A stretch of DNA of 64,000 nucleotides, taken from the NCBI RefSeq assembly GCF_007748115.1, contig NZ_CP036289.1, positions 2,170,001 to 2,234,000 on the forward strand, read 5' to 3'. The position numbers and the translations under genes were made by a program. Positions 1-64,000 of the stretch are shown here, piece by piece. The stretch's first letter is position 1. Every line of letters begins with the position of its first letter. This DNA comes from Bremerella volcania. Its GTDB lineage: Bacteria > Planctomycetota > Planctomycetia > Pirellulales > Pirellulaceae. The notes under the pieces were generated by a model, which had not been told where the DNA came from, did not search any database, and saw only the letters and a list, made by a program, of their open reading frames with translations.

Positions 1-64
1 CACGGCCTGCAACCTGATCATGATGCAGCTGGACATGGGCTATTTGCCGATTTATCAGCGTTAA
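1..64 (+). CDS. C-terminal fragment of an unidentified protein (5' end outside window)
   Basis: An open frame runs from the window edge to a TAA at 62-64 and encodes about 20 residues ending MGYLPIYQR. The stop overlaps by a few bases the end of the convergent cobA-hemD gene, as expected for a tightly packed tail-to-tail pair. Too little is visible to name the protein. It could be a chance frame, but the clean end at the junction favours a real gene. Confidence 0.45.
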   Translation, partial: TACNLIMMQLDMGYLPIYQR

Positions 65-1605
65 ACCGAATTCTCGTCTTCGTACGCGAGAATCGCTTCG
101 ACGATGCCGTCCATCGTGTAGACCTTCGCTTCAACGGTTACTTCGTACCCTAGCTGGCGGATCGTGTCGGATGTGATTGGGCTGATGCTGACGATGTTGC
201 TGCTCTTCATCACTTCGGGAACCAACTGAGCCGTTGCCCGTGCGATCGCACTGCTGGTGACGATGACCCAATCGAACCCGGTTGACTCCATCTGCCGCTG
301 CACCTCTGGTGAAACCTGCGTGACGTCGGTGCTTTGGTAGGCGATCACTTCCGTCACGTCGGCGCCATGCTGGGTCAGACCCGCCGGCAGCACGTCGCGT
401 CCGCGTGAAGCTCGCGGCAGTAGAACGCGTTTGCCGGCGACCTGGTCGGCCATCGCTGCGACCAACGATTCGGCTCGGTACTCGTCCGGGATGACGTCGG
501 CCTTGAAGCCATAGTAGTGCAGCTGTTCGGCCGTGCCAGGGCCAATCGCGCCGATCTTCAGGTGCCCCAGCAGGCGGAAGTCGAAGCCCAGAGCGCGGAG
601 GCGTTCCATGAAGAACACCACGCCGTTGCGGCTGGAGAAGGCAATCCAATCGAACGATTTCAAGTTGGCGATCGCATCGTTGAGCGGGGCCTGGTCGCTG
701 GCGAAATTGATATCGATAGCCGGCTGCACGAAGACTTCCGCGCCCAATTCCGCCAGCGGCAAACGCAGTTCAGATGCCTGGTGCTCCGGACGCGTAATGA
801 GGAACGATTGTCCGAACAGCGCCCGCTCTTCGAACCAGTTCGGGATGCTTTGGTCCTGGGCGACTTCCCCTACCACGGTAATCACCGGCGGGCGAATCTT
901 TGATCCGGAATGCAGCAGGTTGGGGATCTCGCCCAACGTGCAGCGAAACGTTTCCTGGTCAGGCCAACTGCAGCGGCGGATGATCGCGCACGGCGTATCG
1001 GCTGACTTGCCATGGGCAATCAACTGGGCCGACCACTGCGGAGCCGTAGTGACCCCCATGTAGAAGACCAGCGTCCCGGGGAAACTGGCCAGGCTGGCGA
1101 AATCGATCGCCGAGCCATCCTTGCCGGGCTTTTCGTGCCCCGTAACGAACGCGACCGCCGAGGCGTAGTCGGAGTGGGTCAATGGAATACCGGCATAGGC
1201 GCTGGCAGCCAAGGCCGTGGTGATGCCAGGCACAATCTGAAACGGCACGTCGGCGGCCCGCAGGGCTTCGATCTCTTCGGTGGCCCTGGCGAAGACGGTC
1301 GGATCGCCGCTTTTCAGCCGGACGACCTTTTTGCCCTGCTTGGCCTGGGCGATCATCTCTTCGTTGATTCGATCTTGCGACCACAGCTTGCGCTGGGCAT
1401 GGCTACCCAGGCAGTGCATCTCGTCGGCTGAAATGGCGTACTCGAGCAGTTCCGGGTTCGAGAGGTAGTCGTACAGGACCACGTCCGCCTGCCGCAGGCA
1501 CTGGATGCCGCGCTGCGTGATCAGACCCGCGTCACCGGGCCCGCTACCTACCAGATAGACGGTTCCGGTTCCTGCGTCAGCGGAATCTTGATCGGTGGGT
1601 GTCAC
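61..1605 (-). CDS. cobA-hemD: Fused uroporphyrinogen-III C-methyltransferase / uroporphyrinogen-III synthase
   Basis: A 514-residue bifunctional tetrapyrrole enzyme. Residues about 14-255 are an SAM-dependent uroporphyrinogen-III methyltransferase (SUMT): the glycine-rich VGSGPGDAGL loop is near residue 20 and the SGDPTVFARA and VPGITTA motifs follow. Residues about 265-510 are a HemD domain, starting at LITRPEHQASELRLPL and containing the SSRNGV and TSSAIA segments. HemD cyclises hydroxymethylbilane to uroporphyrinogen III. SUMT methylates it to precorrin-2, the branch to siroheme and cobalamin. The start is a GTG at 1603-1605. The cysI sulfite reductase about 9 kb away needs the siroheme end product. 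No dehydrogenase/chelatase lies beside it. Fusions of this kind are known in several phyla. Confidence 0.93.
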   Translation of the reverse strand: MTPTDQDSADAGTGTVYLVGSGPGDAGLITQRGIQCLRQADVVLYDYLSNPELLEYAISADEMHCLGSHAQRKLWSQDRINEEMIAQAKQGKKVVRLKSGDPTVFARATEEIEALRAADVPFQIVPGITTALAASAYAGIPLTHSDYASAVAFVTGHEKPGKDGSAIDFASLASFPGTLVFYMGVTTAPQWSAQLIAHGKSADTPCAIIRRCSWPDQETFRCTLGEIPNLLHSGSKIRPPVITVVGEVAQDQSIPNWFEERALFGQSFLITRPEHQASELRLPLAELGAEVFVQPAIDINFASDQAPLNDAIANLKSFDWIAFSSRNGVVFFMERLRALGFDFRLLGHLKIGAIGPGTAEQLHYYGFKADVIPDEYRAESLVAAMADQVAGKRVLLPRASRGRDVLPAGLTQHGADVTEVIAYQSTDVTQVSPEVQRQMESTGFDWVIVTSSAIARATAQLVPEVMKSSNIVSISPITSDTIRQLGYEVTVEAKVYTMDGIVEAILAYEDENSV

Positions 1606-1771
1606 AGCGGTCCCTCAAAAGAGAGGTTTTAGGCATGGAAAATTACGCTTCCCTGATTTAAAACGAATCCACCCTCTGACGGAAGCGGTTGATACAATAG
1701 GAGTAACGGATTATTGTGCTTGGCAAGAACTAAAAACTCCTCACGCGTATCTGATTGATTTGGCCCGGCTT

Positions 1772-3214
1772 ATGTCTGACGGTGGAAGTTTCTCAGTATC
1801 TGAAGATGCCGACTACGAGGTCTCGCCTGCACTGCGCACTCAGTTGCAGCGGCTGTTTGACCACGCAACGCAAATGATGAGCAAGCCTAAGTACGACTAT
1901 GACTACGCGCATAGTCTACTGGGGGATTGCTGCAAGAAAGACCCGGCGAACCTGGTTTACGTCGAGAAGATGCTCGAAAACCTGGACCTGAAGTTCAAAG
2001 GGAAGAAGAAAGGCTCACTGTTTTCTGGTTTCGGTGGCAAAGGGGGCCTGAAGAAGGCGTTATCGGCCAAGAAGTGGCAGGACGTCATCAAGGAAGGGAT
2101 CGATCTGCTCAAGAGCAACCCTTACGACAGCGTGACGCTGCGGGCCATGGTCGATGCGTGCGAAGCGATGCGCTACAACGAGGTGGGCCTGCGTTACATG
2201 AAAAACGCGATGGACGGCTCGCCGGGCGACATGGAAGTGATGCGTCACTGTGCTCGCTACTTGGGGCGTGTGGGGCAGTTCGATCAGGCCATTTCCCTGT
2301 GGCACTTCATCGAAGAAAAGAACCGCGGAGACAAAGAAGCGAATCAGATGATTTCGCAGCTGACCATCGACCGCGAACGCCGAGCCAAGGGCCTGGCCAC
2401 GGTGACCAACCGGATCGATCCGGCCGACGCGGCCAAAGTTCGCCGCCGACAAGCCGGCCAGGCAGGAGAAAGAAAGTCGGAAGTGCAGGAACGTCCGGCC
2501 ACGAAGATCGAACTGAACGCAAAGCAAAAGCTGAAAGCCAAGATCGAGGCCGACCCAGATCAACTCGAGAACTACCTGAAGCTGATGGATTTATGGGTCG
2601 ACGAAGGGAAGTTCTTCGAGGCCGAAGCGGTCTGGAAAGAGGCCCAGGCCCACTTTGGCGATTCGATCGAACTGACCGAAAAGCAGGAAGATCTGCTGAT
2701 CCTTAAGGCCCGCCACCGGTACAAAATGGCCGAAAACCAGGCCTCTGCTCAATCGAGTCCCCAGCTTCTCGATCTGGTCGAAACGGCCAAGACGGACCTC
2801 AACCGACTGGAATTAGAGATTTACACCAAGCGGAACGAGCGTCATCCAGACGACTTGCTGATCAAGTACGAACTCGGTTTGCGGCTCAAACGGATGGGAA
2901 ATTACGAGCAGGCCGAAGAGCTGTTTGACGAGATCTCGCTTGCCGATGAAAAACTTTTAGCAATTTGCTACTTAGGCAAGGGAGAGTGTCTGCAGGCTCG
3001 TAAAAAGTTCGTGACGGCCATGGAGACCTACGAAGAAGCCCTAAACTATGCTGACACCTTGAGTTCCGAACGATTGAAGCTTCTTCTGTACCGAGCCGGC
3101 GTGCTCGCTCAGGGGCTCAAGGAGTGGACTTCGGCAACGTCTTATCTGAAAAGACTCGAGAAAATGGATCCAAGCTACAAAGATGTAAAGCGACGGCTAG
3201 ACAAACTCAAGTAA
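1772..3214 (+). CDS. Tetratricopeptide-repeat protein, function unknown
   Basis: I chose the ATG at 1772 (480 residues). The frame opens earlier, at 1595, but that part overlaps the divergent cobA-hemD start and looks like leader. Residues 20-60 form an alpha-helical lead-in (LQRLFDHATQMMSKPKYDYD). A K/G-rich linker follows (LDLKFKGKKKGSLFSGFGGKGG), then TPR-like helical pairs from about residue 95, and again from about residue 360 with a clear TPR signature (NYEQAEELFDEI, KFVTAMETYEEALNYA). A charged linker at about 210-260 separates the two halves. There is no signal peptide or membrane segment, so it is probably a cytoplasmic scaffold. The next gene, 73 bp on, is rpsT. That pairing is suggestive but proves nothing. 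Confidence 0.8.
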   Translation: MSDGGSFSVSEDADYEVSPALRTQLQRLFDHATQMMSKPKYDYDYAHSLLGDCCKKDPANLVYVEKMLENLDLKFKGKKKGSLFSGFGGKGGLKKALSAKKWQDVIKEGIDLLKSNPYDSVTLRAMVDACEAMRYNEVGLRYMKNAMDGSPGDMEVMRHCARYLGRVGQFDQAISLWHFIEEKNRGDKEANQMISQLTIDRERRAKGLATVTNRIDPADAAKVRRRQAGQAGERKSEVQERPATKIELNAKQKLKAKIEADPDQLENYLKLMDLWVDEGKFFEAEAVWKEAQAHFGDSIELTEKQEDLLILKARHRYKMAENQASAQSSPQLLDLVETAKTDLNRLELEIYTKRNERHPDDLLIKYELGLRLKRMGNYEQAEELFDEISLADEKLLAICYLGKGECLQARKKFVTAMETYEEALNYADTLSSERLKLLLYRAGVLAQGLKEWTSATSYLKRLEKMDPSYKDVKRRLDKLK

Positions 3215-3287
3215 ATCCGGCATGATGATTAGCTTCCATTAAGAGTCTGACAAAGGACTGTTCGTTTCCGAGTTACCCGGTTCAATC

Positions 3288-3566
3288 ATGCCTAATACCA
3301 AGAGCGCCAAAAAACGTCTTCGCCAGAATGCTGTTCGCCGCACCCACAACCGCGCGGTCAAGTCCTCGATTCGTTCTTCGATCCGTAAGGTTCGAGAAGC
3401 CGTCGCGGCCAATGAATTCGAAAAGGCAGACGAACTGTTCCGCACGACGGTCAAGAAGCTGGACAAGGCTGGTGCCAAGAATGTTTTGCACCAAAAGACC
3501 ACTTCGCGCCTGAAGTCGCGTCTGAACCATCACATCAAGTCCGCCAAAGACAAGGCTTCTGCCTAG
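3288..3566 (+). CDS. rpsT: 30S ribosomal protein S20
   Basis: A 92-residue basic protein that matches S20 throughout: it starts MPNTKSAKKRLRQN, continues RRTHNRAVKSSIRSSIRK, and ends in the LHQKTTSRLKSRLNHHIK helix. S20 binds 16S rRNA early in small-subunit assembly. Length and start agree with the family (about 85-95 residues). It is convergent with pyrK, with 29 bp between the stops. Confidence 0.97.
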   Translation: MPNTKSAKKRLRQNAVRRTHNRAVKSSIRSSIRKVREAVAANEFEKADELFRTTVKKLDKAGAKNVLHQKTTSRLKSRLNHHIKSAKDKASA

Positions 3567-3579
3567 TTCTTTTCGCGGC

Positions 3580-3602
3580 TGCCTGATATCAGATCTCAGG
3601 CA
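3580..3602. terminator. Possible hairpin between convergent rpsT and pyrK
   Basis: TGCCTGA (3580-3586) and TCAGGCA (3596-3602) form a 7-bp stem with a 9-nt loop at the convergent gene ends. There is no strong T-tract, so a terminator role is tentative. Confidence 0.35.
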
Positions 3603-4447
3603 TGCTCCCAAGCAATTTCGCATGCGTCGAAGATTGGTCCTTCGACGCATGTTCGTTTGTAGTCCCAGCTGCCATCTTCCTGGCGGACCGGGGCAACGCA
3701 GGTAAAGCAGATCCCGATACCACATGCCATCGGCGTTTCCAAGGAAACCTGGCAAGGGATCTCTCGCTCGGTCGTTAGCTTGCTGACCGCTTCCATCATC
3801 TTCTCAGGACCACAGCACAGCACTTGGGCCTGGCCGACGCCTTCGGCGATTGCCTGCGCAAGCAGATCGGTCACCAGCCCGTGGTGCCCTGCACTGCCGT
3901 CGTCGGTGCAGATCTTAACGTCCATTCCCGTGGCCTTGAAATCATCGAGGCCGGCGAAGTCCGAGACCGAGCGGGCCCCGTAGCACAGCGTGACCTTCTT
4001 AGGCTTGCCGGTGCTGAAAGGCTGGCTGCCGTACGACTGCTGGCCGAGGACCTGCTTGGCGACCGCCAGGAACGGGGTCTGGCCGATGCCACCGGCAACC
4101 AGTATCAGGTGCTGGGTTTCGGGAATCGTAAAGCCGTTACCCAGCGGGCCCCAGACTTCCAGCTTCTGCCCCGGTTCGAGCTGCTTGAGCCGCGACGTGA
4201 GCTTGCCGTGTACCTGGTAGACGACGTCGACGTACTTGGGCTGTCCATCGTCACCGGCGATCACGTCATACAGAGCGAAGGCGCGTCCCAGCAGCGGATC
4301 GAAGCAGTCGGCAATGCGAACCATGACGAACTGGCCAGGCCGAATCTTCGCGGCGATCTCAGGGGCTTCGAAGCGTACTCGATAGATTCTCGCCGAGAGG
4401 GGAACGTTTTCGACGATCGAAATCGCTTGGAAGTGGAACTGGGACAT
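3596..4447 (-). CDS. pyrK: Dihydroorotate dehydrogenase electron-transfer subunit (PyrK-like)
   Basis: A 283-residue ferredoxin-reductase-fold protein. The FAD-binding barrel covers residues about 5-105 and includes RAFALYDV. The NAD-binding domain (LVAGGIGQTPFLAVAKQ) covers about 113-230. The C-terminal [2Fe-2S] site has Cys242, Cys247, Cys250 and Cys267, the PyrK arrangement. PyrK passes electrons from the class 1B dihydroorotate dehydrogenase PyrD to NAD+. No pyrD is adjacent, so another flavoprotein partner of the same family cannot be excluded. It begins at an ATG at 4447, 24 bp after the end of the upstream pseudouridine synthase, so the two are probably co-transcribed. Confidence 0.88.
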   Translation of the reverse strand: MSQFHFQAISIVENVPLSARIYRVRFEAPEIAAKIRPGQFVMVRIADCFDPLLGRAFALYDVIAGDDGQPKYVDVVYQVHGKLTSRLKQLEPGQKLEVWGPLGNGFTIPETQHLILVAGGIGQTPFLAVAKQVLGQQSYGSQPFSTGKPKKVTLCYGARSVSDFAGLDDFKATGMDVKICTDDGSAGHHGLVTDLLAQAIAEGVGQAQVLCCGPEKMMEAVSKLTTEREIPCQVSLETPMACGIGICFTCVAPVRQEDGSWDYKRTCVEGPIFDACEIAWEHA

Positions 4448-4471
4448 GGCCTGGCAATCCTTGATCGGGCA

Positions 4472-5434
4472 CTATTTACGGCGCATCTGCTTCTTCTTGG
4501 AAGCCTGCTTTTGTTTCACGGCTCGCCCCTGACCACGGCGCGACTCGTTAACCGTCGGCGACTGGCCGGTCTTCTGCTTGGTCTTTTTCTTCTTACCACC
4601 GCGGAACGTGGTTCCACCCTTTTTGACCGTCGTCTTGCCTGGGCTGGTGCCGGTCGTGCGGCGACCGGCTGGTTTGCGTTTCGGAGCACCCTTGGCGGAA
4701 CCTGCTTCCGAGGCCTCGCGCAGGGCTTTCACTTCCGAGGGCTTCAATTCCCGGAACGATCCGGCTGGAACGTCACCGAGCTTAAGGGGACCAATGGAAA
4801 TGCGCTTCAGACGCAGGACCTTGTGCCCGACTTTGGCGAGCAGTCGGCGAATTTCGCGATTCTTGCCCTCGCGGAGGACGATCTCAAGGATCGAGCTTTT
4901 GCCCCGTTTCTGTTTCAAGCGGCAGCTTTCGGCTTTGACGAAGCCTTCGGCGATGTAGACGCCGCTTTGGATCATCTTGATCTCTTCAACCGAGACCGAT
5001 CCAGCGACTTCCACGTGATACGTCTTGGGGACGCCGTAACGAGGGTGAGCCAGGTGATTGGCCAACTCGCCATCGTTGGTGATGATGATCAGCCCTTCGC
5101 TCTGGCGGTCGAGACGCCCGATGGTGAACAGCCGCTCGTCTTGCGGGACCAGGTCGATCACGCGGGTTCGACCGGCCTGATCGAAGTTGGTGCTGACCAC
5201 GCCGACCGGCTTGTTCAGGATGAAGTACTGCTTGCGGCGGACGCGAATTCGCTGGCCGTCGACCATGATCTCTTGTTTGGCCGGATCGACGGAGGTGCCC
5301 AGTTCGGTCACGAATTCTCCATCAACTTCGACCCGTCCTTCCTGGATGATCTCTTCGCATTTGCGGCGCGAGCCGATTCCGGCTTCGGCGAGGACTTTGT
5401 GGAGACGAACGAGTGAGGACGATGAACCAGGCAT
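4472..5434 (-). CDS. rluB: RsuA/RluB-family rRNA pseudouridine synthase with basic C-terminal tail
   Basis: A 320-residue protein. The N-terminal S4 RNA-binding domain (RLHKVLAEAGIGSRRKCEEI) covers about 9-55. The pseudouridine synthase domain carries the family motif GRLDRQSEGLIIITNDGEL, with catalytic Asp109. Residues about 245-320 form a low-complexity Lys/Arg/Gly/Thr-rich tail typical of RluB-like enzymes from this phylum and probably contacting RNA. The likely target is a 23S rRNA uridine (RluB modifies U2605 in E. coli), but the site cannot be assigned from sequence. It lies upstream of pyrK on the same strand. Confidence 0.88.
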   Translation of the reverse strand: MPGSSSSLVRLHKVLAEAGIGSRRKCEEIIQEGRVEVDGEFVTELGTSVDPAKQEIMVDGQRIRVRRKQYFILNKPVGVVSTNFDQAGRTRVIDLVPQDERLFTIGRLDRQSEGLIIITNDGELANHLAHPRYGVPKTYHVEVAGSVSVEEIKMIQSGVYIAEGFVKAESCRLKQKRGKSSILEIVLREGKNREIRRLLAKVGHKVLRLKRISIGPLKLGDVPAGSFRELKPSEVKALREASEAGSAKGAPKRKPAGRRTTGTSPGKTTVKKGGTTFRGGKKKKTKQKTGQSPTVNESRRGQGRAVKQKQASKKKQMRRK

Positions 5435-5528
5435 GGGGCCAGCAGACTGCGATAAATAGGACTCTTGCGAATGGCTCTATGATAAGCCTGGAGTCCTACT
5501 TAGCCCATGGGTAGCGAGCGTAAACCGG

Positions 5529-5789
5529 CTAAAACGCGGGGTTTCCGTAAGGATCGAGATAGCTGTACGGCTGGTTCTTGACCGCCTCAGGCAGCGACGA
5601 GCTGAACTCGCGAGGCCGCACGCCCAACATTTCCGGTCCGGCATCGGTATCCGGGTAAGGGTCGCTGTACAAAGCTCTTATGCGTTGTTGCTGGACGGTG
5701 CCTGGGTTGAACCAGTTGGGTCCCGCCAAATTCGCGCAGCCGGCCGTGGTCAGCAAAAACAGGCCGATCATCGCCAGGCGAACCAACAT
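5529..5789 (-). CDS. Small predicted lipoprotein
   Basis: I place the start at the ATG at 5787-5789 (86 residues), where GGAG lies about 11 bp upstream. A longer frame reaches 5921 but runs into the palindromic repeat element. Residues 1-18 form a lipoprotein signal, MLVRLAMIGL then FLLTTAGC, with Cys18 as the lipidated residue. The mature part is about 68 residues, rich in Pro, Tyr and Asp (YSDPYPDTDAGPEM, YSYLDPYGNPAF). No known domain is recognisable. Short lipoproteins like this are common in Pirellulaceae. Confidence 0.75.
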   Translation of the reverse strand: MLVRLAMIGLFLLTTAGCANLAGPNWFNPGTVQQQRIRALYSDPYPDTDAGPEMLGVRPREFSSSLPEAVKNQPYSYLDPYGNPAF

Positions 5790-5894
5790 GGGGGAAAGTC
5801 TCCGAGAGGGAAAACCCGAGGTCATTTCCGCGAACCATACCGATTTCCCCGGATTCCCGCAATGGAGAACCGATTTGGGTCCTGGGAAGAGGGC

Positions 5895-6064
5895 ATTAGC
5901 CACCGAGGACACAGAGATCACCGAGGGAAGTAACCACGGATATCACGGATGGGAAAGAACTGGGAAGTTGGTGCCACTGTTGGCTCGTCCATTCTTCATC
6001 CTATCCGTGAAATCCGTGGTCAAAATTCTTCTTCTCTGTGACCTCTGTGTGCTCTGTGGCTAAT
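5895..6064. repeat. 170-bp imperfect palindromic repeat element
   Basis: The two ends are near-complementary: ATTAGCCAC...CACAGAG on the left against CTCTGTG...GTGGCTAAT on the right, with about 26 of 31 positions pairing. Inside lies a second pair, ACCACGGATATCACGGAT against ATCCGTGAAATCCGTGGT, one mismatch in 18. The loop contains GGTGCCACTGTTGGCT. It sits between a lipoprotein gene and manA and carries no frame of its own. The architecture resembles a non-autonomous palindromic element of the REP/MITE kind. Confidence 0.75.
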
Positions 6065-6075
6065 CCTTTGTCCCC

Positions 6076-7047
6076 TCACGGCAAGTACATGTCGAGCAGG
6101 ACGGTCGGTTCCAGAGCTCTTAGCGACAGCGGACCGCAGGCGGCTGGGACCAGGAATGTTGATCCTTTGCCCAGGGCTTGGTCCAAGTGGGCGTGCGACG
6201 AACGTACTTTCCCTTCGAGGACGGCTACGATGTGGAAGCGTTTCTCGTCGCCAATCGACTTGCGGTCGTCGAATTCCCAGCGATCGAGGACGAATTTGTC
6301 GCATGTGACCAGGCGTTCAATTTCCGGATCTGACGTTGCCTGGGGCGTTTGCGGCTGGACGGGGCCTTTGTCGTAGTCGATCGTGTCGAGTGATTGCTCG
6401 ATGTGCAGTGCGCGGGGTTTGCCGTCGGCCCCCACGCGGCCCCAGTCGTACAAGCGAAACGTGGTGTTACTGGCCTGTTGGATCTCAGCCACCAACAGGC
6501 CTTTACCCAGCGCATGCACCGTGTTGGCCGGGATGAACAAGCAGTCGCCGGCCTGGGGCTGGAGGACATGCATGGTTTCGATGACCGTGTCTTGTTCGAC
6601 CGCTTGGGCCAAGTCTTCCCGGGTGACTCCCTCTTTCAAGCCGACATAGACCTTGGCCCCTGGCTGAGCATCGAGGATGTACCAGGCCTCGGTCTTGCCC
6701 AAATCAGGCGGATCGAGTTGGGCTCCCTGGGCGTCGTTGGGATGGACCTGAATCGAGAGATCGCGGTTGGCATCGAGAAACTTGAACAACAGCGGAAACG
6801 TCTCGGTCGGAGCTTTCACGCCGAAGAGATCTTGCGGAAACTGCTGGACTAACTCTCCCAGCGTTTTACCGGCTTCGGGGCCGTTGGCCACGACGCTCTG
6901 GTCTTCGCCATGATCGACCACTTCCCAGCTTTCGGCGAAGATCCCGTCTTCCGGAATGGGCTTGCCCAGCACCGTGCCAAGCCGCCGGCCGCCCCAGATG
7001 TAGTCTCGAAACGTTGGCTTGAAGATCAAAGGATAGTTCAGCGACAC
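6076..7047 (-). CDS. manA: Type I mannose-6-phosphate isomerase
   Basis: A 323-residue cupin enzyme interconverting fructose-6-phosphate and mannose-6-phosphate, which feeds GDP-mannose and polysaccharide synthesis. Family features in order are RDYIWGGRRLGTVLGK near the N-terminus, the zinc-binding LSIQVHPNDAQ (Gln and His ligands), KTEAWYIL (Glu ligand) and FIPANTVHALGKG (His ligand), then a C-terminal cupin half. The start is a GTG at 7045-7047 preceded by GAGGGAA. The length fits the short bacterial class (about 310-330 residues). It ends 12 bp from the palindromic repeat. Confidence 0.93.
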   Translation of the reverse strand: MSLNYPLIFKPTFRDYIWGGRRLGTVLGKPIPEDGIFAESWEVVDHGEDQSVVANGPEAGKTLGELVQQFPQDLFGVKAPTETFPLLFKFLDANRDLSIQVHPNDAQGAQLDPPDLGKTEAWYILDAQPGAKVYVGLKEGVTREDLAQAVEQDTVIETMHVLQPQAGDCLFIPANTVHALGKGLLVAEIQQASNTTFRLYDWGRVGADGKPRALHIEQSLDTIDYDKGPVQPQTPQATSDPEIERLVTCDKFVLDRWEFDDRKSIGDEKRFHIVAVLEGKVRSSHAHLDQALGKGSTFLVPAACGPLSLRALEPTVLLDMYLP

Positions 7048-7527
7048 GGCGGTTCCCTCTTAGCTGCGAGTCGAACGGTTATATCGGTTGTGCGTGTTAT
7101 TTGGCTGCGAAATCCTGTCCCCTCGCCCCTTTGGGGAGAGGGTTAGGGTGAGGGGCGAAGCTGGTACCCGCTGCACCAACCCTCACCCTAGCCCTCTCCC
7201 TTGGGAAGGGCGAGGGGACCAGAGTGGTTGGACCCACTGCCGCATATTGTAACGAAACCGAGTCGTTGATAGGATAAAACTATGTCTGGTGGCAGGACCG
7301 GCTCATTTCTCAGCCCCATTGCTGTCGCGCGAAGTGCTCTTTCGGGGTGCCGGGCAGGATCCACCGACATGGTAAGACAACCTGTTCGCTTCGATAGGCG
7401 TGAAGCGGTCGGCCTGAATTAAGGCCAGCCGTCGGTCACCCAGATCCGCTCAGGCACAAGCTTACTGCGACTTTCTGTCACCCAGCCAATCAAATAGCGA
7501 TGCGCTTCCTGCACTGAGGTTCTCGGA
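7048..7527. other. Gene-free stretch containing a palindromic repeat
   Basis: About 480 bp between divergent manA and tatC. It holds the inverted repeat at 7117-7219; the rest shows no convincing gene. Promoters for both genes must lie here, but I could not pick -35/-10 boxes with confidence. Confidence 0.6.
7117..7219. repeat. Inverted repeat of the CCCTCACCCTAACCCTCTCCC type
   Basis: The left half GTCCCCTCGCCCCTTTGGGG...GGTTAGGGTGAGGGG pairs with the right half CCCTCACCCTAGCCC...GGGCGAGGGGAC, separated by about 23 bp. This GC-rich palindrome family recurs widely in bacterial genomes as an intergenic repeat. No protein is encoded. Confidence 0.7.
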
Positions 7528-8646
7528 ATGAACAGCAAGATCAACGATGATTTCTTCGAAGGCAGTTCGATGTCCTTCGGCGATCACCTGGAGGAACTAC
7601 GTAAGTGTTTGTTCCGCGCTGTGATCTGGCTGGCCGTGGGGGTGTCAATTGGTCTGTATTTCGGCAGCGACGTCGTCAAGTTTCTCGAGCAGCCGATCCA
7701 AAGCGCCTTGATCAGGTACTATCAAGCGAAGTCGATCACGCAGTTGGAAGAAAACCTCGGGATCAAGCTCAACAGCAAGCAGCGAACCGCGGTCGCTAAC
7801 CACTTGAAGGAAAACGACTGGATTGCCGTCGATATGTGGATCGAGCCGGCCGAAATCGAACGGTTATCCCAGGCCAAGAATCGTCCGCTGACTGACGCTA
7901 GTTCGGAGGTCGAGGCTTCGCCAGAGCCGGAGAGAGAAGTGCCCCCGGCAGAACTGCCTACCGACGAGTCCCTCTCGGACGAAGATATCTTGAAGGCACT
8001 GCAGAACGCCAAGGTGCTTCCGACCGAGGCCCCCGTTCGTATGCGAACCTGGCAGCGGATTCAACCTTCGACCGAGGCTCTGCGTGCCGAAGAAGTTTTC
8101 ATGGTCTGGTTAAAAGCGGGCATCGTGTTCGGCTTCATCATTGCTAGCCCTGGTATCTTCTGGCACTTGTGGCAGTTCGTGGCCGCCGGTTTGTACCCGC
8201 ACGAAAAGAAGTACGTCTGGATCTTCATGCCCTTCAGCCTGTCCCTCTTTTTCGGTGGCGCCGCGATCGCTTACTTCCTGGCATTCGAACCGGTGCTCGA
8301 CTTCCTGTTCCAGTTCAATCTGATGACCGGTATCGATCCTCGCCCGCGTATTAACGAGTGGCTGGGCTTCGTGATCATGCTTCCCTTGGGCTTCGGGATC
8401 AGTTTTCAGTTGCCGCTGGTGATGCTGCTGCTCAACCGTATTGGTCTGTTCAGCATTGAGGCCTACACCGCCAACTGGCGAGTCGCCGTGATCGTGATCT
8501 TTGTTTTGTCGATGCTGCTGACGCCCTCCGATCCGATCAGCATGCTCCTGCTGGCGGTGCCGCTGACGCTGCTTTATGGTTTAGGGATTGGTTTGTGCAA
8601 ATGGATGCCGGGCATTCGAAAGCCCTTCCCTGCCGCCAAGTCATAG
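7528..8646 (+). CDS. tatC: Sec-independent protein translocase TatC with a large extra loop
   Basis: A 372-residue inner-membrane protein. The N-terminal signature MSFGDHLEELRKCLFRAVIWL leads into TM1. Family segments from TM2 on are FIIASPGIFWHLWQFVAAGL, then LYPHEKKY, LGFGISFQLPLVML and LSMLLTPSDPISML. TatC binds the twin-arginine signal of folded exported proteins. Typical TatC is about 240-260 residues. Here about 120 extra residues (roughly 60-180), rich in Glu, Pro and Ser, sit between TM1 and TM2, the position of the first periplasmic loop. No tatA/B is adjacent. The stop is 28 bp from the fhcA ATG. Confidence 0.93.
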   Translation: MNSKINDDFFEGSSMSFGDHLEELRKCLFRAVIWLAVGVSIGLYFGSDVVKFLEQPIQSALIRYYQAKSITQLEENLGIKLNSKQRTAVANHLKENDWIAVDMWIEPAEIERLSQAKNRPLTDASSEVEASPEPEREVPPAELPTDESLSDEDILKALQNAKVLPTEAPVRMRTWQRIQPSTEALRAEEVFMVWLKAGIVFGFIIASPGIFWHLWQFVAAGLYPHEKKYVWIFMPFSLSLFFGGAAIAYFLAFEPVLDFLFQFNLMTGIDPRPRINEWLGFVIMLPLGFGISFQLPLVMLLLNRIGLFSIEAYTANWRVAVIVIFVLSMLLTPSDPISMLLLAVPLTLLYGLGIGLCKWMPGIRKPFPAAKS

Positions 8647-8674
8647 TTAGTTGCGCACCTGCAAGGACTCGCTC

Positions 8675-10330
8675 ATGGGATACCTCGTCCTTGAAAACGG
8701 AACCGTTCACGACCCGGCTAACGGCGTCGATGGCGAGGTGCGTACGCTGTGGCTGAAGGACGGCAAGATCGTCAGCCCGCCGACTGAAGACCACCCACCG
8801 ATCGATCGCCGCATCGACTGCCGCGGCTACGTGATCATGCCAGGCGGGGTGGACATGCACTGCCACATCGCCGGCCCCAAGGTGAACATCGGGCGGCAGA
8901 TGACGCCTGAGTACCGCCGCGACGAAGGAATCCCCCGCGGCGAAGGACGCCGTAGTGCCAGTGGCGGACTGCTCCCTAGCTGCGTTGGTACTGGTTACAT
9001 GTTCGCCGGGCTCGGCTACACAACGGCCATGGATGCGGCCATCCCCGGTTTGCACGCGCGGCATGCTCACGAAGATTTGCTCGATACGCCGCTATTGGAC
9101 AAAGGTTTCTACCTTTTGTTCGGTAACAACCAGTTCGTGATGGACCGCATTCGCGAAGACCGGAACGACTGTTTGGATGCCTACCTGGCCTGGGCACTCG
9201 CTTCAACGCATGGCTATGCCGTGAAGGTCGTGAACCCTGGCGGCGTCGAGAACTGGAAGCAGGTCAGTCGCAAGACGGTGCAGCAACTGGACGAGCCAGT
9301 CCCTGGCTTTGGTGTTTCGCCACGGGCGATCGTGCGAAACCTGGCGGCGTCGGTCGATCGCTTGAAGCTGCCGCATGCCGTACACATCCACTGCAACAAC
9401 CTGGGCGTGCCAGGCAATAGTGAGACGACGCTTCGCACCATGCAAGCCCTCGACGGACATCGCGGTCACTTCGCTCACACGCAGTTTCATAGCTACGCCG
9501 GCGACGAGAACGACCCGTCCAGCTTCCGCTCTGACGCGGCTCGACTGGCCGAGTATGTGAACGCCAACCCGAACATTTCGATCGACGTCGGCCACGTGAA
9601 CCCAGGCAAGACGCTCGGCATCACCGGCGACGCCCCGTTTGGTTACTTCCTGTCGAAGCTGACCGGCAATCGTTGGTACGCGGCCGATAGCGAGCTGGAA
9701 GCCAGCTGCGGCGTGATTCCGATGGAGTTCCAGCCGAAGAAAGCCCTGGTGCATGCCGTGCAGTGGGCAGCCGCGCTCGAGTGGTACTTGCTGATCGATG
9801 ACCCGTGGCGGATCGCGATGAGCAGCGATCATCCCAACGGCGGTGCCGTTTTCCGCTATCCGGAAGTGATTCACCTGTTGATGGATTCGGCCTTCCGCCG
9901 CGAAGCGATCGGCAAAATGCACAAGCTGCTGGGTGAACGGACCACGCTGGCCCAGCTGGATCGTGAGTACTCACTGAACGACATCGCCATCATCACCCGG
10001 GCCGCGCCGGCCAGGCTGTTGGGACTGAAGCACAAGGGACACCTCGGCGAAGGTGCCGACGCCGACGTGACGATCTACACGCCCAGCACCGACCGCACCA
10101 AGATGTTCCAAAGGCCACGCTACGTCGTGCAGGCCGGCCGCGTGATTGTCGAAGATGGCGAGATCGGCGGCGAGGTGTTCGGCAAGCTATTCACCGTTTC
10201 GCCAGGCATGGACGAGGGACAGCTACCGGTGATTCAGAAGTGGTTTGATGACGCCCACACGATCCGCTTCCGGAATTTTGCGATCGAGAAAGAACACCTG
10301 GGCACGGTGGAGACCGTGGCGAGTTCTTAG
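8675..10330 (+). CDS. fhcA: Formylmethanofuran dehydrogenase subunit A homologue (formyltransferase/hydrolase complex FhcA)
   Basis: A 551-residue amidohydrolase. I prefer the ATG at 8675, with AAGGA seven bases upstream, over a TTG at 8651. The binuclear metal centre looks complete: His62 and His64 (VDMHCHIAG), Lys184 (AVKVVNPGG, candidate carboxylated lysine), His237/His239 (HIHCNN), His268/His272 and Asp385 (SSDHPNGG). In methylotrophs and planctomycetes FhcABCD moves the formyl group from H4MPT to methanofuran and releases formate. No fhcB, fhcC or fhcD is in this window, so partners must be encoded elsewhere. Its neighbours tatC and cysI are unrelated in function. Confidence 0.9.
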   Translation: MGYLVLENGTVHDPANGVDGEVRTLWLKDGKIVSPPTEDHPPIDRRIDCRGYVIMPGGVDMHCHIAGPKVNIGRQMTPEYRRDEGIPRGEGRRSASGGLLPSCVGTGYMFAGLGYTTAMDAAIPGLHARHAHEDLLDTPLLDKGFYLLFGNNQFVMDRIREDRNDCLDAYLAWALASTHGYAVKVVNPGGVENWKQVSRKTVQQLDEPVPGFGVSPRAIVRNLAASVDRLKLPHAVHIHCNNLGVPGNSETTLRTMQALDGHRGHFAHTQFHSYAGDENDPSSFRSDAARLAEYVNANPNISIDVGHVNPGKTLGITGDAPFGYFLSKLTGNRWYAADSELEASCGVIPMEFQPKKALVHAVQWAAALEWYLLIDDPWRIAMSSDHPNGGAVFRYPEVIHLLMDSAFRREAIGKMHKLLGERTTLAQLDREYSLNDIAIITRAAPARLLGLKHKGHLGEGADADVTIYTPSTDRTKMFQRPRYVVQAGRVIVEDGEIGGEVFGKLFTVSPGMDEGQLPVIQKWFDDAHTIRFRNFAIEKEHLGTVETVASS

Positions 10331-10334
10331 GTCT

Positions 10335-10367
10335 TTCTTGTCCCCTCGGCCTCGGAGGGGACAAGAA
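10335..10367 (+). terminator. 13-bp perfect stem-loop after fhcA
   Basis: TTCTTGTCCCCTC (10335-10347) pairs perfectly with GAGGGGACAAGAA (10355-10367) across a 7-nt loop, immediately after the fhcA stop. A second hairpin follows at once, so the two may work together. Confidence 0.55.
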
Positions 10368-10372
10368 ATGAC

Positions 10373-10400
10373 AAAGGGCACGATTGAGCGTGCCCTTTTG
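10373..10400. terminator. Bidirectional intrinsic terminator between fhcA and cysI
   Basis: AAAGGGCACG and CGTGCCCTTT form a 10-bp stem around ATTGAG. It is followed by a T-rich run on the + strand and preceded by A's that become T's on the - strand. It lies between convergent gene ends and probably ends transcription from both sides. Confidence 0.75.
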
Positions 10401-10425
10401 TTTTGGCTTGAAATGGAGATGCGGT

Positions 10426-12135
10426 TTAGCCGCCGGTGGCTTCCAGCAGCTTTTCCTGGCCGAGGCGATCGCAGAAGTCGCCGAGGCTTTCCCCATCGTT
10501 GCGTTGCTCTTTGAACGCGGTGAAGACCTTCACCAGTTCCGGAACGACTTCGTCGGCGGGGACCATGTCCTTGTAGATGTAGCTCAAACGGTTGCCCAAG
10601 AGGCGGCCGCCGAGGAACATCGTGTACTTTTCCTTGGCACGTCCGACCAGGCCGATGTCGCTGTTGTAAGGGCGAGCACAGCCGTTGGGGCAGCCGGTCA
10701 TTCGCAGGGTAAACTTCTCGTCCTGCAGGCCGAGCTTGGCGACTTCCTTTTCCAGGTCGTCGACCATGCCAGGCAAGGCCCGTTCGCTTTCGGTGATCGA
10801 AAGCCCGCAGGTCGGCCAAGCAACGCAGGCCATCGACCAACGCAGCGTATTGCTGATTTCTTCGGTCAGCACAACGTTGTGCTTCTTCAGGATCGCTTCC
10901 AGCTTTGGCTTATCTTCTTCGACGATGTCGCTGAAGATGATGTCCTGGTGGCCGGTGAAGTGGATGCCTGGGTTGAGCGTGGTGCAGACTTCACGAATGG
11001 CGGTCTTCAGCTTGCAATCTTCGAAGTCGGCGATGCGGCCGTTTTCGACGTTGAGGCCGTAGAACCACTTGCCGTCTCCCTGGGCGGACCAGCCTTTGTG
11101 GTCGTCGAAGTCGGTCACGTCGGCTTCGTGCGGTTCGGGAAGCTCGCGGCCGAAGTATTCCTCGACCTTCTTCTTGAACTCCGGCAAGCCCATGTTGCGG
11201 ACGGTGTACTTCAGACGGGCAACCTTGCGGTCTTCGCGGTTGCCGAAGTCGCGCTGGACCTTCACAATCGCTTCACAGACGCCGATCAGGTCTTCCGGCG
11301 AAACGTAGGTCAGCTTCATGCCCAAGGCCGGGTAGGTCTTGTCGGCACTGGGCGTACGCCCCATGCCGCCACCGACCAGGATGTTATAGCCAAGGATCTT
11401 GCCTCCTTCGTGGATGGCAATCATGCCCAAGTCCTGGGTGTAGACGTCGATGCAGTTGTCTTCCGGCAGGCAGATGCCCATTTTGAATTTACGCGGCAGA
11501 TAATGCTTGCCGTAGATCGGTTCGACGATTTCGTTGCCGTTTTCATCGACGCGGGTCTTCTCGCCCGTTTCGGGATCTTGCAGGAAGATCTCGCGGTAAG
11601 CACCAGTGCGGGGGGCGAAGTGATCGGCAATCGCAAACGAGGTTTTTTGAATCTGGTCGTGCAGTTCGTTGTTCTTGAAGGGAGCCGGGCAGCACATGAC
11701 GTTTCGGTTGACGTCGCCGCAAGCGCCCAGCGAGGTCAGGCCGACCCCCTTCATACGCTGCATGAGTTGGTGAACATCGCTCTTTTGGATGCCGTGGAAC
11801 TGCGTGCCTTGGCGGCTAGTGATGCGGAGCGTACCGTTGCCGATTTCGTCGCATAGATCCAACTCTTCCAGCATTTGCTGGCTATTCAAGAGGCCGGCCG
11901 GCAAACGCGTGCGGACCATCATAATGTAATCTTTGCCACCGCCGGCGGCTCGGTTCGAGGCGCGAGCGTCGCGGTCATCCTGTTGATACATCCCGAAATG
12001 CTTGATCAGCTGGATGCTTTCCTTGCTGAAATGGTCCGTTCCGTCGGCCAGTTCTTCAGCGACAGTGCCGCGCAGGTAGTTGCTTTCGTCTTTGATGCCC
12101 TCAACCGGGCTCAGCTTGTTATCAGTGGAAGCCAT
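10426..12135 (-). CDS. cysI: Assimilatory sulfite reductase hemoprotein subunit
   Basis: A 569-residue siroheme/[4Fe-4S] enzyme reducing sulfite to sulfide with six electrons. Cluster and siroheme ligands are visible as C-x5-C (CVAWPTC, about residues 436-442) and C-x3-C (GCPNGC, about 479-484), in the usual TCGLSITESER and TGCPNGCARPYN contexts. Substrate-side features include the RQGTQFHGI and GDVNRNVMCC regions. No flavoprotein cysJ is adjacent, so the donor may be ferredoxin. It is convergent with fhcA across a bidirectional terminator. Siroheme supply fits the CobA-HemD gene at the window start. Confidence 0.94.
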   Translation of the reverse strand: MASTDNKLSPVEGIKDESNYLRGTVAEELADGTDHFSKESIQLIKHFGMYQQDDRDARASNRAAGGGKDYIMMVRTRLPAGLLNSQQMLEELDLCDEIGNGTLRITSRQGTQFHGIQKSDVHQLMQRMKGVGLTSLGACGDVNRNVMCCPAPFKNNELHDQIQKTSFAIADHFAPRTGAYREIFLQDPETGEKTRVDENGNEIVEPIYGKHYLPRKFKMGICLPEDNCIDVYTQDLGMIAIHEGGKILGYNILVGGGMGRTPSADKTYPALGMKLTYVSPEDLIGVCEAIVKVQRDFGNREDRKVARLKYTVRNMGLPEFKKKVEEYFGRELPEPHEADVTDFDDHKGWSAQGDGKWFYGLNVENGRIADFEDCKLKTAIREVCTTLNPGIHFTGHQDIIFSDIVEEDKPKLEAILKKHNVVLTEEISNTLRWSMACVAWPTCGLSITESERALPGMVDDLEKEVAKLGLQDEKFTLRMTGCPNGCARPYNSDIGLVGRAKEKYTMFLGGRLLGNRLSYIYKDMVPADEVVPELVKVFTAFKEQRNDGESLGDFCDRLGQEKLLEATGG

Positions 12136-12468
12136 GGAGCTAAGTTATGTGGGTAAGTAGGTGGCAGGAGGATGGCCTGCGAAAATTCAGTTCTTCGGCA
12201 CGCTAAAAGTCCCCAGGTCATGGCAATCCGGCCAAAACAGGGGACAACGCGCCTAATATACACATTCCTTCAATTCTTCGTAATGCGTCAATTTGTCGCC
12301 GTTTAGCTGATCCTTCTTGCCTAAATTGACAATTGACAACCCGTTTCGCTGCCCTGAAGGGAGGGACAAACGGGGGACATTCGCCTTGAGGTGGTAGTTT
12401 GCGCTGGGGTGTCGGCTTATAAAATGAGTCTCTCCCACGTGCCTGCTACTCGATGAACGAGGTTCCCC
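12136..12468. other. Divergent promoter region between cysI and folD
   Basis: About 330 bp with no convincing gene. A TTGACAATTGACAA stretch near 12327-12340 could supply a -35 element for folD. Short inverted segments around GTTTCGCTGCCCTGAAGGGAGGGACAAAC are present but not a clear known element. cysI transcription must also begin here. Confidence 0.4.
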
Positions 12469-13353
12469 GTGACTGCGACGATTCTGGATGGAAAAACGGT
12501 CTCTGCCGCTTTGCAAGACGATATCGCCCAGCGAGTCGAACAATTCAAAGCGAAAACGGGCGTAACTCCTTGTCTGGCAGCGGTTTTGGTGGGTGAAGAC
12601 CCGGCCAGCCAAGTGTACGTGCGGAACAAGGAGCGGGCCTGTGCCAAGGTCGGAATGACCAGTCAGTTGTTTCGCAGGGCCGAAGACATTTCGCAAGCGG
12701 ATCTTCTGGCCCTGGTCCAGCAGCTTAACCAAGACGACAACGTCAACGGCATTTTGGTTCAGCTCCCTCTTCCCAAGCACTTGGATGCCTCGGAAGTGTT
12801 GGATGCGATCGATCCTCGTAAGGATGTCGATTGTTTTCACCCCAGCAATGTCGGTCTGCTTTCTCAAGGAAGACCGAACTTTTTGCCTTGCACACCCCAT
12901 GGGGTCGTCCAGATTCTGAAACATTTCGATCTGCCGACCGCCGGGAAGAACGTGGTTATCCTTGGCCGCAGCGATATCGTCGGCAAGCCGTTAGCGCTGA
13001 TGCTCATGCAGCGAACCAGCCAGACGTGCGGTTCCGACTACGCCAATGCCACGGTTACGGTTGCCCATAGTCGCACGCCGAATCTGAAAGAACTGACCCT
13101 CCAGGCCGACATTTTGGTGGCGGCGATCGGCGTCGCCAAGTTTGTGACGGCCGACATGGTGAAGCCAGGAGCGGTGGTCGTCGACGTGGGGATCAATCGC
13201 ACCGATGACGGCCTTTGCGGCGACGTCGACTACGACGCCCTGCTGCAAGTCGCCGGAGCCGTCACGCCGGTGCCGGGTGGTGTCGGACGGCTGACGGTCA
13301 CGATGCTGATGGAGAATACGCTTCAGGCCGCCATGATTCAGGCCGGCGGCTAA
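12469..13353 (+). CDS. folD: Bifunctional methylenetetrahydrofolate dehydrogenase / methenyltetrahydrofolate cyclohydrolase
   Basis: A 294-residue FolD that interconverts 5,10-methylene-H4F, methenyl-H4F and 10-formyl-H4F with NADP. Visible signatures are SQVYVRNKERAC with catalytic Lys54, GILVQLPLPKHL, the PCTPHGVV loop, the Rossmann segment VVILGRSDIVGKP and the C-terminal PVPGGVGRLTV. The start is GTG at 12469. The gene ends two bases before the convergent RNA methyltransferase. With fhcA 2 kb upstream, the window carries genes of both the folate and the H4MPT C1 pathways. Confidence 0.96.
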   Translation: MTATILDGKTVSAALQDDIAQRVEQFKAKTGVTPCLAAVLVGEDPASQVYVRNKERACAKVGMTSQLFRRAEDISQADLLALVQQLNQDDNVNGILVQLPLPKHLDASEVLDAIDPRKDVDCFHPSNVGLLSQGRPNFLPCTPHGVVQILKHFDLPTAGKNVVILGRSDIVGKPLALMLMQRTSQTCGSDYANATVTVAHSRTPNLKELTLQADILVAAIGVAKFVTADMVKPGAVVVDVGINRTDDGLCGDVDYDALLQVAGAVTPVPGGVGRLTVTMLMENTLQAAMIQAGG

Positions 13354-13355
13354 CG

Positions 13356-14156
13356 CTACGATCGCTGTCGCAGCGATTCGTACAGCAGGACTGCCGCAGT
13401 GGTCGAAACGTTCAGGCTATCGGCGATTCCCTGCATCGGCAGGTGAATGTTGACGATCCCTGCCTGGTGCCACTGGTCGCTGAGGCCGTGTGCTTCGCTG
13501 CCGAGAACCAAGGCCGTGGCCTGCTGCATGTCGACCGTCGTGTAGGGTACCGACCCATCGACCCTGGCCGCATAGATCTGAAACTGGTTGTCCTTTAAAA
13601 ACGCAATCGTCTCTTCCGAGGTCGCATCGACCACCGCCATCGAAAAGATCGTCCCCAGGCTCGCGCGAATCGCATTGGGGTTGAACAAATCGGTGCGGCC
13701 ATCGGCCGAAATCAGGAGATCGGCTCCCACGGCGTCCATCGTGCGTAAGATGGCCCCGACGTTGCCGGGCTTCTCGACTTGTTCGATGACGACGACCAAC
13801 GGAGACTCGGGAAGAACCATGTCCGCCAGCTTCTTTTCCGAAACTTTTGCGACGGCGACGGCCCCTTCAATGCGTTGACCGAACGCCAGTTTCTCCATCA
13901 CTTCGCGGGTGACGTGCAGGATGGGGATGTCGCCGTAATCGGCTAGAAGTTGTTCGAAGTAGGCGGCCTCAGGACCGGAGATGGCGTCGGGAAACACGAA
14001 GATCGTTTCGATCGGAAAGCACGATTGAAGAGCCCGGCGGATCTCGCGGAGGCCATCCACCACGGTTCGCTTCTGCTGCATGCGCCCACGCCGGTCACGA
14101 AGCTTAACGGCCGACTTGATCTGAGCGTTCTGGAGGGAACGGATGATTTCTGGCAT
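13356..14156 (-). CDS. TrmH/SpoU-family rRNA 2'-O-ribose methyltransferase
   Basis: A 266-residue SPOUT methyltransferase. Residues about 1-100 form the N-terminal substrate-binding part (SLQNAQIKSAVKLRDRRGR, then VVDGLREIRRAL). The C-terminal knot domain has EQVEKPGNVGAILRTMDAVG, LVLGSEAHGLS and the closing IHLPMQGIADSLNVSTTAAV, the three SpoU motifs. It methylates a ribose 2'-OH in rRNA or tRNA; the exact nucleotide cannot be read from sequence. The gene is tail-to-tail with folD, two bases apart. Confidence 0.9.
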   Translation of the reverse strand: MPEIIRSLQNAQIKSAVKLRDRRGRMQQKRTVVDGLREIRRALQSCFPIETIFVFPDAISGPEAAYFEQLLADYGDIPILHVTREVMEKLAFGQRIEGAVAVAKVSEKKLADMVLPESPLVVVIEQVEKPGNVGAILRTMDAVGADLLISADGRTDLFNPNAIRASLGTIFSMAVVDATSEETIAFLKDNQFQIYAARVDGSVPYTTVDMQQATALVLGSEAHGLSDQWHQAGIVNIHLPMQGIADSLNVSTTAAVLLYESLRQRS

Positions 14157-14183
14157 AGATGGTGGTCAGTAGGTAAACCTCCC

Positions 14184-14380
14184 AAGCCCTGAAAGGGCGG
14201 CAGACAATAGCCAGGGGCGTAAGCCCCTGGAAGGCGTTTCAAGAAGTGGTTAGCCCTGAAAGGGCGACAGAAGTTGTCGCTTGTGATTCGATTCTGTCGC
14301 CCCTGTGGGGCTCTCGTTCTTCGTGGTTCGCTACCAGGGGCTTACGCCCCTGGCTATTATCTGCCGCCCCTTTGGGGCTT
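14184..14380. repeat. 197-bp nested palindromic repeat (AAGCCCC...CAGGGGCTTACGCCCCTGG type)
   Basis: The outer arms, AAGCCCTGAAAGGGCGGCAG...GGCGTAAGCCCCTGG and their near-perfect complement at 14334-14380, enclose an inner pair, GCCCTGAAAGGGCGACAGA against TCTGTCGCCCCTGTGGGGC. Each arm also contains its own small palindrome (CCAGGGGCGTAAGCCCCTGG), so the element could fold as a long rod or a cruciform. It lies between the SpoU gene and the RlmI-like gene. It probably belongs to a dispersed palindromic family. Confidence 0.75.
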
Positions 14381-14434
14381 AAGAGTTGGTGATTCGCACG
14401 CTACTGAGGCGTGAAATGATGGTATGAAGTTGGC

Positions 14435-15304
14435 TCACGACACGTTTTGAAAACTTGCGTAGTACCCGCTGGGTAATTGGCGTCCGTTGCGATCGGCGAT
14501 GGTTAATGGTCCGGCTTCGATTTTTCGGGGGGAAATACTGGGGAACGCTTCGTCGATCATTTGCTTAAGGGTATCGTCTTCATAGCCGGGGGAGTGGCAC
14601 GTCAGCAAAACGAGCTTGGGGTCTTCGGCCAAAAGCTCGTTCAGGTATCCCATGAGCAGCGGAAGGTGTTTGTCAATCCGCCAGACTTCCCCCTTCGAGC
14701 CGTGGCCGTAGCTGGGTGGATCGAGGATTACCCCGTCGTACGTGTTGCCTCGTTTGATCTCGCGTTTCACGAATTTGCGGGCATCCTCGGCAATCCAGCG
14801 AATCGGTGCACCGGCCATGCCGGAAAGTTCGGCGTTGGTTCGCGCCCATTTCACGACGTTGGCGGCTGCATCGACATGGGCGACTTCGGCCCCACCCAGG
14901 GCGCAGGCTAGCGAAGAGCCTCCGGTGTAAGCGAACAAGTTGAGCACTCTTAGCGGGCGGGAACTCTCGCGACAGGTCTGGGTCAGCCATTTCCAGTTGG
15001 CGAACTGTTCGGGGAAGAGACCCAAGTGACCAAACTTGGTCGTTTTCAAACGAAATTTCAGAGAGCCCGCGGCGACCTCCCAGGTTGGGGGCAAACAGTC
15101 GGCGTCGAGCCAGTCTCCCTGGGTTTCGGTGCGGCGTACGTATTTGGCGATGGCCTGCGACCAGAGATCGGGCTTGGTGGCCTTAAATCCTTCGGCGGAA
15201 GGAGAATACCGATCGAGAACGACCGATCCGAATTGTTCTAACTTTCGACCGGAGCCAAAGTCGAGCAAGCTATATTGAAATGAGGCCAGATCGGCAGCGG
15301 TCAT
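14435..15304 (-). CDS. RlmI/RlmK-like SAM-dependent RNA methyltransferase
   Basis: I prefer the ATG at 15304 (289 residues); a longer frame begins at 15433 but overlaps the start of the divergent PDZ gene. SAM motif I is LRVLNLFAYTGGSSLACALGG, followed by the acidic strand end in AHVDAAANVVKWA and the catalytic loop VILDPPSYGHGSKGEVW. The layout matches the class I methyltransferases of the RlmI/YccW group (23S rRNA m5C1962), but the N-terminal PUA domain usual there is not evident. The substrate is therefore only inferred as RNA. Confidence 0.8.
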   Translation of the reverse strand: MTAADLASFQYSLLDFGSGRKLEQFGSVVLDRYSPSAEGFKATKPDLWSQAIAKYVRRTETQGDWLDADCLPPTWEVAAGSLKFRLKTTKFGHLGLFPEQFANWKWLTQTCRESSRPLRVLNLFAYTGGSSLACALGGAEVAHVDAAANVVKWARTNAELSGMAGAPIRWIAEDARKFVKREIKRGNTYDGVILDPPSYGHGSKGEVWRIDKHLPLLMGYLNELLAEDPKLVLLTCHSPGYEDDTLKQMIDEAFPSISPRKIEAGPLTIADRNGRQLPSGYYASFQNVS

Positions 15305-15387
15305 GTTGATCAACAAAGGTAACGCAAGGGGCGGGAAATTGGTTTTGCCCTGGAATAATTGACCATATCTTCCCACAATAGCAGAAC

Positions 15388-16635
15388 ATGACTCGTCTGT
15401 CGTCGTCCCCTGAATCGAGATCGCTCGTGACACGTTGTCTAGTACTAAGTCTGTTGGTTTGCCTGATTTGCGGCGGCATCATGTTCGCGCCCGTTGCCCA
15501 CGGGGCCGATCCTGCTGAGGGTGCCCCGGCGAAGCAGCCTCCGACCTCGGCACAGATCGCGTCTTGGATCGATCAACTCGATAGCGACAAGTTCCTCTTG
15601 CGCGAAAATGCCACGCAGAAACTGATCAGTGCCCAGCAGGCGGCGATTGGGCCCCTGGCCGATGCGGTTCGTACTGGCAGCCTGGAAAAGGCTTTTCGTT
15701 GTATCCATGTCCTGCGGGCCTTCGCCATCGGGGACGATATCGAGACCGAGATCCAGGCCAGCGCGAAACTGGCCCTGATCGCCGCCACCGAGAATGATCG
15801 TGTGGGGGCATACGCCGGCGACGTACTGAAGCGGATCGAGCCGATTCAGCGTGAACGGGCCATTCGCATCCTTAGCGGTCTCGGGGTGAAGTTCACCAGC
15901 TACGCCCCGATGCAAGGGTTTCAGGGGATGGACGAAGGGCCCGGCATCTGGATCACCAACGACTACACCGGCTCGGCCAAGCATCTGCATTACCTGCAGC
16001 ACCTGGGCTTCATCGAAGACGTGCAGATCGAGAACGACAAGATCACGGCGGACTGGTTTGCCGAGATCGCCAAGATGCCTAACGTCGATCATTTGACGAT
16101 CAAAGATGGACCGGTCGATATCGAAATGCTGCGGGAACTGGAACCGCTTCTGCACAAGATTGAGTTTGTGCGGCTCTACTATCTGAAACTGAAGACCTCC
16201 CCTGCTCCGCTGTTGTCGAAGATGACGATGCTTCGCCAGGCAGAACTGTTTGGCATGGTGATCGACGGCAAAGAACTCTTCCAGGACGCACAAGAACAGC
16301 AGCGTATTCGCTCGGCTTTACCAGGCGTTCTGCCGGAAGGAATCAAGTTTCGTAGCGGTGGCTTTCTGGGGGTACGCGGTCCCAGTGATGGCAACCGCGG
16401 TCCGTGCGTCGTGCAGAGTGTCGACCAGGACACCGGAGCCTACAAGGCTGGCCTGCGGGGTGGGGACACGGTGACCGAAGTCAACGGGACGCAGGTCCAA
16501 GGGTTCATGCACTTGATCGAGTTGCTGCAAGATAAGAAGGCAGGCGATAAGGTTAAAATGGTTGCCGTTCGCGGAACCGAAACCAAAGAACTGGACGTTA
16601 CCCTCGGAAAGTGGCAGCTTCGCGAAGTCTATTAA
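15388..16635 (+). CDS. Secreted protein with HEAT-like helices and a C-terminal PDZ domain
   Basis: A 415-residue exported protein. The signal peptide is about residues 10-40 (LVLSLLVCLICGGIMFA, cleavage after VAHGA). Residues about 55-150 are helical and HEAT-like (IASWIDQLDSDKFLLREN, then ATQKLISA). The middle 190-290 resembles leucine-rich-repeat spacing (MPNVDHLTIKDGPVDIEMLREL). Residues about 325-410 form a PDZ domain (FLGVRG... AGLRGGDTVTEVNGTQV). No protease triad is visible, so a peptide-binding or scaffold role in the periplasm is likely. This repeat-plus-PDZ architecture is common in planctomycetes. Confidence 0.8.
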   Translation: MTRLSSSPESRSLVTRCLVLSLLVCLICGGIMFAPVAHGADPAEGAPAKQPPTSAQIASWIDQLDSDKFLLRENATQKLISAQQAAIGPLADAVRTGSLEKAFRCIHVLRAFAIGDDIETEIQASAKLALIAATENDRVGAYAGDVLKRIEPIQRERAIRILSGLGVKFTSYAPMQGFQGMDEGPGIWITNDYTGSAKHLHYLQHLGFIEDVQIENDKITADWFAEIAKMPNVDHLTIKDGPVDIEMLRELEPLLHKIEFVRLYYLKLKTSPAPLLSKMTMLRQAELFGMVIDGKELFQDAQEQQRIRSALPGVLPEGIKFRSGGFLGVRGPSDGNRGPCVVQSVDQDTGAYKAGLRGGDTVTEVNGTQVQGFMHLIELLQDKKAGDKVKMVAVRGTETKELDVTLGKWQLREVY

Positions 16636-16746
16636 GAGGCACTAAGGCGGCGAACCTCTATTGCCACGGCAGGCCGATTACCCCTACGATACGCTCCGCA
16701 TCCGTGCCGCCAGAACTGGCACGCGACAAAAGGAGTTGTCGAATTC

Positions 16747-17790
16747 ATGCTATCACCTGCCCCACGCATTCTTATCACTCGCCTTAGTGCTCTGGGAGAT
16801 ACTGTTCTTACGCTGCCGGTGCTGTGTGCGCTGCGAAAGGCATTTCCCTCGGCTCAAATTGGCTGGGTAGCCGAGCCAGCGGCCTCGAAGGTGCTGGCCG
16901 ATCGGACCGACCTCAACTTCTTGTTCACGGTCGAAAAAGGTTGGCTCACCAAACCGGTTGAAATCAATCGGCTGCGACGTGCGCTCTCGCGGCATAAGTT
17001 TGAAATCGTGCTCGACGTGCAGGGACTGACCAAGAGTGCCGTCGCTGGTTGGCTTTCGGGGCGAAAACATCAAATCACTTTTAAACGCGGACAATCGCGC
17101 GAAATCGCTCCGAACCTGGCCGGAACGCGCATTGCCCCGACGGCCAAGTACATTGCCGAGCGTTACCTGGAACTGCTGGCACCCTTGGGGATCGAGAAGC
17201 CGAAACTTGAGTTTCAGATGCCGTACGACCAGGTCGCCCATCAGGTGGTCGCCGGTCGCGTGCCGGTCATCTCAACTGGTCGCTATGCGGTGCTGAACGT
17301 CGGTGCCGGATGGTTCTCGAAAACGTGGGTCCCGGCCCGCTTTGGCGAGGTCGCGGCCGACCTGTTCATGCGGTACGAGATCCCCAGTTTGCTGCTGTGG
17401 GGCAACGACGTCGAGCACAAGTACGCCGAGGAAGCGGCGGAGACGGCACGTGCGATCGCCCCGCACTGCGTCACGATTCTGCCCAAAATGTCGATCGCGG
17501 AAATGAAAGAGACGATTCGGCACGCATCGCTGCTAATCAGCGGCGATACGGGGCCTTTGCACTTCGGCGTGGCGTTGGATACGCCGACCATTTCCTTGTT
17601 CGGCGTCACCAAGGCAGAGTACTATAGTCCATGTCGCGGCATCCACCGCACGATTCAAAACATGCACGATCCGCTTTCCTGCCGCAAGCGACGCCGAGCC
17701 GGAAACGACGCGATGCGGGCAATTCCTACGGTGGACGTCCTAAGCCAGGTAGACATCCTGCTTAATATGCGGCATCCTAAAGCTGCGTAA
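16747..17790 (+). CDS. GT9-family glycosyltransferase, lipopolysaccharide heptosyltransferase-like
   Basis: A 347-residue GT-B enzyme. It starts with the heptosyltransferase signature RILITRLSALGDTVLTLPVL and then has IGWVAEPAASKVL. The C-terminal nucleotide-sugar domain contains LLISGDTGPLHFGVALDTPTI, the ADP-heptose-binding motif of WaaC/WaaF. The WaaC-like VDVQGLTKSA variant appears as LDVQGLTKSAVAGW. It adds a sugar, probably a heptose, to the LPS core at the cytoplasmic face. GGAG lies about 10 bases before the ATG. It starts a same-strand run with the M28 peptidase (14 bp gap). Confidence 0.88.
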   Translation: MLSPAPRILITRLSALGDTVLTLPVLCALRKAFPSAQIGWVAEPAASKVLADRTDLNFLFTVEKGWLTKPVEINRLRRALSRHKFEIVLDVQGLTKSAVAGWLSGRKHQITFKRGQSREIAPNLAGTRIAPTAKYIAERYLELLAPLGIEKPKLEFQMPYDQVAHQVVAGRVPVISTGRYAVLNVGAGWFSKTWVPARFGEVAADLFMRYEIPSLLLWGNDVEHKYAEEAAETARAIAPHCVTILPKMSIAEMKETIRHASLLISGDTGPLHFGVALDTPTISLFGVTKAEYYSPCRGIHRTIQNMHDPLSCRKRRRAGNDAMRAIPTVDVLSQVDILLNMRHPKAA

Positions 17791-17804
17791 CCTGGACTTA
17801 TTCT

Positions 17805-18854
17805 GTGCCCCAATCGAGCCTCACTTTGCCGTCCGATCAGCAAGAACAACGGATCCCGCTTTGGAGTACGCTCGTCGCTGGCATGATCGGCGTGGTCGCG
17901 ATTGTCGTGATGATCGCATTCAGTGGTAACGGTGACCCGACACCTCCAGCCGCCAACGTCAACGGCCCCGAGGACCTTTCGCGATACCTTCCCTTCGACG
18001 GCGAAAAAGCGTACCAGCATCTGAAAGATATTTGTGCCCTCGGGCCGCGAGTCAGCGGCAGTGCTGCGATGCAGAAGCAGCAGCAGATGATCGAGGATCA
18101 CCTGACCCAGCATGGGGCGACGGTGGTAAAGCAGTCGTGGGAAGTTCGCCATCCGGAAACAGGACAGCCGGTAACGCTGACCAATCTGTTTGGTCGCTTT
18201 CATCCCGAGCGTACCGAGCGGATCTTGCTTTGCTGCCACTACGATACCCGTCCTTACGCCGACGAAGATCCCGATAACCCCAAAGCTCCGTTTCTGGGGG
18301 CGAACGATGGAGCAAGCGGCGCCGCGGCACTGATGGAGTTGACTCGGCACCTGAGCCAGGTCGATACAAAGTACGGCATCGACGTGGTTTTTCTGGACGC
18401 GGAAGAGTTCATCTTCGATAAGGAACGCGATCCATTCTTTCTCGGTTCGACCTATCTTGCCCAGAGATATCGCAGCGCCGACATCGATTTTCGGTACAAG
18501 TGGGGCATCTTGCTCGACATGGTTGGGGACAAGGATCTGCAGATCTACCAGGAGCGCAACAGTCTGTCCTGGAAAGATACCCGGCCGTTGGTGATTGACG
18601 TCTGGCGTGTGGCGAACCGGCTGAATATTCCGGAATTCGTTCGCAGGCCACGACATACGATCAATGACGACCATGTCCCCTTGCACGATATTGGCGGGAT
18701 TCCGATCATCGATATTATCGATTTTGACTTCCCAAGTCCGGGCTATGGACCAAAATATTGGCATACGCAGCAGGACGTGCCTGAGAACTGCTCAGCCGCA
18801 TCGCTGGCCAAAGTTGGGAAAGTGGTGCTGACCTGGCTGCAAGAAGTCGAATAA
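17805..18854 (+). CDS. Membrane-anchored M28-family metalloprotein, glutaminyl-peptide cyclotransferase-like
   Basis: A 349-residue protein starting at GTG 17805. One transmembrane anchor lies at about residues 20-42 (WSTLVAGMIGVVAIVVMIAF); the rest is an exported M28 domain. Candidate zinc and catalytic residues are in LCCHYDTRPY (His), GANDGASG (Asp), FLDAEEF (Glu-Glu), DMVGDKD (Asp) and INDDHVPLHDIGG (His). The combination of single zinc-site spacing, FLDAEEF and the closing YWHTQQDVPENCSAASL matches glutaminyl cyclases, which convert N-terminal Gln to pyroglutamate. An aminopeptidase is the alternative. Confidence 0.85.
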   Translation: MPQSSLTLPSDQQEQRIPLWSTLVAGMIGVVAIVVMIAFSGNGDPTPPAANVNGPEDLSRYLPFDGEKAYQHLKDICALGPRVSGSAAMQKQQQMIEDHLTQHGATVVKQSWEVRHPETGQPVTLTNLFGRFHPERTERILLCCHYDTRPYADEDPDNPKAPFLGANDGASGAAALMELTRHLSQVDTKYGIDVVFLDAEEFIFDKERDPFFLGSTYLAQRYRSADIDFRYKWGILLDMVGDKDLQIYQERNSLSWKDTRPLVIDVWRVANRLNIPEFVRRPRHTINDDHVPLHDIGGIPIIDIIDFDFPSPGYGPKYWHTQQDVPENCSAASLAKVGKVVLTWLQEVE

Positions 18855-18888
18855 CCACGCCGTACTCGATTCGAGCGGATACTCGTAC

Positions 18889-19311
18889 ATGCTCTTCGCC
18901 ACATCACTTATTGCTTTCGTGTTGATCGTCGTTGCCTGGATGATGCATACGCAACATCAGCACACGATCAAGATGGTCGAGAAGCACACCGAATGGGACG
19001 ACCGCAAACGCGAGTTTCTGCTTTCGCAAGTGCGCCGGCGCACGAAGGTGACGCACACGATCGTGTTGATCGCGGTCGCCTTTCTGTTTAGCAATGTCGT
19101 GCCGGTGAATATCTTCTACGTTCTGTATTGGGCCTGCGTTTCGCTGCTGCTGTTGCGGATTGTGGTGCTGGCGGGGCTCGATGGCTTTGCGACCAAGAAC
19201 TACATTCTCGCGCTTCGCGATCAACGCATCGCCAGCCGTCGTGCTTTAGAAGAAGAAGTACGGCGGATGCGGGAAGAAAAAGCCCAGGCCGGCCCGCACA
19301 GCGAAGAATAG
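18889..19311 (+). CDS. Small membrane protein of unknown function
   Basis: A 140-residue protein with an N-terminal membrane helix (FATSLIAFVLIVVAWMM), a charged cytoplasmic segment (IKMVEKHTEWDDRKREFLL), two further hydrophobic helices between about 60 and 105, and a charged C-terminal coiled-coil tail (RRALEEEVRRMREEKAQ). No family is recognised. It begins 34 bp after the M28 gene on the same strand and probably belongs to the same transcript. Confidence 0.7.
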   Translation: MLFATSLIAFVLIVVAWMMHTQHQHTIKMVEKHTEWDDRKREFLLSQVRRRTKVTHTIVLIAVAFLFSNVVPVNIFYVLYWACVSLLLLRIVVLAGLDGFATKNYILALRDQRIASRRALEEEVRRMREEKAQAGPHSEE

Positions 19312-19429
19312 GCCGCGCGGGCAGCGGCATCGGGTGTGGAAAATATTTACGTGACACGTGAATATTTCAGTGGGACAATAGAGGCCTCATGCTCGTTGAT
19401 TTCCTATTCCTGCCTGGAGTTCCCCGCTC

Positions 19430-20617
19430 ATGCTATCTCGCTTGCTACTGCTCTCCCCCGCCCTGTTGCTTTGTGTTGGTTCTCTGGCGGCTGAAGAAGC
19501 CACGCAGCCGATGTTCGAGAAGACCCGTCTCACCGAAGAGTACTTCGCCGAAGGGGCATCCGTTGGCGATTTCAACAAAGATGGCAAGACCGACATCGTC
19601 TGTGGCCCCCATTGGTTCGCTGGCCCTGACTTCCAGACGAAGCACACGTTTTACGATGGCAAGGCATTTCCCAACGATCGCGGGTACTCCGATAACTTCT
19701 TTTCGTTCGTGAGCGATTTCAACGGCGACGGCTTCGACGACGTCCTTGTCGTGGGCCTGCCTGGCACGCCGGCCCATTGGTACGAGAATAGCCAGTCCGG
19801 CGACACTTGGAAGAAGCACTTCGCCTTCCCCGCGGTCGACAACGAAGCTCCGACGTTTCTCGATATCACCGGAGATGGCAAGCCGGAATTGATTTGTCAC
19901 TTCGAAGGCCAACTCGGCTATGCCAAACCCAGCGAAAAGGATCCGACCCAGCGCTGGGTGTGGACGCCCATTTCGGAGAAGCAAGGTTGGGGACGTTACC
20001 AGCACGGGCTCGGTGTGGGGGACGTCAACGGCGATGGCCGGCAAGACTTCCTGATGCCTGAAGGGTGGTGGGAACAGCCAGAAAACTGGGACGGTACCAC
20101 GCCTTGGAAGAAACATGCCTATCGTTTTGCCCCCGGCGGAGCTGGCATCCACGCGTACGACCTGGATGGCGATGGCGACAACGACGTGGTCACCAGCCTG
20201 CACGGGCACAAGTACGGCCTGGTATGGCACGAACAGACCAAAGGGGAGAACGGCGAGATTCAGTTCACTGAGCACGAGATCATGGGCACGCCAGACAAGT
20301 CGGTCAGCGACTTGGTCTTCAGCCAGCTGCATGCCGTGGAAATGGCCGACATGAACGGCGACGGACTCAAGGACATCGTCACCGGCAAATGCTACTGGGC
20401 CCACAACGGCCACGACCCCGGGGCAAAAGACCCCGCCGTGCTGGTGATCTTCCAGACGAATCGCTCGGACAAGGGAGAAGTAAGCTTCACACCGATCGTC
20501 CTCGACGACAACAGCGGCACCGGCCGGCAGATCACGCTTGATGACGTCAATGGCGACGAGAAGGTCGACATCGTCGCAGGCAACAAAAAGGGAACATTCG
20601 TTTTCAAGGCGAAGTAG
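19430..20617 (+). CDS. Secreted FG-GAP/VCBS-repeat beta-propeller protein
   Basis: A 395-residue exported protein with a signal peptide (MLSRLLLLSPALLLC, cleaved near LAAEE). At least seven calcium-binding FG-GAP units follow: GDFNKDGKTDIV, SDFNGDGFDDVL, LDITGDGKPELI, GDVNGDGRQDFL, YDLDGDGDNDVV, ADMNGDGLKDIV and DDVNGDEKVDIV. The D-x-N/D-x-D-G loops bind Ca2+ and the whole would fold as a seven-bladed propeller. Such proteins are abundant in Planctomycetes and are thought to act in adhesion or extracellular binding. No enzyme motif is visible. Confidence 0.88.
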   Translation: MLSRLLLLSPALLLCVGSLAAEEATQPMFEKTRLTEEYFAEGASVGDFNKDGKTDIVCGPHWFAGPDFQTKHTFYDGKAFPNDRGYSDNFFSFVSDFNGDGFDDVLVVGLPGTPAHWYENSQSGDTWKKHFAFPAVDNEAPTFLDITGDGKPELICHFEGQLGYAKPSEKDPTQRWVWTPISEKQGWGRYQHGLGVGDVNGDGRQDFLMPEGWWEQPENWDGTTPWKKHAYRFAPGGAGIHAYDLDGDGDNDVVTSLHGHKYGLVWHEQTKGENGEIQFTEHEIMGTPDKSVSDLVFSQLHAVEMADMNGDGLKDIVTGKCYWAHNGHDPGAKDPAVLVIFQTNRSDKGEVSFTPIVLDDNSGTGRQITLDDVNGDEKVDIVAGNKKGTFVFKAK

Positions 20618-20964
20618 TTCGCGAGCCTCTTTGCTCGATTGGAGTTTCGTTTCGTCCACTCAGGAAAGCACGCTGGTTGGCTGCCGGTTGCCAGCGTGTT
20701 TTGGTCATTTGCGCGTTCGTGTCAGACGAAGAATCAAGCAGCTGTGATGTGACGGCGTCGGTGGTGTAACTTATTATAAATTAAAGACTTGTGGTTGGTG
20801 TTGCGGCCGTCTTGAAGGGGTGCCGGAATTGACAATACCCAAGTCTAGGCCTATGTTTCAATAATAAATCCGGCACTTTTGTCGCGCTTCCCGCCCCAAT
20901 TTCCATTGGCCCCCTGGCCATTTCTTTCCCACCCCTTTCTCCCGCAAGCTTGGACACCCTACCC
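20618..20964. other. Intergenic region before the first DUF1559 gene
   Basis: About 350 bp with a terminator-like hairpin at 20665-20703 and an AT-rich stretch TTATTATAAATTAAAG near 20770-20785 that could serve as a -10 region for the DUF1559 gene. Nothing else was recognised. Confidence 0.45.
20665..20703 (+). terminator. Probable terminator of the FG-GAP gene
   Basis: GCACGCTGG and CCAGCGTGT form a stem of about 8-9 bp around a 14-nt loop, followed by TTTTGG. It is placed 50 bp after the stop codon. Confidence 0.6.
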
Positions 20965-22014
20965 ATGCCTATCGCTAAACGTACTGGCTTCACCTTGGTG
21001 GAGCTGTTGGTCGTGATCGCCATCATTGGCGTTCTGATTGCCCTTCTGCTGCCTGCAGTCCAGCAAGCCCGTGAAGCTGCCCGGCGGATGCAATGCACCA
21101 ATAACCAAAAGCAACTCGGCTTGGCCTTCCACAACTACCACGACACGTACAACACGTTGCCGGCGATGAATTATCGCGCTGGCAACGGGGCATCGATCTA
21201 CCAGGGCTATAGCGCCTTGGTTCGGATCTTACCGTTCATTGAGCAAGGGAATCTCTACGATCAGCTCAAAGTCTCGTCAGGAGACTTCTACGAGGCGTGG
21301 GGAGCCACTTCGAACCGAAGTGTTCGTCAAACGCGAGTCGAGGCATTTTTATGTCCCTCGGACATCGCGTTTCCCCAGATCCTTGGCACCGATTCATGGA
21401 AGGATGGTCCTGGCTGTAACTATGCGGTGAGCTATGGTTCGTCGAACCAATGGGCCAATCCCGATACGCAGAACGGAATGTTTCGTGGGCCGGTGAAAGT
21501 GGATTCCAGTGGGAATGAACTGGCTGCCCCGGAATTGGGATTTAATTCGGTGACTGACGGCTTGAGCAATACGCTCATGACCTCTGAGCATCTAACCGGC
21601 GACAACAATGACGACCAGTTGGCCAACGGAAACACTTCCGAACCGAGAATTGGTTCCGACGTACCCACCTGGCAATATCCCACCCAGGCCGATATCGATT
21701 CGTTCGGCGCGAACTGTGCCTCGCAAACAGCTCACAACGGAGAGAACGGCCAGCATTGGATGATGCCGGTGCCCACGCAAACGACCTTCAATACGATTGC
21801 CCCACCAAACTGGAAGTATCCCAACTGCCAGGAGAGCAGCAGCGGAATTGCGTCAGATCGTGATGGGGTTTACACAGCACGCAGTCGTCATCCGGGCGGT
21901 GTGTTGGTCACTCGGGGGGATGCTTCAGCCAGTTTCATTCCTGAAACGATTGACTTGAAAACGTGGCAGTACTTTGGCGGACGAGACGACGGCAACACCG
22001 TCCAACTGCCGTAG
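20965..22014 (+). CDS. DUF1559 protein with type IV pilin-like N-terminus (first of three)
   Basis: 349 residues from the ATG at 20965. The N-terminus is a class III prepilin leader and helix: RTGFTLVELLVVIAIIGVLI, with cleavage expected before Phe and methylation of that Phe by a prepilin peptidase. The following QQAREAARRMQC and the closing HPGGVLVTRGDASASFIPETIDL are hallmarks of DUF1559 (PF07596), a family greatly expanded in Planctomycetes. The role is not settled; a surface fibre or pseudopilus component is plausible. A stem-loop (22048-22079) and a small lipoprotein gene follow. Confidence 0.92.
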   Translation: MPIAKRTGFTLVELLVVIAIIGVLIALLLPAVQQAREAARRMQCTNNQKQLGLAFHNYHDTYNTLPAMNYRAGNGASIYQGYSALVRILPFIEQGNLYDQLKVSSGDFYEAWGATSNRSVRQTRVEAFLCPSDIAFPQILGTDSWKDGPGCNYAVSYGSSNQWANPDTQNGMFRGPVKVDSSGNELAAPELGFNSVTDGLSNTLMTSEHLTGDNNDDQLANGNTSEPRIGSDVPTWQYPTQADIDSFGANCASQTAHNGENGQHWMMPVPTQTTFNTIAPPNWKYPNCQESSSGIASDRDGVYTARSRHPGGVLVTRGDASASFIPETIDLKTWQYFGGRDDGNTVQLP

Positions 22015-22047
22015 TCGTGCCAAATAGCTCGACATGTTATTTCTCAA

Positions 22048-22079
22048 CAGTCCACTTTTCCGTTTGGTGAGGTGGACTG
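22048..22079 (+). terminator. Stem-loop between DUF1559 gene 1 and its lipoprotein gene
   Basis: CAGTCCAC (22048-22055) pairs with GTGGACTG (22072-22079) over a 16-nt loop. There is only a weak T-rich follow-up, so it may be a leaky terminator or a processing site rather than a full stop. A stem-loop occupies the same place in the other two DUF1559 units. Confidence 0.5.
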
Positions 22080-22139
22080 AGTTTCTTCACTTCTTTCATC
22101 CGCGGTCATCCTGTTGATTGCCGCACGGAGTTTTGTTTG

Positions 22140-22442
22140 ATGTTTTCTGGCTCACGATTGGTGGTGTTGGGGTTGGTTCTGTTTGCTATTGGTTGTGGTC
22201 CTGGAAGTACGCCGGTCCCTCCCGATACGCGTCCGGTCACCGAGTTGATTCGCCAAGATCTGCAAGGAATTGTCAGCTCTAATCAGCTCGGCAGCGAAAT
22301 GGTCTCGATCGATAAAAATCTGCAGAAACTGGCCGAGACAGAGCCAGATAAAGCGGCCGAGCTTCGCCAGGAATACGAAAAGCTCCAAAAGTCGTCAGGC
22401 AGCCCTGCCCGTCAGGCCAAGAGGATGATGGAGAAGCTATAA
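22140..22442 (+). CDS. Small lipoprotein downstream of DUF1559 gene 1
   Basis: 100 residues from ATG 22140, with GGAG about 10 bases upstream. The lipobox is in VLGLVLFAIGCGPG (lipidated Cys about 19). The mature part is an alpha-helical, charged segment (LIRQDLQGIVSSNQLGSEMV, then LQKLAETEPDKAAELRQEYEKL), probably coiled coil. It differs from the transthyretin-like lipoproteins paired with the other two DUF1559 genes. Function unknown. Confidence 0.75.
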   Translation: MFSGSRLVVLGLVLFAIGCGPGSTPVPPDTRPVTELIRQDLQGIVSSNQLGSEMVSIDKNLQKLAETEPDKAAELRQEYEKLQKSSGSPARQAKRMMEKL

Positions 22443-22720
22443 TCCCTTTTATTGGAACGGGTTAGTTAAATACACAGCGCCAAGCTCTTCTTTGTTAAAA
22501 AGATAAAAAATCAAAATTCAGCTTAGATTCTTGCCGCATTCTGTGGTCTTGGATAGGATGGCAAAACGGACATCGCTCTTCTAGTCTTAGGGCGATTGAT
22601 CGTCTATTGAACTCAAAGCCATCGGCATCAAGGTGCCATCGAGCGATCACCCCCTCCCTTTTTGCTGAACAACATCATCCCCCTTTCTTCCCTTCCGAAT
22701 CACCCCCACAGGAACTGAGT

Positions 22721-23758
22721 ATGCTGCCCTACTCGCCTGGCAAGCGTGGCTTCACGCTTGTCGAACTCTTGGTCGTTATTGCCATCATCGGCGTGTTGAT
22801 TGCCCTGTTGCTGCCTGCCGTACAGCAAGCCCGAGAAGCGGCCCGGCGAAGTCAGTGCACTAACCAACTTAAGCAACTGGGATTGGCGTTGCACAACCAT
22901 CACGATACTTATCAGCACTTTCCACGGCTCGCCGTTCTGGAAGGGCCTTACCATATCCGCGTTGGGGCCATGATTCCGCTGCTGCCGTTCATGGAGCAAA
23001 ACGCGCTTGCGGAGCAGATCAAGAACTACGACACGTCGGTCTGGAGCAGTCCCCCTTCCCCATGGGATACGTCCTTTTCTCCTTGGAAACAACGCATTGA
23101 TACGTTGCTTTGTCCGTCAGACACGGGGGCAGATAAGACCTACCGTGCTGACCGTCCCGTGGCGCCTAGTAGCTACCGGTTCTCGATCGGTGACTCGTAT
23201 CTCGATGCCTACAACCCTCAGGATAACAAAACGAATTACCGAGGTATCTTCAGTGCGAAGCTCGATCAGAAGTTTCGTGACATCACGGATGGGACGAGCA
23301 ATACCATCATGATGGCTGAACGCCTGACCGATTTCCAAACACCGTTCATCAATCAGACCCACGCAAACAGCATATCTTTGAGCGACCCCAGCACATGTTG
23401 GGATGCAGTTTCGACGACCAAACGCGATCAGTTTTCCAGTGGGGCGAACCCTGCTGCAAGCCAGCGTTGGAATGATGGGCAAGCTTGCTTTACGGGCTTC
23501 AATACCGTGATTGCTCCGAATGGTCCTTCCTGCTGGGACAGCACCAACGAGAATGCAGACCGCGCTATAACGACGGTTTCCAGTAATCATCCCGGGGGCA
23601 TTTGTGCGGTACTGGCAGATGCCTCGGTTCGATTCATTCCCGAGACCATTGATACCGGCGACATGACCCAAGCGCAGCCAACTTCAGGACAAAGTCCCTA
23701 TGGTGTTTGGGGTGCGCTGGGTAGCAAGAGCGGTGGCGAGACCAAGCCGCTTCCATAA
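22721..23758 (+). CDS. DUF1559 protein with type IV pilin-like N-terminus (second of three)
   Basis: 345 residues from ATG 22721, which has AGGAAC at -13 to -8; a longer frame from 22607 lacks this. The prepilin motif is KRGFTLVELLVVIAIIGVLI, then the QQAREAARRSQC segment. The family end motif is HPGGICAVLADASVRFIPET. Residues 40-330 hold the DUF1559 globular domain with DGTSNTIMMAERL in the middle. It is one of three copies in 8 kb whose first 50 residues are nearly identical while the rest differ. A strong hairpin and a lipoprotein gene follow. Confidence 0.92.
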   Translation: MLPYSPGKRGFTLVELLVVIAIIGVLIALLLPAVQQAREAARRSQCTNQLKQLGLALHNHHDTYQHFPRLAVLEGPYHIRVGAMIPLLPFMEQNALAEQIKNYDTSVWSSPPSPWDTSFSPWKQRIDTLLCPSDTGADKTYRADRPVAPSSYRFSIGDSYLDAYNPQDNKTNYRGIFSAKLDQKFRDITDGTSNTIMMAERLTDFQTPFINQTHANSISLSDPSTCWDAVSTTKRDQFSSGANPAASQRWNDGQACFTGFNTVIAPNGPSCWDSTNENADRAITTVSSNHPGGICAVLADASVRFIPETIDTGDMTQAQPTSGQSPYGVWGALGSKSGGETKPLP

Positions 23759-23796
23759 CTTGTCGCTACTGAAATTTGTCTATGTTTCTATCGAAT

Positions 23797-23828
23797 ATTG
23801 CCGGAAGAAACTCTGCTCTTCCGGCAAT
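23797..23828 (+). promoter_or_regulatory. 12-bp stem-loop between DUF1559 gene 2 and its lipoprotein gene
   Basis: ATTGCCGGAAGA (23797-23808) and TCTTCCGGCAAT (23817-23828) pair perfectly around an 8-nt loop. No T-tract follows and the lipoprotein start is 24 bp downstream, so a simple terminator is unlikely. mRNA processing or stability control of the upstream message is more plausible. Confidence 0.6.
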
Positions 23829-23852
23829 GCCAATATTCTTGGGGAGTGAACT

Positions 23853-24317
23853 ATGCGTCTTGCTATGCCGCTTCTGTGTTGTTTGTGTGTGATCGGATTG
23901 ATCGGTTGCTTGACTGGATGCGGCGAATCGACGCCCTCGCTAAATCCAGGTGTTGATGTTTACAAGACCCAAGTCAAAGTGGTTCAGGATGGACAGCCGG
24001 TGGAGGGCGCCAAAGTGGCGTTCAGTGCCAAAGGTCAGCAGCGCGGTGCCTCGGGGATTACCAATGCCGACGGCATTGCTCAGCTAACGACTTTTGATCT
24101 GAATGATGGGGCCGTTGCTGGCGAACATATGGTCAAGATCAGCAAAGAAGAAGTGCAAGTTCTGAAAGAAGCGGACCCAGATGATCCCCTTTCCGTTGGG
24201 CAAACGAAGGTCGTGCAACATTTGCCAGTGAAGTACAGCCGATTTAATACTTCCGGGCTTTCGGCTACGGTCACGTCTACCGAGGCAGGAAACACGTTCG
24301 AGTTTGAAATCAAGTAG
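23853..24317 (+). CDS. Transthyretin-like/carboxypeptidase-regulatory-fold lipoprotein
   Basis: 154 residues, ATG 23853 with GGGGAGT upstream. A lipoprotein signal is visible (LLCCLCVIGLIGCLTGC); the lipidated cysteine is probably in LTGC. The mature domain is a small beta-sandwich with the pattern VKVVQDGQPVEGAKVAFSA, ASGITNADGIAQLTTF and AGEHMVKISKEEV, the transthyretin-like fold seen in many planctomycetal lipoproteins. It follows the DUF1559 gene after a stem-loop and is probably its transcriptional partner. Confidence 0.82.
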   Translation: MRLAMPLLCCLCVIGLIGCLTGCGESTPSLNPGVDVYKTQVKVVQDGQPVEGAKVAFSAKGQQRGASGITNADGIAQLTTFDLNDGAVAGEHMVKISKEEVQVLKEADPDDPLSVGQTKVVQHLPVKYSRFNTSGLSATVTSTEAGNTFEFEIK

Positions 24318-24328
24318 CGAGGTTTGCG

Positions 24329-25453
24329 TTACTCGTAGAACCACTCGATCGGCAAACGTTGGATATTGGTGACCGCCAGGCCGTTGTTCTCTTGGCGGTC
24401 GCCGGCGCAGTAGGCCATCACGGCATGGTCGTCAATGAAATCCAACGCGATATAACAGTACCAGCCGGTCGGCTTGTCTTCCAACGTTTTGACATGCTTC
24501 CATGTCTTGCCGTCGTCCTGGGAGATGGCCGACTTGAGCGGCGTTCTTTTGCCGCGAAGCGAAGCATCGATGCGGGAGTGATCGTTCCAGATCAACAGCA
24601 GATCTCCCGTCGATGGAATGCGTTCGATCGTTGCCGGCGATAGTGGAGACTGCATGTTCGAAGGCTGTAGCTGCGACCAGGTTTCTCCTTCGTCGTCGCT
24701 CAAGGAAACGAACTGGCTGCCGGCATCGGTGCGGCACCACATCAGCAGACGCCCATCGGTTAGTTGGACGACGCCTGGCTCCTGAGTCATTACATCGCGG
24801 CCATTACGCTTGGGAGGCCGCGCCGCGGCGGCGCTTCGGGTCCAAGTCTTTCCGGCGTCATCAGAGTAGTAAACGAGCATCGCCGCGGCGTTGTTCCGTT
24901 TGGGCATCCCAGGCCCGACATGCTGCGCGACGGGGGCGATGAGCCGACCGCTCTTAAGCCGCAAGACGCGATCGTTGTTCAGGACGTAATAGCCGATCTC
25001 TTGATCAGGGATGACGCTGATCGCTTCTCCCCATGTCTTACCTTCGTCGGTGCTGATGCGCATCTGCGGGCGGCAATCGTCGTGGGCATTCTTACGCAAA
25101 TAGAAAAGTGCCAACCGGCCGTCGGCAAGTCTCAGTAACGATACCGACATCACGTTGAGGCCCCCTTCGTTGGGGACAACGATCTTGTCCTCCTTTGACC
25201 AGATCGCTCCTCCGTCGTGAGAAATGCGGCTGGCCAGGTGCGCCTTGGCATGATCCCCGTCGCCTCCCACGAAGTGCGTATAGATCAACAGGACGTCGCC
25301 GTTTTTGAGCTGAACGACGTCCCCTTCACTGTTCCGCGGATTACCAGGCATAGGTGGCAAGACAACCTGGGATTTGGGGGTCTCCGCTTGCGACGCGGAT
25401 GAGAACATTACGATGGCAATCAGCGCCGAGGCGACGATAAACAAGCGACTCAT
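24329..25453 (-). CDS. Secreted sialidase/neuraminidase-like propeller protein
   Basis: About 374 residues from ATG 25453 (GAG seven bases upstream). ATG 25459 and TTG 25483 are alternatives. The signal peptide is MSRLFIVASALIAIVMF, cleaved near SQAE. Five Asp-box-like repeats are visible: ISHDGGAIW, ISTDEGKTW, YSDDAGKTW, LSDDEGETW and ISQDDGKTW. That is the six-bladed BNR/sialidase fold. An Arg near the N-terminus (NPRNSEGDVV) could belong to the arginine triad. It may be an exo-alpha-sialidase or a related glycan-active enzyme; specificity is open. Confidence 0.85.
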   Translation of the reverse strand: MSRLFIVASALIAIVMFSSASQAETPKSQVVLPPMPGNPRNSEGDVVQLKNGDVLLIYTHFVGGDGDHAKAHLASRISHDGGAIWSKEDKIVVPNEGGLNVMSVSLLRLADGRLALFYLRKNAHDDCRPQMRISTDEGKTWGEAISVIPDQEIGYYVLNNDRVLRLKSGRLIAPVAQHVGPGMPKRNNAAAMLVYYSDDAGKTWTRSAAAARPPKRNGRDVMTQEPGVVQLTDGRLLMWCRTDAGSQFVSLSDDEGETWSQLQPSNMQSPLSPATIERIPSTGDLLLIWNDHSRIDASLRGKRTPLKSAISQDDGKTWKHVKTLEDKPTGWYCYIALDFIDDHAVMAYCAGDRQENNGLAVTNIQRLPIEWFYE

Positions 25454-25572
25454 GAGCATTCTCGAGCAAGGTAGGCGTATCAAGGTGGGGCTTGAGAATC
25501 TATCTTAACACCTGACGTTTCCCGGGCAAATAACGAACCCGCAAGGGATTCCAAGCATTTTTTTCGATCGTT

Positions 25573-25599
25573 TGTCACACCTCGGGGAAACTGCTCGTC
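25573..25599 (+). promoter_or_regulatory. Predicted ECF41 sigma factor promoter
   Basis: TGTCACA (25573-25579) and CGTC (25596-25599) are separated by 16 bp. These are the -35 and -10 elements reported for ECF41-type sigma factors. The site lies about 57 bp before the CMD-like gene, the first gene of a pair that ends in an ECF41 sigma gene, so it predicts autoregulation. Confidence 0.75.
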
Positions 25600-25655
25600 T
25601 GGTTAGGTGACAGGAGACAACTTATCCCAACGACCAGGTAACCGAGGAGACGATC

Positions 25656-26168
25656 ATGGATGCCCAAGAGGCAAGAGCGAGCCTGGAGCAGTTCGCTCAG
25701 CACTACGATTACGATAACGGCTACATCGTTCAACTTCTGGAGGACTCTCCGGAAGCATTTCAGGCCTTCGCGGCCGCCCAGGCCATGCCGAACATCCATA
25801 AGGCGTTGCCGTTGGATGCGTTTTTCGTCGCCAAGACTGCCGTGATGAAAACGGAAGACTGTGGCCCGTGCCTGAACCTGAGTCTGAAGATGGGGGTCGA
25901 GCAAGGCATCGATCGCGAACTGCTCAAGATCGCCGTGAAGGATCCGCAGTCACTGCCGCAGAAACTCCGTGACGTTCACGATCATGTGGTGGCCGTGATT
26001 CGTAACGAAAACGATGACGCCGATCGCATGGAGCGAATCCGGAATCACTACGGCATCGAGGCCTTCGCCGAACTGGCCGTGGTGATCGTCGGGTGTCGCA
26101 TCTATCCGACGCTGAAACGAGCCATGGGGATGGCCAATCACTGTGAACTTGCGAAACTAGATTTCTAG
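25656..26168 (+). CDS. Carboxymuconolactone decarboxylase/AhpD-like protein
   Basis: 170 residues, ATG 25656 with GAGGAG upstream. An all-helical protein with a CxxC pair (Cys69-Gly-Pro-Cys72) inside KTEDCGPCLNLSLKMGVEQGI, preceded by an acidic residue, the redox motif of the CMD/AhpD family. The C-terminal AVVIVGCRIYPTLKRAMGMA is helical. CMD genes are the commonest partners of ECF41 sigma factors, which are said to sit beside carboxymuconolactone decarboxylases, oxidoreductases or epimerases. That fits the next gene, 60 bp downstream. Likely substrate: an organic peroxide or quinone-like compound, unproven. Confidence 0.8.
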   Translation: MDAQEARASLEQFAQHYDYDNGYIVQLLEDSPEAFQAFAAAQAMPNIHKALPLDAFFVAKTAVMKTEDCGPCLNLSLKMGVEQGIDRELLKIAVKDPQSLPQKLRDVHDHVVAVIRNENDDADRMERIRNHYGIEAFAELAVVIVGCRIYPTLKRAMGMANHCELAKLDF

Positions 26169-26228
26169 GGTTTCGTCGTCTGTTGGTGACAGGACAAACG
26201 CCCTTCCGCGCTTTGAGGAATCGACGTG

Positions 26229-27098
26229 ATGGTAACCGGCGATCAGTTTGAACGTCTGCGGCACGATTTGATTGGATTCTGCTATCGAATGCTGGGAAGT
26301 CTTCCCGATGCCGAGGACATCGCCCAGGAAGCGTACCTCCGCTGGGAACAGGCCGGGCGGCCGGAATTGGATTCGCCCAAAAGTTGGTATCTGCGCGTGT
26401 GTGCGCGGCTTTGCTTGGACCGCGTGAAGTCTGTCCGTTATCAACGCGAGAAATATATCGGTCCCTGGTTGCCAGAGCCAATCATGGACGATCATGCCGA
26501 TCGCGCGGAACTCGACGAAACGCTTTCAATCGCACTCATGCTGATGATCGAACGCTTGAAACCCGCCGAACGGGCCGCGTTCATTTTGCACGATCTGTTC
26601 GGCTATGAGTTTCCAGAGGTCGCCGAAATCCTCGGACTGGAAGCCGCCAATTGCCGTCAACTCGCCAAGCGGGCCAGGGTTCACCTGCGTGGCGAAAAGC
26701 CGCGCGGAGGGGCCGATCCGGCAGGCATCAAGCGAATCTCCGACGCTTTTTTTAAGGCAGTAAACGCCGGGGATTTGGATCGCCTGCGTGACGTCCTGTC
26801 GAAAGACGTCGTACTGCATGCCGATAGTGGCGGCAAAGTGAGCGCCGCGCGCGACCTGATCGTGGGCTTCCACTCGGTAACGACTTTCATGATTCGAGTC
26901 TTCCGCAACGCTCAGCACGAAGTCAAGATCACGTTTCGTCCGGCCTGGTTCAACGGAGCCCCTGGCGTGGTCAGTTACCAGGGGGAAAAGATCATTGCCG
27001 CCTACCACTTCGAAGTGGTCAACGGCAAGATTGCCTCGCTATTCGTCTACCGAAATCCCGACAAGCTGGCGATCTTCGAGCAAACCTCGGCGAGTTAG
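26229..27098 (+). CDS. ECF41-group RNA polymerase sigma factor with SnoaL-like C-terminal domain
   Basis: 289 residues from ATG 26229, with GAGGAA upstream. Sigma region 2 is at about 5-70 (FCYRMLGSLPDAEDIAQEAY) and region 4 at about 95-155 (LFGYEFPEVAEILGLEAANC). Between them is WLPEP (80-84), the ECF41 linker signature. Residues 165-289 are a SnoaL-like domain carrying DSGGK (199-203; usual motif DGGGK) and NPDKL (276-280). In studied ECF41 factors this extension controls sigma activity and no anti-sigma factor is used. It shares an operon with the CMD-like gene. A matching promoter is found upstream of that gene. Confidence 0.93.
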   Translation: MVTGDQFERLRHDLIGFCYRMLGSLPDAEDIAQEAYLRWEQAGRPELDSPKSWYLRVCARLCLDRVKSVRYQREKYIGPWLPEPIMDDHADRAELDETLSIALMLMIERLKPAERAAFILHDLFGYEFPEVAEILGLEAANCRQLAKRARVHLRGEKPRGGADPAGIKRISDAFFKAVNAGDLDRLRDVLSKDVVLHADSGGKVSAARDLIVGFHSVTTFMIRVFRNAQHEVKITFRPAWFNGAPGVVSYQGEKIIAAYHFEVVNGKIASLFVYRNPDKLAIFEQTSAS

Positions 27099-27514
27099 CT
27101 GGAAGTGACCTCGAAGGAAAACGAATTGTCATCCGACTCTTTCACGGTCGCCGTGATTTCGCTTTCTTCGTTGTACTTCTTGGGAATGATGTTCACGTAC
27201 GAAGGCTCGGCATCGGCCCCGTACATCTTGGTGTTCCCTTCTTTGGCGATGTAAGAACGGATTTCTATTTTTCGGTCGCCGGCGAGGACCTCACCGGAAA
27301 ACTTGCCGCCTTCCACTTTCACGGTATCGCGAATCCCTTCGGCAACCGAAACGAAGGCTACCTCGCCGGATTCCATCGGCTTGCCGTCGAGCGTGACTTC
27401 TCCCTGAACGGGATACGACTTGGGGATGGGACGCTGATTGTTGCAGCCGAGCAAAGCGATCCCAGCCAGAAACAACAGCGTGGTGATGACTGCGGACGAT
27501 TTATTCATGATCAT
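27095..27514 (-). CDS. Transthyretin-like lipoprotein downstream of DUF1559 gene 3
   Basis: 139 residues from ATG 27514 (ATG 27508 is equally possible). The lipobox is in LLFLAGIALLGCNN. The mature part is a beta-sandwich (YPVQGEVTLDGKPMESGEVAFVSV) with the same general pattern as the lipoprotein at 23853: xxGxVTLDGKP then xxGxVxF. It is convergent with the sigma factor gene with a four-base overlap of stops. It follows a DUF1559 gene across a stem-loop at 27541-27569. Confidence 0.85.
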   Translation of the reverse strand: MIMNKSSAVITTLLFLAGIALLGCNNQRPIPKSYPVQGEVTLDGKPMESGEVAFVSVAEGIRDTVKVEGGKFSGEVLAGDRKIEIRSYIAKEGNTKMYGADAEPSYVNIIPKKYNEESEITATVKESDDNSFSFEVTSS

Positions 27515-27540
27515 TCGGATGGGTTGTTGTTGAGCCACAA

Positions 27541-27569
27541 GGGCAACACGTATCGATTCGTGTTGCCCC
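27541..27569 (-). promoter_or_regulatory. 10-bp stem-loop between DUF1559 gene 3 and its lipoprotein gene
   Basis: GGGCAACACG (27541-27550) and CGTGTTGCCC (27559-27568) pair across an 8-nt loop. It lies 22 bp after the DUF1559 stop and about 26 bp before the lipoprotein start, with no T-tract. Confidence 0.6.
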
Positions 27570-27590
27570 GTCGGAAGAATGACGAGACGA

Positions 27591-28661
27591 CTACGGAAGT
27601 TCGATGACCTGTCCATCGTCACGCGTCACGAGCCGCGCTTGGAGGTCCATCGACATCGTCTCCGGGAGGAAACGCACCGAGCCATCGGCCAGCAAAGTCA
27701 TCACGCCGCCCGGGTGGGCGGAGATCAACGGCATGTTGGTACTGGCATTGTCACAGATCCCGTCTGAACCGCAGTTGCCAGGCCAGTTCGGCCAGCCGGT
27801 TCCAGGGCGTTTCTTTTGGTTGATGGGATAGCGAATGGTGACTTGATTGAACGTTCGCAGATCACCTCCATTGCCGGTTTTGGGTGGGGCGTTGGTCGAA
27901 CGCCAGCCGATGATCCAGCCGTGGCGAGCGCTATTGCGATAGTCGCGTTTCGACCCATCGGCGGTGATCAGGAAGTCGCTGATTTCACCAATCACGGCCG
28001 TGTTCGATGTACCGTCGGTGATTGATTCCAACCCGAGCTTACCACTGGGAATCATTACGCCACCACCGCTGGCGATGCCCCCAGAGCAACAGCCGGCCGA
28101 CGAGCCAGGTGTGTTGATGCGGCTTTCAGTGTAATTGGGGATAAGTCCATCCACGGCACCCGAGATCGCGGCATAGCTGGCCGCCATGATAGGACCATTT
28201 GAGTTGGGACTGACGCAAAACTCTTCGAGAGGCGAAGAAGGACAAAGATAGCCATCGATCAAGACATTCTTCGAGGCAGCCGTATTGTTCGATGCATTCG
28301 TTCCCCAGCCAGAACCGCCGCCGAGGTTGAACTTGTCGTACAGGGCGTTTTGTTCGATGAATGGAAGCAGGTAGACCATCCAGGAACTGCCCCACGCACT
28401 TCCTGTGGCGTGTGTACCGAATGGGATTTGATCGACGGCCCCACCTGGAGGGACAACCCCATATGTGTCGTGGAAGTTGTGAATTCCCAGGCCCAATTGC
28501 TTCATGTTGTTGCTGCACTGCATCCGCCGGGCAGCTTCGCGGGCTTGTTGTACGGCGGGCAGAAGCAGAGCAATCAACACGCCAATGATTGCAATGACGA
28601 CTAAGAGCTCTACCAGGGTAAAACCAAGTCGTGTGCCTGAATTGCGACAGTGACTTGCCAT
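27591..28661 (-). CDS. DUF1559 protein with type IV pilin-like N-terminus (third of three)
   Basis: 356 residues. The prepilin motif is RLGFTLVELLVVIAIIGVLI, followed by QQAREAARRMQCSNNMKQ. A Gly/Ser-rich patch (GGGSGWGTNASNNTAAS) lies near residue 115 and a cysteine pair (AGCCSGG) near 195. The family ends with ISAHPGGVMTLLADGSVRFLPETM. It belongs to the same family as the genes at 20965 and 22721 but is on the opposite strand. A terminal stem-loop and a lipoprotein gene follow. Confidence 0.92.
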   Translation of the reverse strand: MASHCRNSGTRLGFTLVELLVVIAIIGVLIALLLPAVQQAREAARRMQCSNNMKQLGLGIHNFHDTYGVVPPGGAVDQIPFGTHATGSAWGSSWMVYLLPFIEQNALYDKFNLGGGSGWGTNASNNTAASKNVLIDGYLCPSSPLEEFCVSPNSNGPIMAASYAAISGAVDGLIPNYTESRINTPGSSAGCCSGGIASGGGVMIPSGKLGLESITDGTSNTAVIGEISDFLITADGSKRDYRNSARHGWIIGWRSTNAPPKTGNGGDLRTFNQVTIRYPINQKKRPGTGWPNWPGNCGSDGICDNASTNMPLISAHPGGVMTLLADGSVRFLPETMSMDLQARLVTRDDGQVIELP

Positions 28662-28937
28662 GGAATCACCTCAATTGAAAAGAGATAAAATGATGAGACA
28701 GCTAATCGAAGGCTGGCTTAAATCGTTTTATCGCCCCGAAATTAGTGGGTCAATAAATAATTCTCGTGATTTAAGGAATTCTATTCTGTGTGTCCGGGAG
28801 TAGCTGGTTTTTTGTTACCCAAATTGCCAGCTGTTTTTTTAGATAAGGTGCCCGATTTGCATGCGTGACGCATAGATACAAAAAAAGGAGGTCGCAAGAA
28901 GCGACCTCTGAAAGCAGACCTGATTTCGCTGGAAGAG
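28662..28937. other. Upstream region of DUF1559 gene 3, and end of the heme-protein gene
   Basis: About 275 bp: AT-rich leader of the DUF1559 gene and the terminator of the neighbouring heme-domain gene (28880-28909). No other gene is seen. Confidence 0.5.
28880..28909 (-). terminator. Intrinsic terminator of the heme-domain gene
   Basis: Read on the minus strand, AGAGGTCGC and GCGACCTCC form a 9-bp stem (one mismatch) with loop TTCTT, followed by seven T's. It lies just after the gene's stop codon. Confidence 0.85.
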
Positions 28938-29465
28938 CTAGTTTTCAATCGGCACGGTGTAGCTGATCGCACCAATGGGCGTGCCGGGTTTGACGTCGGC
29001 GTAGTGCTCGTGGCACATGGTGCATTTTTGCATGACGACTGGCACCGGAGTGGCCGAGCGGAGGTAACGTTTGCCCTCTTTTTCGATCACTTGCTCGTAG
29101 CCTGGTTTGCCGGAGAGGAGCGCCTTGATCGCGTTCTTTTCAAACGCATCGGCCGGTGCGTTCTCGGGGTTGTAGGGTTCGTCGGTCGCGTCGAGTAGAC
29201 GTACGCTGTGCCACCCCTTCTCTTCCGCGGAGGCGAACAGCTTTTTGAACGCGATACCTGCAGGCAGGTCGTCCTCGTCGTGGACGTAATTCTCGGTGAT
29301 GAGAACGATGCCCCCCTTATAAATGTCATCGATCATTTGCACCGTCTTCCGGGCCCTTTCCACGGACGCGTCTTTTTCGGACGGTTCACCATGACTGATC
29401 GAGCTAAACGAGAACGATAGGATTGTCGCGAACAATACCCATAAAACTGCCTGGGACGCACGCAT
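28938..29465 (-). CDS. DUF3365/Tll0287-like c-type heme protein
   Basis: 175 residues from ATG 29465, which has AGGAG eight bases upstream; a longer frame from 29510 lacks it. The signal peptide is about 1-25 (ASQAVLWVLFATILSFSFS). The mature domain contains one c-type heme motif CTMCHEHY near the C-terminus, in the position used by Tll0287-like (DUF3365) domains. Those domains act as heme-based sensors or electron carriers in the periplasm. No kinase domain is attached here, so a small soluble heme protein is inferred. Confidence 0.82.
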   Translation of the reverse strand: MRASQAVLWVLFATILSFSFSSISHGEPSEKDASVERARKTVQMIDDIYKGGIVLITENYVHDEDDLPAGIAFKKLFASAEEKGWHSVRLLDATDEPYNPENAPADAFEKNAIKALLSGKPGYEQVIEKEGKRYLRSATPVPVVMQKCTMCHEHYADVKPGTPIGAISYTVPIEN

Positions 29466-29608
29466 GAGGGAGCTCCTAGTGAAAAACAAATGAGGATGGA
29501 AGCAGACCAACTAAGGTCGGAGGCTTTAAATTGGATATTTAAGTCCTGTTTTGTAGCATTAGTTTAAGAGGGCTTAAATTGGATGTCAATGTCCTTTTTT
29601 TGGGGGCC

Positions 29609-29640
29609 AAAAAAAGAGACCGCACTTGGGCGGCCTCTTT
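29609..29640 (-). terminator. Intrinsic terminator of the phosphofructokinase gene
   Basis: On the minus strand AGAGGCCGC and GCGGTCTCT form a 9-bp stem (one G-U pair) with loop CCAAGT, followed by seven T's. Confidence 0.85.
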
Positions 29641-29669
29641 CGTGGCGGAAGGTGTCTGCTCGACGTGAC

Positions 29670-30965
29670 TTAGTCGTTGACGTACGTTTCCAGAAAACGG
29701 GCCAATTTCTGGAAGTCGCAGCCTGGTTCGATGTGGCGAACGACCGTAACCAGATTGTCTTGATCGACCAGTTCCGTGAAGTCGACGTACTGCAGTTCGA
29801 ACTGACCCTTGGCCGAAACCATCACGCCGTTGAGCTTCTTTTCGACCAGAGCGCGATAAGCACCGACGCCGAGTTGGCTGCCCAGGATCACGTCGTAGGC
29901 CAGCGGCTTGGTGCAGCGCGACTCGTAGCCCAGTTGAATCCCGGTGACCTTGCGGCTGCGGCCGGTCTTCTCTTCGTAGGCCTTGGCCACCCACTTGCTG
30001 AACGTGCGGCCGAGTTGAATGTCGGTGATCGCGATGTGACCGTGGTCGTCGCGGGCAACCCCTTCTAGGTAAGATTCCGGCAACATTTCGGCCAGTCCTT
30101 CGGCAAGCACGATCACGCCGAATTCCTTGCCTTCGGCTTCCCGGGCAAGCATGGTTTTGACGATGCGATCGACCACCTTTGGTACGTTCATCGTCTTCTT
30201 GGTCTTGCCCCCTTCTTCCCACTCCTTCTCGACGTAGTCGCCGGTAATGTCCTCGACACTGATTACCAGCGAAGCTTCGCCGGCGATCGCCGCACCGTAA
30301 GCCAACCAGCCAGCACTGCGGCCCATGGCTTCACACAGGAAGTAGGCCTTCGAGGCTTCGCCGTCGTACAGCAGCGTGCGGATTTCCGTGGCCAGGAAGT
30401 CGACCGCGGTGAAGAAGCCAAACGTGAAGTCGATGCCGTTGTAGTCGTTGTCGATCGTCTTGGGCAGGTGAACGACCGGCATCTTCTTGCTGCCTTCGGG
30501 CAGCGTGTCTTGGAACATTTTGAATTTGTTGGCGGTCTTCAGCGTGTCGTCACCGCCGATCGAGATCAGCGCGTCGACACCCAGCGAGCACAACGCGTCG
30601 TAGGTGGTTTGGAAAGCCTTGCAGCGTTCCTTGTCCTTCAGGTGATCGGGGTGCGAGATTGCCTTGCCGGGGTTAGCCCGGGCCGTACCGATCATGATCC
30701 CCTGCTTGGCACGGCTACGACTGAGGACCTTATGGTTCAGGATGATATAGTCACGGTCTTCTTCCATCGGACGATCCGGACCGAACTGCATCAGGTTCGA
30801 GTAGCCATTCAATACACCAACGGCCTCGATCCCCGCTCGCAAAAACGAAACGGCCGCCGTCGAAATCACGGCATTCGCAGCAGGTGCAGGCCCACCCGAA
30901 AAGAGGATCGCAACTCGCTTGAAATTATGTGCTGGCTGTTCGGGACGGGAAAGGCTGTTGGCCAT
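29670..30965 (-). CDS. pfp: Phosphofructokinase with pyrophosphate-dependent-type active site
   Basis: About 431 residues from ATG 30965 (a TTG at 30971 also fits). A PfkA-superfamily enzyme phosphorylating fructose-6-phosphate. The phosphate-donor motif is GGDD (137-140) instead of GGDG, and the catalytic motif is PKTIDND (168-174) with Lys in place of Gly. Both substitutions are diagnostic of PPi-dependent enzymes (EC 2.7.1.90). Also visible are LFSGGPAPAANAVIST near the N-terminus and the sugar-binding region CEAMGRSAGWLAYG. A reversible PPi reaction would replace both ATP-PFK and fructose bisphosphatase. The donor is inferred from motifs only. Confidence 0.9.
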   Translation of the reverse strand: MANSLSRPEQPAHNFKRVAILFSGGPAPAANAVISTAAVSFLRAGIEAVGVLNGYSNLMQFGPDRPMEEDRDYIILNHKVLSRSRAKQGIMIGTARANPGKAISHPDHLKDKERCKAFQTTYDALCSLGVDALISIGGDDTLKTANKFKMFQDTLPEGSKKMPVVHLPKTIDNDYNGIDFTFGFFTAVDFLATEIRTLLYDGEASKAYFLCEAMGRSAGWLAYGAAIAGEASLVISVEDITGDYVEKEWEEGGKTKKTMNVPKVVDRIVKTMLAREAEGKEFGVIVLAEGLAEMLPESYLEGVARDDHGHIAITDIQLGRTFSKWVAKAYEEKTGRSRKVTGIQLGYESRCTKPLAYDVILGSQLGVGAYRALVEKKLNGVMVSAKGQFELQYVDFTELVDQDNLVTVVRHIEPGCDFQKLARFLETYVND

Positions 30966-31209
30966 GATCAAAATCCATAAGGGAATCGAAAGCAGTAAGT
31001 TGTCTGAACCGCTGATTTTATGCGTTATGGGGTTGTTTTCAACCTGCGTGAATTGACGACAGCCTGGGGAATTGGTTGCGGGGAGATGCTGGGCGATAGA
31101 TTGCTGGTAACGGGGGGATTGCTGCGATTAAAGGATGTCCGACTGGGATGCCTCCACAACAATTGATGGGCTGCAGATAAGGGATGCCTGAGCACCCCCT
31201 GATCGTACG

Positions 31210-32076
31210 CTACTTCGCCGGCAGCGTAGCGGAATGGATCTCGGCTAGTTCGTCCGCCGATAAGGCTCTCTTATACACGGCCAGGCCGCCCAACTTTCCG
31301 CCGAAACCTTGTTTGAGCATCGGCTTCTCGGCTTCAGGATAATGGGGCCAATTGGGCAGGCACTGGCGAGCCACCGTGAAGTCGGCTCCCTTCTCGCCCC
31401 CATCAAAGATCGGCTTGTGCCAGGGAAACGGATTGTAGCCGGGATGCTCGTCTAGCTGGCCGTTGACGTAGACCCGCAGGAAGTGGTGATCGTAGGTGTA
31501 GGCGATCATCGTCCACTCACGCTTGGGAAGCTTCGTTTGGCCGGAAGCGTACGAGAAACAGAAGGGCTTACCCGGCGTTGCGCCGCCGACGTCCGAGGCG
31601 TAGCCATGCGTTTGGTGCTTGGCAGGAATGCGATCCATTGTTTCAAAGTTGGTTTGACTGGCGGCACAGGTAAACAGCGCATATTGCCGCTTGGCGTCCC
31701 GTTCGTTCCACATCCCGGCAATGTACTGCCAATTGGCGTCACTCTCGCGCTGAATCCAAGCGATGATCGTGATCTCGTCTTGGCCGCGGAAGTTCAGACC
31801 TGGGCAATCTTCACGCGGTAAGAGCAACCACTGCCCCTGGCGTATCTTCAGACTGCTGCCGAAGACGCCTTCTTCCGACTTTTCGATGGGGCCGTTTTGC
31901 GGTGCTAGCGGATAGGCGTGCGACCCGCTGCTGATATAGCCATCGGTCGATTGCCGCTGAAAATCCCAGAAGCAAACCAGTCCGGGACGCTGGACGACCG
32001 GAGAGGAAACCTCCTGGGCGGAGGCAACCGAAGCAAAACTAAGCAGTGCGATAAGAAACAGCAGGCGATATGGCAT
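31210..32076 (-). CDS. Secreted LamG/concanavalin-like protein
   Basis: 288 residues from ATG 32076. The signal peptide is MPYRLLFLIALLSFASVASA. The mature protein is a LamG/concanavalin A-like jelly roll (VCFWDFQRQSTDGYI, ITIIAWIQRESDANWQYIAG, RVYVNGQLDEHPGY, GGLAVYKRALSADELAEIH). The last segment is the family's typical closing helix. It binds or recognises carbohydrate or acts as an adhesion module; no enzyme residues are evident. A remnant of a related gene lies at 35103-35175. Confidence 0.82.
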   Translation of the reverse strand: MPYRLLFLIALLSFASVASAQEVSSPVVQRPGLVCFWDFQRQSTDGYISSGSHAYPLAPQNGPIEKSEEGVFGSSLKIRQGQWLLLPREDCPGLNFRGQDEITIIAWIQRESDANWQYIAGMWNERDAKRQYALFTCAASQTNFETMDRIPAKHQTHGYASDVGGATPGKPFCFSYASGQTKLPKREWTMIAYTYDHHFLRVYVNGQLDEHPGYNPFPWHKPIFDGGEKGADFTVARQCLPNWPHYPEAEKPMLKQGFGGKLGGLAVYKRALSADELAEIHSATLPAK

Positions 32077-32199
32077 TGATGAAGGCAGGCCGAGGTCTAG
32101 GAAGGACGCGTGGCAGGTTTGATGGATCGTAGACGATTGTAGTCTGCCTGCCACACGAAGTCGTACCTACTTCACGAATTTGCTTGGAACGTTTCCACT

Positions 32200-33963
32200 T
32201 TAGGTCAGCGAAGCCGTTGATTTTTGCAGAATCGATCCTAGTTCCGCTTGGTCGGGAACTGGGAATTCGAACAATTCGCAAAGACTTTGAGCCTTCTCAA
32301 GTGCCTCGGTGCAAGCCATGACCCGTTGGTCATGGCTATGGTCGGTGAATTTTTCCAGGCACTGAGAAAGGACGAAGCTCCGATAGGGATGTGGCATGTC
32401 CATTGCGTTCGCGAAGGCCTCGGCCAACTGAATCACCCGAAGATAGGAGGCGTCGACCTTCGGGAGACCTTCTTCCGCGTCTGGGTCATGGTGAGCGACG
32501 ACGGTGCGAACCAGCGCCTGGGGTAGTCGCCATTTTTGCAGCAAAGCCGCTGAGACATGCGCATGATGGATTTGAAAGCTTTCTAACTCCAATTGATGAA
32601 GTTGGGTGCGTCCCACCCCTTGCACGCGTTCCGCGATCAGGTCGTAGCGACTGCCAAATTTGTTCGCCAGAACAAGACAGCCAATGTCCTGCACCAAGCC
32701 CAAGATATAAGCCGTGTCCGGCGAACAGTTTTCCAGTCTTTCCGCGAAAACCGACGCGGCAGCGGCGATGATCACACTTCGTTTCTGGTACCACTGGCGA
32801 TGTGTTTCGTCCCATTTGTTCAGAACATCGGACTGTGCTTTCATGGTTGCCATGGACATGACCATGGCAATGGTCCTTTTAGGGCCATGTAGATTGACCG
32901 CTTGATGAACGCTGGTCGTCTGCTCGAAGTGGGAACGTCCCCGATTGGTCACTTTCAAAAGGTCAGTTGCCGCACGTGTGTCCGCCGAGATGTCGTCAGC
33001 CAACTCATCGATCGAAATATCGTTCAGCGGCATCGCCAGGTACCCGGCGAGTTTGACAACCAGTTGAGGCAGCGGAGGTATATCGCCAAAGTCCTTCACC
33101 AGATGCCGCGCAAGTGGCGGAATGAAAGCATCATGCTCGAGGGTATCTCTCAGAATACGCTGCACCGAAGTCTTGATCTCATTCCGGTCCGTGTTGATGG
33201 GAGTGACGAACTCCACACCGTTTTCGTCCGCAATCTGGTGGATCTTGGAAGACTCTTCCGCAAAAAGAACGACCTTGGGGCGAATGAGTTGATGGTTGAG
33301 CCGTTCGACAATTTCGATGCCAGAAAGAAATCCGCCCAAGTCGTTTTCAATCAACAGTAAGTCGATGCGATGATGATCAAGCACTTGGCAAAGTTGTTCG
33401 GAATTGGTCGTCACGAAAAGGGATTTCGACGAATCGGTTAGTGTTCCCGCTAACTCGTTGGCAACGTTCTTGTCCTTTAGCAGAACGCCGATTGCATGCT
33501 TTCTATGTTGCTCAGCTTTGGGTGTCAGACTTTCGTCAGAGGGATCTTCGGACTCAGTCAGCGGCTCGGATGCGTTTTGAACGGATGTCACCTTTTGATC
33601 CAACAAACCACGCAGTTCTCTGGCCAAGTTGCGAAAGTTGATCGGTTTGTGACGAATTAAATCGATGCCGCGGCTTTCCAGATCCTGGATCAGTCGCTCG
33701 TGACGAATCCCTGTCAGCACGCTCACAATCGGACGCGTCGGAGAGTTAAGCAAGTCAACGCACAGTTTGTGGCCATTCATTTTCGGCATTTTCAAATCGG
33801 TAACCACGAGGTCAAACGGAGACTTTTCATGTTGTTGCCATGCATCCTGACCGTCCGATGACTCGACGCACTGGAAACCGACTTCGCCCAATGCTTTTGC
33901 AAGAAGTGCACGCACCGGCAATTCATCATCGACAACTAACGCGGTCAAATGTTCTGTGACCAT
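32200..33963 (-). CDS. Response regulator with receiver, degenerate second receiver and HDOD domain
   Basis: 587 residues, ATG 33963 with AAGGACT upstream. Residues 5-125 are a REC domain with acidic pair Asp12-Asp13, phospho-acceptor Asp56 (VVTDLKMP) and Lys105. Residues about 150-265 look like a second REC domain that has lost its aspartate signature (NSEQLCQVL, LLLIENDLGGFLSGI). Residues about 285-480 are an HDOD domain (IPPLPQLVVKLAGYLAMPLN, then QTTSVHQAVNLHGPKRTIAMVM). HDOD proteins lack the HD catalytic residues and act in signalling. A histidine-kinase-like membrane protein lies directly upstream on the same strand. Confidence 0.88.
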   Translation of the reverse strand: MVTEHLTALVVDDELPVRALLAKALGEVGFQCVESSDGQDAWQQHEKSPFDLVVTDLKMPKMNGHKLCVDLLNSPTRPIVSVLTGIRHERLIQDLESRGIDLIRHKPINFRNLARELRGLLDQKVTSVQNASEPLTESEDPSDESLTPKAEQHRKHAIGVLLKDKNVANELAGTLTDSSKSLFVTTNSEQLCQVLDHHRIDLLLIENDLGGFLSGIEIVERLNHQLIRPKVVLFAEESSKIHQIADENGVEFVTPINTDRNEIKTSVQRILRDTLEHDAFIPPLARHLVKDFGDIPPLPQLVVKLAGYLAMPLNDISIDELADDISADTRAATDLLKVTNRGRSHFEQTTSVHQAVNLHGPKRTIAMVMSMATMKAQSDVLNKWDETHRQWYQKRSVIIAAAASVFAERLENCSPDTAYILGLVQDIGCLVLANKFGSRYDLIAERVQGVGRTQLHQLELESFQIHHAHVSAALLQKWRLPQALVRTVVAHHDPDAEEGLPKVDASYLRVIQLAEAFANAMDMPHPYRSFVLSQCLEKFTDHSHDQRVMACTEALEKAQSLCELFEFPVPDQAELGSILQKSTASLT

Positions 33964-34095
33964 CTTCTAGTCCTTATATTGTCCAAGGAAGATTTTTACA
34001 CATTACAGACTGGGAATACGGTTTCGTCAGTCGGCCGCGTCTTGCGGAGGTTACTCCCAAAAAAGTGATTGTTCCAATCAATATTCGTCGTGTTT

Positions 34096-34728
34096 CTACG
34101 GAAATAGGGCCTCAGAGATTTCTCCTCGATAATCAGTTTTCGAAGCGGTATCGGTGGATGTCTCTAATTGGGACGTCCTTTGCACTTGTCTGCCAAGAAG
34201 ACCAAGCTTCTCGGTGAGTGCCGAACCATTGCGGGCAGAGGTTACCATGACCTCTAGGTCGCTGCGGCGAGGGTCGTCGGAGTCCAGGTCTTCTTGCAAC
34301 ATGAAGGCAAGGCCGAGGATCACTTGGAGAACGTTGCTCATTTCGTGCGCGATTTCTCGAACTTCGTAACCCAAGTGCTCTGCCGTGAACCCATCCAAGT
34401 GCTGGTGAACCTGGTCGGATTGTGTGGAGCAATAGATGAATGCAAAGGGAGACGCTAAGGCAATCCAGAGCAGACGAATTAAATAGTCGAGTGCGTTGGC
34501 TTCTTCGCCGGCCAACCGCAGCGAGCCGACGAATGCCAGCAACGCACAGGCCACGACAATCGCAATGAGGCTGTTGCGTTCCTTTCCCAAGGAGGCTAGC
34601 ATCACCGCGAAGGCATACAGTCCGCCGACGAGGTTGCCCAGAGGGACTACAAGATCTGTTATGAAAATGGCAACGGCAATGATGCCAGATAGTAGTAGGT
34701 ATCCATACTTATGGTGGAAAAACATCAT
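34096..34728 (-). CDS. Membrane protein with histidine-kinase-like dimerisation helix but no ATPase domain
   Basis: 210 residues; AAAGGTGAG precedes the ATG pair at 34728/34725. Four hydrophobic helices fill residues 8-100 (LLLSGIIAVAIFITDLVV; IAIVVACALLAFVGSL; LWIALASPFAFIY). Residues about 120-190 resemble a HisKA dimerisation helix with His128 in REIAHEMSNVLQVILG. The protein stops 80 residues later, so the HATPase_c domain of a normal kinase is absent and there is no sign of a frameshifted continuation. It is followed, 132 bp on, by the REC-HDOD gene, which could be its phosphotransfer or protein-binding partner. Confidence 0.72.
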   Translation of the reverse strand: MMFFHHKYGYLLLSGIIAVAIFITDLVVPLGNLVGGLYAFAVMLASLGKERNSLIAIVVACALLAFVGSLRLAGEEANALDYLIRLLWIALASPFAFIYCSTQSDQVHQHLDGFTAEHLGYEVREIAHEMSNVLQVILGLAFMLQEDLDSDDPRRSDLEVMVTSARNGSALTEKLGLLGRQVQRTSQLETSTDTASKTDYRGEISEALFP

Positions 34729-35010
34729 CTCACCTTTCTGGGCCGCATGTACGAGAACCGATAGGGTGACTAGTTCTAATATGGGATACTGAAATACACC
34801 CAGGGTAAGTTTTTGCGGTGAAATAGTAGAAAATAGATGGGGAATTGCGGTCGATGCTGACTTCGCCCTCAGCGCAAGATGACGAATGATACGATTAGAG
34901 GAAGGGAATCGATTATTGCGGAAGATTCAGTGCGCAGGCTTATACCATGCGTCTCTGTCACGAAGAGCAGGTGCTTTGCGAAATGAATACTGGGCAGTCG
35001 AGAACTCGAC

Positions 35011-35100
35011 TTAAGAAAACCAGGTGCGTTCGACAAACGTGGTGTCGATCTTCCCTTCCGCGAAGGCCGAATGGTTCAGCACCTTCTTGTGGAAGTTGGC
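35011..35100 (-). pseudogene. Duplicated 3' end of accC
   Basis: A 90-bp copy of the true accC end at 37003-37092, differing at only three positions, in the same orientation. It encodes the last 29 AccC residues (…[12 protein letters not shown]…ERTWFS) plus the stop codon. It has no start codon of its own and is read through from the LamG remnant in the same frame. The sulfatase gene lies between the two copies. Confidence 0.85.
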
Positions 35101-35187
35101 GAGCATTGTCCACTCATGCTTGGGAAGCTTCGTTTTGCCGGAAGCATCCGAGAAGCAAAACGGTTTGGTTGGCGACGGCAGTCCCGC
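35101..35187 (-). pseudogene. Fragment of a LamG-family gene fused in frame to the accC remnant
   Basis: The minus-strand translation contains KPFCFSDASG, then KTKLPKHEWTM, which matches the complete LamG gene at 31210-32076 (KPFCFSYASG, then QTKLPKREWTM) with about 4 differences in 22 residues. The frame begins right after the sulfatase TAA (35188-35190) and continues through the accC remnant to its TAA at 35011-35013, giving 58 codons with no start codon apart from an internal ATG. The divergence implies that it derives from a LamG paralogue, not a fresh copy of the neighbour. Confidence 0.8.
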
Positions 35188-36762
35188 TTACTTCACGATT
35201 TCGTCCCGCAGGCCATCCATCTTGCTTGCTTCGGCGCCTTGAGGGGCTTTGGGCCAAGGAGTTTCGCCTGGGGGCCACTCTTTGGGCTGCGTTGCGCGGA
35301 CCGCTTCGACCTTTTCAATCAGCCACTGCGGCACGTCTTCCTGCTCGTTTGCGCCGTAGACATAAGGAAGTGGCGGATCCATCAGCAGCGGTTTGTCTCC
35401 CAGTGGCGGACGTTCCTTGCCGACGACATCCAGCCGCTCGCTTAGCTCCGCCACGAGCCGCGGATGCTTGATAGCGACGTCAGTCTGCTCCGAAGGATCT
35501 TCTTGTATGTTGAACAGCATGTCTCCCATCAGCTTGAAGTCGCCACGACGAATCGTCGGCAGACGCACGCTGCCAGCGACGTCGTAAATGATCTCGTTGC
35601 GAGGGCTCTTCTCGCCGGAGAAGAACGCCCCGGTCATGTCCAAACCGTCAATCGGGCGTTCTTGCTGATGGTTGCCGCCGGCCAGGGTGATGAAGGTTGG
35701 GAAGAAGTCGGCGATGAAAACGAGCCCATCTTTCGCCGTGCCAGGAGCGACATGCCCTGGCCAGCGAATCACGCACGGCTGACGAACGCCTCCTTCGAAG
35801 GTCGTGTTCTTGGTACCGCGAAACGGCTTGCTCATCTCTTCCAGCACAGGGCCGTTATCGTTGGCGAAGATGAAGAGCGTGTTGTCTTTGAAGCCATTCT
35901 TTTCGATGGCCTCTTCGATACGCCCCACGGCCCTGTCGAGGCTTTCGAGCATCGCGTCACGCACCGCGTCGGTGTCGCTTGGATCTCCTTGGAAACCGGG
36001 AGGTGGGTTCAAGGGGCCATGCACCGCGTTGAACGCGACGTACATGAAGAACGGTTCGTCGTTTCCTTTACGAGATTCGATCAGCCGAACTGTTTCGTCC
36101 GCGATCAAATCGGTGGCATAGCCCTCTTCGTTGACCGGCTGCTGATTGCGATGCCAGTCGTAAACGGCATAGCGGGCCGGGGCATTGTGCACGATTGTTT
36201 TGGTGTAATAGTCGATGCCCCAGGCATAATGCCCGTACTGGTAGTCGAAGCCTTGCCCCATGGGAAGATGTTCCGGCAGCCACTCTCCCAAGTGCCACTT
36301 ACCCAGCAATGCCGTGAAGTAGCCTGCTTCGTTCAAGGCTTCAGCAATGGTGCGCTCGTTGGTATCGAGGGCGTGAATCCGCCGGGTTGGCTCGCCACTT
36401 TTGGTATGGGCAAGTTCTAGCCCCAGCTTGGCGAGATAGCTTGGTTTGCCGAAGTCTTCGGTTCGCCAGTCGCTCCATGTCCGAAAGGCGTACCGGCCCG
36501 TCAGAAAGGCCGCACGAGTCGGAGCACATACGCTGTGCGTGTAGAACTCGTTGAGCCGCATCCCTTCGGTGGCCAGCTTGTCCATGTTGGGTGTTAGCGA
36601 GGCTTGTTCGGGATGATTGAAGCCAGGCTGGTTCCAGCCCATGTCGTCGGCCAGCACGAACATGATGTTGGGCCGACTGCCAGGAGCATCGGCGAGTACT
36701 GCGTTTTCTAGCAGGACGGAGAAAGCAACAGCGAATAGCAGGAGTAGTCGACGAGAGATCAT
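35188..36762 (-). CDS. Secreted arylsulfatase (type I, formylglycine-dependent)
   Basis: 524 residues from ATG 36762. The signal peptide is about 1-24 (RRLLLLFAVAFSVLL, cleavage after VLADA). Active-site features: PNIMFVLADDMGW with the metal-binding aspartates, CAPTRAAFLTG with Cys79 in the C-x-P-x-R context that becomes formylglycine, GKWHLGEW, and the FANDNGP metal site. It cleaves sulfate esters from polysaccharides or glycolipids in the periplasm. Sulfatase genes are expanded in marine planctomycetes. Activation needs a formylglycine-generating or anSME enzyme, not seen here. The gene is bounded by two copies of the accC tail. Confidence 0.93.
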   Translation of the reverse strand: MISRRLLLLFAVAFSVLLENAVLADAPGSRPNIMFVLADDMGWNQPGFNHPEQASLTPNMDKLATEGMRLNEFYTHSVCAPTRAAFLTGRYAFRTWSDWRTEDFGKPSYLAKLGLELAHTKSGEPTRRIHALDTNERTIAEALNEAGYFTALLGKWHLGEWLPEHLPMGQGFDYQYGHYAWGIDYYTKTIVHNAPARYAVYDWHRNQQPVNEEGYATDLIADETVRLIESRKGNDEPFFMYVAFNAVHGPLNPPPGFQGDPSDTDAVRDAMLESLDRAVGRIEEAIEKNGFKDNTLFIFANDNGPVLEEMSKPFRGTKNTTFEGGVRQPCVIRWPGHVAPGTAKDGLVFIADFFPTFITLAGGNHQQERPIDGLDMTGAFFSGEKSPRNEIIYDVAGSVRLPTIRRGDFKLMGDMLFNIQEDPSEQTDVAIKHPRLVAELSERLDVVGKERPPLGDKPLLMDPPLPYVYGANEQEDVPQWLIEKVEAVRATQPKEWPPGETPWPKAPQGAEASKMDGLRDEIVK

Positions 36763-37002
36763 CAGAAGCACCAAATCTCGGCTAGACGGGGTGGGTGGTG
36801 GGCGAGCGTCCTATTTTCGCAGGTTGCCTGCGAAATTGAAGGCAAAACTCGCTGCGTCGTAGAGATTTACCACTTCCGTATGCGCCGGTTACACCCAATT
36901 GCCGATTTTGGTGGAAAAGCGACCGCAATTGTTACGCAATCAGATGCGGGATGAGTGTCCCGCGAGCGCGACTTGCCGATTCAAGCCGCGCGATGTGTGC
37001 GG

Positions 37003-38346
<1,344 letters not shown>

Positions 38347-38394
38347 GACTTCTGATTCCTCGCTACTTGGACGCGAGGTTCGATGAGGATGGAA

Positions 38395-38904
38395 TTAGCC
38401 CTGCGGATCGACCATGAACATCGGCTGGCCGAATTCAACCGGTTCTTCGTCCTTGACCAAAACCTTGACGATCTTGCCGGAGACTTCGGCCTTGATCTCG
38501 TTGAAGACCTTCATGGCTTCGATGATGCACACAACGGTGTCTTCCGAGACGTGGTCACCAATGCGAGCAAACGATTCGGCATCGGGCTTGGGCTTTGAGT
38601 AATAAGTACCAACCATCGGGCTCTTGATGGCAATCAGGTGGGCGTCGGAAGCTAGAGCTTCACCACCCCCAGAAGTTGTCGGAGCCGAAGAGACCGATGC
38701 CGCCGGAGCAACCGGCATGGGAGCGGCCTGCATTGGTGCCGGAGCGGCATAAATGGGGGGCTGACCACCTCGCTTGAGCGAGATTTTCTGGTCCCCTTCG
38801 CGAAGGTCGAGTTCGCTCAGGTCATGCTGCTTCATCAGTTCAACTAGCGAGCGAACCGTCTCGACGTTGAATACATTGCTGGAAGTCGATTTGGAATCGG
38901 ACAT
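38395..38904 (-). CDS. accB: Acetyl-CoA carboxylase, biotin carboxyl carrier protein
   Basis: 169 residues. The N-terminal helical part is followed by a Pro/Ala-rich linker (residues about 50-85) and a biotinyl domain (about 90-168). The biotin attachment is Lys132 in IIEAMKVFNEI. AccB carries carboxybiotin from AccC to the carboxyltransferase. It is directly upstream of accC on the same strand. Confidence 0.96.
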   Translation of the reverse strand: MSDSKSTSSNVFNVETVRSLVELMKQHDLSELDLREGDQKISLKRGGQPPIYAAPAPMQAAPMPVAPAASVSSAPTTSGGGEALASDAHLIAIKSPMVGTYYSKPKPDAESFARIGDHVSEDTVVCIIEAMKVFNEIKAEVSGKIVKVLVKDEEPVEFGQPMFMVDPQG

Positions 38905-39191
38905 TCGTTCTCTCCCACGGGATCATCCGCTAGGGGAATATGGTCGTATTGTATTTTGGCAAAGCTTTACAGCGTAAGGGATAAAGGTAGGTTTCGTCCA
39001 GATGGGTAAGCGGGGAGAAGATTTGACAGACATCTTCGACATAAGGGACAATTAGCAGCCCTTTCGTAGGATTATTGGGCCGGTTCGCAGATCCGAACTG
39101 ACGGGTCTTGATTGTCATGGGCTGATTTTTTGCGTGAACACTGCCACCGCCATCGCTCGAATCGCCGATTTCGTAGAATTGGTTGCCCGCC

Positions 39192-39629
39192 ATGAGTGAC
39201 TTCCACGGTCCGACGCTCGAGGATCTTCAAGGGGCGTGGATTTGCATCCGCTTTGGGGACGATGGGCTCAAAGCCCCCTTCTACATCTCTTGGTTTCGAA
39301 AACCACGGATTGAGTTCGAGGGTTACTGCTACCGAGTTTTCGACGGCGAAACCTGCCTGGAGCGAGGTCGTTTCGATATCCGGCGCGGGGTTGAGTATTC
39401 GCTACTGGATCAGTTGATCGAGTTTGGTGAACACTACGGCCGAGAGCATCGCGGCATCATCCGCTGGGTGGGCGATAGGCTCGAGCATCTGCAAGGCCAT
39501 GCCGGCCTCGCACGGCCGACGGGGTTTCCGTATGGGAAAGGTTCCAAGTGCCACTACTCGCTGTTGAGTCGAGCGACCGAAGTGAAAGCAGATCGCATTT
39601 CACCCTCTTCCAAGAAGTGGAAAGGGTAA
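39192..39629 (+). CDS. Small hypothetical protein, LQGxW-type
   Basis: 145 residues from ATG 39192. The start MSDFHGPTLEDLQGAWICIRF resembles the LQGxW opening of planctomycetal beta-barrel-like small domains (TIGR03067 type). A compact beta-rich part follows (FYISWFRKPRIEFEGYCYRVF, then RGRFDIRRGVEYSLLDQLI). No signal peptide or catalytic motif is visible. It sits alone in plus orientation between accB and a peptidase gene and converges on the latter with an 11-bp gap. The function is unknown and coding status is supported mainly by this structure. Confidence 0.6.
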   Translation: MSDFHGPTLEDLQGAWICIRFGDDGLKAPFYISWFRKPRIEFEGYCYRVFDGETCLERGRFDIRRGVEYSLLDQLIEFGEHYGREHRGIIRWVGDRLEHLQGHAGLARPTGFPYGKGSKCHYSLLSRATEVKADRISPSSKKWKG

Positions 39630-39640
39630 CGGTAGTCGAC

Positions 39641-40735
39641 TTAAAGCGTAATCGTCGCTTCCTCGAACGACTTCGGCACGCTCGTCAGTACTTCATGGCC
39701 ATCTTTGGTGACCAGGACGTCATCTTCAATCCGGACGCCGCCGAAGCCTGGGAAGTAGATGCCAGGTTCGACGGTGACGATCATGCCGGCTTCCAGGGGG
39801 CGATGGCTGAGCGAGTTCAGTCGCGGGGATTCGTGAATATCGAGGCCGATGCCGTGACCCAGGCCGTGTCCGAATTGTTTTCCCCAGCCTGCCTTGGCGA
39901 TGATGCTGCGAGCCGCTTTGTCGACGTCGGACATGATGACGCCGGGTTGGATCGCGTCGATGGCGGCCAACTGAGCTTTCAGGCAGGTCTCGTACATCTT
40001 TCTCATCTTGGCCGGTACTTTGCCGTAGAAGAGGACGCGGGTGAGGTCGCTCTTGTAGAACCGATAGTCGGCTCCCCAATCGATCAGGACGAAGCTGTCT
40101 TCTTCCATCCTGACCATGCCAGGCGTTCCATGGGGGCGAGCTGCCCGTGGACCGACACCCACGATCGGAGGAAAACTGGTGCCGCGGCCGCCGTTGCGTT
40201 GGATTTCGTAGGTTAACAACGCGTCCAGTTCTTTTTCGGTTTGATCGCCGCGAAGGCCCGCTTTCAGGACAGCAAACGCTTTCTCGGCAAGGGAAATGGC
40301 TTCGCGCGTGAGAGCGATTTCTCCTTTGTCTTTCACGACCCGCAATTCTTCCACGAACCCATCAAGCTGCTTGACCTCGACCTTGGGCAGTTTGGCGACC
40401 ACCTTGTTGAACAGTTGAACGGTCATCGACTCGCTTTCGATCCCGAGCTTGCCGATCTTGGCTTTGCCGACCGTCTTGGCGACGGCGTCGAGTATGGAGG
40501 TGCCCTGCTCGCGAACTTCGAGCTTCACGTGGGGGCATTCTGCTTCGAGCTGCTCGCTGTAACGAGGATCGCTGAACAGGATTTCTTCCTTGGCGGTCAC
40601 CAGCAAATAACTGTCGTCGCCGGTGAAGCCGGTCAGATAGGTCACGTTTTTGAAGTTGGTGACCAGCAAGGCATCCGCCCCGCTCTGCTTCAGTTGGCGA
40701 CGGAGCTTGGTAACACGAGTACGCGTGGTGGCCAT
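39641..40735 (-). CDS. pepP: M24-family Xaa-Pro aminopeptidase
   Basis: 364 residues. The N-terminal creatinase-like domain covers about 1-125 and the pita-bread catalytic domain about 130-360. The five metal ligands are visible: Asp in IDWGADY, Asp in YKSDLTRV, His in GHGLGHGIGL, Glu in VTVEPGIYF and Glu in VRIEDDVLV. It removes N-terminal residues before proline, or cleaves Xaa-Pro dipeptides (PepQ-like alternative). Members of this group are often encoded just upstream of accB in related genomes; here the LQGxW gene intervenes. Confidence 0.92.
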   Translation of the reverse strand: MATTRTRVTKLRRQLKQSGADALLVTNFKNVTYLTGFTGDDSYLLVTAKEEILFSDPRYSEQLEAECPHVKLEVREQGTSILDAVAKTVGKAKIGKLGIESESMTVQLFNKVVAKLPKVEVKQLDGFVEELRVVKDKGEIALTREAISLAEKAFAVLKAGLRGDQTEKELDALLTYEIQRNGGRGTSFPPIVGVGPRAARPHGTPGMVRMEEDSFVLIDWGADYRFYKSDLTRVLFYGKVPAKMRKMYETCLKAQLAAIDAIQPGVIMSDVDKAARSIIAKAGWGKQFGHGLGHGIGLDIHESPRLNSLSHRPLEAGMIVTVEPGIYFPGFGGVRIEDDVLVTKDGHEVLTSVPKSFEEATITL

Positions 40736-40860
40736 GGTTTCTGCTTCAAGATGAGAGGTCAGCGTTATCCAGATTCCGCTTCAATTTTCGAGGAATGGAC
40801 CGTTTTCGCAAGCATTGCAAATGTTAAATTTCGCGCGAACGGCCAAGTTTCCTTCGTTTT

Positions 40861-41538
40861 TTAGCCAAAGATGAACTGAGTTACGGCCTCGGTATCGGCC
40901 AGATTGGCGAGCAAGAGGTCGGGTTTGGCGGCTTCGAGTTCTTCGATCGAAAAGACCCCAGTGGCGACGGCAACGGCTTTCGCGCCGATTGCCCGGGCAC
41001 ACTTCACGTCGTTGGGCGTATCACCGAGGACATAGATGTCCTCGGGCGAGATTTTTTCGCCATGAAATGCCTCGGCGGCTTCCAATGCGGCTCGCGCCAC
41101 GTCGTCTCGGTTGGGGTGATGATCGCCGAACCCGCCGAACGCGAAGTACTCGTGAATTCCATAGTGCCCCAGTTTCAAGGCGGCCCCCTTCTCGACGTTT
41201 CCAGTCAAAAGGCCAAGCAGGACATCATCGCGCTGCGAGAGCTTGGCCAGCAACGCGGCAACCCCTTCGAGCACGAGCCCTTGCCGCTGGGGAAGGTTGG
41301 TCGCCAGTCCGCCCAAGTACTGATCGAGAAACGCGTGCCAGGCTTCTTCAGAGAGCGTCTTGCCGTGCAGTTCGTAAAGTTCGGCGAAGATACCTCGGTC
41401 TGTCTTGCCGCTGACCTGAAAGACGTGTTCCAGTTCGGTCAACTGGGCCACTTTCAGAAACGCCTCGATCATGGCGTCTTTGCCTGCCATGCCGGTGGTG
41501 ATGAGGGTTCCATCGATATCGAAGAGACAGACTTTCAT
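40861..41538 (-). CDS. HAD-superfamily phosphatase, phosphoglycolate-phosphatase-like
   Basis: 225 residues from ATG 41538, with AAGGAAC upstream. HAD motif I is CLFDIDGTLI (Asp7 nucleophile, Asp9), motif II is GLLTGNVEKG and motif IV is VLGDTPNDVKCA. The helical cap lies at about 15-80. It belongs to the haloacid dehalogenase phosphatases acting on small phosphoesters; phosphoglycolate or a nucleotide is likely but not fixed by sequence. It is downstream of the HtrA-like gene on the same strand. Confidence 0.88.
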   Translation of the reverse strand: MKVCLFDIDGTLITTGMAGKDAMIEAFLKVAQLTELEHVFQVSGKTDRGIFAELYELHGKTLSEEAWHAFLDQYLGGLATNLPQRQGLVLEGVAALLAKLSQRDDVLLGLLTGNVEKGAALKLGHYGIHEYFAFGGFGDHHPNRDDVARAALEAAEAFHGEKISPEDIYVLGDTPNDVKCARAIGAKAVAVATGVFSIEELEAAKPDLLLANLADTEAVTQFIFG

Positions 41539-41567
41539 AATGTTCCTTGGCAAGGCTGCTTGGTTCG

Positions 41568-42773
41568 TTAAGTCGACTCGGCCAACACGACTTCGAGTTC
41601 GACTTCCCGTTGTTTTTCGGTCAACAGTCCACGAATAACCGTGACTTGGAGGGTGTCTCCGATTTTGTGATCGAATAACTGCTGAACGATATCACCGAAG
41701 TTTTTGATGGGTTTGCCGTCGATTTGAATGATTAAATCCCCCAGCACCACCTGTTGGTCCGAGGTGATGATTGTGGGTTGAAAACCAGCTTTTTCCGCCG
41801 GACTACCAGGAACAACCTCAGCGACCAGGGCCCCTTCTCTGCCCAGGCGCGCGTTGATTGTCGGTGGTGCGACGCGAACACCCAAGTATGGCCGCTTGAT
41901 CTGACCGTGCCGTATCAACTCGGTAACTACGGAGTTAACCGTGTCGACCGGAATAGCGAAACCGATCCCGGCGTAAGCTCCGCTGGGACTGTAAATTGCG
42001 GAATTCACCCCAATCAAACGACCGCCACTGTCCAATAGTGGCCCGCCACTGTTGCCAGGATTGATGGCCGCGTCGGTTTGGATCAGGTCGTCTATCTGCC
42101 GCCCATCTTCCGCTTCGATCGATCGTCCCAGGCCGCTGATGACACCAGTGGTCAGGGTATGGTCGAAACCGAATGGGTTTCCGATCGCAAATACCTTTTG
42201 GCCAACTTGAAGATTGGCGGACTCCCCGACCTCGATCGGCTCAAAGGCATCTCCTTGGAAGTTAGTTACCTGGAGGACCGCCAGGTCATGTTCGGGAGAC
42301 GAGCCAACAATCGTGGCCACATAGGTCGAAGCGTCGGCGAAGGTGACACGAGCCGTGCCCGAGCCGTTGGCGATTGACTTGACGACGTGGTAGTTGGTGA
42401 CGATATGCCCCTGTTCGTCCCAGACGAACCCACTTCCCTGCCCGGTCGCCATCTCCGAGATTTTCGCACTTCCATACATCCGAACCTGCTGCGAGGTCGT
42501 GATGAAAACAACCGAGTTGGCAGATTTCTCGAATAATTTGATCGTCGACTTCTCGTCGTCGGCCAAATCCCCTCGGGGGGTAATCGTCCGAGGTTCGGCA
42601 TTGGGATTGAGCGAGGGCTTGTCACTGGAGGTGGTCCAATAACTGATAACCCAGGCCCCACAGAAAGCGGCGACCAGGCAGTACAGAAACAGCCGCAAGA
42701 AGGCGACCGGGTTGGGCTGCGACGGGGTCGAATTTGCGGCCTCTGGAGGGCCGTTATGAGGGGTAGGCTCCAT
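41568..42773 (-). CDS. Membrane-anchored HtrA/DegP-like serine protease with one PDZ domain
   Basis: 401 residues from ATG 42773. One membrane anchor lies at about residues 25-46 (LRLFLYCLVAAFCGAWVI), so the protease faces the periplasm. The catalytic triad is His129 (TNYHVV), Asp163 (EHDLAVL) and Ser242 (NPGNSGGPL). A single PDZ domain covers about 300-395 (YLGVRVAPPTI, LIIQIDGKPIKNFGDIV). It degrades or refolds misfolded envelope proteins. The tRNA-Gln gene lies about 90 bp upstream on the same strand. Confidence 0.94.
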   Translation of the reverse strand: MEPTPHNGPPEAANSTPSQPNPVAFLRLFLYCLVAAFCGAWVISYWTTSSDKPSLNPNAEPRTITPRGDLADDEKSTIKLFEKSANSVVFITTSQQVRMYGSAKISEMATGQGSGFVWDEQGHIVTNYHVVKSIANGSGTARVTFADASTYVATIVGSSPEHDLAVLQVTNFQGDAFEPIEVGESANLQVGQKVFAIGNPFGFDHTLTTGVISGLGRSIEAEDGRQIDDLIQTDAAINPGNSGGPLLDSGGRLIGVNSAIYSPSGAYAGIGFAIPVDTVNSVVTELIRHGQIKRPYLGVRVAPPTINARLGREGALVAEVVPGSPAEKAGFQPTIITSDQQVVLGDLIIQIDGKPIKNFGDIVQQLFDHKIGDTLQVTVIRGLLTEKQREVELEVVLAEST

Positions 42774-42862
42774 GGAAGCACGCAGGGGGTTTGAGGGGAT
42801 CAGCGGTGCGGAACTCAATTCCGCGCGAAAAATTAGCTCGCCAATCGTGCGAGCCAACAAAG

Positions 42863-42933
42863 CTGGGGAACTAGGATTTGAACCTAGACTAACAGAGTCA
42901 GAATCTGTCGTGCTACCGTTACACTATTCCCCA
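42863..42933 (-). tRNA. tRNA-Gln (anticodon CTG)
   Basis: 71 nt on the minus strand. The acceptor TGGGGAA pairs with TTCCCCA (G discriminator). The anticodon arm ACAGA-TTCTGAC-TCTGT carries CTG. The T arm CTAGG-TTCAAAT-CCTAG is intact and the D arm has GTAACGGTAGC. CCA is not encoded and must be added. Confidence 0.95.
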
Positions 42934-43156
42934 ATAATTTTGCAGCGATTAAGGGTATGGCCTAAGTCGTCTGGCGTCAAGGGATTCAGGCAGCGAACTA
43001 TAGTAGAGGCCTGCCTTAATTGGTAGACTACTGCCTGCACCCCTTTGAAACGATTCTTAAGTTTTCGGACGATAAGACCGTTTCCCTCAACCCTTTTCCG
43101 AGATGGTGTCCCAGCAATTGGGACCCGACAACACTGGCGGGAGATCATCGCAAGGC

Positions 43157-44845
43157 ATGTCCAGCTACCTCGTCGCTCTGAATGGTCCAGATTCCGGTAA
43201 GAAAATATTCCTCGCTGGCGAGGAATTTACCCTCGGTCGTCATCCCGAGTGCGATATCGTCGTCGAAGTAGGTGCCGTAAGTCGGTACCACGCAAAAATT
43301 ACGCACAAAGATAGCGGATACATCATCGAGGACCTGAAAAGTCGAAACGGGACCTTCGTTAACGATGAGCAAATCGCCACGCCCCACAAGTTGCAGCATG
43401 GCGATACCATCCGCGTCTGCGACATCTCGTTCGATTTCAGGCAGGAAGGGGTCAAACCGGCCCCGACTGAAACGGTTGGCCTCAAGGCCGATGGCCCTGG
43501 CGCGTTCGGTGCCGTCATGGTGGACGATGACGGGGCGACCTCCACGATCATGTCGAAGTTCGAGGTTTCGTCGCAGACCGGTTCCATTCACCTGACGGCA
43601 AGTCCCGAAGTAAAGCTGAACGCGCTGCTGGAGATCACGCGCGGACTAACGGGGACCCTCTCACTAGACGAGGTGCTGCCAAAAGTTCTTGAGGGCTTGT
43701 TCCATATCTTCCTGCAAGCCGATCGCGGCTTCATCATCCTGCCGGATGGCTCGGGCAATATGGTCCCCCGCTGGACCAAGGCTCGAAAGGAAAGTGACGA
43801 AGAGGAAATCCGAATCAGCCGTACCATCGTCAAGCACGTCATGCAGACGCGCGAAGCGGTCCTCTCGGCCGACGCGGCCGCAGACTCACGCTTTGAGATG
43901 AGCCAGAGCATCACCGATTTCAAGATTCGGTCGATCATGTGCGCTCCGCTAGTGAATGCCGATGATGAAGTGATCGGCGTGATCCAGATCGATACGCTCG
44001 ATCAACGAAAACGATTCCAGAAGGAAGACCTGGAAGTCGCCGTCAGCGTTGGGATGCAGGCCGCGGCGGCCATCGAACGAGCCCAATTGCACGATCAGGC
44101 CATTCGGCAGATCGCCTTCGAACGCGACCTGCACACGGCCAAGCAGGTTCAGATTGGTTTTCTGCCGTCGGAACAGCCTTCGGTGCCTGGCTACAACTTC
44201 TATCACTACTATCTGGCCGCGAATTCGGTTGGCGGTGACTATTACGACTACATTTCGCTACCCGACGGCGGTACGGCGATCCTCGTCGGGGACGTCGTGG
44301 GGCACGGGATCGCGGCTTCGTTGATGATGGCCAAATTGTCGGCCGAAGCTCGGTATTGCCTGGCGTCGATGGCCGATCTTCAGCAAGCTGCATTTCACCT
44401 GAATAACAACTTTGCGGCTTATACCCCGGCCGATAAATTCGTCACGCTGGCCATAGCGATTCTGCATCCGGAAACGCACCAGGTAACGCTCATCAACGCG
44501 GGTCACAATCCACCTATTCTGCGGAAACCGGACGGCACGTGCTCGATGATTGCCGAGGAAGAGATCGGCCTGCCGCTGGGAATCATGGAAGACATGGATT
44601 ACGACATTGCCCAGTTCATGCTCGAACCGGGCGAGATGCTCTTCATCTATACCGACGGCATCAACGAAGCGATGAACGCTGATGGCGATCAATACGGGAT
44701 GGAACGCATGCTTCAGTGCGTTTCCCAGAAGACCGACGACGTCGAAGTCTGCAGCACGGCGATCATCGACGACTGCCGGAAATTCATGGGGGACAGCCCT
44801 CAATTCGACGATATGTGCATGGTGACAATCCAGCGCAAAGGGTAG
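43157..44845 (+). CDS. FHA-GAF-PP2C (SpoIIE-like) serine phosphatase
   Basis: 562 residues from ATG 43157 (AAGG upstream); an ATG at 43103 would add 18 unlikely residues. Residues 6-95 are an FHA domain (FTLGRHPECDIVV, SRYHAKI, LKSRNGTFVND), which binds phosphothreonine. Residues about 155-315 are a GAF domain. Residues about 350-560 form the PP2C/SpoIIE-type phosphatase domain with the metal-binding aspartates in GGDYYDY, VGDVVGHGI and the C-terminal TDGINEA and PQFDDM. FHA-GAF-RsbU proteins control stress or developmental signalling by removing phosphate from partner proteins. Confidence 0.93.
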   Translation: MSSYLVALNGPDSGKKIFLAGEEFTLGRHPECDIVVEVGAVSRYHAKITHKDSGYIIEDLKSRNGTFVNDEQIATPHKLQHGDTIRVCDISFDFRQEGVKPAPTETVGLKADGPGAFGAVMVDDDGATSTIMSKFEVSSQTGSIHLTASPEVKLNALLEITRGLTGTLSLDEVLPKVLEGLFHIFLQADRGFIILPDGSGNMVPRWTKARKESDEEEIRISRTIVKHVMQTREAVLSADAAADSRFEMSQSITDFKIRSIMCAPLVNADDEVIGVIQIDTLDQRKRFQKEDLEVAVSVGMQAAAAIERAQLHDQAIRQIAFERDLHTAKQVQIGFLPSEQPSVPGYNFYHYYLAANSVGGDYYDYISLPDGGTAILVGDVVGHGIAASLMMAKLSAEARYCLASMADLQQAAFHLNNNFAAYTPADKFVTLAIAILHPETHQVTLINAGHNPPILRKPDGTCSMIAEEEIGLPLGIMEDMDYDIAQFMLEPGEMLFIYTDGINEAMNADGDQYGMERMLQCVSQKTDDVEVCSTAIIDDCRKFMGDSPQFDDMCMVTIQRKG

Positions 44846-44853
44846 CCGAAAGC

Positions 44854-44894
44854 AAATCCCCCTCGAAAGCAAATCACTTTCAAGGAGGATTGTT
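44854..44894 (+). terminator. Hairpin after the FHA-GAF-phosphatase gene
   Basis: AATCCCCCT and AGGAGGATT (one mismatch) enclose an inner GAAAG/CTTTC stem. No T-tract follows, so termination is uncertain. Confidence 0.4.
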
Positions 44895-44931
44895 GCTGAG
44901 ACCTTTCTTGTGATCAGAACCGCTTTAGCGG

Positions 44932-46545
44932 CTAGTTCTGCTCAGGCGTATCGATGGCTTCGGCCTGGCTGTTCACCACGGGGCCACCAAGGTATTCGAT
45001 CCAGACGTTGCGGAAGACGACTGGGTTGCCGTGGTCTTGCAGTTTTATCGGGCGCGGCTCGGCCCCTTCCGGCTTACCGGCACCGGTCTTGTTGGGGATC
45101 ACGTAGTTGTCCTGAACCAAGATGCCGTTGTGCTGCACCGTGATGCGAGCCGGTGAAATCTTTTTCCCTTCATCGTCGAAACGTGCGGCCGTGAAGTAGA
45201 CGTCGTAGGTCTGCCAGGTCAGCGGGGGAAAGCACATATTGACGTCAGGGCTCTTGGTGCGATAGAGGGCTCCACATTCATTGAACTCTCCTGGAAGGCC
45301 AAACGAGTCGAGAATCTGGACTTCGTAGCGTTCCTGAATATAAAGTCCGCTGTTGGAGCGAGCCTGACCGGTCGCATACGGCATGTATGGCAGGCGGAAC
45401 TCAAGGTGAAGACGAAAATCCTGGACAGGATCTTTTGTGGTCGTTCCGATTTGCAGTTCCCCTTTCTCGTTGACCTTAGCATCAACGAAACCATCGGCGG
45501 AGGTACCATCAAACAGAATCGTTGCCCGAGAACTTGGCTTGAGTCCCAGCAACTCGCTGCGGCGGCTGACCTTGGTCAGAATGCCCAGGATATCGCCTGC
45601 CGAGTTGATCACCGTCGCTTTCTTACCGGTGATATGGACCTGGTAGTTCCCTTGGCTGAGAACCAGTTGGTCGCCATCTCGCTTACCGCTCAGATCGATC
45701 AATTGATCGTTTCTCCAGCCATTGCCCGGCAACCCACCCCGCAACTGACGACCGACAAAGTTACCATCGCCGCGGGCGATGACTTGGATGCCCGTCGCTT
45801 CGAGGATCCCGCCCGGCAATCGTAGTTTGCCATAATATTCCCCTTGGTAGGCGAAGTCCTCATCGACCTGAGATAGGTCGGTGACCGCGAACTTCTGCGG
45901 ATTGGGCTTAGGCTGCGGCTTCGGCTCTGGCTTGGGAGCTTCTTTCGGGGGCGGAATCTCTTCAGGCTTGTCTTCCGATTTCGGCTCGAGCTTCGATTCC
46001 ATCTTCTTGCCTTCTCCCTCTTCCATTTTTGGCTCGGGAGCAGGCCTCTTGGCCGGAGTTGGTTCGTTCTTCTTCGGCTCTTCCTTCTTAGCCTCAGGCT
46101 TCATTTCCTTCTTCGGGGCACCCTTGGCCGGTTTGTCGTCGGAGTCCTTCTTCTCAACTTGATCTTTGGCATCATCCTTCGAAGGCTTGGGTTTCTCTTC
46201 CTTCTTAGATTCTTCTAGCTTTGGCTCCCGTTTCATTTCCTTTTTAGGAGCATCCTTTTTCGACTTGTCGCCTGATTGGTCGTCCTTCTTCTCCGGCTTC
46301 TTTTTGTCGGAAGCTTCAGGCTTGTCCTTGTCGCCGTCCTTGTGATCTTTCTCGTGCTTTTTGTGTTCGTCGTGCTTCTTCTTGCCTTGCTCTTTCGAGT
46401 CGTGTTTGGGAGATTCCTTCTTCTCTTTCTCTTGCTTCTCGATGCGCTCGTCGTCCTTATTGGCAGATGGCTCTAGGCCGATTGCCGGACCAGCAAGCAA
46501 CGAGGTAATGATCAGCAGGGAAAACAAAGCACGATACAACGACAT
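44932..46545 (-). CDS. Secreted DUF1080 (3-keto-disaccharide hydrolase fold) protein with a long charged N-terminal region
   Basis: 537 residues; GGAG precedes the ATG. The signal peptide is about 1-24 (SLLIITSLLAGPAIGL). Residues about 28-215 are low-complexity Lys/Glu/Asp/Pro sequence (KDDERIEKQEKEKKESPKHD is typical). Residues about 215-320 form a small beta domain (VDEDFAYQGEYYGKLRLPGG). Residues about 330-520 are a DUF1080 jelly roll: DFRLHLEFRLPYMPYA, SNSGLYIQERYEVQILDSFG, NECGALYRTKSP, RFDDEGKKI. Family members bind or cleave glycans. The N-terminal half is likely an extended, disordered tether. Confidence 0.85.
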   Translation of the reverse strand: MSLYRALFSLLIITSLLAGPAIGLEPSANKDDERIEKQEKEKKESPKHDSKEQGKKKHDEHKKHEKDHKDGDKDKPEASDKKKPEKKDDQSGDKSKKDAPKKEMKREPKLEESKKEEKPKPSKDDAKDQVEKKDSDDKPAKGAPKKEMKPEAKKEEPKKNEPTPAKRPAPEPKMEEGEGKKMESKLEPKSEDKPEEIPPPKEAPKPEPKPQPKPNPQKFAVTDLSQVDEDFAYQGEYYGKLRLPGGILEATGIQVIARGDGNFVGRQLRGGLPGNGWRNDQLIDLSGKRDGDQLVLSQGNYQVHITGKKATVINSAGDILGILTKVSRRSELLGLKPSSRATILFDGTSADGFVDAKVNEKGELQIGTTTKDPVQDFRLHLEFRLPYMPYATGQARSNSGLYIQERYEVQILDSFGLPGEFNECGALYRTKSPDVNMCFPPLTWQTYDVYFTAARFDDEGKKISPARITVQHNGILVQDNYVIPNKTGAGKPEGAEPRPIKLQDHGNPVVFRNVWIEYLGGPVVNSQAEAIDTPEQN

Positions 46546-46773
46546 GATGGTAACTCCGACCGACGAACCTTGGACTGGGCGTCTAACGGTCTAAGAGACG
46601 CCGCCCAGGACTATTCTGTCATGGATTGTTTTGGGGGGATGGGTAAGAAATTCTAGTTTGAATAATGAGGCAAAGGGAATCAAGTTTTGAGAGAGTTATT
46701 CTCGATTCGCGCATGAAAAAGCACCCAGCAACAACTGGGTGCCTTTGAATTTCTGCGAGTCAGACCGTGCCGC
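46546..46773. other. Intergenic region with the lipoprotein terminator
   Basis: About 230 bp upstream of the DUF1080 gene, holding the terminator of the small lipoprotein gene (46716-46742) and a short AT-rich stretch. No gene is seen. Confidence 0.5.
46716..46742 (-). terminator. Intrinsic terminator of the small lipoprotein gene
   Basis: On the minus strand CACCCAG and CTGGGTG pair around TTGTTG, followed by a T-rich run. Confidence 0.8.
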
Positions 46774-46995
46774 TTATTCCTCAGCGGGCTTTTCTTCTTC
46801 GGCAGCCGCATCTGGCTTTTCTTCGGCCGCGGGAGCAGCTTCTTCAGCCGGAGCTTCTCCTTCGGCGGGCATCGAAATCTCTGGTTCTGAGGTGTTTTCG
46901 ACGGGTGGTTCAGCTGTCTTCGAGCTGCAACCAATCGAGAATACCATTAAGCCCATGACCAAACTGGCCGAGCACATCCACTTCAAAACTGACAT
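46774..46995 (-). CDS. Small acidic lipoprotein
   Basis: 73 residues from ATG 46995, with AGGAG nine bases upstream. The lipobox is in VMGLMVFSIGCSSKT. The mature part is almost entirely Glu, Ala, Pro and Lys (PAEEAAPAAEEKPDAAAEE), a disordered acidic tail of the same flavour as the SecDF insert. Function unknown. Confidence 0.75.
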   Translation of the reverse strand: MSVLKWMCSASLVMGLMVFSIGCSSKTAEPPVENTSEPEISMPAEGEAPAEEAAPAAEEKPDAAAEEEKPAEE

Positions 46996-47101
46996 GGTGA
47001 AAAAACTCCTAAGCGTCAAAAGCAAAATCTCGTGGCGGGAAAGCCGAGACCCTAATTGTAGGGGCTGCGGGCTTCCGAAAAAACGTGCCTCTTAACCTTT
47101 T

Positions 47102-48595
47102 CTAAATATTTTCTGGGAAGTAGGTTCGGATCAATTCGGTCATCTTGGTCACAGCGGATTTAGGACGTCCGCGCGGATCGAGCAGTCCCGCGTGCGGAAA
47201 GCGGTGGGGCTGCGTGTCGGAGACCTGGCTCCAGAAGACGCCTTGCACTTGCGGATGCGTTAAAAGCGCGGGCAAAACATGCTCGACCAATTCGCGCTGA
47301 GTACGCCGGCTGATTCGCTCTTGCGGTTCTTTCTCGCGATGGGCACCGTACAGTGCGCCCTCGTCAGGACGCCACGAACTGGGAGCCGACAGCGTCACAA
47401 ACAGCGGCACGCCCAACAGGCTCCAGTAATCGAGCAAATCGACCACGTCGAAGAAACCTCGGAAGTACGTTGCCGGAGACAACTCACCGAAGTTCAGTTC
47501 CAGACCTATCCCCGTGATTCCAACGCGGGCCCGGACTAACTCTTCCGCGAAATGAATCGGAGCCAATTCGCGATCGCGGCTGGTCATGTATTCGCCCCAT
47601 GGTTTGGCGAAACTCACAAGCAGTGGAGCACGCAGGCCGGTAGTACGAATCGTTTGAATGATATGCAGCAGCAACTGAAGTCGCTGCTCTTCTTTTAAAT
47701 CGAGCGAAGTCTGGGCATTGAGGCCTGCCGCGCAGTACCAAAGATCGACTCGATTGCGATAGTGCTGAATGAGTGCCTGGGTGTACTTCGATACGGCACT
47801 GAGTACTTCCTCGAAGTCGTTTTCCCACAGGTAGAGCCAGTCAGGGGTAGCGAATCGATCGAGACAAAACATCGGTCCAAGCACCGTCGCGTGCCCTTGT
47901 TCGCGAACGGCATCCAATGTGGCGTCCACTTCCTCCCATTCATGATGCCCGACCTCTGGTTCGCACTGCTTCCAGTTGGGCTCGACGAGAATCGTATTCA
48001 GCGAATCGGTCAGCAGTGGTTTGATCTCGGCCGACAACGGTTCCGTCAGGGCAATGCCGCGCAGGAAGGCCCGTTCATGGGACTGATTCGAGATCGCATG
48101 AAACGAAGCCGTCGCATAGACGTGTTCCAGGTGAGATAGGCCTTTCAGCGAGTACGTCAGGCTCTTCACCGCCATTGCGTCTGACTCGGCAGGATCCTCT
48201 TTCGTTACCGCAGCCCGGGCAAAATAGTTGGTCGCATCCTGCAGAAGCTTTTTGGTCACATCCAACAGGTCGAGTTCCGCATCGAGGCAAGCATTGGTAA
48301 GCGTGCGAAAGCGGAAGAGCGAACCACGGGCAAGTTCCAGCAACAAGCTATAGGAAGTTTTGTTGTCGACGCGAAGGGCACAGGTCGACAAGATCTGAGA
48401 GGATCGTCGTTCGTTTCGATACGGTACCTTGACCTTTACCCCGTCGGTTTCCAACACATCAAGGACGAGACGGTCTTCGGATCGTTTGACGGACGTAGCA
48501 CGGACCAATCGATCACAGCCAACCACATGGATCACGCGGCAGTCTTCGTCCGAGATGTTCAGTTCGTTAGGAATTCGAAACGTTAGTTTGGGCAA
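47102..48595 (-). CDS. GH10-like TIM-barrel protein lacking the catalytic glutamates
   Basis: 497 residues starting at TTG 48593-48595. There is no signal peptide. Residues about 1-150 form a beta-rich N-terminal domain. The rest resembles glycoside hydrolase family 10: HYRNRVDLWYCAAGLNAQ at the acid/base position and the C-terminal GVFWSQVSDTQPHRFPHAG with LLDPRGRPK. In active GH10 enzymes the acid/base Glu sits in a WDVVNE-type segment and the nucleophile in ITELD; here they read WYCAAGLN and FVTLSAP, with no Glu. It may be a pseudo-enzyme or binding protein. Confidence 0.65.
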   Translation of the reverse strand: MPKLTFRIPNELNISDEDCRVIHVVGCDRLVRATSVKRSEDRLVLDVLETDGVKVKVPYRNERRSSQILSTCALRVDNKTSYSLLLELARGSLFRFRTLTNACLDAELDLLDVTKKLLQDATNYFARAAVTKEDPAESDAMAVKSLTYSLKGLSHLEHVYATASFHAISNQSHERAFLRGIALTEPLSAEIKPLLTDSLNTILVEPNWKQCEPEVGHHEWEEVDATLDAVREQGHATVLGPMFCLDRFATPDWLYLWENDFEEVLSAVSKYTQALIQHYRNRVDLWYCAAGLNAQTSLDLKEEQRLQLLLHIIQTIRTTGLRAPLLVSFAKPWGEYMTSRDRELAPIHFAEELVRARVGITGIGLELNFGELSPATYFRGFFDVVDLLDYWSLLGVPLFVTLSAPSSWRPDEGALYGAHREKEPQERISRRTQRELVEHVLPALLTHPQVQGVFWSQVSDTQPHRFPHAGLLDPRGRPKSAVTKMTELIRTYFPENI

Positions 48596-48892
48596 AACCC
48601 GGCTCGCTCTCGTACATGGGGTTTAATCGAGAATGCCAATCATGCTGCTCTCCCCGCGTGATAGCACGCTCTTTCAATTCTAATCGTCGGCCATGCTGGG
48701 ATGAACCACGAAAATGTCCATCTCGTGGGGTATGTCGCCTGGAGCAACTCTGCGGGTAATCGAGTTTGCTAGGTCTGTTTCACACGCGCTGGCTGTGGCA
48801 AAATGCCGGTTAAAGTGGCCAATGCGACTGAATCGATCATTTGGCTCGGAATCCCCAGTATATCCCCCTCAAACGACTCACATCGGAAAAAC

Positions 48893-49753
48893 ATGGGTCT
48901 TAACTATCCGGTTCGACAGGGCAAAGTTCGCGACGTCTACGATCTGGGCGAGCAGGTATTGTTGGTTGCATCCGACCGAATTAGTGCCTTCGATTATATT
49001 CTTCCTTCGCTTATTCCGGATAAGGGGCGGGTGTTGACGCAGATGAGCCAATTCTGGTTCGAGACGCTTGATATCCCCAATCACCTGATTTCAACCGACG
49101 TTCAGCAAATGAAACTGGATGGCGATGTTGATCTCAGCGAGCTGGATGGGCGCGCGACTTTGGCGCGGAAGACGGAAGTGATCCCGATCGAATGCGTCGT
49201 GCGCGGCTACCTGGCCGGATCTGGTTGGAAGGAATATCAACGCAGTCAAACGGTCTGCGATATTCCCCTGCCGGAAGGGTTGCCGCAAGCCGCCAAGCTG
49301 CCGGAGCCCATTTTCACGCCGGCTACCAAGGCCGAATCGGGGCATGACGAGAATATCTCGTTCGAGCGGATGGTGGAAATCGTCGGCCCCGACATGGCGA
49401 ATCTGCTTCGTGAGAAGAGCATCGCCGTCTACCAGGCGGGTGCCCAGCGGGCACTTGAGCATGGCATCATCATTGCCGACACTAAGTTTGAATGGGGCGT
49501 CGTCAACGGAGAGGTGCTACTGATTGACGAAGTGCTTACGCCGGATAGTTCCCGGTTCTGGCCGCAAAATGAGTACGCCGTTGGCATGAGCCCGCCGTCG
49601 TTCGACAAACAGTTCGTCCGCGATTGGCTGGAAGCAAGTAGCTGGGATAAAAACAGCGAGCCGCCAACGCTCCCGCAGGAAGTCGTCGAGAAAACTCGGG
49701 CCAAGTATATCGAAGCCTACGAGCGAATTACCGAGCGAAAATTCGCGTGGTAA
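48893..49753 (+). CDS. purC: Phosphoribosylaminoimidazole-succinocarboxamide synthase
   Basis: 286 residues from ATG 48893. It matches SAICAR synthetase: RQGKVRDVYDL, LLVASDRISAFDYILP, IECVVRGYLAGSGWKEY, FTPATKAESGHDENISFE and IADTKFEWGVV. It ligates aspartate to CAIR with ATP in purine biosynthesis. An upstream extension to 48803 is in frame but unlike the family. The length is as expected. Confidence 0.97.
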   Translation: MGLNYPVRQGKVRDVYDLGEQVLLVASDRISAFDYILPSLIPDKGRVLTQMSQFWFETLDIPNHLISTDVQQMKLDGDVDLSELDGRATLARKTEVIPIECVVRGYLAGSGWKEYQRSQTVCDIPLPEGLPQAAKLPEPIFTPATKAESGHDENISFERMVEIVGPDMANLLREKSIAVYQAGAQRALEHGIIIADTKFEWGVVNGEVLLIDEVLTPDSSRFWPQNEYAVGMSPPSFDKQFVRDWLEASSWDKNSEPPTLPQEVVEKTRAKYIEAYERITERKFAW

Positions 49754-49766
49754 GCACATTCGAGAT

Positions 49767-51626
49767 TTAGCTTTCCGTAGTCGTTTCAGCCTCGGGAGAA
49801 GACGGCTCCGACGGGCTTGCTTCTTTGTCTTCGGCCTCCTTGGGCGATTCCTTCACTTCGGAATCTTCCGCCGACTGCTGCTGCGCGGTCTCCTCTTTCG
49901 ATTCCAGAAGAGGCAAACGCTCGGCCCGCAGGGCATTGCCGCGGCGATAAGGCGAAAGCACGTCATCGTCATCGGTGTAGAAATCAAACGCCTTCTGAGC
50001 CATCTCTTTGTTTTCGTCTTGCCGCGCGATCGCTTCCGCACTGCGAGCAATGCCGTAGAACGCCGCCGATTTGAATCGCGTGGTGGGAAACTCTTTGAGC
50101 GTTCCATCTTCAAAGAAGTAGATGGCTGATTCATATTGCCCATCGCCCAGCGCGATTACACCGAGATTGAAACTAGCCAGTTCACGCCATAACAAGACGT
50201 TCTTTCGGACACGGTCGAGGAAGAACTGCTGCACCTTGGGATCATCCGGCAAGTCCATACCGCCAACTGCCAGCATTTCAAGCTGCTCGCGAGGATTGGC
50301 GATGCGGAATTGGCGTTCCATCACACGCGTTTCCATGAACATCGACCGGGCCCCCTTTTGCTGCGACTGGTCATCGAACTTGCACATCAGCTGAAGCGTC
50401 CGCGCGATTGCAAAGGGGGTCATCGTGTCGTAGATCCAGCGTTCGACCTGGAAAAGTGCTTTCAGCGTGGGATCAGATAGTCGCTTGGTAATGGCCGTTT
50501 CGGCTTCGAAAGGGACCGTCCAGAGCTGAATATCGGTAACGCCTTGGAAGCTCGACAGGCGATCCTTCAAGGAAGATGGTTTGACGTGAACCTTCATCGT
50601 CGAATCGCCTGAGAGAACCCCTTCCAGCAACTGCGTTGCCTGGGTAAGGGCGGTCGACGGGGCTTCGATTAAAAGCGTCACCTTCTTAAGGTCCTCGGCC
50701 GTTGCCGGGTACTTGTAGTTTTTAGACGCCATCGCCTGCAGGTCTTCCGGGTGTTCGACCAGGCGTGACAAGCGTTGAATACCCTTACCATCTTTCTCCG
50801 CGATGGGCAGTGCATAGGCCATGTCGAAGAGGAACAACTCCTGGCCGATCGCGACGCCGACGACCTGGGGTTCATTCTCTCCCTCGCCGAACTTGACGAC
50901 GACTGCATCCAGCCCTTGTTGGCGACACAATTGAATGAAGACGCGGGCTCGCTCCAGTGGGTCACCTTCGTTCAACTGCAATGCGTTCCAGGTATCGCGA
51001 CTTGTTCCCGGTGCGAACTGACCTTCTTCCAGTTCATTGGGGCGAACTGGATGGATGTGCCGAACGGTCCAATCGAAAAGCAGGTAAGCCAGACCGAGGT
51101 CATTCACCTGGCTATCGTCCAGCGTTTGATTCGTTTGTGCGTCGAGGAAAGCCTGCATGTCGGACGGTGGCGTCTGATTTTCTTTGACCCAGTCGGAAAT
51201 GGTCTTGGCCCAATAGTTGCCGACCAGAAAGTCAAACTCGCTGCCACGAAACGTGACCGCGGCGAATGACTCGGGATGATCGAGGAACCCTCGATTGGGC
51301 AGGTTCTGAAGACCCGGCAAGCTTTGAATCTCAGCGGGAAGTTCAGTCACCATCGGATCAGGTTGCCAGCGAGGATCAAGCTTCTGCGACATCAGCCAGC
51401 GGTTCATCCGCTCGAGCACTTCGACTTTGACTTTGCCGGCCGGATAACGATCCAAGTCGCGCAGATAGGTCATCGCTTGATCGACGAACTGCTTGGAGCT
51501 GCCGCCGTCGGTCGAGACAGTCGCTTTGGTGTCGTCGACCTGAGGGCGAATCTTCCTGCCACCGCATCCGAGCACGAAAACGAGGAGCAAGAGGAAAAGG
51601 ACAGAGGTGCGATGCGTGCGGATCAT
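49767..51626 (-). CDS. Large lipoprotein with a transglutaminase-like region and helical repeats
   Basis: 619 residues. The lipobox is in LFLLLLVFVLGCGG. Residues about 165-260 resemble a transglutaminase core (LLFDWTVRHIHPV, PLERARVFIQLCRQQGLDAVVV), but the catalytic Cys position in the usual G-x-C-x-x-h-A pattern reads GDPLERA, so activity is doubtful. Residues about 380-570 are helical and TPR-like (NLGVIALGDGQYESAIYFFED). The tail from about 575 is a Glu/Ser/Pro-rich disordered segment. It is probably an envelope assembly or scaffold protein. Confidence 0.72.
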   Translation of the reverse strand: MIRTHRTSVLFLLLLVFVLGCGGRKIRPQVDDTKATVSTDGGSSKQFVDQAMTYLRDLDRYPAGKVKVEVLERMNRWLMSQKLDPRWQPDPMVTELPAEIQSLPGLQNLPNRGFLDHPESFAAVTFRGSEFDFLVGNYWAKTISDWVKENQTPPSDMQAFLDAQTNQTLDDSQVNDLGLAYLLFDWTVRHIHPVRPNELEEGQFAPGTSRDTWNALQLNEGDPLERARVFIQLCRQQGLDAVVVKFGEGENEPQVVGVAIGQELFLFDMAYALPIAEKDGKGIQRLSRLVEHPEDLQAMASKNYKYPATAEDLKKVTLLIEAPSTALTQATQLLEGVLSGDSTMKVHVKPSSLKDRLSSFQGVTDIQLWTVPFEAETAITKRLSDPTLKALFQVERWIYDTMTPFAIARTLQLMCKFDDQSQQKGARSMFMETRVMERQFRIANPREQLEMLAVGGMDLPDDPKVQQFFLDRVRKNVLLWRELASFNLGVIALGDGQYESAIYFFEDGTLKEFPTTRFKSAAFYGIARSAEAIARQDENKEMAQKAFDFYTDDDDVLSPYRRGNALRAERLPLLESKEETAQQQSAEDSEVKESPKEAEDKEASPSEPSSPEAETTTES

Positions 51627-51635
51627 GAGGATTGA

Positions 51636-52460
51636 TTAACCTTGGGCCGCTGCGCGGACGGCCAAAATGCGCTGAAGGAAGTTTTCCAATTCCGCAAGCG
51701 GAACCATGTTAGGACCGTCGCTGGGCGACTTGTCAGGATCGGGATGGGTTTCCAGGAACAGTCCGTCGATTCCAACCGCCGCGGCAGCCTTGGCAAGAGG
51801 AAACACCATCGCCCGGTTTCCGCCCGTTTGGCTACCCAGCCCGCCTGGTTCCTGGACGCTGTGCGTGGCATCGAAGACGACTGGTACGCCGAGCGATCGC
51901 ATCTCGATCAAGCTTCGCATATCGTTGACCAGTCGCCCATATCCAAAGAACGTTCCACGTTCGGTCAAAAAAGTTTCTCGGGCACCTGCTTCTTTGAGCT
52001 TCTCGACAACGTGTTTCATATCCCAGGGGGCCATGAACTGCCCCTTCTTCACGTTGACCGATTTTCCGGTCTGTGCCGCGGCAACCAGCAAGTCGGTTTG
52101 CCGTGCGAGAAAGGCTGGGATCTGAAGGATGTCGCAAACCTGGCCCACAGGAGCGGCCTGATAAGATTCGTGGAGATCAGTCGTGACCGGAACCTGGAAT
52201 TTACTACGAACAGCTTCTAACAGCTTAAGACCTTCTTCCAGCCCTAATCCTCTGTACGAATGAATGCTGGTACGGTTCGCTTTGTCGAACGATGCCTTAA
52301 AGACCAACTGAATCGGCAGCCGCTGGGTCAGGTCGCACAAGTGCTCGGCGATTTGGAACGACAACTCGCGCGACTCGAGCACGCAGGGGCCTGCGATCAG
52401 TAGCAATCGCCCTTCGGAGTTGAGGGCAAACGTCGATGAATTTGGGGCCGAAGCGTTCAA
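51636..52460 (-). CDS. kdsA: 3-deoxy-8-phosphooctulonate (Kdo-8-P) synthase
   Basis: 274 residues; the start is a TTG at 52458-52460. The family is recognised from [52 protein letters not shown]-like [15 protein letters not shown] and [12 protein letters not shown]. It condenses PEP and arabinose-5-phosphate to Kdo-8-P, needed for LPS core. Two bases around the Asn and His positions match metal-independent or metal-dependent classes equally, so I leave that open. It is nine bases upstream of the lipoprotein gene on the same strand. Confidence 0.96.
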
Positions 52461-52639
52461 GGGCTATCTCGTGACTTGTGGGGAATCATCCATCCTATTT
52501 TCCCGCCGAAGATTCTCCCAGGGCGTCTCAGGTTAATTATTCGCAAAGACTTAGGGCGAGATCTTGGTTAAGCGTATTTTGCCACGAGTTTCGCCAAATT
52601 CCCATCCGCCCTGTTCGCTCACGTATCGAACCGGGTGAT

Positions 52640-53566
52640 TTACTTTGATCGCTTCGGAGGAACTATCAGCGGCAGATAGTTCGGAAGGACTGAGAGACGG
52701 ACATCGGTAAAACCAGCCGGATCGCCATCGGTTTGCAGAGGGACGGGACCGGATGGGCAACGGATTTCGGCCGAGCGAGCTTGGAACCGTTTCACGTCAC
52801 TACGACGGGCGATGGTCCCGGAAACAAGTGAGGTGATGTAGCTTGCGGTTGCCCCGAAACCCTTCTGCGTCAGCACGCAGATGTCGAGCAGGCCATCATC
52901 CGGGACTGCATCAGGCGTCATTTCCAGGCCGAGTGCATAGCGTGGCACGTTGAAGGCAAATACCCAGTAACCTTCGGTTTGCGTCCGACTGCCATCGGCC
53001 AACTCGATATCGAGTTCCAACGTCGGATACGGGTACTTGGCGAGCATCTCAAAGGTTGGTCGGACATAATGAAACTTGGTGAGATGACCTTCACGTTGTC
53101 CATGAACCCTGTGGACGACTTCGGCTTCAAACCCGGCCGAGAGCATCAGTAGGAAGGTGCGGTCACCCAGTTGCCCTGCATCCAGGCGCCGAACGACCCG
53201 TTTCGACAACATCTTTGCAAAGGCCCCAATATCAGTGGGGATTCGCAGGTATTTCGCGAGGATGTTCTCGGTTCCCGCCGGGTAAATGGCGATCGGAACG
53301 GTTCCGCCCGTTTGGCCTGCGATCATTGCCGCCGTTCCATCCCCCCCGACAGAAACAATGAAATCGGGGCGCGGCGTTGCATCGTCTTCCCATTGGCAGG
53401 CTAATTGCTGAGGAGAGTTTATCTCGATGGTGTTCAGCCCCAGGTCCTTCAACAACTCGCGCAGACGCGCATGGCTTTGGGGCTTGTCGTAGCCTCCTGC
53501 AATTCGATTGATGAAGAGCCAGGCCGTATCCGTGGAAGTGGCTTGGTGAATTTCCGTAAAGGTCAC
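52640..53566 (-). CDS. Diacylglycerol-kinase-family lipid kinase
   Basis: 308 residues starting at GTG 53564-53566. The DAGK catalytic domain has GGDGT at 74-78 (FIVSVGGDGTAAMIAGQTGG) and IYPAGTENILAKYL after it, followed by the beta-sandwich with VPDDGLLDICVLTQKG. It phosphorylates diacylglycerol, sphingosine-like bases or other lipids; the substrate cannot be fixed from sequence. The family enzyme is soluble or peripheral. The 760-bp noncoding region lies upstream. Confidence 0.88.
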   Translation of the reverse strand: MTFTEIHQATSTDTAWLFINRIAGGYDKPQSHARLRELLKDLGLNTIEINSPQQLACQWEDDATPRPDFIVSVGGDGTAAMIAGQTGGTVPIAIYPAGTENILAKYLRIPTDIGAFAKMLSKRVVRRLDAGQLGDRTFLLMLSAGFEAEVVHRVHGQREGHLTKFHYVRPTFEMLAKYPYPTLELDIELADGSRTQTEGYWVFAFNVPRYALGLEMTPDAVPDDGLLDICVLTQKGFGATASYITSLVSGTIARRSDVKRFQARSAEIRCPSGPVPLQTDGDPAGFTDVRLSVLPNYLPLIVPPKRSK

Positions 53567-53652
53567 AGTTGCATCACTTGTGGAGATTTCCGAAGTAAGG
53601 ATTCCCTCATCCTATCGATCCACCCAACAAAAACGAAGGCATAGACCAATCC

Positions 53653-53717
53653 ATTTCATATTGAGACGTTTTCAACTTGCTGCGCAGGCCCGATCGTTTC
53701 GTGTCTCAATATGAAAT
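53653..53717. repeat. Perfect 15-bp inverted repeat with a 35-bp spacer
   Basis: ATTTCATATTGAGAC (53653-53667) and GTCTCAATATGAAAT (53703-53717) are exact complements. There is no flanking gene pair, so its purpose is unknown: an operator, transposon ends or an RNA hairpin are possible. Confidence 0.75.
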
Positions 53718-53994
53718 ATCGAGATGACGATGCAAGTCTTTTTTTAGAAAGGATTTGCGGTGATCAGTCTCGATATCAGGCGCCAAGTCAGAAAAAAATC
53801 TGTTAAAAACAGCCAAATATAGGGGTGTGTATTATTTCTTTGTGGCATCTTGAGTCACATCTGCAAAATACCCATATGTCGTCATTTATGTCTCTAGTGG
53901 ACGAGATTCCCTAAAGTTCGACGTGCAAGCAAGTTTGGAATAGTTTTCGATTTTATCGCCGGTTTGGTTCGTTTATTGCATGTAAAGGCGTCAT

Positions 53995-54124
53995 CGGCTC
54001 CTCGGAGGAGTCGGTAAGCTGGCCCGTGGGGCCGCTGTCGAACTTAAGCTGGATGGTTTGCCTTGCCCCTGACGATTCAGCTTCTCCAACGCGGGTTGGT
54101 ACGACAGCGGTCCCTCGATTTTTT
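53995..54124 (+). ncRNA. Candidate structured noncoding RNA
   Basis: Helices visible on the plus strand: CGGCTCCT/AGGAGTCG (hairpin near 53995-54013); GGCCC/GGGCC (54021-54033); a long-range pair CCGCTGTCG (54032-54040) with CGACAGCGG (54102-54110); inside it AAGCTGGAT with ATTCAGCTT (one G-U pair) and CCAAC/GTTGG, which together make a three-way junction. GATTTTTTC follows at 54117-54125, as after a terminator hairpin. No known RNA family was recognised. Confidence 0.4.
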
Positions 54125-54326
54125 CTTGGCCAGCGTTTCTTGCCTAAGTGGCGACTCTTCTTTGGTTTAGCCTGTTTTCTCGCGAACTTCCGCGTCCCAG
54201 ACTCATCTTTGAGATCAGCGGCGGGCCAAACCTTGTCTTAGTTTCTAAAATCAACGGCTAGGGTAAGTTGACGCAATCAGCGACCTTCAGTATCTTGGAG
54301 CGTTTTGATTCGCGACTCGCGAGTAA

Positions 54327-54400
54327 GCCAGCGTAGCTTCAATTGGCAGAGCACAGCATTCGTAATGCTGGGGTTACGAGTTCGACTCTCGTCGCTGGCT
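54327..54400 (+). tRNA. tRNA-Thr (anticodon CGT)
   Basis: 74 nt. The acceptor GCCAGCG pairs with CGCTGGC (T discriminator). The anticodon arm CAGCA-TTCGTAA-TGCTG holds CGT. The D arm (GCTTCAATTGGCAGAGC) and T arm (ACGAG-TTCGACT-CTCGT) are complete. CCA is not encoded. Confidence 0.96.
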
Positions 54401-54554
54401 CTTCTTGTTTCCCAAATGCGGATGGGTATATCGACTCGCTTCCTGTAGGGACCGGTCCTAACTTGGTTAAGAAAAAGCGGGGAATCGCACTGCCCAGTTA
54501 TCTCCCCCGAGCTTTCGCACTTGGGCCACGACAAAAACGTTTGGAGCCCCGTTG

Positions 54555-55886
54555 ATGATTCAAGGAATCGATTTCGACCTTAAGAGCGTTGTCCTCACGA
54601 ATTCGTCCTTCGGTCCGGAGGAAATTCGTCAAATCCTGCGAACCGTAGGACGCGATTACAACGCATTTTCGACGCTTCGCGACAGCGTCTCCGAACTGGA
54701 AGGCCAGTCGGAAGAACGTTCGCCGGCCACCAATGTCCGTTTGGGCGTTTGCCAGTTCATCATGGGTAACTACAACGGCGCCGTGCAAACGCTTTCGGCC
54801 GCCGACGGTGGAGCCTTGGCCCATTACTACCTGGGTCGCAGCTATTTCTGCATGCAGAACTTCGACAAGGCGATCGAAGCATTCCAGTCGGCTCAGACCG
54901 CTGGCTATAACAAAGACGATTGCCAGTTGGGCATCATCGAAGCGCTTCGCACCAAGGGGGATTCCGAGCAAGCCCTCCAGATGCTGGACAACATGTTCGG
55001 TCCCGTCGAATCGACCGCCAATTACCTGTATCAGCGTGGTGCCACCATCGCTTCGCTGGGTGGTAATCCAGCCGAAGTGGTTGCTCTTTACGAGCGAGCC
55101 GTCGAAGCTGATCCCGGTCATGCTGGGGCTCTGTTCGGCCTGGCACTGGAAAACGACCGTCGCGGCAACGACGCGATGGCTTTGCAGCTTTACCAGAATG
55201 CTGCCGCCGTTTTTCCAACCCACGTCGGTGCTCTGCTGAACCTTGGCCTGCTGCACGAAGATCGTGGCGAATACGATCGGGCAACCCACTGCTACCAACG
55301 GGTTCTCGATTCCTACCCGACCGAGAAGCGGGCTCGCATGTACATGAAGGATGCCCAGGCATCGGGCGACATGTACTACGACGAAGAAGAGCAAAAGAAA
55401 CGCGACCGCATGTCGCAGGTCCTCAGCATTCCGGTTACCGACTTCGAATTGTCGGTACGCAGCCGGAACTGCCTGCAGAAGATGGGCATCATGACCCTGG
55501 GCGACCTGTGCCGCTGCTCCGAGCAAGAGCTTCTGGCCAGTAAGAACTTTGGCGAAACTTCGCTGATCGAAATTCGCGACATGCTGCGTTCCAAGGGCCT
55601 GGAACTGGGCCAGATGTCGAACGAAAAGCCATCGACGCCAGAGGTCAGCTACGACACTTCGGGGCTCTCGCCGGACGAACAGGCACTGCTGGATCGTCCG
55701 ATCGCCGAACTCAGTCTGTCGGTTCGTGCTCGCAAGTGCATGGTTCGCTTGGGCATTTCCACCATTGGCGAACTGGTTCGACGCACCGGCGACGAACTTC
55801 TCGAATGCAAGAACTTTGGCGTGACCAGCTTGAACGAAGTTCGCGAGAAGCTGACTTCTTACAATCTGAAGCTTCGCGGCGACTAA
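54555..55886 (+). CDS. TPR protein with two C-terminal RNA polymerase alpha-CTD-like domains
   Basis: 443 residues from ATG 54555, with GGAG about 10 bases upstream. Residues about 55-275 contain TPR units ([60 protein letters not shown]). Residues about 290-355 and 378-443 are two alpha-CTD domains: each has an L-x-V-R-x-R/A-x-x-C-L/M start, an internal G-I/M-x-T-L/I-G-x-L and a K-N-F-G-x-x-S-L-x-E-I/V-R end. In RNA polymerase this helix-hairpin fold binds UP-element DNA and activators. The combination suggests a transcription-linked scaffold; DNA binding is untested. Confidence 0.85.
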
Positions 55887-55918
55887 TAATTCGCTGTGCG
55901 GCCAGTGGCCTAAAACTC

Positions 55919-55950
55919 AAACCCATGCGGATAGCCGCGTGGGTTTTTTC
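55919..55950 (+). terminator. Intrinsic terminator of the TPR/alpha-CTD gene
   Basis: ACCCATGCGG and CCGCGTGGGT pair around ATAG with one mismatch, followed by six T's. It ends one base before the annotated tgt ATG, so the upstream gene terminates exactly at the tgt start. Confidence 0.8.
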
Positions 55951-57117
55951 ATGGAGCTTCGAGACACTTTGGATCAATCTGCGTTGGAACGTCCCGCGGA
56001 AGTCGATTGGTTTCAGTACAAACTGAAGCACGTAGACGTCACGTCGAAGGCGCGTCGCGGTGAATTCGTGACGCCGCACGGCGTCGTGCAAACGCCTGCT
56101 TTCATGCCGGTGGGAACGCAGGGAACGGTTAAAGGCCTCGAAATCGGCTTGGTGCATCAGACGGGTGCCGAGATGATCTTGGGCAACACGTATCACCTCT
56201 CGCTGCGGCCAGGCGACGACATCGTGGCCGAGCTAGGTGGCCTGCATAAGTTCATGGGCTGGCACGGCCCCATTCTGACTGACAGCGGCGGCTTTCAGAT
56301 CTTCAGTCTCGCCCAGATGCGGAAGGTCACCGAGAAGGAGGCCATCTTTCAGTCGCACATCGATGGCCGCAAGATTCATCTCTCACCGGAACGTAGTATC
56401 GAGATCCAGGAGAACTTGGGCAGCGATATTGCGATGGTGCTTGATCATGTGGTCGAGTTACCCAACGAAACGAAGGTGATTCGCGAAGCAATGAACCGCT
56501 CGATTCGCTGGGCCAAGCGATGTCAGGATGCCGCAACGCGGAAAGATCAGGCCCAGTTTGCCATCGTGCAGGGAGGGCTCGATGAAGGCCTGCGCGTGGA
56601 ATGTGCCCAGCGTCTTACCGAATTGGAATTCCCCGGCTATGCGATCGGCGGGTTGAGCGTTGGTGAGCCGCCACCGGAGATGTACCGCATACTCGATGCG
56701 ACCTGCCCTGCCCTGCCGACCAATAAGCCGCGATACTTGATGGGAGTTGGCCGGCCGGAAGATCTGCTAGAGGGAATTCGCCGCGGGGTCGATCTGTTCG
56801 ACTGCGTGATGCCCACGCGAAACGGGCGTAACGCATTGGCTTTCACCGATGAAGGAACGGTTCGTGTGCGCAATGCCAAGTATCAGCGAGACTCAACACC
56901 GTTGGATCCCAAGAGCGTGCCGCAGGTTGCTGGGCTGAGCCGGGCCTATTTTCGGCATTTGTTCATGGCCAAAGAGATGCTGGGGCCGATTCTCTTGTCT
57001 CTGCATAATGTGGCGTACTACCAGCGATTGATGCGTGAGGCACGCCAGGCGATCGAGGAAGACCGCTTCGAGGCGTACTACGAACAGAAGATGGCCGGTT
57101 GGTCGTCAGGCGGCTAA
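55951..57117 (+). CDS. tgt: tRNA-guanine transglycosylase-like protein lacking the zinc cysteines
   Basis: 388 residues if it starts at ATG 55951; a downstream TTG at 55983 is possible. It shows the TGT landmarks [33 protein letters not shown] (Asp111), [12 protein letters not shown] (Val as in bacterial preQ1-type enzymes) and [13 protein letters not shown] with nucleophile Asp284. It would exchange guanine-34 for preQ1 in GUN-anticodon tRNAs. The zinc motif C-x-C-x2-C, expected between PLD and SRAYFRHLF, reads [10 protein letters not shown] with no cysteine and one residue shorter; only the following His remains. It may use a zinc-free fold or be altered in function. Confidence 0.85.
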
Positions 57118-57224
57118 GTCTTTCTCAGATTCTTCACGAAGATTGCGAATCCTCACCGCATGCTTTGGCGTCCAAGAGCTACGTCGTACTCTTTATTTGC
57201 GCGCCGATCCGGAAGGAAATTTTG

Positions 57225-58571
57225 ATGCATCTCATTGGCACTACTGGTCGAGCTCTGCTGGCTGTTACGTTTTGTGTCCTCTTCGCCTGGCAGTCTGTTC
57301 TGGCCGACGACTGGCCCCAATGGATGGGGCCGCACCGTGACGATGTGTATCGTGAGTCAGGCGTCATCAGTTCCATTCCCGAAGAGGGGTTGAAGGTGAA
57401 GTGGCGCGTTCCAATTTCCGGTGGTTATGCCGGCCCAGCGGTTGCTGATGGTCGAGTTTTCGTGACCGACTACCTTTCCGAGTCGAACGAGATCTCGAAT
57501 AACCCTGGTGCTCGGCAAGATCGCCAAGGGAAAGAACGCGTGCTCGCGTTCGACGCCAAGACGGGCAAGCCGTTGTGGGAATATGCCTACAATCGTCCCT
57601 ATTCCATTAGCTACGCCGTGGGACCGCGATGCACGCCGACCGTCGATGGTGAGCTGTTGTATTGGATGGGGGCCGAAGGAGATTTGATCTGCCTGCAGGT
57701 CGAAACGGGCGAGTTGGCCTGGCGCCGGAGCCTGGTAGATGACTTTGGAGCAGAGATCCCAATCTGGGGGTGCGCCGGACATCCGCTGGTAGATGGTGAC
57801 CTTCTTTACGTCATGGTAGGTGGCGAGGGGCAAGGCGTCGTTGCCCTCAACAAGCGAACCGGCGAGGTGCAGTGGAAGGCACTCGACACGAAGATGGGCT
57901 ATGCTCCGCCATCGATCATTGAAGCAGCTGGCAAGCGGCAACTGATCATCTATCACCCGGAAGGGGTGGCTTCGCTCAATCCGAAGTCAGGCGAGACGTA
58001 CTGGGAAGTCCCGATCGAGCCTGCGTACGAGATGTCGGTAGCTCGCCCCATGGTCGACGGAAACCGCATGTATGCCAGCGGAATTGGTAACCAATCGGTC
58101 ATGATTGAGCTAAACCAGAGCGAGCCAGGGGCGAAAGTGCTCTGGCATGGCGAGCCGAAGACTTCGGTCTACAGTGGCACCTCGACCCCTGTTTTTGTGG
58201 ATGGAGTGGTCTATGGAAGCGACTGTAACGTCGGTAGCCTGATCGCCGTCGATGCTGAGAACGGAGAGCGTCTATGGACGACCTTCAAGGCGACGGTGCC
58301 GGACGAAACTCGGTTTATTAAGCATGGCACCGCTTTTGTGACCCGGCTCGGGGAGAGTGATCGATACCTTCTTTTCAGTGAAGTGGGGGATTTGCTGGTT
58401 GCCAAAATGACCAAAAGCGGTTTCGAGTCGCTCGGGCGTTTCCATGTGATTGATCCCACAAGCGAAGCGTTCGGTCGCCAGGTTGTCTGGACACACCCTG
58501 CTTATGCCAATCAAACGGGCTTTTTCCGCAACGACAAAGAACTGGTCGCGGTCGATTTGAGTCAAAAATAG
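57225..58571 (+). CDS. Secreted PQQ-like beta-propeller protein
   Basis: 448 residues from ATG 57225 with GGAAGGAAA upstream. The signal peptide is about 1-27 (RALLAVTFCVLFAWQSVLA). PQQ-like blades recur as AFDAKTGKPLWEY, CLQVETGELAWRRSL, ALNKRTGEVQWKAL, SLNPKSGETYWEVP and AVDAENGERLWTTF, the family's characteristic D-x-x-T/N-G-x-x-x-W. The catalytic cysteine pair and the PQQ-binding residues of alcohol dehydrogenases are not evident, so an enzyme role is not supported; BamB-like binding is an alternative. Confidence 0.88.
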   Translation: MHLIGTTGRALLAVTFCVLFAWQSVLADDWPQWMGPHRDDVYRESGVISSIPEEGLKVKWRVPISGGYAGPAVADGRVFVTDYLSESNEISNNPGARQDRQGKERVLAFDAKTGKPLWEYAYNRPYSISYAVGPRCTPTVDGELLYWMGAEGDLICLQVETGELAWRRSLVDDFGAEIPIWGCAGHPLVDGDLLYVMVGGEGQGVVALNKRTGEVQWKALDTKMGYAPPSIIEAAGKRQLIIYHPEGVASLNPKSGETYWEVPIEPAYEMSVARPMVDGNRMYASGIGNQSVMIELNQSEPGAKVLWHGEPKTSVYSGTSTPVFVDGVVYGSDCNVGSLIAVDAENGERLWTTFKATVPDETRFIKHGTAFVTRLGESDRYLLFSEVGDLLVAKMTKSGFESLGRFHVIDPTSEAFGRQVVWTHPAYANQTGFFRNDKELVAVDLSQK

Positions 58572-58879
58572 GTTCGACAGGGTGATTTGGGTAATTCCTG
58601 TCGTCAGCCGGTAGGAAAGCGGAGGGTAAAAGGTGGTCTACAGGGCCACCTTTTACCGTTTTTGGGCGGATTGGCCGCTATTGCCGGTATAGAACGAAAC
58701 TCTTATCATGAGCGGTTTCAATGTGCTGTCACTTTGCTGACGGTACAGAAGTAAGTCCATTCTCTCGGTGATTCTGACCTATTTCAGGTGTGGCAGCGCC
58801 CCTTTGGGGAATGCGGCGACAACTGGGGCAGCGGAATGCTATCAGGGAGCCAGGCAAGTGGTAGGAAGCGTCGGCGGAA
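58572..58879. other. Intergenic region with a terminator hairpin before yajC
   Basis: About 310 bp. It holds the hairpin at 58626-58657 and GC-rich sequence with no convincing gene or known RNA. Confidence 0.5.
58626..58657 (+). terminator. Terminator of the PQQ-like gene
   Basis: GTAAAAGGTGG and CCACCTTTTAC form an 11-bp stem with a roughly 10-nt loop, followed by CGTTTTTGG. Confidence 0.8.
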
Positions 58880-59233
58880 ATGTTTGATTTGACGGCTATG
58901 CCGGTTCACATCTTAGCGCAAGAAGGCGGTTTCGCGAATCCTCTGACCTGGTTGCCCATCGTGGCCATTCTGGTGTTGGGTTACTTCATGTTGATCCGGC
59001 CGGAGCAAAAGAAAGCCTCCGATGCCCAGAAAATGCTGGAAGGGATCAAGAAGAATGACCGCGTGGAGACGATCGGAGGGATCATCGCCACCGTGGTTAG
59101 CGTGAAGAAAGACCAACAAGAGGTCGTGCTTCGCCTGGACGACAAGTCGGGCACAGAGATGCGGGTTCGCATGCGAGCGATCGCCACTGTTCTCTCACGC
59201 GAGGGAAAAGCGAGCGATAACGCCGAATCCTGA
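58880..59233 (+). CDS. yajC: Sec translocase auxiliary subunit YajC
   Basis: 117 residues. One membrane helix (NPLTWLPIVAILVLGYFMLI) leads into the family motif RPEQKKASDAQKMLEGIKKNDRV, followed by the IGGIIATVVSV strand region. YajC associates with SecD/SecF and SecYEG at the inner membrane. It lies about 110 bp upstream of the SecDF fusion and is probably co-transcribed. Confidence 0.95.
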   Translation: MFDLTAMPVHILAQEGGFANPLTWLPIVAILVLGYFMLIRPEQKKASDAQKMLEGIKKNDRVETIGGIIATVVSVKKDQQEVVLRLDDKSGTEMRVRMRAIATVLSREGKASDNAES

Positions 59234-59344
59234 TTTCCGCCTGTCACGGCTTGAATGGACGATTCAAGGACGAATTCCCCTTTCCATATTCCACTATACG
59301 ACTTGCCTGGGATCGCAGAAGCTCCCACGGCTTGGAGACACGCA

Positions 59345-62300
59345 ATGCAGAAGAGTTGCACGATTTTTGCTGTCATGCTCGTGCTGACGCTGACCGTCAC
59401 CTTGTTGACCGGCGTCGATTTCGGGCTGGACGCCGGCGGAAGTTCGTGGCTGGGCTCAACCGCGATGGCACAAGACGCGCCAGCGCCTGAAGTACCGGTC
59501 CCTACCGTCAATGCCGCACCAGCTGAAACGCCGAGTCCCGGAAGTTCACAGACATTCAACGTGCTGGGGATCATTCTCCTCACGATCGTGGTGCCGTACA
59601 TCCTGGGCTTTTGGCTGGCGACCGCGATTCGCTTGCCGGAACTGAGCCGTAAGCTAGGCATTATTTTTGCCAGCCTGGTCTGTAGCATCACGATTTGCTT
59701 TCTGCTTTGGCCGCCCAAGTTCGGCATCGACCTGCAAGGTGGCGTCATTCTGGTTTACGAAGTCGACGAACAGGCCAGCTTGGATTTGCTCGCTTCGGAT
59801 ACCAGTGAGAACGCCGCGTTCGATATGACGCCGGAAAAACAGCTGGAACAAGGTACTGCTCAGCTGATTACGCAGCTGCAAAAGCGTATCAATCCGTCCG
59901 GTGTTTCCGAAGTCGTGATTCGTCCTTACGGCGAAAACCAAGTGGAAGTAATCGTGCCGCAGGCCGAATCGGCTGATCTCGACTCGATCAAGCGACTCAT
60001 TACCAAGGCCGGTGTGCTCGATTTCATGATCGTGGCCAACAAGCAAGACCACGACTACCTGATCACGCGTGCCGAAGACGAAGGCCAGATCGGCGTGACA
60101 TTCGTCACCGACCGCGAAGGCAACCGCATTGGCCGCTGGGTTCGCGTGGATGACGATGCCCGCGGTGCCGTGGGCGAACCCAACTTCGCCAATCCCAACT
60201 TGACGCCCTACCTCAACAGCCAACGTCACCTGGTGCGTGGCGGTGGTCCTGGCGTTCCGTTTGAAGTGTTGATGCGTGTCGAACGCCCGGAAGCTCGTCT
60301 GGGCGGTAAGCACCTTTCGTCGTCGGCCGTGACTCGAGACGAATATGGGAAGCCTGCGGTCTCCTTCGAATTTGGCGTCGATGGTGCCAACCGCATGGGT
60401 CGGCTGTCGCAAGAGAACCTGAGTGAACCCAACATCCCGCGTAAGCTTGGGATCGTGATGGATAACTTCCTGATCTCGGCTCCGCGAATCAACGCGATGA
60501 TCACCGATCGCGGTATCATCACCGGCGATTTCACCCAGCAAGAGGTCACCGACCTGGTGCAGGTGCTTCGTAGCGGTAAGCTTCCGGTCGTGCTTCGCAA
60601 GGAACCGATCAGCGAGCAGAAAATCAGCGCCACGCTGGGTGACGACACGATCCGCAAGGGGCAGGTCGCCATCACGGTTTCGTTGATCGCCGTGTTGGTC
60701 TTCATGGCCATTTACTACCGCGTTGCCGGTTTGGTGGCTTGCTTCGCCCTGGTCTTCAACCTGGTATTGATCCTGGCCGTCATGATTGCCATCAAGGCTG
60801 ACTTGACGCTGCCTGGTATTGCCGGTTTGGTGTTAACCGTCGGTATGGCGGTCGACGCGAACGTACTGATCTACGAGCGTATACGTGAAGAAATTAACGG
60901 CGGGGCAACGCTTCGAGTTGCTCTGTCCAATGGTTTCGGCAAAGCGATGTCGACCATTGTGGACGCCAATATTACGACGCTCATCACCGCCGCCGTGTTG
61001 TACCGCATCGGTACCGACCAGGTGCGTGGTTTTGCCGTGACGTTGTTCGTCGGTATTTTGATGAGTATGTTCACCGCGATTTACGTTTCGCGCGGCATTT
61101 TCGATATCCTCGAAAAGAAGCGTATCCTCTCGACGCTCAAGTTCATGCCGTCGGCCTCCAGCATTGGCTACGATTTCATCGGCAAGCAGAAAATGGCCGG
61201 GATGATTTCGCTGGTGGTGATTCTGGTTGGCATGATCGGCGTTGGCGTTCGTGGCAAGGATATCTTCGACATCGACTTCAACGGTGGTTCTTCGGTTCAG
61301 GTCTTCCTGGAAGAACCGATGCCGATCTCGGAAGTTCGCAGCAAGCTGACGGGCGTTCTGCCTGACCTCTCGGTGAGTGCCGTGACGATGGAAGGTTACG
61401 AAGATCGTATTTACAAGGTCGATACTTCGATGGCGGAATACGGTCAACTAGGCAAGGTCGTCATCACTGACCGTACCGGGGCTTCGGCCGAGGTAGACCT
61501 GGCTGGCGTGGAAACCCTGAGCGGAATCATCGAACGCCTGGCCGCCGCCGAGGTGGGCGTGGCGGTTCTGCAGAACACCGACGGCGACGGAATTGAGTTC
61601 CAGGACGAAACAGGTGCCGATTCAGGTGCGATGTCTGTCAAGAATGTCGATGACAAGACGCAGACGGCGGATCACCTGCGAATGAACTTCAGTACCGATG
61701 CCTTGCGATACAACACTGGCGCGATTCCAGCGGGCGTCGAAGTCGTGCAGGATCGGATCTCGCAGGTCTTTACCGGCCCCAATGGCGAAAGCTTGCTGGT
61801 GATGCATAACATGGACTTCACCCCACCAGCAACTGCCGCAGGGGCCCAGGGCACGCCGCCAGTCAAGGTCGAGGCCCCCGAAACGACGCCTACGACGACC
61901 GAGCCAATGGAGACGGCTCCGGAACCGGAAGCGACAGAAGACAAGGAGGACGCTCCTGCGGAAACTCCGGAAGAAAAGCCTGAGACTCCCGAAGGGGATA
62001 TGCAGTCGTTGATCGCTCCAGTTTCTTCCCGCTTGTTCGCGATGTTGCCGTGGCATGTTTCACTAGACGTTCTGCTGCAAGACAACGGTGAAGAGGAAGT
62101 TCCGGCAACCGAAAAACCGGCTGAAGAAGCGCCCGCCGACGAAAAGCCAGCGGAAGAAGAAAAGCCAGCGGATGCACCAGCGGCGGAAGAGAAGCCGATG
62201 GAAGAAGCTCCGATGGCAGACAAGCCAGCTGAAGAGCCTGCCGCACCGATGACGGAAGCACCGGTTGCCGATGCGCCGATGCCCGAGTCGCCGACGGAAG

Positions 62301-63202
62301 AAGCCCCAGCGACCGGCCCGCTCGGTCCGCTGACCTCAGGTGCCGAAACTCCTCGTTTCAAGACGCAGACCGAAATGTCGTTCGACGAAGGGATCAGTGC
62401 CGAAACGGTCCGTACTTTGGTCAACGATGCAGCCGACAGCCTGCGAGTCGCTCGCCCGGAAGTTGCCCTGTTGGACAACGAAGGCAAGACGTTGCCGGTT
62501 GATAGCCGCGTCAGCCAAACGACTTGGACGGTCAAGCTTTCGTCGGCGCCTGACGAATCGGCCAAGATTCTGGAACAGGTCAGCAAGAAGCTCGATTCAA
62601 CGCCAGTCTGGCCTTCGTCCAGCAAGATTGGCAGCAAGGTTGCCGGCGACATGCAGACCATGGCGATCCTGGCGATCGGTTTCTGTCTGATCGGGATCGT
62701 GGGTTACATCTGGTTCCGCTTCCAGAGCGTGGCCTTTGGCGTCGCCGCGGTGGTTGCTTTGGTGCACGACGTGTTGGTCACGCTGGGCTTTATTGCTCTG
62801 AGTGTCTGGTTGGCTCCTGTGTTTGGGTTCCTACAAGTGACGGAATTCAAGATCAGTCTGCCGGTGGTTGCGGCCTTCTTGACGATCATCGGTTACTCGC
62901 TGAACGATACGATCGTGATCTTCGACCGTATTCGCGAAGTCCGCGGCAAGAGCCCTGACCTGACCAGCGAGATGGTCAACATCAGCATCAACCAGACGCT
63001 GGGTCGTACCCTTTTGACCTCGCTCACCACGTTGATTGTGGTGCTCATCCTTTACTTCATTGGTGGTGAAGGAATTCATAGCTTCTCGTTCTCGTTGGTC
63101 GTCGGTGTGATTGCCGGTACGTACAGCACGATCTTTATCGCGTGCCCGGTACTGATCTGGTTGATGAACCGCGACAAGGGCTCGAAGAAGGTCCAAGCTT
63201 AA
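59345..63202 (+). CDS. secDF: Fused protein-export membrane protein SecD-SecF with a large acidic insert
   Basis: 1285 residues from ATG 59345 (GGAG about nine bases upstream). SecD covers about 1-600: N-terminal membrane helix, GIDLQGGVILVYEVDE, the six-helix block with TLPGIAGLVLTVGMAVDANVLIYER. SecF covers about 605-1285: IDFNGGSSVQVF and the C-terminal block EFKISLPVVAAFLTIIGYSLNDTIVIFDR. SecDF drives late translocation with the proton motive force. The SecF periplasmic part is about 460 residues instead of roughly 100, because residues about 840-998 are a Pro/Glu/Ala-rich insert. YajC is directly upstream. Confidence 0.95.
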   Translation: MQKSCTIFAVMLVLTLTVTLLTGVDFGLDAGGSSWLGSTAMAQDAPAPEVPVPTVNAAPAETPSPGSSQTFNVLGIILLTIVVPYILGFWLATAIRLPELSRKLGIIFASLVCSITICFLLWPPKFGIDLQGGVILVYEVDEQASLDLLASDTSENAAFDMTPEKQLEQGTAQLITQLQKRINPSGVSEVVIRPYGENQVEVIVPQAESADLDSIKRLITKAGVLDFMIVANKQDHDYLITRAEDEGQIGVTFVTDREGNRIGRWVRVDDDARGAVGEPNFANPNLTPYLNSQRHLVRGGGPGVPFEVLMRVERPEARLGGKHLSSSAVTRDEYGKPAVSFEFGVDGANRMGRLSQENLSEPNIPRKLGIVMDNFLISAPRINAMITDRGIITGDFTQQEVTDLVQVLRSGKLPVVLRKEPISEQKISATLGDDTIRKGQVAITVSLIAVLVFMAIYYRVAGLVACFALVFNLVLILAVMIAIKADLTLPGIAGLVLTVGMAVDANVLIYERIREEINGGATLRVALSNGFGKAMSTIVDANITTLITAAVLYRIGTDQVRGFAVTLFVGILMSMFTAIYVSRGIFDILEKKRILSTLKFMPSASSIGYDFIGKQKMAGMISLVVILVGMIGVGVRGKDIFDIDFNGGSSVQVFLEEPMPISEVRSKLTGVLPDLSVSAVTMEGYEDRIYKVDTSMAEYGQLGKVVITDRTGASAEVDLAGVETLSGIIERLAAAEVGVAVLQNTDGDGIEFQDETGADSGAMSVKNVDDKTQTADHLRMNFSTDALRYNTGAIPAGVEVVQDRISQVFTGPNGESLLVMHNMDFTPPATAAGAQGTPPVKVEAPETTPTTTEPMETAPEPEATEDKEDAPAETPEEKPETPEGDMQSLIAPVSSRLFAMLPWHVSLDVLLQDNGEEEVPATEKPAEEAPADEKPAEEEKPADAPAAEEKPMEEAPMADKPAEEPAAPMTEAPVADAPMPESPTEEAPATGPLGPLTSGAETPRFKTQTEMSFDEGISAETVRTLVNDAADSLRVARPEVALLDNEGKTLPVDSRVSQTTWTVKLSSAPDESAKILEQVSKKLDSTPVWPSSSKIGSKVAGDMQTMAILAIGFCLIGIVGYIWFRFQSVAFGVAAVVALVHDVLVTLGFIALSVWLAPVFGFLQVTEFKISLPVVAAFLTIIGYSLNDTIVIFDRIREVRGKSPDLTSEMVNISINQTLGRTLLTSLTTLIVVLILYFIGGEGIHSFSFSLVVGVIAGTYSTIFIACPVLIWLMNRDKGSKKVQA

Positions 63203-63242
63203 AGGGGGTAAGCCCTCAGCTTCGCTAATCGGCAAACTTTAC

Positions 63243-63277
63243 GAAGTCGGCATCAAGTGATGCCGACTTCTTTTTTT
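63243..63277 (+). terminator. Intrinsic terminator of secDF
   Basis: GAAGTCGGCATC and GATGCCGACTTC pair perfectly (12 bp) around AAGT, followed by seven T's. Confidence 0.92.
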
Positions 63278-63365
63278 GCGCCCAAACCTAACGCACGGGC
63301 TCGAACTGGCCAGCGCAAGCATCGCGTATGGGATTCTATGAGCAGTGTTCCTCTTCAATTGGCGT

Positions 63366-63512
63366 AGGTGCCACTGCTGGCTGGCCTCGCGTGTGGGTTT
63401 CCAAGGATGACTCCCTACGGCTTTCACCGACTTTCCGGTGAAGTTCAGATCGGGTCCTGAAGCAAACCGCATGGAGCATTCTTCCAATGAGTCGAGCTTG
63501 GCAGTGGCACCT
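63366..63512. repeat. 12-bp inverted repeat with GGTGCCACTG core
   Basis: The arms AGGTGCCACTGC and GCAGTGGCACCT match perfectly. The core GGTGCCACTG followed by YTGGCT recurs in the loop of the palindromic element at 5895-6064, so it may mark a dispersed repeat. Confidence 0.5.
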
Positions 63513-63753
63513 TCAGTCAACTGATATTTTCCGTCTGTCTTTCGCAGTCGGAAAAGTCTTCCAGCGTAAAGTTTGCCTGACGTGTGCGTCGCTTACGTTC
63601 GCACCCTGGTGAAGCGAAAAATGCACCGGAGGACTGCGGAAATTGAAGAGAGCGACGCTAGCATACGTCGATGAAACGAAGCATCAGGATGGTCTTCGAA
63701 GAGTAATGCAATGGATGGCGTACACGTGACTCCCCAAGACGACGGTACGCAAC

Positions 63754-64000
63754 ATGAACGGCGATTCCAAATTTCTTACCTTGGCCGCACTCGGAGTGAT
63801 TGGCCTAGGTTCCGCCATGCCCTATTGGTCGGCATGGTCGGCTCCGGATCAGGCTCCGCCTGAAGTTACCACCGCCCAACCGGCGGTATCACAAACAGCG
63901 GCCGAACCTCAGTTCACCGCGCAGCAGTATTGGGATCAACAAGTATCCCGCCCCGATGTCGTGACGCTAACGCCTCGCGGTGGGCAAAGCATGGGGCTTG
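63754..64000 (+). CDS. N-terminal part of an exported protein (3' end outside window)
   Basis: The first 82 residues of a frame running off the window. The start MNGDSKFLTLAALGVIGLGS gives a short signal-like hydrophobic stretch, followed by a Pro/Ala/Gln-rich segment (SAPDQAPPEVTTAQPAVSQT). The protein cannot be identified. Confidence 0.55.
   Translation, partial: MNGDSKFLTLAALGVIGLGSAMPYWSAWSAPDQAPPEVTTAQPAVSQTAAEPQFTAQQYWDQQVSRPDVVTLTPRGGQSMGL

Follow-up and report, generated by a model that had tools for sequence, protein, structure and literature searches.

Among ECF sigma factors the ECF41 group is widespread, and its output has been described in three species as one linked operon. Two of these systems, Ecf41Bli of B. 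licheniformis and Ecf41Rsp of R. sphaeroides (Wecke et al. 2012, PMC3426412), resemble the operon described here in domain order, in the WLPEP motif, in the presence of a C-terminal extension and in a CMD-family partner, and in both, as here, TGTCACA-N16-CGTC stands before the CMD gene; a single target was reported for each (PMC3426412), whereas at the present locus a second, unlinked promoter before a cupin gene is predicted. The third system, RpoE9-SMb20029 of S. meliloti, also has a CMD gene upstream of the ECF41 gene and probably cotranscribed with it; its start site has been mapped, the promoter motif is the same, and its transcriptome has one target only, against the two predicted for our sigma factor (PMC6180224). 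In other species ECF41 activity is controlled by the C-terminal extension and not by an anti-sigma factor (PMC3426412, PMC8999054). Planctomycetes are absent from the phyla surveyed by Wecke et al., in whose collection the order COE-ECF accounts for 29% of cases, the promoter is present in 97 of 107, and four cupin neighbours appear as miscellaneous operon partners (PMC3426412).

Action of an ECF41 in trans is not new as such. M. tuberculosis SigJ, which carries DSNGK at the DGGGK position, acts in trans on sigI according to PMC4821874, which cites Homerova 2008; its target as given there is another sigma gene, whereas the target predicted here is a conserved cupin locus. Azospirillum RpoE10, an ECF41, has effects past its own locus, on lateral flagella, as Dubey 2020 is summarized in PMC8999054 and PMC12826043, and the target functions named in those summaries differ from the ones predicted here. 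In Methylobacterium, two ECF41 loci (L161 and L186) include an SDR gene, L186 has a cupin gene as well, and L161 holds four copies of TGTCACA-N16-CGTC, on both strands, within 7.8 kb; multi-promoter ECF41 loci thus exist outside the Planctomycetes.

Here we describe an operon in a planctomycete genome, found in a 64-kb stretch of DNA that was analysed as a whole and that we call the window. Everything inside the window is a textbook ECF41 operon, and the operon itself is of the known kind. The departure is, very probably, a conserved unlinked target, contrary to the published single-target model. We believe, with considerable confidence, that this is a self-amplifying CMD-sigma operon of the SigJ type, and that its sigma factor, the only ECF41 of the genome, also drives an unlinked cupin gene in trans through a retained orphan promoter. 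Such a target, conserved and preceded by an exact promoter, would offer a testable second output and a hint at the physiological role of the system, and it would make a clean case of a sigma factor inheriting the promoter of a lost paralogue.

The operon, its sigma factor and its promoter

The operon (window positions 25573-27098; Table 1) consists of a promoter element, a partner gene and, after a gap of 57 bp, the sigma gene. The first-pass annotation had recognized the latter as an ECF41, and the protein families confirm this identity. Against NF007214 ('sigma factor SigJ') the protein scores 310.8 bits, above the cut-off of 271, which places it in the SigJ subfamily; against TIGR02957 (SigX4) it scores 277 bits, under the cut-off of 323. 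Pfam finds Sigma70_r2, Sigma70_r4_2 and SnoaL_2 (27.1 bits, cut-off 27.0), the protein carries WLPEP, DSGGK and NPDKL, and the COE gene expected beside an ECF41 gene is represented by the CMD/AhpD-fold partner with its CxxC pair. The closest solved structure by sequence is that of M. tuberculosis SigJ (PDB 5xe7, E 6e-45); an AlphaFold model of the sigma factor is moderate (pLDDT 72.9, pTM 0.42), and no claims are built on it. The genome encodes this single ECF41, the remaining sigma matches being far weaker.

The promoter is of the TGTCACA-N16(±1)-CGTC form that precedes COE/ECF41 operons, with both elements exact, a 16-bp spacer and 56 bp between the element and the ATG of the partner gene. 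It is the single match to TGTCACA-N14-18-CGTC across the window, where shuffles predict 0.19 and 17 of 100 shuffles contain at least one, so that the site taken alone is only mildly unusual. The operon occurs in eight congeneric species, counting the window's own, and each of them keeps TGTCACA-N15-TCGTCTG, with an unconserved spacer, 52 to 69 bp upstream of the partner gene; TGGT follows CGTC in seven of the eight. Identity to the window's versions in these congeners is 64-88% for the partner and 70-91% for the sigma factor. Judged by this conservation footprint, the promoter is real. The element had been read as an ECF41 promoter in the first-pass annotation, and that reading stands; self-activation of the operon, proposed at the same time, is strongly suggested by the footprint.

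Several minor features surround the promoter. All eight congeners have a T-tract some 10-14 bp ahead of the -35 element. GTGACA, inverted after the -10 element and repeated before the sigma gene, was considered as an operator and rejected, as it is confined to the window's species; the repeat itself, GGTGACAGGA-ACAA at 25605-25620 and again at 26184-26198, gives an inverted TGTCAC and is not conserved in the congeners. Rfam gave no match to RNA elements near the operon, and a search for housekeeping promoters returned a single sigma-70-like match, which lies on the minus strand and is no more than shuffles yield.

Table 1. Features of the ECF41 operon (window coordinates) and the unlinked cupin gene (genome coordinates)
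Feature	Coordinates	Strand	Basis or remark
T-tract upstream of -35, possibly UP-element-like	25558..25564	+	T-rich run in 8/8 congeners; putative function
-35 element TGTCACA of the ECF41 promoter	25573..25579	+	exact match; unchanged in 8/8 congeners
-10 element with flanks, TCGTCTGGT, core CGTC 25596-25599	25595..25603	+	TCGTCTG invariant, spacer fully divergent
Putative RBS GAGGAG of partner gene	25644..25649	+	from sequence; ATG 6 bp downstream
Partner gene, 170 aa, CMD/AhpD fold with CGPC	25656..26168	+	ORF; family and predicted fold
CGPC codons, Cys69-Cys72	25860..25871	+	both cysteines kept in 17/17 homologues
Putative RBS GAGGA of sigma gene	26215..26219	+	sequence
ECF41 sigma gene, 290 aa, GTG start (ATG at 26229)	26226..27098	+	NF007214; Pfam domains
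WLPEP linker motif codons	26466..26480	+	residues 81-85; 21 planctomycete ECF41s all have W.PEP
SnoaL_2 C-terminal extension, best-matched stretch	26745..26987	+	PF12680, residues 174-254
DSGGK codons (DGGGK variant)	26823..26837	+	residues 200-204
NPDKL codons	27054..27068	+	residues 277-281
Secreted Cupin_2 gene, unlinked to operon	G000 C1:6481927-6482367	minus	exact ECF41 promoter upstream

A second promoter before an unlinked cupin gene

The first-pass annotation had proposed a genome-wide search for TGTCACA-N16-CGTC as a check, but had overlooked the second, unlinked target described here. The window's own genome (G000) contains four exact matches: that of the operon, two inside long ORFs (L001 and L003), which were treated as chance and set aside as promoters, and one (L098; G000 C1:6482420-6482446, minus strand) 52 bp before a Cupin_2 gene. 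We call this cupin secreted on account of a signal-peptide-like N terminus, judged by eye. The exact cupin promoter recurs in G001, G002 and G008, and in the alignment of these four genomes TGTCACA and TCGTC are invariant and the flanks have diverged. G005 has the ECF41 operon, yet no such promoter before its cupin. In the G005 locus concerned (L116, a cupin-SDR locus), what looks like another sigma factor gene precedes the cupin, at about 4760-5400.

Across the genus there are 33 exact matches at spacing 16, against 10.1 per spacing at 18-32, the mean of those 15 other spacings (p 1e-8). When the operon, cupin and SDR sites are subtracted, 20 matches at spacing 16 are left against the same expectation of 10.1 (p 0.004), and further targets are likely among them. 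In two congeners an exact intergenic match with conserved flanks, followed after about 115 bp by a short ORF, is possibly a third target (L053, G004 C9:1319163-1319189, minus; L075, G007 C14:313014-313040, plus). In G006, an exact TGTCACA-N16-CGTC-TGGA (L102, C259:150764-150790, minus) precedes a lone SDR gene that is unlinked to the sole ECF41 of that genome.

The relation between the cupin promoter and ECF41 extends through the class. The sample comprised 397 Planctomycetia genomes, with cupin homologues taken at E<=1e-28 and ECF41s at E<=1e-35, and the element was scored in the 250 bp upstream of the cupin at N15-17 with at most one mismatch. It was present at 20 of 23 loci with a linked ECF41, at 23 of 40 with an ECF41 only elsewhere in the genome, and at none of 22 in genomes without ECF41 (unlinked versus none, Fisher p 1.6e-6, for sequences that are related). 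For the 49 loci that form the supported clade of cupin orthologues, the corresponding counts are 20/21, 22/23 and 0/5 (unlinked versus none, p 6e-5, likewise for related sequences), and the five loci without ECF41, from four genomes, are scattered at several places in the tree. Under a Markov null the chance of the element is 0.7% per upstream region; this null replaced a control with other spacings, which was dropped as contaminated because TGTCACA is itself present in the cupin upstream regions. Eleven unlinked loci with the element belong to nine single-contig genomes (G000, G001, G008, G150, G196, G226, G256, G298 and G465), where the absent linkage cannot be put down to missing contigs. 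A phylogenetically strict independent-pairs test, which had seven supported pairs, was non-significant, the promoter differing in 1.5 of them on average, with every differing pair in the expected direction and none contrary. Since presence of the element tracks presence of ECF41, it is very probable that the ECF41s of Planctomycetia control this unlinked cupin locus in trans.

The main competing explanation is that the sigma factor is a strict single-target ECF41 serving its own CMD-sigma operon alone, with the cupin element either a relic of a lost cupin-linked ECF41 or a chance match. This would agree with the single targets reported for the three systems described above (PMC3426412, PMC6180224); of three weaker candidate promoters tested in B. 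licheniformis, none worked (PMC3426412). A relic, however, is expected to decay, whereas the element is intact in all but one of the unlinked orthologues, against none of those without ECF41, and is invariant in the genus despite its diverged flanks; chance, at roughly 0.7% per region, fares no better. We therefore consider a strict single-target factor unlikely. Somewhat less likely still is that another ECF sigma factor of overlapping specificity, and not the ECF41, reads the cupin promoter. At least nine further ECF-like sigma genes are present in the genome, and the -10 elements of ECF promoters are generally alike, but TGTCACA is described as specific to ECF41 (PMC3426412) and the element comes and goes with ECF41 across genomes. 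Control of the cupin by the ECF41 of the CMD operon remains the most likely reading.

Proposed promoter capture and a model for the regulon

How an unlinked gene could have come under this sigma factor is suggested by the cupin locus of relatives. In other Pirellulales (L087, L089 and L090) the order is promoter-cupin-ECF41-(DoxX)-SDR, an operon with its own, different ECF41, and the congener G007 has this arrangement in full (L085) besides its CMD operon. In G001, G002 and G008 DoxX comes straight after the cupin without an intervening sigma gene, and in G000 the cupin stands alone. Counted along the strand of its sigma gene, the locus L090 (G112) has at position 4069 a second exact ECF41 promoter within the cupin-ECF41-SDR genes. 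In the ECF41 tree the CMD-linked factors (the genus and the MAG L140, support 99), the cupin-linked factors (100) and the FAD-oxidoreductase-linked factors (97) form separate clades. The simplest history would be that the cupin-linked sigma gene was lost while its promoter stayed.

The promoter flanks are consistent with such a history. Outside the genus, cupin promoters read TGTCACA-A and CGTC-CTTG in 18 of 19 linked and 10 of 17 unlinked cases. In G000, G001, G002 and G008 they read TGTCACA-(C/T), with CGTC followed by TTGT, CGGT, TGGT or TGTT; these flanks are close to those of the CMD operon promoters, seven of eight of which have C or T after TGTCACA and seven of eight TGGT after CGTC. 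G007, where the cupin-linked factor is retained, has a CTTC flank at its cupin promoter. The flanks in the genus fit a takeover by the CMD-linked factor, in about four related species that represent about one evolutionary event. More broadly, we lean towards the view that the ECF41s of Planctomycetia run multi-locus regulons that include a conserved secreted cupin in trans, with or without DoxX and SDR, and that promoters orphaned by loss of the neighbouring sigma gene are kept and retuned to an ECF41 of another clade elsewhere in the genome, so that the regulon grows by capture.

A general scheme can be proposed on this basis. ECF41 holoenzyme would initiate at TGTCACA-N15-TCGTCTGGT and produce one transcript for the CMD/AhpD-fold thiol enzyme and the sigma factor; with the sigma factor encoded on its own transcript, the circuit would amplify itself. 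From what is known of the family (PMC3426412, PMC8999054), the SnoaL_2 extension would restrain the sigma factor until a signal arrives, and we infer that the window's factor is governed by its own extension in this way. Once released, the sigma factor would act on its own promoter, raising the levels of partner and sigma factor, and in trans on the cupin promoter, the elements of which are an exact copy of those of the operon. In the genus, the sigma gene local to the cupin would mostly have been lost, and the orphan promoter, apparently kept, would have been captured by the CMD-linked ECF41. The products are a putative CGPC thiol enzyme and a secreted cupin, joined in relatives by an NAD(P)-binding SDR and DoxX; together they point to a possible role in redox or electrophile handling.

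The partner protein and the regulatory extension

The partner had been described in the first-pass annotation as CMD-like, a description that is right as to fold and falls short of the curated family. At E 0.001 the protein has no match in Pfam or NCBIfam, and it reaches 12.7 of the 23 bits needed for Pfam CMD (PF02627; E 0.13); among 17 relatives of the partner, nine match CMD at E<0.1, the best at 5.6e-5. The AlphaFold model (pLDDT 91.7, pTM 0.87) has the all-helical CMD/AhpD fold and aligns from end to end with CMD and AhpD structures (VIA-align, 161-166 residues), with Z 14.9 for each of Bmp8 (166 residues, rmsd 3.5), SMU.961 and pneumococcal AhpD. The family has an invariant CGxC pair, CGPC in the window, and an invariant third cysteine, and it also adjoins ECF41 genes in the MAG L140, Acidobacteria, Alphaproteobacteria and Verrucomicrobia. 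The CMD/AhpD assignment holds at the level of fold; thiol-enzyme activity is putative. The AhpD histidine four residues past CxxC, presumably H137 in M. tuberculosis AhpD, is absent, the position being Ser76 in the window's protein and no histidine in the 17 relatives.

Linkage of partner and sigma factor is constant in the eight congeners, in the MAG L140 and in other phyla, and the cysteine pair could sense redox; the partner might on these grounds be more than a target and serve the sigma factor as a redox-dependent anti-sigma factor or sensor. We find this improbable: COE proteins were without effect on ECF41 activity according to Wecke et al. (PMC3426412), the S. meliloti authors called such a role unlikely (PMC6180224), and many ECF41s have unrelated partners beside them.

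Within the extension of the sigma factor, the motif DSGGK had been suggested to tune the C-terminal domain. Among 80 ECF41s of diverse phyla, 12 have DSGGK, 51 DGGGK and five DSGGL; DSGGK is found in two of the eight congeners, in a context identical to that of the DGGGK versions, and SigJ has the DSNGK mentioned above. This is ordinary variation, which leaves the suggestion unsupported, and we see no sign in these sequences that DSGGK marks differing regulation. Although the motif lies in an extension whose N-terminal part other ECF41s need for activity (PMC3426412), an adjustment particular to this sigma factor is highly improbable for a motif so widespread, which swaps with DGGGK inside the genus with its context unchanged.

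The operon is flanked by genes at 20950-22014, 22607-23758 and 27591-28661, the proteins of which carry a pilin-like N-methylation signal near the start.
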